In this document: in pieces, positions 1-24,652 of the stretch
How the letters are laid out: every line of letters starts with the position of its first letter
Position numbering within the stretch: the first letter of the stretch is position 1
IMG/VR virus record: IMGVR_UViG_3300008110_000740
Coordinates: 1-24,652 of that record
Origin: a virus
Direction: 5' to 3' (one strand)
Length of the DNA: 24,652 nucleotides
Notes under the pieces: generated by a model
Database searches by the model: none
What the model saw: only the letters and a program-made list of their open reading frames with translations
What the model was told of the DNA's origin: nothing
Program-made: the position numbers and the translations under genes

Positions 1-1005
1 AGCGGAATAAACGCCATGCTGCTCAAGTGTTCTATTAAGTTGATAGGGTTCTGAACTTTCAGCAATGCCTTGTTTGGCTCGGTCATACCATGTACCAAGT
101 CGAGCCTCATCAGCTAGTCGCACAGCTTCAACAGCATCATTAAAATCAGCATCCATAGATCGGCGCATTGCACCCAATCCTTGTCCGCTTGTTACTGTGC
201 GAGGAGCGCCAACATAGCCGCCTGCTGTCTGTTTTAAGTGCTGTCCCTCTCTTGCATTCTTTAAGACGGCCTCATCTCCAGATGTCTCGGCCATCTTTCG
301 ATAGTAGTCTGCTTCTACTTTTTGTCGCTTACCTTTTGATTTAAATGTGGAGGCGGCTTGAGCTTCTGGACTCATTGACGCACTCTCTAGTGCCATCTTT
401 TCAACCTTCTTAGCCCTTGCTTTTTCCTGTACTTGCTTCTGTCCGAATTTATCTATGACGGCCTGCTCTTCTGGTGTTCTAACTATTGGCGGTTCTTCTA
501 GCAAACCTTTTGCCGGCAGTTTTTTGCCTGGTGGAATTGCAAATATTGCTGATGCTGGTTCAGCCAGCAAGCTAGGAAGACTTGGCCTACCCATCACAAC
601 ATTTTCAGCCATGCGCTCGCCAACCATACGCAAACCTGCTTTGCCGCCCCTCGCCAAAGGTACAACAGCCGCCGCAGGCACTGGTGACATGAATGCACCA
701 ATGTCTTCAAGCAATCCAGCTTGTGGCGTTGGCGCTGTCATGCGTGGCGTGCGTTGTTTTAATTCCTCGCTGCTCGGTAAAAAATATGGGACTTGAGGTA
801 TTCCACTTTGTGACGCTAGAAAATCCATATTTCTTTGCATCTTTTCACTAACCAGCATTTTTCGCAAATCTTCTGGAAGACCAAGCAAACCAGCAACAGA
901 GCCGCGCCCAAGAGACTCCAAATTGCTCAGAGAGAACAAACTCGGCATACCTTCTGCCGAATAGTCTGGTGCGCCAAATGGGTCTTGGTAGTAATTGGTT
1001 GCCAT
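1..1005 (-). CDS. Large phage protein, partial (C-terminus beyond window edge)
   Basis: The frame stays open from an ATG at 1005 to the window edge, giving 335 residues without a stop, so the C-terminus is missing. The start lies directly after the TAA of the upstream gene (stop at 1008-1006), which suggests coupled translation. The N-terminal third is rich in Pro, Leu and Gly. The middle (about residues 165-225) is highly charged and probably helical (KAKKVEKMALE). A later stretch contains GGYVGAPR and GTWYDRAKQGI, a pattern I associate with very large phage internal or polyvalent virion proteins. That link is recollection and was not tested. Its position after two other large Ala/Gly-rich proteins suggests an internal or ejected virion protein. 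No catalytic motif was recognised. Confidence 0.75.
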   Translation of the reverse strand, partial: MATNYYQDPFGAPDYSAEGMPSLFSLSNLESLGRGSVAGLLGLPEDLRKMLVSEKMQRNMDFLASQSGIPQVPYFLPSSEELKQRTPRMTAPTPQAGLLEDIGAFMSPVPAAAVVPLARGGKAGLRMVGERMAENVVMGRPSLPSLLAEPASAIFAIPPGKKLPAKGLLEEPPIVRTPEEQAVIDKFGQKQVQEKARAKKVEKMALESASMSPEAQAASTFKSKGKRQKVEADYYRKMAETSGDEAVLKNAREGQHLKQTAGGYVGAPRTVTSGQGLGAMRRSMDADFNDAVEAVRLADEARLGTWYDRAKQGIAESSEPYQLNRTLEQHGVYSA

Positions 1006-3030
1006 TTATTGTCCTTGCTGGAATGCGCCTGGTATTCTTCCTGCCGTAATGCCGGTCAAACTGTAAGGCACAGTCTTGCCAGCAAAACGCGAGAAGTCGT
1101 TCAGTTTCTTTTGCAGCACTGCCATCGCACTGGTGTCAGTTAATGCACGGCGCACAAGATTAGGGTCTTCAGATACAAGTATCTTTGCCACCTGATCACG
1201 CTGTGCCTCTGTCATGTTCTTATTCTGCTGTGCGGCAACCTTCTTGACGATATTCACGGCTGATGAAATCATCGTCACAGGATTGGCTGTCATCACATTG
1301 GCGATCTCTTCAGCAGAGATATTCATTCCAGTGCGAGCCGCCTGCAACAATGTTGGAGCAGTCTGAGAACCGCCAAGAATGTAGTTCTTGGAAGCCTGAG
1401 ACTGAGCCGCAGTGTTGATGCGTTGCAATATGCCAGCCAACTCATCACCAGGATAAATCGTCCGCAAAATCAAACCCTCTTTAGAGTTCTCATTAGCCAG
1501 ATTCGCCATCATTGATGTGCGTGTACCGGTGGTCATTTTGTTGCGAATGGCATCCATAGTGCCTGCGCGGAATGCGGACAACGCACCAGGCTTTTGCGAT
1601 AACTCATCAACAAGTATTGAAACCTCGTCAGCAGTCTTACCAAATACCTTGCGGCCATCATCGAATGCGTCTTTTGCAGATCGTCTTACAGCGGCCTGCA
1701 AACGCGCATCACCGAGCTTTTTAGATGATGTGTCTATTGCATCGCGCAATGCTAATTCAACCTCTTTAAGAGCGCCTCCAACACCACCACGGCCACTTTG
1801 GTATGCCTGATCGACTGATGTCTGAATGCCACGGCGAATGACTTCAGCATCCTCCAAGTTCGGTGTTCGGTTGAAATTAATATTGCCATCTTTATCAAAT
1901 GAGAAGAATGGTTTCTTGCCTGTCTGTGCGACATAAATGTCGTTAATGTCTTTTACTGCTGACGGTGAACGCTTGAGCGCATCAGTAACGCTTTTCAACA
2001 AATCAGCATCAATTACACCGCCAGTTCCAAATGCATCTTTGTATGCATCTGACTCAAGCTGTTTCAACTGCTTGTCATTCAATTTGAATTGACGCAACAC
2101 ATTGCCTTCTTGACCGGCCAATGTCTTTTGCATATCTGTCAGCACTGAGGTGCGTAACTCTTCGGGTCTGCGCGTAAGAGATGACATCAGTGTGGTTGCT
2201 GGCTTACCGCCTTGAGCATACAAGCCACGCACAGCAGCAAGCAATGTGGTATTTTCAGCCATGATCTCACCGCGAGCAATGCGGTCGATGATCTCATCTG
2301 TGGTGAGTCCAGTGTCACCCGCCAGACGTTGCAATTCAGTTTCAACTACCTTTGCACCACGGCCACCAGCAAGTCTTCTAGCAAAGTCTGTGAGCTTGTC
2401 AACAAGCATTCCTGTGCCGGTAATGGCTGTCTTTACTACTGGTGCAACAACAGCGCCTGTCAAAGTACCACCAGGCACTCTTGATAACCGTTCATACACA
2501 TCGCCCTCACCAGACAAGAATCCGGTTGTGCCTCCATATGCGCCGCCAATCGCAGATGTTCCAATCAAAGCCCTTATGACATCTGCCGTTGTTTTGGCGG
2601 CCATAGGCACTGTTGCTGGCGCGGCTGCACCGCCAGTAGCTAATGTCACGGCGGCAGTTGGAAGCACTCCACCCAAAGCCTCATAACCAAGGGACTCAAG
2701 TGGTGCTTGTTGTTGGTAAGCCTTGGTCTTTGATCTGATGTCAGCCAATGCCGACTCATAATTCTCGCCGGTCATAGATCGTAGATAAGCCTCTGCCTCA
2801 TCAGCACCTGTCAATGTTGCACCCTGCGCCATTGATCTCAAACGCTGAGTTGGCGCTGGTGGTGCAACTGTTACAGATATTGGCGCAACTTGAGGCGCAG
2901 GCTGCTGCATTGGAAGTCCACCGGCAACCTGTTTCAAAGCCTCCAGTTTTTCCATTGATAGCTTTGAAAAGTCACCCTTTTGGATAGACTCCAACTCGTC
3001 ATAACTGAATTGACTCAGGTCATCGCTCAT
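1006..3030 (-). CDS. Putative internal virion / DNA-ejection protein
   Basis: A 674-residue protein without a recognisable enzymatic domain. A mainly hydrophilic N-terminus (residues 1-75, Pro/Gln/Val-rich near 45-60) is followed by a block around residues 75-105 (ADEAEAYLRSMTGENYESAL). That block resembles a motif common in phage ejection or internal proteins, where an acidic ADE segment precedes an Ala/Gly-rich membrane-like tract. Here the tract is at about 115-175 (AALGGVLPTAAVTLATGGAAA type). The remaining 500 residues look helical and charged. The ATG at 3030 overlaps the stop of the preceding gene by ATGA. The function is inferred from composition and from the neighbouring Ala/Gly-rich genes, and a tail-associated structural role is equally possible. 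Confidence 0.8.
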   Translation of the reverse strand: MSDDLSQFSYDELESIQKGDFSKLSMEKLEALKQVAGGLPMQQPAPQVAPISVTVAPPAPTQRLRSMAQGATLTGADEAEAYLRSMTGENYESALADIRSKTKAYQQQAPLESLGYEALGGVLPTAAVTLATGGAAAPATVPMAAKTTADVIRALIGTSAIGGAYGGTTGFLSGEGDVYERLSRVPGGTLTGAVVAPVVKTAITGTGMLVDKLTDFARRLAGGRGAKVVETELQRLAGDTGLTTDEIIDRIARGEIMAENTTLLAAVRGLYAQGGKPATTLMSSLTRRPEELRTSVLTDMQKTLAGQEGNVLRQFKLNDKQLKQLESDAYKDAFGTGGVIDADLLKSVTDALKRSPSAVKDINDIYVAQTGKKPFFSFDKDGNINFNRTPNLEDAEVIRRGIQTSVDQAYQSGRGGVGGALKEVELALRDAIDTSSKKLGDARLQAAVRRSAKDAFDDGRKVFGKTADEVSILVDELSQKPGALSAFRAGTMDAIRNKMTTGTRTSMMANLANENSKEGLILRTIYPGDELAGILQRINTAAQSQASKNYILGGSQTAPTLLQAARTGMNISAEEIANVMTANPVTMISSAVNIVKKVAAQQNKNMTEAQRDQVAKILVSEDPNLVRRALTDTSAMAVLQKKLNDFSRFAGKTVPYSLTGITAGRIPGAFQQGQ

Positions 3031-4445
3031 CGTCTTCCTCCGGCAGCTTTACGTCTGTCAATTTCTTGTTGTACAGCATTTTGGAATGGATTTTGTTGTG
3101 GTGCGCCATAGACCGGCACTTCATACATTGGCGCAATCTGTGCCAACGATGGGATCGTTCTAACCGCCGTGCTTAACAACTGTCCATGTGACTCAGCTCT
3201 CAATCTTGCAGTGCGTTGAGCAGCTAGCAAACCAACACGCAATTCTCCTGCTGTCAAACTTACATCACCACCAGCAGCGCGGCGCAAAATCGCTCGTTCT
3301 GCATCAGTCAATGTACCTTGTCCACGCATTTGAGATGCTGCATCAAGTTCTTGCTGTGCAAGCCCTTGCACAACAGTGGAGGTGTTTCTAAGGATTTGAT
3401 CTGCATCAGCACCAGCAACATTTAATTGTTTGCCAACACGCAATAGTGTTGCTCTAAAGTCAGCGGCAGGACCAGTGATTGCCGTATCAAGTGCAGGCAG
3501 TATGCGATCAATGTTTGAAAGCGTTGAATTTGCAGACCGCGCCATATCTCTTGATACGGCAAGGTCTTTGACTCCCTGCTCATACGCCAACTCTAAACCT
3601 TTTTTCTCTGCATTTTGAGTAACATTCACATTGCTTGCACCTGATCTGCGAATCGCCATGATGTTTTCCATGGTGACAGGCATACCTGCCGCTTCCAATA
3701 ATCTAACTTCAGTTGGCGATGCCTCCGGCTTATCCAACTGACGTAAATTATCCAGCGTGATTGGCATATTCAATGATTTCAGAAGTCTTATTTTCTCTGG
3801 ATCAGCCTCTGGCTTATCAAGCAAACGCAAATTCTCTAAAGTAGGTTTCATACCCATTTCAGCAAGCAATTGCGTTTTCTCTGATGGCTTTGTCAACTTT
3901 AAAAGTTCTGGTATTCCTTCCTTTGCAGGCAAAGTAGACAGCATGGCGCGTTGCATTGGATTCAATACATTCATGCCACCTTGTGCTGTTCCATAACTAG
4001 GTGCGACTTGTCCAACCATCTCAGCACGCGCAACGGTAGGACCGGCTGGCAACTCTGCTGATACTGGCGCTGAAATAGCTTGCTGCGGCGTGATTTCAGC
4101 ACCGGCAGTAGGTTGACCCATCAATAAGTTTTGATAGGACTCTTGAGCAGCCACTTGACGTTTGTACTCATCGAGCTTTTGCTTGGTCAGCAATTGCTTG
4201 ATGGCGCTGTCTTGTGCGCTTTGGTAGCCTTGCTGACCAGCTTGCACGCCAGAGCCAAGAATCTGCATCAACGATCTTGGCGTTGTGCTCGGTCCACTAG
4301 ATTGACCGATAGCCATTGCAGCTTGCAGCAAGGCTTGTCTCTCCATAGCCTGCTGTTGCTGTGGCGTTAAGTAGCCTTCAAGACCACTTGCACTGCCACC
4401 GCCAAACAGATCGCCTAACAGTCCCATATCAAATGATGTAGCCAT
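3027..4445 (-). CDS. Putative internal/tail virion protein with 28-residue repeats
   Basis: A 472-residue protein. I chose the ATG at 4445 because AAGGA lies eight bases upstream; an in-frame ATG 14 codons earlier falls inside the previous gene and has no ribosome binding site. The N-terminus is Gln/Ala-rich and helical. Residues 190-273 hold three tandem 28-residue units of the pattern RLLxxxGMPxTLENLRxLDKPEA. The C-terminal half is helical and contains QMRGQGTLTDAERAILRRAAGG, a motif I know from conserved phage virion proteins of unknown function. It overlaps the downstream gene by ATGA. It probably acts with the neighbouring large proteins in DNA delivery or the tail, but this rests on context only. 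Confidence 0.82.
   Translation of the reverse strand: MATSFDMGLLGDLFGGGSASGLEGYLTPQQQQAMERQALLQAAMAIGQSSGPSTTPRSLMQILGSGVQAGQQGYQSAQDSAIKQLLTKQKLDEYKRQVAAQESYQNLLMGQPTAGAEITPQQAISAPVSAELPAGPTVARAEMVGQVAPSYGTAQGGMNVLNPMQRAMLSTLPAKEGIPELLKLTKPSEKTQLLAEMGMKPTLENLRLLDKPEADPEKIRLLKSLNMPITLDNLRQLDKPEASPTEVRLLEAAGMPVTMENIMAIRRSGASNVNVTQNAEKKGLELAYEQGVKDLAVSRDMARSANSTLSNIDRILPALDTAITGPAADFRATLLRVGKQLNVAGADADQILRNTSTVVQGLAQQELDAASQMRGQGTLTDAERAILRRAAGGDVSLTAGELRVGLLAAQRTARLRAESHGQLLSTAVRTIPSLAQIAPMYEVPVYGAPQQNPFQNAVQQEIDRRKAAGGRR
3627..3878 (-). repeat. Three tandem 84-bp coding repeats (28-aa units)
   Basis: Three consecutive 28-residue units align without gaps inside the 472-residue virion protein. 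Each has LL near its start, a GMP-like turn, T(L/M)(E/D)N(L/I) in the middle, and, in the first two, LDKPEA at the end. The first two units are closest; the third has lost the LDKPEA tail. A weaker preceding segment (PELLKLTKPSE) may be a decayed fourth unit. Confidence 0.8.
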
Positions 4446-4455
4446 GTTTATTTCC

Positions 4456-5754
4456 TTATGCAGTTCTTGGCTGCAACAGTGAGCCAATATAAGCGCCAGT
4501 TAAGCCGCCAGACAATGCACTTCCAAGTCCACTTGTGTACAGAGGTTGTGATGATGTCTGACCAACATTAGCAGGCTGCAATCCCAACGCGCCGCCAGTG
4601 ATCTGCAAACGCTCCAAAGCCGCATTGCGTGATGCATCAAGTCTTGCCTGCGCCAGTGCATCGCGCTGTGAGCCAAGTCCCAGAGATGTCTGCAAACCGG
4701 CAATATTCATTGGTCTTGCTGCGAGTCCAAGATTGGCGGCTTGTGTGTAACCAGATTGGCGCAAACCTGCGGCAGTTGTTGCAGCAGTTCTTAACGCCGC
4801 CTCATTTGTCAATGCAGACTGCACGCCTTGGCGTGAACCGCCAAAGGCTCTAGACGCTGTGGCTTGCTGTGAGTCTCTCAAAGCCTGCATCTGGCGTGAA
4901 CGCTCAATATCAGCAAGCGTGTTTTGCACCACTTGATCTTCGTATGGATTCATAAACTGTTGAATATCAGCAGCGCCAAATGGTGTCATGCCAAGGTTGT
5001 AGAGTTGGCTTTCTGCTCTGGTGTACATCTCACCAGGATCAGCGTACTGCCTTGGCGCAAGTCCGGCAGCAGTAGATTTTGCTCTCTCCAAGTTAGCCAA
5101 ATACTCGGCCTTGATCTGTGGATCAATTGACGTTGTGGCCGTCTGTGATGTTGGTGCGTTTGCAGCACTCAGACCACCGCCTAAAGCGCCAAGCAATGAT
5201 CCCGCTAATGATGGATTTGCTTTGGCGAAATCCAAGATGCCTGATCCATACCCTGCTAATGTGTCGAATACGCTTGCCATGGGAGCTGCTCCTGTTAACG
5301 AATAATTTGCCGCTGGCATCGTTGCGCCAACTGCTGTGCCTGTGTTTGAGAGTGCTGAACCAGCACCGAGTGCGGCAGCGCCAGTGCCAAGCGCAGCCAG
5401 ACTGCTACCGATTCCTGCGCCAATAGTTGATGCGCCTGCCGATGCAGCAGTAAGGCCAAGCCCACCGCCAGCCGTTAATCCAAGACCTCCACCAGCGGTA
5501 AGCCCAAGGCCGCCAGCGCCTGCTGCACCAGCAGCACCTGCTCCAGCCGCCGCACCAGCGCCTGCACCGGCTGCTGCTGTGCCAAGCAAGTATGGCGCTG
5601 CCAGATATGCACCGCCAGCAATCAATGCTGCTTTGCCTAAATCGCTTTCTACAACATCGCCAACAACATCGCCAACGCCGCCAACGACATCGCCTATCGC
5701 GTTGCCAACACCGCCAACGACATTGCCTACAAAATCTCCAACCTTACCGCCCAT
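4456..5754 (-). CDS. Gly/Ala-rich putative DNA-injection / internal virion protein
   Basis: A 432-residue protein in two parts. The N-terminal 200 residues are extremely rich in Gly, Ala and Val: VGDVVG-type repeats (residues 5-35), a membrane-like Ala/Gly tract (41-80) and a triple GGLGLTAG repeat (81-103). The C-terminal part contains FMNPYEDQVVQNTLADIERS followed by SRAFGGSRQGV. I know this motif pair from proteins of marine and freshwater podoviruses placed between tail and internal protein genes. The ATG at 5754 has AGGGGA six bases upstream. The hydrophobic repetitive N-terminus would fit a protein that inserts into the host envelope during DNA ejection; this is inferred. Confidence 0.83.
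   Translation of the reverse strand: MGGKVGDFVGNVVGGVGNAIGDVVGGVGDVVGDVVESDLGKAALIAGGAYLAAPYLLGTAAAGAGAGAAAGAGAAGAAGAGGLGLTAGGGLGLTAGGGLGLTAASAGASTIGAGIGSSLAALGTGAAALGAGSALSNTGTAVGATMPAANYSLTGAAPMASVFDTLAGYGSGILDFAKANPSLAGSLLGALGGGLSAANAPTSQTATTSIDPQIKAEYLANLERAKSTAAGLAPRQYADPGEMYTRAESQLYNLGMTPFGAADIQQFMNPYEDQVVQNTLADIERSRQMQALRDSQQATASRAFGGSRQGVQSALTNEAALRTAATTAAGLRQSGYTQAANLGLAARPMNIAGLQTSLGLGSQRDALAQARLDASRNAALERLQITGGALGLQPANVGQTSSQPLYTSGLGSALSGGLTGAYIGSLLQPRTA
5446..5514 (-). repeat. Tandem GGLGLTAG-coding repeat (about 2.9 units of 24 bp)
   Basis: Three near-identical 8-residue units (residues 81-103 of the Gly/Ala-rich protein) follow one another without interruption. The underlying 24-bp units are also very similar, which points to recent slippage or duplication. 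Confidence 0.7.
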
Positions 5755-5766
5755 AACATCCCCTTG

Positions 5767-6060
5767 CTATACCTTTGAGATATAAATAAAAGCCTTTGAT
5801 CCGTCCAATAAATTTATTTGACATTTCTCAGACCAGCCAAATGACTTGGCAAATCGTGCAAGTTTGATGTCATCCTCTCGTATCAACGCATAGATTGACT
5901 TTCCAATCAAACCATCAATACTAGAAAAATCTTTTTGACAATTCTTCTTAACCTCTGCTGACCATCTTTTGATGTCAATGTGAAACCAAAGCAAATTGTC
6001 GAAAAGTTCCAAGTAGAAGATGTAATCTTCGCGAATACATACAGGTACTTTGCCTCCCAT
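5767..6060 (-). CDS. Conserved small phage protein, unknown function
   Basis: A 97-residue soluble protein rich in Phe, Tyr, Trp and Lys. Its start has the form MGGKVPVCI and is followed by YIFYLELFDNLLWFHIDI and VKKN. I recall similar short proteins in structural modules of marine and freshwater podoviruses, always unannotated. The ATG at 6060 is preceded by GAGAG. The stop lies 12 bases before the start of the Gly/Ala-rich gene, whose ribosome binding site falls in that gap. Both genes begin with MGGKV, which is probably coincidence. No motif for a specific activity was found. Confidence 0.75.
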   Translation of the reverse strand: MGGKVPVCIREDYIFYLELFDNLLWFHIDIKRWSAEVKKNCQKDFSSIDGLIGKSIYALIREDDIKLARFAKSFGWSEKCQINLLDGSKAFIYISKV

Positions 6061-6077
6061 TTTCTCTCAATTTCAAT

Positions 6078-7559
6078 TCAACGCTTACCTGATGCCACGG
6101 CCTCAAGTCTACTCACGCCAACGCGCCAATCTTCCAGCACCGCGCCTGTGTACTTGATCTTGACTTGGCGGCCAGAGAACCGCGCATCAGTTGGCTGTGA
6201 CGCTGAGTACGGTCCATGTGTCGTTTCAGTCGATGTCGGATACATCCGAGACTTGAAACTCACCGTCACCTCGCCTAGCGTCTGCTCGTCCGGTATCACC
6301 TGACGCACCGACATGATGTTGTCGCCATTGCCAATCTCAAATGGTCCTGACTCAGCGTAGACCGAACCGCCGTCATAGGCAAAGCCGACTTCGTGCTCGT
6401 AGATGTAGCCGTCAGTAGACACCATTAGTGGCTGCAAGAATACACCTCGGTCAGTGCCTGCTGTGCGAGACAACAATCCAATATTCCAATGCGATTCCCT
6501 GTAGTTGTAACTTACATACGAATCAACTTCGTTGGATTGGCTTGATGGGTAAAACCACCATATTTCGCCATATTTTGAATTGTGGAAAGCGTACACCTTG
6601 CTGGCTTGGTTGTAGTTCATATTCTGAAATACATAATCAGAGACATCGCAAGGTAAAGGCTTAACGTAGCCATCAAACAAAAAGAAGCCTGACGTACTCA
6701 TCCACATGGCGGCATTGTCGATGGCTGCCACGGCCTGCGATGAAATCAATCCGCAACCTGATCCAGCCTTCTCAAAAGCATAGACGTATGGCAGTCCAAC
6801 ATAGCTGGCGGTATGCACATCAACATCAGTGAACAGCAAATTGATGCCGCGCACCCTTTTGCCTGCTTTCAATGATCCAACTGTCTGCAACTCAAAATCA
6901 CCCGCCTGATTGGTGGCCGCAGCCGTCCAAACAGTATTGTTTTCTTGATCACACCACTTCACCGATCTAGGGTTGTTGGACGCGCCCAAGGCAAAGATAA
7001 AACGCTCGGCGGTGGACATTACAGCCTGACATCCTGTCGGCGCGTTGGTGATGGCGGCGGCCAGCGTTGGCGTTGCAAATCCCAATTGCCACTCATAAAT
7101 CTTGCCATCGGCACTTGAGCAGGCAATCAGATATTCACCATAGGTGTCTAGACTCCAAGTTGTTGCTGGAGTTACAGCGCCTGTATCGGGACGCGCCACG
7201 CCATAAGCAAAGTTGCCATAGGTAGAGTACCCATAGCCGGTCTTTATCGCGGCATCAGATACGCCTACTGTAAAACTTGTTGGCGTTATCTCCTTGAGCG
7301 TGCCACTCTCATTCATGGCGTAGAGCTTGGAGTGCGTGCCAGCGGCAATGTATCTATCCCCATCATTGTCACGCCAAGTCAATAAACCTCGACATGATCC
7401 TGTCATCTGACTAGCAGATCGCTTGCGCCACCCGCCAATCGGTCTAAGCGTATTCTCAAACCAACGCACAAGGTTTGCGTCAAACCAGCGTCCCGTTGAC
7501 TGATATTCAGTGCCGTTGCGATACACGCCTGGTGGGATTTTGAGTGGAATGAGTGCCAT
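6078..7559 (-). CDS. Conserved virion structural protein, probable tail accessory factor
   Basis: A 493-residue, mostly beta-strand protein. The N-terminus (IPLKIPPGVYRNGTEYQS, then GRWFDANLVRWFE and RPIGGWRK) is a signature I recognise from a family of podovirus structural proteins in the tail or head-completion region. The rest has recurring W- and G-rich strands (SRGLLTWRDNDGDRY, SYNYRESHWNIGLLS), consistent with a beta-propeller-like or P22 gp10-like tail hub or stabilisation protein. The fold assignment is inferred. It lies between the jelly-roll protein gene and a small conserved gene, 7 bases after the former. No strong Shine-Dalgarno precedes the ATG at 7559, so translation is probably coupled to the upstream gene. 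Confidence 0.85.
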   Translation of the reverse strand: MALIPLKIPPGVYRNGTEYQSTGRWFDANLVRWFENTLRPIGGWRKRSASQMTGSCRGLLTWRDNDGDRYIAAGTHSKLYAMNESGTLKEITPTSFTVGVSDAAIKTGYGYSTYGNFAYGVARPDTGAVTPATTWSLDTYGEYLIACSSADGKIYEWQLGFATPTLAAAITNAPTGCQAVMSTAERFIFALGASNNPRSVKWCDQENNTVWTAAATNQAGDFELQTVGSLKAGKRVRGINLLFTDVDVHTASYVGLPYVYAFEKAGSGCGLISSQAVAAIDNAAMWMSTSGFFLFDGYVKPLPCDVSDYVFQNMNYNQASKVYAFHNSKYGEIWWFYPSSQSNEVDSYVSYNYRESHWNIGLLSRTAGTDRGVFLQPLMVSTDGYIYEHEVGFAYDGGSVYAESGPFEIGNGDNIMSVRQVIPDEQTLGEVTVSFKSRMYPTSTETTHGPYSASQPTDARFSGRQVKIKYTGAVLEDWRVGVSRLEAVASGKR

Positions 7560-7566
7560 GGCTTAA

Positions 7567-8232
7567 TTATGCGGTTTCTGTAGACAAATTGGACACGAAT
7601 GTGAGAGTGGTAATGACTGATGGCACTGCCGGTCTGGTTGGTGAACTACTGGTTGCAAAATGCTCAATGCTGATACCAATATCTGTTGGTCGCCACATAA
7701 TCTCTACATAGTCATTGGCCGCTAAACTGACAAATAAATTAAGCGCACCGATTAAGTGAGATGGATCACCGGTTGACTTTCTTGCCACAACATGAAATCT
7801 GCTGTTTGAATTGTCGATGTTTGTGCCGTTCTTGCGAAACCAAACATCCACATCTTGGCCGTCATTGGTAGTGTTCTTGAATTGAATGCTGAATTGGATA
7901 TCGTAGATGCCAGCCTGCGCCACATTCAGCCTTGACGAATTAGACAAGGTCACGCCATTACTAAGGTCGCTGGTGTCAAATGTGACGGCATAGGCCGTTG
8001 TAGTGTTGGCCGCCGTCTGATCTGTGGTGTCGCTGAACGCGCCATAGGGACTATTGATCCACTTGCCACCGCGCCTGCCGAACAACGCTGAAAACAGTGC
8101 TGTGAGCTTGGCAAAGTAGACATTCATGCCGCCAAAGGATTGAGACAAAAACCTTTCCTCATAGACAGCGCCAGGCGTGCCAAGGTTTGGCGTTGACGGT
8201 GGCGTTATCTGCTGATCAAGGTTTAGTGCCAT
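7567..8232 (-). CDS. C1q/TNF-like jelly-roll virion protein
   Basis: A 221-residue protein. After about 60 N-terminal residues with a virion-anchor look, residues 65-215 show the pattern of a C1q/TNF-like jelly roll: a DTTDQTAANTTTAYAVTF strand, NVAQAGIYDIQFSIQF, then DVDVWFRKNGTNI and LAANDYVEIMWR. Such domains occur in phage tail or head decorations and trimeric receptor-binding tips. The ATG at 8232 shares one base with the stop of the endolysin gene (TAATG). A spike, decoration or receptor-binding role is plausible but not shown. The fold call rests on recognisable strand motifs. Confidence 0.85.
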   Translation of the reverse strand: MALNLDQQITPPSTPNLGTPGAVYEERFLSQSFGGMNVYFAKLTALFSALFGRRGGKWINSPYGAFSDTTDQTAANTTTAYAVTFDTSDLSNGVTLSNSSRLNVAQAGIYDIQFSIQFKNTTNDGQDVDVWFRKNGTNIDNSNSRFHVVARKSTGDPSHLIGALNLFVSLAANDYVEIMWRPTDIGISIEHFATSSSPTRPAVPSVITTLTFVSNLSTETA

Positions 8233-8660
8233 TATGCAAACGCTCTTGTGCCGGTCTTGTCAATGATCAAAGCCATGGCGCGAGGATCGGCATCCTCAGT
8301 GTTTGGAATACTGACATGAGTCCAGCGATCAAACTCACGAATGACTTGGTCATATTCAAGATCAGAGCCAATGATTGCTCTGACGACTTCATCTGGTGTC
8401 ATGCCTGGCACGCGAATATCGGCGGCGCAGCCCCGTCTATGTTGTGATCGGTCTGAACTTCCCACTGCATCATTTACAGCTTTTGACCTGAACGCACTAT
8501 TCACGATGATGGGCTTGCCGCCCAAAACCACTTTGACCTGCTCCAAGAATTCAGCCAGCCGGTACAGGTTGGCCAACTCCTCATCATTCGGCATATTGTC
8601 AAACTCGCGGTGATCTGTATGCGTCAACTCTTCAAGGGTAAAACTTGGTGATAGATTCAT
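8232..8660 (-). CDS. Endolysin: M15 family D-Ala-D-Ala carboxypeptidase-type peptidase
   Basis: A 142-residue protein matching the Peptidase_M15_3 pattern. It probably cuts peptidoglycan cross-links or stem peptides at lysis. The zinc and active-site features are visible in order: NSAFRS (residues 54-59, substrate-side Arg), SQHRRGCAAD with H74 and D81, and FDRWTHVSI with H115 and an acidic residue just before it (D111). The length is typical for a single-domain phage M15 enzyme. No signal peptide or SAR segment is present, so a holin is needed for release. It follows the spanin genes with an ATGA overlap, completing a lysis cassette. Confidence 0.93.
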   Translation of the reverse strand: MNLSPSFTLEELTHTDHREFDNMPNDEELANLYRLAEFLEQVKVVLGGKPIIVNSAFRSKAVNDAVGSSDRSQHRRGCAADIRVPGMTPDEVVRAIIGSDLEYDQVIREFDRWTHVSIPNTEDADPRAMALIIDKTGTRAFA

Positions 8661-9127
8661 TTCATGTTCCTCAAGGTTTCGTAGGTTTGGATGCAGGAAT
8701 TGAGCTTGCGGATGGCGATGTCTCCATCAGCTGCGATCTGGAGAAGATCGGCAGCGACAGTAGTCGATCCACTAGATTCGGTTCGTGCCTCTCCGCTGTT
8801 ATCTCCAGCGGTAATGGAGGCAACTGAGGTGGGACATACGGCGCTTTGGGTGGGGATTGACAAGCGCAAATTGCCACTGGCAATATCAGCACGCAACTGA
8901 GTCTCTTTAGCTTTTGCAGCATTATTCGCCTTTCGTAATGTCTGTCCATAACTCTGCGCCACTTGCGCCATCGCCTGCTCAGTTTCCCTTGCCTTGGCAT
9001 TCAGCGCAGCAATCTCAACCTGCTGTCGCGTGTACTCGTCATGCTTACCCTTGAAGTATCCACCACCAAATGACGACAGCATTGCCAAGACAAAGCCAAG
9101 AATCACCCAAGGGTTGAAGATACTCAT
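8657..9127 (-). CDS. Inner-membrane spanin (i-spanin, Rz-like)
   Basis: A 156-residue protein with one N-terminal transmembrane segment (residues 7-24). A short basic stretch, a predicted coiled coil rich in Ala, Gln, Glu and Lys (about 30-85) and a C-terminal periplasmic part follow. The C-terminal pattern (LLQIAADGDIAIRKLNSCIQ) resembles lambda Rz-type proteins. It should span the periplasm with the outer spanin and fuse inner and outer membranes in the last step of lysis. Its ATG overlaps the stop of the holin candidate by ATGA. A second gene with a lipobox is fully embedded in it in another frame, which strongly supports the assignment. Confidence 0.88.
   Translation of the reverse strand: MSIFNPWVILGFVLAMLSSFGGGYFKGKHDEYTRQQVEIAALNAKARETEQAMAQVAQSYGQTLRKANNAAKAKETQLRADIASGNLRLSIPTQSAVCPTSVASITAGDNSGEARTESSGSTTVAADLLQIAADGDIAIRKLNSCIQTYETLRNMK
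8671..8922 (-). CDS. Outer-membrane spanin lipoprotein (o-spanin, Rz1-like), embedded in i-spanin gene
   Basis: An 83-residue product read in a different frame entirely inside the i-spanin gene. The ATG at 8922 has AAGG about seven bases upstream. The first 20 residues form a lipoprotein signal (KLKR, then LSCVLILPVAICA) ending at C21, the likely lipidated cysteine. A proline-rich stretch follows at once (SPPKAPYVPPQLPPLPLE). A short lipoprotein with a Pro-rich linker, nested in the Rz frame, is the architecture of lambda Rz1. Longer in-frame starts exist up to 9000 but would place a charged segment before the signal peptide. The mature length of about 63 residues is slightly longer than lambda Rz1. 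Confidence 0.87.
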   Translation of the reverse strand: MLQKLKRLSCVLILPVAICACQSPPKAPYVPPQLPPLPLEITAERHEPNLVDRLLSLPIFSRSQLMETSPSASSIPASKPTKP

Positions 9128-9450
9128 CCTTCAGCCTTGCCTCTTATGTACGCTTGTGCCGCCATGAAAGCCACCACAATCGTACCCATGGCGGCGCAGT
9201 AAGTAGTCGCCAATCCGTTCAATGCGTTGACCTTTTCCAGCGTCACTAACTCGGATGCCATGTACGCAATGATGACAGGTGGGAACACTAAAGCAGCCCA
9301 CGCCATGATGCGTTGCTGGTCTGCCATCTTGTCCATGTTCTCAATGGTGATCATGCGCTCTGATCGTGCCAGTTCAGCATCAGTCACCACGCCGTCACCG
9401 TCTGAATCAAATTGGTTGTATGTTGAGTTCTTTTCAAGCTGCTTAGTCAT
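9124..9450 (-). CDS. Putative holin with EF-hand calcium-binding loop
   Basis: A 108-residue protein. I chose the ATG at 9450 because it sits behind an AAAGGAAAGG region; an upstream ATG at 9480 gives an 11-residue basic extension overlapping the previous gene. Residues 15-26 form a textbook 12-residue EF-hand loop with D, D, D at positions 1, 3 and 5, G at 6 and E at 12. Two hydrophobic segments follow (about 49-67 and 80-99) with a basic C-terminus. Small two-TM proteins next to spanins and endolysin are usually holins. I recall EF-hand holin-like proteins in other environmental phages. The calcium-binding role is inferred. Confidence 0.75.
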   Translation of the reverse strand: MTKQLEKNSTYNQFDSDGDGVVTDAELARSERMITIENMDKMADQQRIMAWAALVFPPVIIAYMASELVTLEKVNALNGLATTYCAAMGTIVVAFMAAQAYIRGKAEG

Positions 9451-9616
9451 CACTTTTACCTTTCCTTTGTTGCTGTTCAACTTGCCGTCTTAACTTTTCC
9501 ACCTTTACAAGCTCTTGCTTGACTTCATTCTTTGTTTTCAAGATGTCCAGATACAGCATTGCGCCCAAGGGCAATAAGAGCGCTATCAACACACAGCAGG
9601 CTATCCAGGCAATCAT
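9443..9616 (-). CDS. Small single-TM protein with charged coiled-coil tail
   Basis: A 57-residue protein starting at 9616, where the ATG overlaps the stop of the preceding gene by ATGA and GGGGAAGAG lies directly upstream. An in-frame ATG at 9736 would add 40 residues inside the neighbour and has no such support. Residues 2-24 form a transmembrane helix (AWIACCVLIALLLPLGAML). The rest is a highly charged, Glu/Lys/Gln-rich helix likely to form a coiled coil. It overlaps the EF-hand holin candidate by eight bases. It may be an accessory lysis protein, an antiholin or a virion membrane component. The sequence does not decide between these. Confidence 0.6.
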   Translation of the reverse strand: MIAWIACCVLIALLLPLGAMLYLDILKTKNEVKQELVKVEKLRRQVEQQQRKGKSDD

Positions 9617-10311
9617 CTCTTCCCCCACTGACTTACGAACCACAGCCACAGCCACAGGTATAGGAGGAATATAGAAGTCACCACCACTGCCGCCAGCTTT
9701 GCTTGTAGGTTTCTTTCCTCCTCTTTGCGTAGCCATTGCTCTTGCCTCTTTTTTGCCTCCTGCTTGAGTCTAGCTTTTTCTTGTTCCTCTAATATGACTT
9801 CGCGCATCTTAAAGACTTCAGAGTACAGTGCGCCCATCTCTGGCGGTGACTGATACACCATAGTCTCTCGGATTTGCACCACCAAGCTATCCATCTCTTG
9901 CTGCGCCATCACACGCTTTAAGGCAGCCTCCATCAAATTTTGGTTGGGATCATAGATAGATTGGCTTTTCTCTTCTTCCTCCCTGATATGCGCGGCCAGT
10001 TGTTCCTGTAACTTAAAAAACTCGGTTAGGTTTTTGACAATGTCAATCTTGACCTGAGTCTCGTCAACTGCAACATAGGCTGACTTCTTTTTCGCCAAAG
10101 GCTTTGCTTTGGTGGCTGGCTTTGGCTTTGCACCAAAGAACGACAGCAATTGATTCCAAAAGCCGTGAACCTCTTTGCCAATTGCGATAACTTCATCAGC
10201 AGTGGCTTTGATCTCAACAAAAGATTCTTTGGCCTGCTTGTACAACTCGCAGCCAGCTTGGATGTTCTTGACCAATCCAGCCGCAAGAAGACAGATGCTG
10301 ATCGGATCAAT
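9613..10311 (-). CDS. Conserved phage protein with C-terminal TM anchor; probable ATT start
   Basis: A 232-residue product if translation begins at the ATT at 10311, immediately after the upstream TAA and six bases after a GGGG ribosome binding site. The first in-frame conventional alternative is a TTG at 10275 without a good binding site. The ATT reading gives IDPISICLLAAG, which fits an MDPI-type N-terminus I recall for homologues. The middle is Lys/Pro-rich (about 60-80), followed by long charged helices (KNLTEFFKLQEQLAAHIREE; METMVYQSPPEMGALYSE region). A Trp/Leu-rich transmembrane segment lies at about 207-226. The function is unknown; it sits at the head of the lysis cassette. Confidence 0.72.
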   Translation of the reverse strand: MDPISICLLAAGLVKNIQAGCELYKQAKESFVEIKATADEVIAIGKEVHGFWNQLLSFFGAKPKPATKAKPLAKKKSAYVAVDETQVKIDIVKNLTEFFKLQEQLAAHIREEEEKSQSIYDPNQNLMEAALKRVMAQQEMDSLVVQIRETMVYQSPPEMGALYSEVFKMREVILEEQEKARLKQEAKKRQEQWLRKEEERNLQAKLAAVVVTSIFLLYLWLWLWFVSQWGKR

Positions 10312-10503
10312 TTACAGCCCCAAAAACTTTATGACCATTTGAGAGGCAAAGCCTGGTCCTAGCAACACTGCCGCGATGACAATGTAGATTAGGTACTCAA
10401 TCCGAGTCATGCGAGCTTTGCCAGACTCCAGCTTCTCTTCGATGTTCTTGTATCGTTGATCGCAAGATGCCTGGTGGGCGTAGAAGTCTGTTTCTAAACT
10501 CAT
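10312..10503 (-). CDS. Small membrane protein, unknown function
   Basis: A 63-residue protein with a charged N-terminal helix (DQRYKNIEEKLESGKARM) and one C-terminal transmembrane segment (about residues 37-59). Its ATG overlaps the preceding stop by ATGA, and its TAA is followed directly by the ATT start of the next gene. I have seen similar short proteins (charged coiled coil, then one TM helix) near lysis genes of many environmental phages. It could be a holin-like or antiholin-like protein. There is no direct evidence of activity. Confidence 0.72.
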   Translation of the reverse strand: MSLETDFYAHQASCDQRYKNIEEKLESGKARMTRIEYLIYIVIAAVLLGPGFASQMVIKFLGL

Positions 10504-10862
10504 GATGTGATGGTTTCAATCCATGTCAGTGTGGATTCATTCCAGTTGTACAGTTTTCCATCTGTGGGATATGCAACAGGAGCAGTCCATTGGCAAGTGC
10601 TTTCCACTAATGTCCAACTTGGATATGGCTGTGGAGGGATAAACGCATTACGTCCCTCGTCAAAGGTGTAGCCAATCCCAGCGTAGTTCTTCCGCATATT
10701 GCCGTTGTAACTGGTTTGCTTCCAATCTCCACCAAATAAACGCTCGCAAAATGCCGCACCGATATATTCTTTTTCTGTGCCATCAGCAGATGCTGTGTCA
10801 GCATTACCCACCACAATAACTTGCGTGACGATGCCGTTTTCAATCTTTGCAAAGTGTGCCAT
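10500..10862 (-). CDS. Conserved tail-fibre-region phage protein
   Basis: A 120-residue soluble protein with the recognisable pattern MAHFAKIENGIVTQVIVV, then GAAFCERLFGGDWKQTSYN, MRKNYAGIGYTFDEGRNAFIP and PYPSWTLVES. I recognise this as a protein common to many marine and freshwater phages, usually found beside tail fibre genes, with no established biochemical role. It is sometimes listed as a structural or fibre-associated protein. The ATG at 10862 overlaps the TAA of the upstream chaperone-like gene (TAATG). It also overlaps the next gene by ATGA, so all three are coupled. Confidence 0.8.
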   Translation of the reverse strand: MAHFAKIENGIVTQVIVVGNADTASADGTEKEYIGAAFCERLFGGDWKQTSYNGNMRKNYAGIGYTFDEGRNAFIPPQPYPSWTLVESTCQWTAPVAYPTDGKLYNWNESTLTWIETITS

Positions 10863-11089
10863 TAGTTTTTCCCCGAAAGTTTTTCAATTTGTTCAGTTGT
10901 CCAGATGGTTGGGATTGAGTTTTCAAACGCTTTTATTTTTTCCATCGTTTCGTCAATCTCTTTCCATGTTGGACATGGGCGGTCATCTTCCCATCTTGTA
11001 ATGGTACGGTTGCTAACTTCCCATTTTGCGTTTGGGCGTAGCAATTGCATTGCTGTGTCAATTCCGTAGAGTTGATAGATTTTGGTCAT
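10862..11089 (-). CDS. Putative tail fibre assembly chaperone-like protein
   Basis: A 75-residue protein (MTKIYQLYGIDTAMQLLRP, then ITRWEDDRPCPTWKEIDETM). The combination of a short beta part, a W-x-D/E-PxPTxxEI turn and a C-terminal helix resembles phage tail assembly chaperones that help fold fibre proteins. Its position directly after the large adhesin gene, one base from that gene's stop, fits this role. The assignment rests on pattern and context and is moderate. No enzyme motif is present. Confidence 0.72.
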   Translation of the reverse strand: MTKIYQLYGIDTAMQLLRPNAKWEVSNRTITRWEDDRPCPTWKEIDETMEKIKAFENSIPTIWTTEQIEKLSGKN

Positions 11090-11090
11090 A

Positions 11091-12605
11091 TTAATTCAAC
11101 TTCAAAATTACGATACCAGAACCACCTGCGCCGCCTGTGCCAGTGGCAGAGCCAGCCCCACCACCGCCACCACCTAAATTAGCAGTTGCGGCACTTGCAC
11201 TTCCTGTTGTTGTTCCAGCGCCACCACCGCCAACGCCACCAGAGCCGCCAGGTCTAGTTCCAAAACTATGACCACCACCGCCACCGCCACCAGCGTAATT
11301 AGTTGATGTACCAGTAATACTTGATGCCGTACCAGCACCACCATTACCACCAGCATTTGAACCAGAATTTAAAGATTGACCAACAGCAGATGCACCACCA
11401 CCACCACCGCCAAGTCCGTAATTTGAACCATCTGTATATCCTTGACCACCAGCAAAACCTTGGCCAGAAGTACCCGCTCCACCAGTGCCGTTGTTACCGC
11501 CGCCACCGCCAGAACCGCCAGTAGACCCTGTGGTTGTTCCAGTTGCTGCGCCACCGCCACCACCACCAGTAGAAGTTATGCTAGAAAAAACAGAATTGCT
11601 ACCACTTGTGCCAACTGTATTTAATGAGTTTTGACCAGCCCCACCGCCGCCTACAGTAATGGTGTAAGAAGTTCCAGCCGTAACTGCAAATGATGTTGCT
11701 GTTTTAAATCCACCCGCGCCAGCAGCACCAAAACTTCCTCCACCACCGCCAGCTACCACAAGGTAGTCAACAGAAGTGATGCCAGTAGGTGCTGTAAATC
11801 GTGAACTTGCAGTAAATGAAATGGATGTGCCTTTTTCAACTGTGTAAGAGATGATGACAATGCCAGAACCGCCAACACCACCAGCACCGCCACCGCCAGC
11901 ACCGCCGCCGCCGCCGCCGCCACGATTTGCTGTACCAATAGAACCAGCACCAGAAGCCGCGCCATTGCCGCCACCTCCCGCACCACCCGCACCCGCAGTC
12001 CCGCCACTTGTACCACCGCCACCGCCACCACCGTAAGTGACAGATGAACCGCTGAGTAATGAGGCTGTACCTGCACCACCCGCACCACCAACATTAGAAA
12101 CTCCATTAGAGCCTACCGCACTTGCGCCGCCACCACCGCCACCGCCAGCCGTTCCAACGGCGGCTGAAGTACCGCCAGCAAACCCTTGTCCAGACGTTCC
12201 AGTGCCAGCGCTACCGCCAGCGTTAGCGCCCGCTGCGCCACCGCCAGAACCGCCAGCACCCCCTGATGCGCCAGCGCCATTGTTACCCCCGCCCTTACCA
12301 CCACCAGTGGCAGTGATTGAGTTAAATACAGAATTACCGCCTATAGTCACAGCCGCACCACCAGCGCCCACTGTTACCGTATATGTTGTGCCAGCAGTAA
12401 CGGATAGTGCAGTACCAGTTAGAAATCCTCCTGCCCCGCCACCACCAGCAAAATCAGTACCGCCACCTCCACCTCCAGCAACAACCAAATAATCTACGCT
12501 ACTTACACCAGTAGGACAACTCCAAGAACCAGTCGCAAGGAACGATTCAATGACGGTGTATCTACCACCACCACCAGCAAGGAAGAAGTTTTTTGCGGCA
12601 AACAT
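11091..12605 (-). CDS. Polyglycine-rich tail adhesin / fibre tip with duplicated domain
   Basis: A 504-residue protein dominated by glycine runs. Two copies of a roughly 240-residue module are visible (residues 18-253 and 258-504). Each starts with a beta segment ending in SVDYLVVAGGGGG, continues through TYTVTVG or SYTITVG and then Gly-rich repeats (GGGGASAVG, YGGGGGGG/YAGGGGGGG), and ends in GGSGIVI. Such Gly-rich repeats occur in phage adhesins, where polyglycine-II helices form a receptor-binding tip (as in T4-like phage S16 gp38). The cell-binding role is inferred. The ATG overlaps the previous stop by TAATG. The neighbouring chaperone-like gene supports a fibre function. Confidence 0.88.
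   Translation of the reverse strand: MFAAKNFFLAGGGGRYTVIESFLATGSWSCPTGVSSVDYLVVAGGGGGGTDFAGGGGAGGFLTGTALSVTAGTTYTVTVGAGGAAVTIGGNSVFNSITATGGGKGGGNNGAGASGGAGGSGGGAAGANAGGSAGTGTSGQGFAGGTSAAVGTAGGGGGGGASAVGSNGVSNVGGAGGAGTASLLSGSSVTYGGGGGGGTSGGTAGAGGAGGGGNGAASGAGSIGTANRGGGGGGGAGGGGAGGVGGSGIVIISYTVEKGTSISFTASSRFTAPTGITSVDYLVVAGGGGGSFGAAGAGGFKTATSFAVTAGTSYTITVGGGGAGQNSLNTVGTSGSNSVFSSITSTGGGGGGAATGTTTGSTGGSGGGGGNNGTGGAGTSGQGFAGGQGYTDGSNYGLGGGGGGASAVGQSLNSGSNAGGNGGAGTASSITGTSTNYAGGGGGGGHSFGTRPGGSGGVGGGGAGTTTGSASAATANLGGGGGGAGSATGTGGAGGSGIVILKLN
11094..12554 (-). repeat. Internal duplication of the Gly-rich adhesin module
   Basis: Two direct modules, about 12554-11847 and 11834-11094, encode the same order of landmarks: SVDYLVVAGGGGG, a Y-T-(V/I)-T-V-G strand, SGQGFAGG, GGGGGASAVG and GGSGIVI. 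They differ in loop lengths and detailed sequence, so the duplication is old or diversified. Confidence 0.8.
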
Positions 12606-13252
12606 TATGGTGTGTATCCTTGTGCAATAGAACCGTACCAGTTTGTTCCATCAGCAACAAAAGTCAGAATATCCATCTTGCCAGCGGTTGCCGTGATTGT
12701 TGGTGCGCCAGCCGAACCAAACTTCACAGATGTAAATGTTGCTGTGCCGTTGCCTGTGGCTGCCGCTTGCTTAAGCAAAAGAATAAATGATTTACCAGCA
12801 GTAGCTGTTGGCATGGTGAATGTGCAAGCAGTTGATGCTGTTAAGGTTGCGGTTTGCACAGTGCCGCTGGTCAATGACAATGTACTTGAGCTTGTAACTG
12901 TACCAATTGCAACTACGCCCTCGGTGTAGTTGTTTACGCTTGGATTGGTCAGTGTTTTATTGGTTAATGTCTCTGATCCGGCAAGTGTTGCTAATGTTCC
13001 AGTAGTTGGGAATGTGACATTTGTAGTTCCGGTCAATGTTCTGGTGTATGCAAAATTTCCAGATGAAGTGACGGTAGCAGCATCATTGTTTGCTATGCCA
13101 CTACCGCCCTTGCTTGACTTTAATGCAGGCCCAGTAGTAAACAATGCATCAATTAAATCTAGGTCTGTATTGACCTTAGTTCCCCATGTGTCTGTTGACG
13201 CGCCTACCTCTGGCTTTGTGAGCAATAGGTTTGTTGTGGTGGTATCTGCCAT
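12605..13252 (-). CDS. Tail fibre-like structural protein
   Basis: A 215-residue, Thr/Gly/Ser-rich protein. Its N-terminus ([20 protein letters not shown], then LDLIDALF) is a motif I recognise from phage tail fibre proteins, followed by [10 protein letters not shown]-like and [20 protein letters not shown] segments typical of fibre repeat regions. The C-terminal 100 residues look like a small beta domain ([15 protein letters not shown] to [11 protein letters not shown]). The ATG at 13252 has AAGGGG seven bases upstream, so it is probably translated independently and well. It precedes the polyglycine adhesin gene with a TAATG overlap and may form the shaft that carries it; this last point is inferred. 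Confidence 0.85.
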
Positions 13253-13265
13253 TCTTAATCCCCTT

Positions 13266-13835
13266 TTACGCGGCTTCTTGCCAAGTGATTGAATTGTCTG
13301 CTAAATCTGTCCAGTTTTCTGAGGTGTCTGAAACTGGTGTCCAACTTTCGGATGTGTTTGGAATTGCGCCCCAACCGTATCCAACTATTGTTCCAACTGA
13401 TCCAGCCAGTTCAACGCCAGTTATCCCTATGGATATGACATTTGATGCAGTGCCTACAGCGCCAGTTCCCTCAATTCCGGTAATTGCTTGGAACGATATA
13501 ACCTCTGCGCTCACAGTGCCTACAGCACCGGTTGCAGCATTGCCGGTGATAATTGGAGAGACTAGGACTGAGTTGACTTCGCCAGTGGCTGCATTGCCAG
13601 TTACAGCAACAGATACAGTCAATGCGACTGTGCCTACATTGCCTGTGGCAATGTTGCCATCCTCTTGGATCGAGATGTTCTCTAGTAAGTCACCAACAGC
13701 ACCAGTGGAAGCATTTCCACTGATTGCAGTATTTGTTTTGCCGTAAATGCCTAATCCATAACCGCCAGAACCATAAGTTCCAGACAATATTGGATATTTG
13801 CCTACACCATACGCGCCAGAACCATAAGCAGCCAT
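13266..13835 (-). CDS. Repeat-rich structural protein (six roughly 20-aa units)
   Basis: A 189-residue protein in three sections. The N-terminus is Tyr/Gly-rich (YGSGAYGVG, then [12 protein letters not shown]). Residues 39-158 hold six units with a period of about 20 residues and the core [13 protein letters not shown]. The C-terminus has three short Trp units ([23 protein letters not shown]). Similar proteins occur beside tail fibre genes of environmental phages without a known function. The repeats should form stacked beta structure. The ATG has GAGGAG seven bases upstream, indicating good independent initiation. A fibre or decoration role is inferred. Confidence 0.82.
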
Positions 13836-13850
13836 GCCGCTGCTCCTCGG

Positions 13851-14306
13851 TTAAGCCAACCGGATTAAACCGGTGCTTGCGTCATTGGTAGGCATGGTCA
13901 AGGTGAACGTGCCTGCGGTCACAGTCTGACTGCCAAATGTATGCACGCTAACCGCTTTGTTTGATTGAGTTGAGTTATAGATCAAAACACAATCAAAGGC
14001 CGTAGACAATGTCACAGCAGAATAACTGATGCTGGCGCTTGGAGTCACGAACGCTGTAGTGCCGCTGGTGCTTGGCGCAGTGCCAAATGTCACCGTCACG
14101 CCGCCTGCGGTGTAGCCTGTGCCTGACACCTCGCCGGTGGCGCTGTAGGCTGTTGTGGCGGCGCTGACAGTGGCAGAGGCCAAGTACAAGGCAGCCTTAA
14201 AAGTATCTGCTGTAGTCGCAGCGCGAATCACGCCAGTGCCAAAATTGTGATGACCGACAAGCAGTTCACCTTTAAAACTTGTACACATTGCCTGAGTATT
14301 TGCCAT
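13851..14306 (-). CDS. Conserved virion protein (fibre or head decoration-like)
   Basis: A 151-residue beta-rich protein (MCTSFKGELLVGHHNFG, ATTAYSATGEVSGTGYTAGG, then VLIYNSTQSNKAVSVHTFG). I recognise this pattern as a widespread phage structural protein near the neck or tail genes; its exact place in the particle is not established. The ATG at 14306 has AAGGAA six bases upstream, one of the strongest initiation sites in the region, so the protein is probably made in high copy. Residues 30-90 are Thr/Ala/Gly-rich. No catalytic residues were recognised. Confidence 0.82.
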   Translation of the reverse strand: MANTQAMCTSFKGELLVGHHNFGTGVIRAATTADTFKAALYLASATVSAATTAYSATGEVSGTGYTAGGVTVTFGTAPSTSGTTAFVTPSASISYSAVTLSTAFDCVLIYNSTQSNKAVSVHTFGSQTVTAGTFTLTMPTNDASTGLIRLA

Positions 14307-14316
14307 GATCTATTCC

Positions 14317-14508
14317 TTATCCAATTGCCGCTGCAACGCCATCGGCTGCGACATTTTGTTTCAACAAAACATGGACTGATCTGTGTACCAGTTCGTCATC
14401 CAAACGATATTCAACCCAACTGATGATCTCTTTGTCGCTCTCAGTCGAGCCTACAGACTTGTGCAACAAGGACTCATCCATGTCGCCTTTGGTGGTGGTG
14501 ATCATCAT
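14317..14508 (-). CDS. Small conserved phage protein, unknown function
   Basis: A 63-residue acidic protein (MMITTTKGDMDESLL, then WVEYRLDDELVHRSVHVLLK). I recall very similar short proteins in podovirus neck regions, following the head-tail adaptor gene as here, always without assigned function. The ATG overlaps the adaptor stop by ATGA, and two ATG codons follow each other at the start. It may be a neck or connector accessory protein; context is the only support. Confidence 0.75.
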   Translation of the reverse strand: MMITTTKGDMDESLLHKSVGSTESDKEIISWVEYRLDDELVHRSVHVLLKQNVAADGVAAAIG

Positions 14509-15134
14509 CCGAATGTCCTTGCTCGCGTCAAGATTGCGCCGCCAGAGGTTGAGCCACGGTCATCAGCAATCTGCAATTGCTCTAAGCCAGCAGCATATAA
14601 CGATGACCACACGCTGATTCTCGCATCATCCTGTAGGTAAGGCGCAGCCTGTAAAAGCGCACCGTACAGGTAAACGTCCGGCGCTTGAGTCAACAGAAAA
14701 TTGGTTGCAACGGTCGATGACAACTTAGTCAACTTGGCGTAGTAAACCAATTCAGCGGTGTACTCGCCATCAGGTATCGGCAACAGTCTGAATTGATTAC
14801 CCACCACGCTGAAATACAACGGCTTGCCGCTGGACAAGTAGGTGGTGTTGGACAGCGCGTCCATGGCATCAATCGTCTGAAACTGCAATGCAGTCACTGG
14901 ATTGGTGTCGAGCTTGATTGACTTGACTTCCAAGAAGTCATCAGGCACTGTGCCGTATTCAGCAGCCGCCGCAAATGAGGCAGTGGCACGCACAATCATC
15001 TGTCGTGTGCGTAGCTGGCGCTCCATCTGCGCCTCGGCCAGACTGATAAAGTCAGGAATAACTGAAGTCAGGTCAGACCGATTAAGCCAATCGGCCAGCG
15101 ATGTCTTCAGTTCGGTGTAGGTGGTCAATGCCAT
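14505..15134 (-). CDS. Head-tail adaptor protein (SU10 adaptor-like)
   Basis: A 209-residue protein with the layout of SU10-type or gp4-like adaptors that sit under the portal and join head to tail. The N-terminal helices include LKTSLADWLNRSDLTSVIPDF and LAEAQMERQLRTRQM. A beta part follows (VPDDFLEVKSIKLD, GNQFRLLPIPDGEYTAELVYYAK), then C-terminal helices (APDVYLYGALLQAAPYL). The order and the W-L-N and LAEA-MER motifs match the family closely. The ATG overlaps the glycosyltransferase stop by TAATG. Placement downstream of the capsid gene is usual for this family. Confidence 0.9.
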   Translation of the reverse strand: MALTTYTELKTSLADWLNRSDLTSVIPDFISLAEAQMERQLRTRQMIVRATASFAAAAEYGTVPDDFLEVKSIKLDTNPVTALQFQTIDAMDALSNTTYLSSGKPLYFSVVGNQFRLLPIPDGEYTAELVYYAKLTKLSSTVATNFLLTQAPDVYLYGALLQAAPYLQDDARISVWSSLYAAGLEQLQIADDRGSTSGGAILTRARTFG

Positions 15135-15787
15135 TAGACTGCCTCTTTTTCAAGCTGTTCTTTCATCACCCAAGTGTGCTCATGCCGGAATTCAAATGTG
15201 CCAATATGCCCGATCTCTTTCGAGACATCATGGTCAATATACACCTTGAATCCAAGTTCTTGCGCCTTCTTGCAGAAGAACACATCCTCGCCCATGTAGC
15301 CGCGAGTGTCGGTCTGCCATGGCATATCAAACCATGGCTCAGTCATGCCCTCAAACACTTCGCGCTTGATTAGCATCACGCCAGTGCCAACAGAGCCAAC
15401 CTCTTCTAAGCCGGTGGACTCAGGCATGGTGTAAACCTGTTTGCGCTTGCCATTCTCATCGTAATTCTGTGCGGTTGGTCCTGTGGGCATACGTCTGCGC
15501 GCGCAGTTGGTAGCCACGATATCAACGTCATGCGCCATCAATCGCTGGATCATGTCCTGTGGGAATGTCATGTCAGAGTCGATAAACAGAATGTGGCTGC
15601 AACCCTCACGCATTGCGTCCAGACACAAGTCAGCACGCTGATTCTGGATCAGTGTGCCTTGCAGTATCTTGAGGCTGACAGCGTCAGTGGTGTTGAGCGT
15701 GTGGTACGCCACCATGTTGACCATGCAATAGGTGTAATTGGTGTGAACCATGTCACGCGCTGGCGTGCAGACTGCGATGTATTTCAT
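15134..15787 (-). CDS. Phage GT-A glycosyltransferase (GT2-like)
   Basis: A 217-residue protein with a Rossmann-like start (IAVCTPARDMVHTNY) and a DxD metal-nucleotide-sugar motif at D70-S71-D72 (ILFIDSDMTFP). Further glycosyltransferase features are VGTGVMLIKREVFE and GYMGEDVFFCKKAQELGFKV, where the ED pair would contain the catalytic base. It ends with GHIG. It is a soluble single-domain enzyme without membrane segments. It is embedded in the structural operon, between a small conserved gene (ATGA overlap) and the adaptor gene (TAATG overlap). Substrates could be virion proteins, DNA bases or host surface glycans; the sequence does not tell which. Confidence 0.87.
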   Translation of the reverse strand: MKYIAVCTPARDMVHTNYTYCMVNMVAYHTLNTTDAVSLKILQGTLIQNQRADLCLDAMREGCSHILFIDSDMTFPQDMIQRLMAHDVDIVATNCARRRMPTGPTAQNYDENGKRKQVYTMPESTGLEEVGSVGTGVMLIKREVFEGMTEPWFDMPWQTDTRGYMGEDVFFCKKAQELGFKVYIDHDVSKEIGHIGTFEFRHEHTWVMKEQLEKEAV

Positions 15788-16098
15788 ACCTGACCTGGCC
15801 TCACTCTAAAGAACCTATTATCTGGATCGTTCAACCATTTTTTCATGTAAACCGGATCATCCAACTTGCCCTCTGCCTTCAACTGAAAGTAGATCGACTC
15901 AGGGATACTGGCAACATGATGCCACTCACCTTTCCAATCTGCTTTATTGTCGATGGCGGCAAAGTCGCGCTTGTTGGCCTCAATGACAGCAGTCAAGTCC
16001 TGCGTTGTCTGAATCGTTGCCTCATCAGTGTCCTCGTTGTAGTGCCAAGTGCGAGTGATCCCCTTGTCAGGGCTTGCATCAAAAAATCGTTTTTCCAT
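15784..16098 (-). CDS. Conserved phage protein downstream of capsid gene
   Basis: A 104-residue hydrophilic protein (FFDASPDKGITRTWHYNEDT, then GEWHHVASIPESIYFQLK and LNDPDNRFFRVRPG). I recognise the WHY...VASIP...LNDP...R pattern from unassigned proteins in environmental podoviruses next to capsid or neck genes. The ATG at 16098 has no Shine-Dalgarno in the last 15 bases; a stable hairpin lies seven bases upstream instead. Its stop overlaps the glycosyltransferase start by ATGA. The function is unknown. Confidence 0.78.
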   Translation of the reverse strand: MEKRFFDASPDKGITRTWHYNEDTDEATIQTTQDLTAVIEANKRDFAAIDNKADWKGEWHHVASIPESIYFQLKAEGKLDDPVYMKKWLNDPDNRFFRVRPGQV

Positions 16099-16104
16099 AT
16101 AAGT

Positions 16105-16128
16105 AAGGGGAGGATTTCTCCTCCCCTT
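16105..16128 (-). terminator. Stable GAAA-tetraloop hairpin after the capsid gene
   Basis: A perfect 10-bp inverted repeat (AAGGGGAGGA and its complement) encloses four bases. In the minus-strand RNA the loop is GAAA, a stable GNRA tetraloop. In the plus direction the stem runs into TTTTT, so it also looks like an intrinsic terminator for plus-strand transcripts. In the operon direction only a weak U-rich stretch (ACUUAUAU) follows, so at most partial termination, pausing or mRNA processing is expected there. Confidence 0.6.
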
Positions 16129-16143
16129 TTTCCTCTCAGTCGA

Positions 16144-17032
16144 TTAAGAAGTTGACAAATCAGCGCAAAGGCCGTGAGCGTTTTCAGCCAAGACTTTGTG
16201 GCCGAATTCGATCAACAGCATACGCTTCTCAGCGTCACCTGTTTTCGCCAATTCGAGTTGCTGGTAAGGACGCAACACGGTCATCTTTGCGTACTCAGGA
16301 TCGATGATCCAACCATCACGCTCACGCTGGAAACGGTTTGCGATAACGGCCACGTTGCCAAAGTCGCTGACGTAGATGTCAACTGCACCGATCAACACGG
16401 CAGGCTTTTCGCCACCGTTGATGTTGAAACGTGAAGATGCAATGCCAGAGAAACCGGAAACGCGCTGCTTGTTGACAGGACCAACCATCAGCGTTGCCGT
16501 CACTACGCGCATTGTTTGGCAATGTGCTGTAGCTTGGGTCAGCGCCGTTGGTTTGCTTGTCGGTGTTTGTCTTAACAAACGCGCCCAAAGAGGCCGTAGC
16601 GCGTGCTGTGGTGGTGTTACCAGCGGCAGCAACTGCACCATTCAAGAATGTGAATTCTTGGTCACGCTTCAACTCAGAACCGCGCTTGGCGATCTGGTAT
16701 GCCAGTTCAGAACGGCGGCCAGCCTTGTTAACCACTTCTTCAGTGTTTGACAAGACGATGGTTTTGCGTGCGATCTGAGCGTAGTTGGTCAAACGAACAG
16801 TTGCAACAACTGCATCGAATGTGCCAACGTCATCACCTTCCAACTGAGCATTGGCGGCTGCATCTGCCAATGTGTCGGTCTGCCACTCAAACAGAGTGTT
16901 GGTGATTGACTCTCTGCCAATGTTGGATTGGTACGGTGTTTCTTCTGGTGCAATATTTGTTATTACATTTGAAAGATCTTCCCGAATGCCTTTAGCACTA
17001 TAGGTTGTAAATGTGTTACTTACGATAGTCAT
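16144..17032 (-). pseudogene. Major capsid protein (SU10-like), frameshifted and internally deleted
   Basis: Two reading frames together encode a major capsid protein. The first frame runs from the ATG at 17032 (AAGGA six bases upstream) and is capsid-like to about residue 179, near 16496: PEETPYQSNIGR, EWQTDTLADAAANAQLEG, RRSELAYQIAKRGSELKRD, LPNNAR. It then turns into non-capsid sequence until a stop at 16379. The second frame carries the rest from about 16494 to 16144: TLMVGPVNKQRVSGFSG, ISSRFNING-like segment, DIYVSDFGNVAV, ADLSTS. From memory, intact relatives have about 30 more residues at the junction. The downstream frame is offset so that a lost segment must equal 2 modulo 3. This may be a real deletion, a defective genome or an assembly error. 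Confidence 0.85.
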
Positions 17033-17041
17033 GATTTTTCC

Positions 17042-18034
17042 TTATTTCAAGAGTTTGTAGATTGCATCAGCCGCGTCATCGACACGGCCAGTTTTAGCTA
17101 GACGTTGTTGTGCTCGCAATGCTTCAGTATTATTTGATACTCTTCCCGCTGCACCAGGCTTTGCGGGTCTTGGGCCATTGTTCGTCACCGGCTTGATCTG
17201 TCCACGCTTGGACATCATCTGGTCGTATAACGCTGCCTTACGCAACATCACAACCGCCCTATGATCTACAACATTCTTCAGTTCATCAGGTGAGAATCCA
17301 GCCTTCTGGCCAAATTGAACAAGCATTGCTTTTTCGGCTGCGGCTTTCTTTGAGTCTTTCCACTCAGGTATAGCCGCCACCAACGCCTCTTGCTCCTGCT
17401 GCAACATCTGATTGCGATATTGCATCTGCTCTTGCTGTGACAACTCAGAGAGTCGCTGCTTTTCCGATTGGATAGCCGCGTTTCTCTCTTGGTTTTCACG
17501 CATCATCTCGCGCTGCGTCACATACTCAATGGGGTCTTCATTTCTGAGACGATCCCAATCAATGTTTGGCTGCGCCGCCTGCTGAACCTGTGCCTCTAGA
17601 GCACCTAATAATTGAGCGTACTGCTCGCGCTCGGCACGCACCGCCTGCAACTCTGCCTCTGCGTGCTTTCGCACCTCGGCAATTTGCTGCGTTTTTCGCG
17701 TGTAATCCTGAGTCCTTGAATATCCCTTTTGGAGTTCCTCCAGCGACACCTCGACTTCTTTACCGTCAACCTTGACGGTGAAGACTTGTGGCTGTTCTTC
17801 CTCCTCAGAATACTCATCTTCTCCTGATTGTTCGGCATCAGTTTCATCGCCATCCACGTCTGCATCGGTTAGCAACTCCTCATCTACCGCCGCGCCCTCA
17901 TCGGGCAACTGCGTCTGGCTGTTCTCCTCTTGTCCCTCATTGGGGAGCATCCCAGCAAGTGCATTGGCCGCTTCGGCCATGTTCATCGGACCCTGTACAA
18001 CACTCGCCGCTGGCGTTGGTGCTACTGTTTGCAT
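17042..18034 (-). CDS. Capsid scaffolding protein
   Basis: A 330-residue protein lying between portal and capsid genes. It has a low-complexity acidic N-terminal region (about 35-80, with EDEYSEEEEQ), a short beta segment (VFTVKVDGKEVEVSLEELQKG, residues about 84-104), and a long Gln/Glu/Arg-rich coiled coil (about 110-230). The C-terminus is basic and helical (after about 270, ending AADAIYKLLK). This plan, with a disordered acidic start, coiled coil and basic end, is that of phage scaffolding proteins, which guide procapsid assembly and then leave. The ATG has AAGGAA eight bases upstream. It ends nine bases before the capsid start. Confidence 0.88.
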   Translation of the reverse strand: MQTVAPTPAASVVQGPMNMAEAANALAGMLPNEGQEENSQTQLPDEGAAVDEELLTDADVDGDETDAEQSGEDEYSEEEEQPQVFTVKVDGKEVEVSLEELQKGYSRTQDYTRKTQQIAEVRKHAEAELQAVRAEREQYAQLLGALEAQVQQAAQPNIDWDRLRNEDPIEYVTQREMMRENQERNAAIQSEKQRLSELSQQEQMQYRNQMLQQEQEALVAAIPEWKDSKKAAAEKAMLVQFGQKAGFSPDELKNVVDHRAVVMLRKAALYDQMMSKRGQIKPVTNNGPRPAKPGAAGRVSNNTEALRAQQRLAKTGRVDDAADAIYKLLK

Positions 18035-18050
18035 TGGTCTATTTCCTTAT

Positions 18051-18311
18051 TTAAGCAAGATTTTTAGATGCACGCTCAATGGCACGCTGTGCCACCTTGC
18101 CGTTGTCGATCATTTTGGTGAGTTCGTTCTTGAAAGTTTCTATGGCACGCAACTGCGCCCAAACAATTTCACGCTTGCTCGACTCCTCCGGTTTGCTGCT
18201 CTCAAACTCCCACAGCAAATCGCCACGCATCTTTTCCATGGCCGCTGCAAATACTTCGTCCTGCATAAACTGCTCAGACTTGCGGCCTTTTCTTACCTGT
18301 TCTTCGTTCAT
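18051..18311 (-). CDS. Small helical phage protein between portal and scaffold
   Basis: An 86-residue charged, helical protein (MNEEQVRKGRKSEQFMQDE, then REIVWAQLRAIETFKNEL). The ATG at 18311 follows the portal TAA without a gap, so it is probably translated by reinitiation. I recall proteins of this size and pattern at the same place, between portal and scaffolding genes, in related phages; no function has been established. A role in procapsid assembly would fit the location. No motif supports anything more precise. Confidence 0.75.
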   Translation of the reverse strand: MNEEQVRKGRKSEQFMQDEVFAAAMEKMRGDLLWEFESSKPEESSKREIVWAQLRAIETFKNELTKMIDNGKVAQRAIERASKNLA

Positions 18312-20486
18312 TTAAACCATTCCATTAAGGTTGATGGGTGGAGGCACATTCGCCGCTGTCTGCACAGCCTGTTGGATGATTGCAGACTCTTGCGCCATCG
18401 CCTCCCGATCCATAGACTGCTGCGCTTGAATCTCAGCAGTGCTAATTTGTGTCTGGTACTTTAACTCAAGTTCGTATTTTTTGAGCATTAAGTCTTGCGC
18501 CATTTGATCTCTACGGTAATCGTCATCGCGGATCATCTGCTCACGCTTTAATTCCAACTCGGCAGCCTTCTTCTGGATGTCGGCTTGGATCGACTGAGCC
18601 TGCACCTGCGCCAGCACTTCTTCTGGTGTCGGTTTCGGTGGTTGTGCTTGCGGAAATTGGAAGTCAGCAGGCAGATTTTGTATATAGCTGGATGCATCCT
18701 TAAAGCCAGACAACTCGATGATCTTCTGCATAGTGCGGATGTACATGGCCGGTGTCGCCACCGGATTGTCCAAACCATACTGCTGAATGATCTGATCTTG
18801 TTTGTTGGCGATCATGGTCAGACCCTGTATGCGCTCGTTTGTGTCGCCATTGCCCAGACCAATATTGATGGTCACATCCATGTTGGCATTCCAGACGCGA
18901 GGATCAATCTGCACCCACTCATTACGCAAGCGCACCATGCGAGGCTTGTCCTGATGCGTTGTCATCAGATACAGAATGCCTTTGAAAAGCTTTTTCATGC
19001 CCTCAGCCAGAATGCGTGCTTGCAACTCCAAACGGCTTTGGCTGGCGCTGACTGTGGCGGCCACTGCCGCCTTGGTGGTTGACTGCAATGCGTCAGGATC
19101 AAGTCCCATCGCGGCCTTGCTCATGCCGGTGCGGTCTTCGCGCATCTGATCCATGTAGTCCAGCATGGGAAATGCGGCCTGTCCAACGAATGGCGTGCTA
19201 AACGGCTGCACCATGCCTGGCGCACGCATCCGAATAATTGCGCCTGTCTCGTTATTCAGCACATCATCAATATTGACCTGACCCTCAACCACCGCCGTGC
19301 GCGGATGAATAGACTGCGCCAGTGAATCCAAGGTATTTCGCAATATTTCGGATTTGATTTCTTGAATGTCATGAGTCAAATCAAATATCGACATCGCTTC
19401 CAGCGGCGATGTGTGTGGCTCTGGATCGCAAGGGAAGTCAACGAATGGGATGTAGCTGGCCGGAAGATTACGCACCACGGTGTAGCCAGACCCCATGCAG
19501 CAAACCTTACGCAACTCAGCGATGCCGTCACCGTCATAGTCCACGCGGATATAGGATTCAACGTACAGCACGCGGCGTTGGCCAGGATTCAAACTGTCGC
19601 CCGATCCCATGGTGGTGGATAGTGGCTGCCGCGCTAAATACTCGTCATTGCTGTCTAAGTCGGTGCTGGAGATGTTCTCCTCGATCTCATCCAACTCATA
19701 GCCCATGGCCAGCAAATCGTCCACGGTTGCCATCTGGCGGTGGGCAATGATGCCTGCATCCTCAAATGACCGCGCTCTGCGATCAAGTATCAACTCTTCG
19801 GGTGGCACGGCCATGATGCGGATGCGGCCATCTTTGATGGTGCGCTTGATCTGTACGTCATGCAACATAGGTTGCTGCATAAGTCCAGGCTGACCGGTCA
19901 TCGGATCAATATTTTGAATGCCTGGTTGCATTGGGTCTGGATAGCTGACCACAATCTTTACTTCTGCGCCCTCCTCCATCAGCACCTGCACGGTCTGGTC
20001 ATCGAGGCCGGAATAGTCGTCAATCTTGACTTCTTCTGTTTCATCCCACCAGTATTTTGCGATGCCACACTTACGCACCAGCGAATCTTTGAACAACGCA
20101 TAGGTGGTCATGAAACCGTTGTTGTCGTTGCTAAAAATATAGTTTGCGTAGTCGGTCGCCTGCTGAGTGCTGGCAACATCCTCCGGTCCACGCGGTACAT
20201 ACTCAACGACATTCTCGCTGCTGAAAAATACTTTCATCAGACTTGGCAGCATGGCTGAAACAGTGTCGCGCACCTCCATCGCAACCACCTGAGAGCGCCC
20301 ATCCTCCTCATTGCCAAAGGGGTCGCCACGGTAATACTCTGTACCCTTTGCGCGAATCGGTGAGACATCAGCGTCAATGTAGCTGACGGCATCCTCCAGT
20401 TCACCGGCCACAATGCCCTGCAACTCGGTATCGTCCATCGGATTGACTGCCGCGATGTCGGTGGTCACTTGCATATCGTTGATCAT
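18312..20486 (-). CDS. Portal protein (P22-like)
   Basis: A 724-residue protein, close to the 725 residues of the P22 portal. It forms the dodecameric DNA channel at the capsid vertex and docks the terminase. Visible features include an N-terminal helical region with AKYWWDETEEVKIDDYSG, an interior portal core (YESYIRVDYDGDGIAELRKV; DPEPHTSPLEAMSIFDLTHD; MDQMREDRTGMSKAAMGLDPDA region), and a long C-terminal Gln/Ala/Glu/Lys-rich helix (about 620-710) that may build a barrel. The ATG at 20486 has AAGGA seven bases upstream and overlaps the previous stop by ATGA. The next gene starts directly after its stop. Confidence 0.93.
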   Translation of the reverse strand: MINDMQVTTDIAAVNPMDDTELQGIVAGELEDAVSYIDADVSPIRAKGTEYYRGDPFGNEEDGRSQVVAMEVRDTVSAMLPSLMKVFFSSENVVEYVPRGPEDVASTQQATDYANYIFSNDNNGFMTTYALFKDSLVRKCGIAKYWWDETEEVKIDDYSGLDDQTVQVLMEEGAEVKIVVSYPDPMQPGIQNIDPMTGQPGLMQQPMLHDVQIKRTIKDGRIRIMAVPPEELILDRRARSFEDAGIIAHRQMATVDDLLAMGYELDEIEENISSTDLDSNDEYLARQPLSTTMGSGDSLNPGQRRVLYVESYIRVDYDGDGIAELRKVCCMGSGYTVVRNLPASYIPFVDFPCDPEPHTSPLEAMSIFDLTHDIQEIKSEILRNTLDSLAQSIHPRTAVVEGQVNIDDVLNNETGAIIRMRAPGMVQPFSTPFVGQAAFPMLDYMDQMREDRTGMSKAAMGLDPDALQSTTKAAVAATVSASQSRLELQARILAEGMKKLFKGILYLMTTHQDKPRMVRLRNEWVQIDPRVWNANMDVTINIGLGNGDTNERIQGLTMIANKQDQIIQQYGLDNPVATPAMYIRTMQKIIELSGFKDASSYIQNLPADFQFPQAQPPKPTPEEVLAQVQAQSIQADIQKKAAELELKREQMIRDDDYRRDQMAQDLMLKKYELELKYQTQISTAEIQAQQSMDREAMAQESAIIQQAVQTAANVPPPINLNGMV

Positions 20487-20773
20487 TTCTTGTTCCTTTT
20501 GGATATGGCCTTTGCGGTCGCCCTAGCCTGTTCTTTTGAGTTAGCCCCCCAAGCCTTGAGAGACAACGCTAATCGGGTTGGCTCGCCGTTCTTTTCCATC
20601 GGGCCAGGCATATTGCCCATTCTCGCAAGGAATGATGCCCTGCGCGGGTTGTCGCCAGTTTTGACCGGCGCTTTTAGATTCATGCCCTCGGCCTTTGCGC
20701 TGGCGCGTCCCTTGGCGTTCAAGCCGCCACTCGGATTCTTTCCTTCTTTACGTTGCCACGCCGGTGTTTTCAT
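20483..20773 (-). CDS. DUF6321-like small basic phage protein
   Basis: A 96-residue Lys/Arg/Ala-rich protein. The pattern KNPSGGLNAKGRASAKAEG, then NLKAPVKTGDNPRRASFLAR, MGNMPGPM and ALSLKAWGANS matches what I know as DUF6321, a phage domain of unknown function. The strongly basic composition suggests nucleic-acid binding, perhaps linked to packaging, since it sits just before the portal gene. It overlaps the methyltransferase gene by 26 bases and the portal by four. The family name is given from memory. Confidence 0.8.
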   Translation of the reverse strand: MKTPAWQRKEGKNPSGGLNAKGRASAKAEGMNLKAPVKTGDNPRRASFLARMGNMPGPMEKNGEPTRLALSLKAWGANSKEQARATAKAISKRNKK

Positions 20774-21266
20774 AAGGCACTTTCTTCAAAATCACATACA
20801 TGGAGTCAACTGCTCGCGGCAGTCGCAATATTTCTTCTTGCGGTAATTCTAGGCTCGCACCGTAATTGCTGAGACTCATTTGCAAATGTTCCATCTCAAA
20901 CCGACTACCTTTCCAGCCCAAGTACCACGCCCACTCGCAGTAATATACCCATGACTTCTCATTGAATGCACGCACATGAGTCGGGTCTTGCCATGCTCCA
21001 TGACTCAAGTCATACGGCACATGGATGTGCATCTCGCCACCCATCTCCAACAAGTCGCGGCAGTTAGTCATGGCCGCCACCAAGTTCGGTATATGCTCCA
21101 ACACATCATTGGCAATGATCTTTGAAAACTGTCGGTCGATCTGCATTGGCGCACCAATGTCCACCACCCAATCAGCGCCAACATCTGCGCGAATATCAGC
21201 ATTCACGCAATCGGCTTTGTAATCCTTGCCCGATCCAAGATTAAGTGTCAAACCACTGTTTTGCAT
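20748..21266 (-). CDS. SAM-dependent methyltransferase-like protein
   Basis: A 172-residue class I methyltransferase pattern. Motif I is LNLGSGKDY at residues 8-16, the glycine-rich SAM-binding loop. An acidic strand (VNADI) follows, then ANDVLEHIPN (52-61, motif IV-like) and GGEMHIHVPY (76-85). The later DPTHVRAFNEKSW block is common in small methyltransferases linked to sugar or surface-polymer genes. No DNA target-recognition domain is seen and the usual DPPY motif is absent, so DNA methylation is less likely. It lies next to a glycosyltransferase-like gene and overlaps both neighbours by 26 bases. Confidence 0.85.
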   Translation of the reverse strand: MQNSGLTLNLGSGKDYKADCVNADIRADVGADWVVDIGAPMQIDRQFSKIIANDVLEHIPNLVAAMTNCRDLLEMGGEMHIHVPYDLSHGAWQDPTHVRAFNEKSWVYYCEWAWYLGWKGSRFEMEHLQMSLSNYGASLELPQEEILRLPRAVDSMYVILKKVPYENTGVAT

Positions 21267-21939
21267 ATTCCGGTCTGTTTTTTAATAGCCACGGTATCGC
21301 GGCCTTGGTCAGTGCGTCACCGTTCATGCCCACAGTTTGGCTGCCAATGTGATGCACATATGACCGGCTCAGGTAGTGGTGAAAGCCAGCGGCACGCAAG
21401 TCCTCGCAATGCACATCATCCGAGTACCAGTTCAACGGTGGAAACTTTGCAGCCTCCCACGCATCACGCCCAATCCATGCAAAGATAGGGGATGGGCATT
21501 CCATAGGCACAATTGCGTCCTCGTATGGGTACTTGAAGTAGTGCAACTGCTGATCAAAGGGATTAGATCGAATATTTTGCACCGGCCTTGCCGCATCACA
21601 TCTCGCTGAAACCCAGCCCACAGGCGCACCGGTTTCCGCTTTCAACTGATTGACATCCTCCATCAGCAGCCGGTAGCTGGTGGGTGTCAGCACAATATCG
21701 TCATTGGCGCAGATCACCGACTCAAACCCATCGGCAAAGGCTTTGTCAATGATCTCGTTGTAGTCGTCACCGAAATTGTGCGCTGCACCAAACACTTTAA
21801 GGTCAGCGTCAAAGCCGCCAATAATGGACTCTGCTCCGCGCAAATAGACAGGCACTTCGGGACAATACTCGGCGATGCTTGTGAGCATCACCCGCAAACC
21901 TTTGCCGTGTACTGTCGAGATGCATATGGGGGAGATCAC
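21241..21939 (-). CDS. Glycosyltransferase-like (GT-A fold) phage protein
   Basis: A 232-residue protein with a GT-A look: ISPICISTVHGKGLRVML at the start, FESVICANDDIVLTP (D80-D81 in place of a DxD), an acceptor-side region with WYSDDVHCEDLRAAGFHHYLS, and a late VHHIGSQTVG. The start is GTG at 21939, overlapping the stop of the 52-residue gene as GTGA. It differs clearly from the glycosyltransferase at 15134-15787, so the phage carries two unrelated or distant sugar-transfer genes. It may act with the adjacent methyltransferase on virion or host glycans; the substrate is unknown. Confidence 0.82.
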   Translation of the reverse strand: MISPICISTVHGKGLRVMLTSIAEYCPEVPVYLRGAESIIGGFDADLKVFGAAHNFGDDYNEIIDKAFADGFESVICANDDIVLTPTSYRLLMEDVNQLKAETGAPVGWVSARCDAARPVQNIRSNPFDQQLHYFKYPYEDAIVPMECPSPIFAWIGRDAWEAAKFPPLNWYSDDVHCEDLRAAGFHHYLSRSYVHHIGSQTVGMNGDALTKAAIPWLLKNRPEYAKQWFDT

Positions 21940-22094
21940 TTCTTCGGCTTCTTGGCGGTCTTGGCCGCCAGCTTGAAGTCGGCAGCAGACGGCGCAGCCT
22001 TTGATCCAACCTTGTTCATCTTCTCGCCGCTGCCTGCGGCAATACGTTTTTGTTTGGCGTTGATGTTGGCGTAGAGGCCAGGCTTAGTCTTCAT
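21936..22094 (-). CDS. 52-residue lysine-rich protein
   Basis: A short frame of 52 residues: MKTKPGLYANINAKQKRIAA, then GSGEKMNKVGSKAAPSAAD, ending in an AKTAKKPKK tail. Lys makes up about a quarter of it. I recall the pattern GLYANINAKxKRIAAGSGEKM from conserved short phage proteins. The ATG at 22094 lies inside the end of the cysteine-rich gene (11-base overlap), and its stop forms GTGA with the start of the glycosyltransferase-like gene. The coupling and the conserved pattern make it very likely real. The function is unknown, and nucleic-acid binding is possible. Confidence 0.82.
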   Translation of the reverse strand: MKTKPGLYANINAKQKRIAAGSGEKMNKVGSKAAPSAADFKLAAKTAKKPKK

Positions 22095-22572
22095 TTTTCA
22101 TTCCAATCTTGATTGTCAGCAATGACTCAGGCATCTCTTCGCCCTCGCTCTCGCCGTCTTCGTCCACCACCCAAGCCGAGCAAGTACGGCTGGACGCGCA
22201 CTTGAAGTCGAATATCTCGCAGTAACCCAAGTCACCGGCATCAATCACCGCCCATGGGTCGCCCTCTTCGCCAATGCCATTTGCAATGCACTCCAGCATG
22301 GAGTCATCTTGGTTGAACGCCGCGCAGTTACCGCAACGGCTCATCTTGGCATCCTCCTCGGACACCTCCCACTCAGCCGCCATCTGCATCCAATACTGCT
22401 TATTTGGCAGCTTGGGGTTCTCCGGACCGTAGTTCGCAGAGTCAATTGCCTTGGCGCGATTCTTCAAGTTCAGCGTGATGTCTTGCGTTGCCATGGGACA
22501 ACTCTCGCCGCCGTCCTCATAGCCTTCGTCCTGATCCATGGCCTGATCCATGGTGCGTTTTAAGGTAGCCAT
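22084..22572 (-). CDS. Cysteine-rich phage protein, possible metal or Fe-S binding
   Basis: A 162-residue protein with six clustered cysteines: C80-x2-C83, C95, C118, C125 and C131 (CGNCAAF, LECI, GYCEIFDFKCASSRTCSAW). Both termini are acidic. The spacing resembles small iron-sulphur or zinc proteins, and I recall phage homologues with this pattern. Initiation at 22572 overlaps the upstream stop by TAATG. An internal ATG at 22494 (MATQDITLNL) would match the homologue start I remember and remains possible. Its position near terminase and portal genes is typical in related phages, but the role is unknown. Confidence 0.82.
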   Translation of the reverse strand: MATLKRTMDQAMDQDEGYEDGGESCPMATQDITLNLKNRAKAIDSANYGPENPKLPNKQYWMQMAAEWEVSEEDAKMSRCGNCAAFNQDDSMLECIANGIGEEGDPWAVIDAGDLGYCEIFDFKCASSRTCSAWVVDEDGESEGEEMPESLLTIKIGMKNED

Positions 22573-22766
22573 TAACGCATCCCCTTGGTCTTCATGTTCT
22601 TAGCTGTACGCGCACCGCGCATGGGCATCTTGGCTTCGGACATCGCAATGGCGATGGCCTGCTTGGGACTCTTGACTACTTTGCCGCCTTTGCCGGAGTG
22701 CAATGTGCCAGCCTTGTACTCGCCCATCACCTTGCCAACCTTCTTTGCTGCCTTGGTCATCTTCAT
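22572..22766 (-). CDS. DUF6496-like small basic phage protein
   Basis: A 64-residue Lys-rich protein with the pattern KVGKVMGEYKAGTLHSGKGG, then KSPKQAIAIAMSEAKM and a basic RGARTAKNMKTKGMR tail. This matches what I know as DUF6496, a short basic family in phages and bacteria without assigned function. The ATG at 22766 has AAGGGG six bases upstream; a second ATG two codons later is less well placed. It is the first gene after the terminase and the structured intergenic element. DNA or RNA binding is a reasonable guess from its charge. Confidence 0.82.
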   Translation of the reverse strand: MKMTKAAKKVGKVMGEYKAGTLHSGKGGKVVKSPKQAIAIAMSEAKMPMRGARTAKNMKTKGMR

Positions 22767-22790
22767 AATTTACCCCTTAAAGAATTAGGT

Positions 22791-22866
22791 GTTGGCGCAG
22801 GGAGTTCTGGGTTGAATCCAACCTAGAGCAAACTGCTTTTAGTAGCCCCAGTTACTATGCGCCAAC
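22791..22866 (+). ncRNA. Candidate 76-nt cloverleaf-like structured RNA
   Basis: The gap between the terminase and DUF6496-like genes folds compactly. A perfect 9-bp closing stem (GTTGGCGCA, 22791-22799, with 22858-22866) encloses three hairpins at 22807-22826, 22827-22837 and 22840-22857. Read on the plus strand, hairpin 1 pairs fully with one G-U, and hairpin 3 has seven pairs with one G-U and a CCCA loop. On the minus strand those wobble positions become A-C mismatches, which favours a plus-strand RNA, opposite to the genes. GGG at 22800-22802 could pair with CCC at 22847-22849 as a pseudoknot. It is not a canonical tRNA. A DNA-level function (cruciform or packaging site) is an alternative. 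Confidence 0.42.
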
Positions 22867-22875
22867 GAATTCGTA

Positions 22876-24348
22876 TTATGCAACCCTTGAGAGGTTTCTT
22901 TTCAACGGTTGCGCCCAGTTGTTGCCAGCCTTACTCCCCATCATGCCGATCACCGCATCAGATGCAAAGGTCAAACAAAACGCATCAGCCTTGTCTGGAC
23001 TCGCTAAACCCCGCTTCTTGATCTCATCTTTGCTCTCAATCTGAATCTTGCCGTTACTCGTAAACATATAACGCACGGTCGCCAACTCAGCCACCAGCAG
23101 CTCATCCTTTGGCAGCCGACAATCCCGCTGCTCCAGCCACGCCTTGGCCTTGTACCAAAGTTCAGCCTTCAGATTCCGGTAAGTACCGCCCATGGCCGGT
23201 GACTCGGCCACGTTAATCCCTCGCGCCGGTAGTTTCAACTCTCTGAGGCGGTCAACCACGCCAGCGCCAAGTCCAATGCTGTCAACCAGTATCTCGCCAG
23301 GCCGATCACCTGGCGATAGTGCTTCGTACTCGGCCACCACCGCGCCGGTCAACTGCATCAAGTCCAGATTCTTCCAAGTCTTAATCGGCTCAGTCACCGC
23401 GTTACCCCTGCGCTTGCACAGTGCAGAACGATCCGAGCCAAAGCGTGCAACGTCCAATCCCCACACCAGTGGCGCGTAAGGCGATGCCACCACATCCCGA
23501 TTCATCGCCAAGTCCAGCAATTCCATGGGGATGACGGTATCTTCGTCAGACTTCGGAAACTCACCCAACACGCGGATGCGGTAGGCATTGCTCTCCTCGC
23601 CGTAGCGCGACTTCATCTCCTCAATGTAAGCCTCAGATACGCGGGGCGAGTCGGCGCAGGACACCTTCATCGTCACCCAATCTCCCGCCAATCGGTTATG
23701 GGTGTCGTAGAAGAATCCGCTGGAACGCACAGGATTACCCAATAACAGCGTGACAGCGTTGTGGCCGGACATCGAGCCAGATGCCGCCTCAAACACCTTC
23801 TCAGGTATGCCGGATGCCTCATCCCCCACCAGCATCACATGATCACTGTGAACCCCTTGGAGCGCCTCTGGCTGCTCCGCACGCGATGTTCTGGCCGAGA
23901 TGAACGCCTCTTCGTTAGCGCCAATCACCTCAATACGGTCCTGCTTTACTTCCAACATATCAGCCAGCATCGGCGGCAGCACCTTCACCCAACGCTTAAC
24001 CTCGGCAAACAATGCGTCATACAACTGGCTGCTTGTCGGCGCAGTCACCACCACCTTCACCGGAAAGCGCAGCAGCAAGTACCAAATCATCGCCCAAGCT
24101 GATGCCGTACTCTTTCCCACACCGTGACCGCTTCGCACCGATATGCGTCTGTTGCCGGACGCGATGTGATTCAAGAATTCCACCTGCCATGGGTCAGGCT
24201 CAGTATTCAGCACCTCTCTGACAAACAGCACCGGATTATTCTTGTATAGCTTGACGAATTCGACAAAAGGGTTATTCGTCAGCAAATCATCAGAATTTTT
24301 TTTCGGGACGCTCTTCTTTGCGGCAGTGGGGGTAGGGGGTAGGGTCAT
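22876..24348 (-). CDS. terL: Terminase large subunit (ATPase and nuclease)
   Basis: A 490-residue packaging motor protein. The ATPase part shows Walker A SGHGVGKS (73-80), TAPTSSQLYD (102-111) and Walker B VMLVGDEAS (171-179, with D176 and E177). LLLGNPVRSSGFF (201-213) is the coupling region. The RNase H-like nuclease part has acidic residues D299 (GLDVARFG), D356 (ILVDSIGLGAG) and D455 (PDKADAFCL), which would bind the two metals that cut concatemeric DNA. The length is normal. The ATG at 24348 lacks a clear Shine-Dalgarno and follows a roughly 300 bp leader. No small terminase gene lies in the window, so it may lie upstream or be absent. Confidence 0.95.
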   Translation of the reverse strand: MTLPPTPTAAKKSVPKKNSDDLLTNNPFVEFVKLYKNNPVLFVREVLNTEPDPWQVEFLNHIASGNRRISVRSGHGVGKSTASAWAMIWYLLLRFPVKVVVTAPTSSQLYDALFAEVKRWVKVLPPMLADMLEVKQDRIEVIGANEEAFISARTSRAEQPEALQGVHSDHVMLVGDEASGIPEKVFEAASGSMSGHNAVTLLLGNPVRSSGFFYDTHNRLAGDWVTMKVSCADSPRVSEAYIEEMKSRYGEESNAYRIRVLGEFPKSDEDTVIPMELLDLAMNRDVVASPYAPLVWGLDVARFGSDRSALCKRRGNAVTEPIKTWKNLDLMQLTGAVVAEYEALSPGDRPGEILVDSIGLGAGVVDRLRELKLPARGINVAESPAMGGTYRNLKAELWYKAKAWLEQRDCRLPKDELLVAELATVRYMFTSNGKIQIESKDEIKKRGLASPDKADAFCLTFASDAVIGMMGSKAGNNWAQPLKRNLSRVA

Positions 24349-24384
24349 GTGGTTATGGGATTCGGTAGGTGTTCGGTTGCATCA

Positions 24385-24498
24385 TCAGTCGCCCCCGCCG
24401 CAAAGCGCAAGGGGGGGGCATCGCGCCGCGCCCCCAGCCAGCGGACGGTCGGCAGCGCCAGTTGACAGCGGAAAAGTTATCCACACCCCACTATTCAT
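24385..24498 (-). CDS. Possible 37-aa leader ORF upstream of terL
   Basis: A 37-codon frame starts with ATG at 24498, preceded by AAGGA at a five-base spacing, and ends at TGA 24385, 36 bases before terL. It encodes MNSGVWITFPLSTGAADRPL and then a Gly/Cys/Pro-rich end. It runs through the eight-cytosine tract of the leader. Against it: the predicted promoter would start transcription at or inside its ribosome binding site, and the composition of the second half follows the G/C tracts. Treat as a weak candidate. Confidence 0.25.
   Translation of the reverse strand: MNSGVWITFPLSTGAADRPLAGGAARCPPLALCGGGD
24391..24435 (-). promoter_or_regulatory. Mutually exclusive G/C-tract stems in the terL leader
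   Basis: On the minus-strand RNA a GCCCCCCCC tract (24419-24411) can pair with an upstream GGGGGC (24435-24430, 10-nt loop) or with a downstream GGGGGC (24396-24391, 17-nt loop). Only one six-pair stem can form at a time. This resembles an attenuator or translation switch, but no U-run follows, so it may simply be GC-rich sequence. Confidence 0.35.
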
Positions 24499-24632
24499 GC
24501 AAGTCCTTGATTTATATACATACTTACAGAACGCTGACAATATCCATTTGACACGATGTCCATTATGTTAAGTCAATTGTGGATAACTGGCCTGTTTCTG
24601 CTTGTTTTGCAGGCACTTCGCAGTTATGCACA
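24477..24632. promoter_or_regulatory. Cluster of three DnaA-box sequences (possible replication origin or DnaA-regulated region)
   Basis: Three 9-mers fit TTATNCACA: TTATCCACA at 24477-24485 (plus), the same box reversed at 24578-24586 (minus), and TTATGCACA at 24624-24632 (plus). They flank an AT-rich stretch and the predicted promoter. Such clustering is typical of DnaA-dependent origins and of DnaA-controlled promoters. The rest of the 24349-24652 gap holds the promoter, leader frame and G/C tracts listed separately; no other gene was seen. Confidence 0.5.
24511..24540 (-). promoter_or_regulatory. Predicted sigma70-type promoter for the terL operon
   Basis: On the minus strand TTGTCA (24540-24535, five of six to the -35 consensus) is followed after 18 bases by TATAAA (24516-24511, five of six), or after 16 bases by TATATA. 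The region is AT-rich compared with its surroundings. It faces terL, about 160 bases upstream of the ATG. No other equally good promoter was noticed in the window, so it could drive much of the late operon. Confidence 0.5.
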
Positions 24633-24652
24633 GGCCAATGTGATCAATCATT

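Follow-up and report, generated by a model that had tools for sequence, protein, structure and literature searches.

The put RNA of phage HK022 acts at the start of the phage transcript, where it makes RNA polymerase ignore terminators, and is known from early operons. In phage phi29, an RNA (pRNA) forms a component of the DNA packaging motor, and other phages carry clusters of tRNAs or tRNA-like RNAs. LhrC and related small RNAs block Shine-Dalgarno (SD) sequences through CUCCC or UCCC loops (PMC4132741). The element described here, which we designate type A, touches on each of these systems. As a conserved, co-varying RNA that moves with the terminase genes of unrelated phages and has no counterpart in Rfam or in the sets of annotated phages and plasmids searched, it suggests a missed layer of RNA in phages of uncultured bacteria.

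The window element, its fold and its strand

The window is the whole stretch of 24,652 nucleotides that was analysed (positions 1 to 24,652 of IMG/VR virus record IMGVR_UViG_3300008110_000740). On its minus strand it carries the genes for an SU10-type portal protein and for the large terminase subunit; a glycine-rich ORF of 504 aa with a repeated architecture (11091-12605, minus strand) lies among the presumed structural genes. The gap between terL and a gene for a 64-aa DUF6496 protein contains a 76-nt inverted repeat. The features, in minus-strand reading order and with the evidence for each in brackets, are as follows.

22876-24348, minus strand: terL, large terminase subunit (PHROG phrog_2, E 6.5e-48; Pfam Terminase_6N)
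22875-22880, minus strand: weak -10-like hexamer CATAAT, overlapping the terL stop, 8 nt ahead of the putative RNA 5' end (placed like the hexamers of homologues)
22791-22866, minus strand: whole type-A RNA element, 76 nt, putative RNA 5' end at 22866 (covariance-model score, 52 distinct homologues)
22858-22866, minus strand: P1 5' arm, GTTGGCGCA, partner 22791-22799 (covariation among homologues)
22854-22856, minus strand: AGY strand of the inner 3-bp helix, partner 22803-22805 (alignment A1; conservation set in part by the search patterns)
22847-22851, minus strand: P2 5' arm, CTGGG, partner 22807-22811 (two-sided changes at five of five P2 pairs among homologues)
22812-22846, minus strand: variable tip (loop CUCCU/UCCUU in other homologues, only TTGCTCT in the window copy)
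22807-22811, minus strand: P2 3' arm, CCCAG (covariation among homologues)
22800-22806, minus strand: A + ACU + CCC strand of the asymmetric internal loop (R-RCU-CCC), facing Y and AA (alignment A1; conservation set in part by the search patterns)
22791-22799, minus strand: P1 3' arm, TGCGCCAAC (covariation among homologues)
22773-22778, minus strand: SD-like AAGGGG ahead of the DUF6496 ORF (sequence)
22572-22766, minus strand: downstream 64-aa ORF, DUF6496 (Pfam PF20106, 44.7 bits)

The inverted repeat exceeds chance and is unusually stable. As a plus-strand RNA it folds at -35.8 kcal/mol, compared with -19.4 +/- 2.8 for shuffled sequences (z -5.8; 0 of 200 shuffles as good), and as a minus-strand RNA at -27.5 (z -3.0). 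A first-pass annotation of this DNA had described a compact four-helix RNA on the plus strand, antisense to the packaging genes. The perfect 9-bp closing stem that it reported, 22791-22799 with 22858-22866, is present, as are the plus-strand internal complementarity and the G-T positions 22809/22824 and 22845/22852. Instead of the three internal hairpins claimed, the plus-strand minimum-energy fold gives two (11 bp and 7 bp) beside the closing stem. The four-helix fold also fails among the nearest relatives, where the 7-bp hairpin keeps 5/7 pairs in locus L003 and 6/7 in L053 and where the plus-strand fold changes to another one in L053, L234 and L007, whereas the homologues fold as a minus-strand rod whose core loses none of its pairs (17/17) in L003, L053 or the window. 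Covariance model R1 scores the window at 66.4 bits on the minus (terL-sense) strand versus 18.2 on the plus strand; together with the substitution pattern described below, this reverses the antisense assignment and makes the RNA sense to terL. The stability of a single sequence is thus a misleading guide to strand and tip fold. In identity and strand, the window element is almost certainly one copy of the type-A family, on the minus strand.

Known identities were sought across the window. Rfam 15 gave no match at the gathering score and, at E<=10, nothing relevant, the only hit being a spurious MIR946 match beside the element; considered as a self-cleaving RNA, the element matched none of the known ribozyme models in Rfam. 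A tRNA, with its cloverleaf, anticodon arm and T-arm, is rejected, since ARAGORN predicted 0 genes and RF00005 did not match. An integron attC site is likewise rejected because the ends GTTGGCG/CGCCAAC misfit GTTRRRY (core RYYYAAC...GTTRRRY) and the G-U pattern reflects selection at the RNA level. BLAST searches with the element in annotated phages, and with a homologue in phages and plasmids, returned short chance matches or nothing, and type A occurred in 0 of 399 host genomes of the Burkholderiales, the order of Polynucleobacter. The literature, covered in part, yielded no description of phage RNA arrays, terminase-linked RNAs or anti-SD phage small RNAs. Type A is therefore an RNA family new to Rfam, to annotated relatives and to the literature searched, though it belongs to a familiar class, the structured RNAs encoded by phages; the first-pass annotation, which knew of no described family with its proposed layout, agrees with the Rfam result.

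The type-A family and its place beside terminase genes

Homologues were gathered by pattern scans of IMG/VR, and a relaxed scan enlarged the set to 52 distinct members in phage contigs, after nine pattern matches without an extended P1 had been dropped as chance. Alignment A1 holds 20 distinct members, from which a covariance model was built. Because AGYA, CTCCC and the inner GCGC/TGCGC pairs were prescribed by the search patterns, conservation at these positions is partly imposed; P1 was filtered for pairing in the 52-member set and was unused there as evidence, whereas A1 is unfiltered. On the terL-sense strand the element, about 64-76 nt long, adopts a rod composed of a 9-bp P1, a Y/CCC loop, the AGY/RCU helix, an AM/R loop, P2 and a tip whose length and sequence differ among the A1 members. 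The third pair of the inner 3-bp helix is U-A, U-G or C-A.

In A1, 97.6% of cells are paired, compared with 27-36% when partners are slid. Two-sided changes occupy 49 cells (18.5 when shuffled), and the covariation score reaches 0.448 (0.244 shuffled); pairs showing a two-sided change at all number 8 versus 6.5 shuffled, which by itself is not unusual. Single-sided changes, read on the minus strand, produce G-U rather than A-C in P1 (9 versus 0) and in P2 (8 versus 1), and P2 of the 52-member set repeats this bias (25 versus 2). The excess of G-U over A-C fixes the strand as minus and places selection at the RNA level. The first-pass annotation had proposed compensatory changes in relatives as the test of its model: the stems do co-vary, on the strand opposite to the one it favoured, and its view that the gap downstream of terL encodes a compact structured RNA gains support from the homologues. 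Comparative analysis of the alignment shows that type A runs in the same direction as the packaging genes and that its stem, conserved in two parts, carries an asymmetric internal loop and ends in a variable tip.

A TerL homologue lies within 5 kb of type A at 37 of the 52 loci, on the same strand in 37 of 37, and these proteins represent four TerL types. PHROG confirmed all four types as TerL and, in the L083 type, TerS as well; TerS in the L244, L219 and L245 groups is named from position only, these being small genes without a family match. The element mostly lies upstream of TerS/TerL, where the terS-terL transcription unit begins, and in the window it follows terL. Of 80 TerL relatives, 53 are empty at the terL stop, where their gap measures 26-33 nt; the count refers to this site, the rest of these genomes having been searched only in part. 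Eight of the 80 carry a window-like element there (two of them with another module too), and most of the remainder have different structured modules. Some empty-site relatives are 96-97% identical in TerL, and the occurrence of near-identical terminases with and without the element marks it as an optional insert. Locus comparison thus shows type A to be an optional cassette beside the terminase genes of unrelated phages. A cos or pac signal acting in cis, the packaging signal among the earlier suggestions, is unlikely and is rejected, because most close relatives have no element at the site and unrelated terminases share it.

Upstream of the element, a TATAAT-like hexamer precedes the first P1 base by 12 nt in 8 and by 13 nt in 5 of 18 distinct upstream groups, compared with 0-4 of 18 at other offsets, and many copies begin 6 nt past a -10-like hexamer. 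This peak 12-13 nt upstream of P1 indicates that the RNA probably starts at P1, with the first base of P1 as the transcription start. A sigma-70 scan found no promoter in the window (including CATAAT at 22875-22880) or at L245. At the other end, a T-run follows P1 in one group (L245, L259, L261), which suggests a free RNA of about 75-85 nt in these loci; a strict terminator scan scored nothing at the L245 element, where the T-run is about 5 nt away. In the window, an intrinsic terminator of terL is rejected, as there is no T-run within 0-2 nt of the GC stem and no terminator call at the element. In L244, L276 and L294, TATATT occurs just past the type-A element, about 6 nt ahead of the point where the gene occupying the place of the small terminase starts its coding sequence, and this suggests a leaderless mRNA.

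Accompanying RNA modules

Arrays of further structured RNAs, some of them tRNA-like, often have type A at their head. It frequently precedes the hairpins of a second RNA-like family, type B, in which near-invariant arms, CAACACGCATGGGGATTG and CAGTCCCCAGCCGTGTTG, enclose more than 110 distinct tips; these hypervariable tips recur as exchangeable groups, and changes in the arms favour G-U over A-C (67 versus 5 cells). Type-B loci comprise L004, L007, L022, L061, L072, L080 and L083-L200 (for example, L080 at 4439-4855), and at 63 of 113 a relative of the seed-set genes, in almost every case a terminase gene, lies within 4 kb. In genome contigs the type-B pattern gave a single bacterial match, in one Polynucleobacter, the sole match among 186 genomes of the genus. 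This match is L214 (540-1900), where an array of structured modules sits inside a Polynucleobacter prophage-like region, flanked on one side by a repressor-like gene and on the other by a tRNA-like end of that prophage-like element.

Type A also precedes modules, termed X, that are closed by GTTGG/CCAAC. One X type, type G (L095, L100, L104, L136, L156, L180, L195, L196, L198 and others), resembles a tRNA in layout, and its loop-loop contact of six pairs shows covariation at the first pair (13 sequences). Type-G modules, closed by GTTGGTG...CACCAAC, have D-arm-like and T-arm-like hairpins and a variable region in place of the anticodon arm. Other X modules are recognised as tRNAs by Rfam (35-49 bits) but not by ARAGORN, and in three of them the middle is greatly enlarged; such Rfam-positive, ARAGORN-negative tRNAs with GTTGGTG/CCAAC-type closing stems lie at L098 2082-2190, L135 1921-2033, L142 6178-6281 and L027 4560-4630. 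ARAGORN identified tRNA-Met(CAT) in nine type-A loci, directly downstream of the element or array in seven. In the arrays of L072, L080, L093 and L190, the type-B 3' arm (CGTGTTGG) overlaps the 5' arm (GTTGG) of the next module, which makes the two closing stems mutually exclusive and could represent a switch or a processing order.

Taken together, these patterns lead us to propose, tentatively and with somewhat less than even confidence, that type A leads an undescribed modular RNA system of uncultured phages. Such a system would consist of promoter-driven arrays at packaging genes whose exchangeable structured RNAs (A hairpins, B hairpins and GTTGGTG/CACCAAC tRNA-like modules, including tRNAs with oversized anticodon arms) would each combine a conserved scaffold with a hypervariable tip or arm and jointly act on host translation or RNA-based defence. 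The accompanying tip-variable hairpins and tRNA-like arrays are testable candidates for phage-host RNA conflict.

Possible function and comparison with known systems

CUCCUU is the anti-Shine-Dalgarno tail of 16S rRNA. Comparison across homologues indicates that type-A tips are not random and converge on one motif: CTCCT or TCCTT occurs in 17 of 24 groups of dissimilar tips, compared with a mean of 4.5 and a maximum of 12 in 2000 shuffles. With the core constrained, the motif is predicted to be unpaired at 0.86 versus 0.49 for the rest of the tip, and it is more open in 17 of 17, even as the flanking stems differ in sequence (ATGC/GCAT, TGGA/TCCA, CTG/CAG). The SD of the next gene, GGAGC, matches a GCUCC loop in L219, L228, L247 and L312 and a GUUCC loop in L288. 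This complementarity has weak specificity, since any purine-rich SD can pair with a C-rich loop. In the clade of the window the tip has diverged to TTGCTCT, a degenerate form of the motif, so that its copy has ACUCCC and UUGCUCU as C-rich stretches where the family has the open CUCCU/UCCUU in 17 of 24 tip groups; its own tip being without CUCCU, the SD proposal rests on its relatives.

We suggest, as a possibility we rate a little below even, that type A is a leader or small RNA that masks SD sequences. With transcription starting at the first P1 base, the RNA would either lead the packaging-operon transcript at its 5' end or exist as a free small RNA. Its unpaired pyrimidine loop (CUCCUU in most members) and the second C-rich stretch, ACUCCC, would pair with SDs in cis, at the next gene, or in trans, on host or phage mRNAs, and translation would be lowered or timed. 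The window copy, as a divergent member with ACUCCC and UUGCUCU, might act weakly or function mainly as a 5' leader for the DUF6496 gene. Given the RNA-level fold, the probable 5' end at P1, the location at packaging genes and the open anti-SD loop, masking may be the simplest mechanism, a judgement we hold with the same reserve; the loop could equally be protein-binding. If the loop truly masks SDs, type A would be a phage-encoded translation switch located at the packaging operon.

The position of the element at the inferred +1, its co-directional and mostly upstream placement relative to TerS/TerL, and the structured RNA arrays or tRNA-Met that often come next would also suit a 5' leader acting in cis without SD pairing. 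A hairpin at the start of the packaging or late transcript would block decay or, as the put RNA does, termination, and allow read-through of the following hairpin or tRNA arrays. This explanation, rather unlikely in itself and nearly as likely as SD masking, leaves the conserved open CUCCUU loop unexplained and accords poorly with the window copy, located after terL, and with the L245, L259 and L261 copies, which have a T-run, point away from the adjoining gene and fit a free RNA. Swappable, optional cassettes in unrelated phages, fast-varying tips and sister modules with hypervariable tips and tRNA-like bodies would be compatible with a trans-acting decoy or anti-defence RNA, in which a host factor holds the scaffold and the tip mimics the 16S rRNA 3' tail and occupies a ribosome- or RNA-targeting defence protein. 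One array does belong to a Polynucleobacter prophage, with a repressor-like gene on one side and the tRNA end on the other; however, the tips converge on a single motif and no defence partner was identified, and we regard a decoy as distinctly improbable.

A packaging RNA bound to the portal or terminase motor, in the manner of phi29 pRNA, would explain the strong association with terminase genes across phages. It is very unlikely, as the site lacks any module in 53 of the 80 TerL relatives (their genomes elsewhere searched in part), some of them 96-97% identical in TerL, and as unrelated TerL types accompany the same RNA. The folds of single sequences, stable on both strands, might even reflect chance, a DNA-level inverted repeat or an intrinsic terL terminator without RNA function. 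That reading is hardly credible: compensatory pairs and changes to G-U rather than A-C require RNA pairing on one strand, and both T-run and terminator call are absent at the element.

Returning to SD masking and the systems it recalls, type A differs from each in a definable way. Phage tRNA clusters and tRNA-like RNAs resemble its surroundings, in that tRNA-Met(CAT) or tRNA-like modules often follow it, whereas type A itself, negative in ARAGORN and Rfam, lacks a cloverleaf, an anticodon and CCA. phi29 pRNA is likewise a phage RNA tied to DNA packaging, type A by location only; pRNA is a motor component, whereas type A is optional and common to unrelated terminases. Its likeness to HK022 put RNA is one of position only, at the putative +1 of a transcript, and type A differs in lying at packaging genes and in its conserved anti-SD loop. 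LhrC of Listeria, RsaE, SprD and RNAIII of S. aureus and FsrA of B. subtilis are small RNAs with SD-complementary pyrimidine loops (PMC4132741), and most type-A tip groups display such a loop, the window copy having only ACUCCC and UUGCUCU. Compared with these C-rich-loop RNAs, to which it shows no recognisable relationship, having no Rfam match, type A, whose target pairing is predicted, is a phage-borne, terminase-linked rod with one tip loop.
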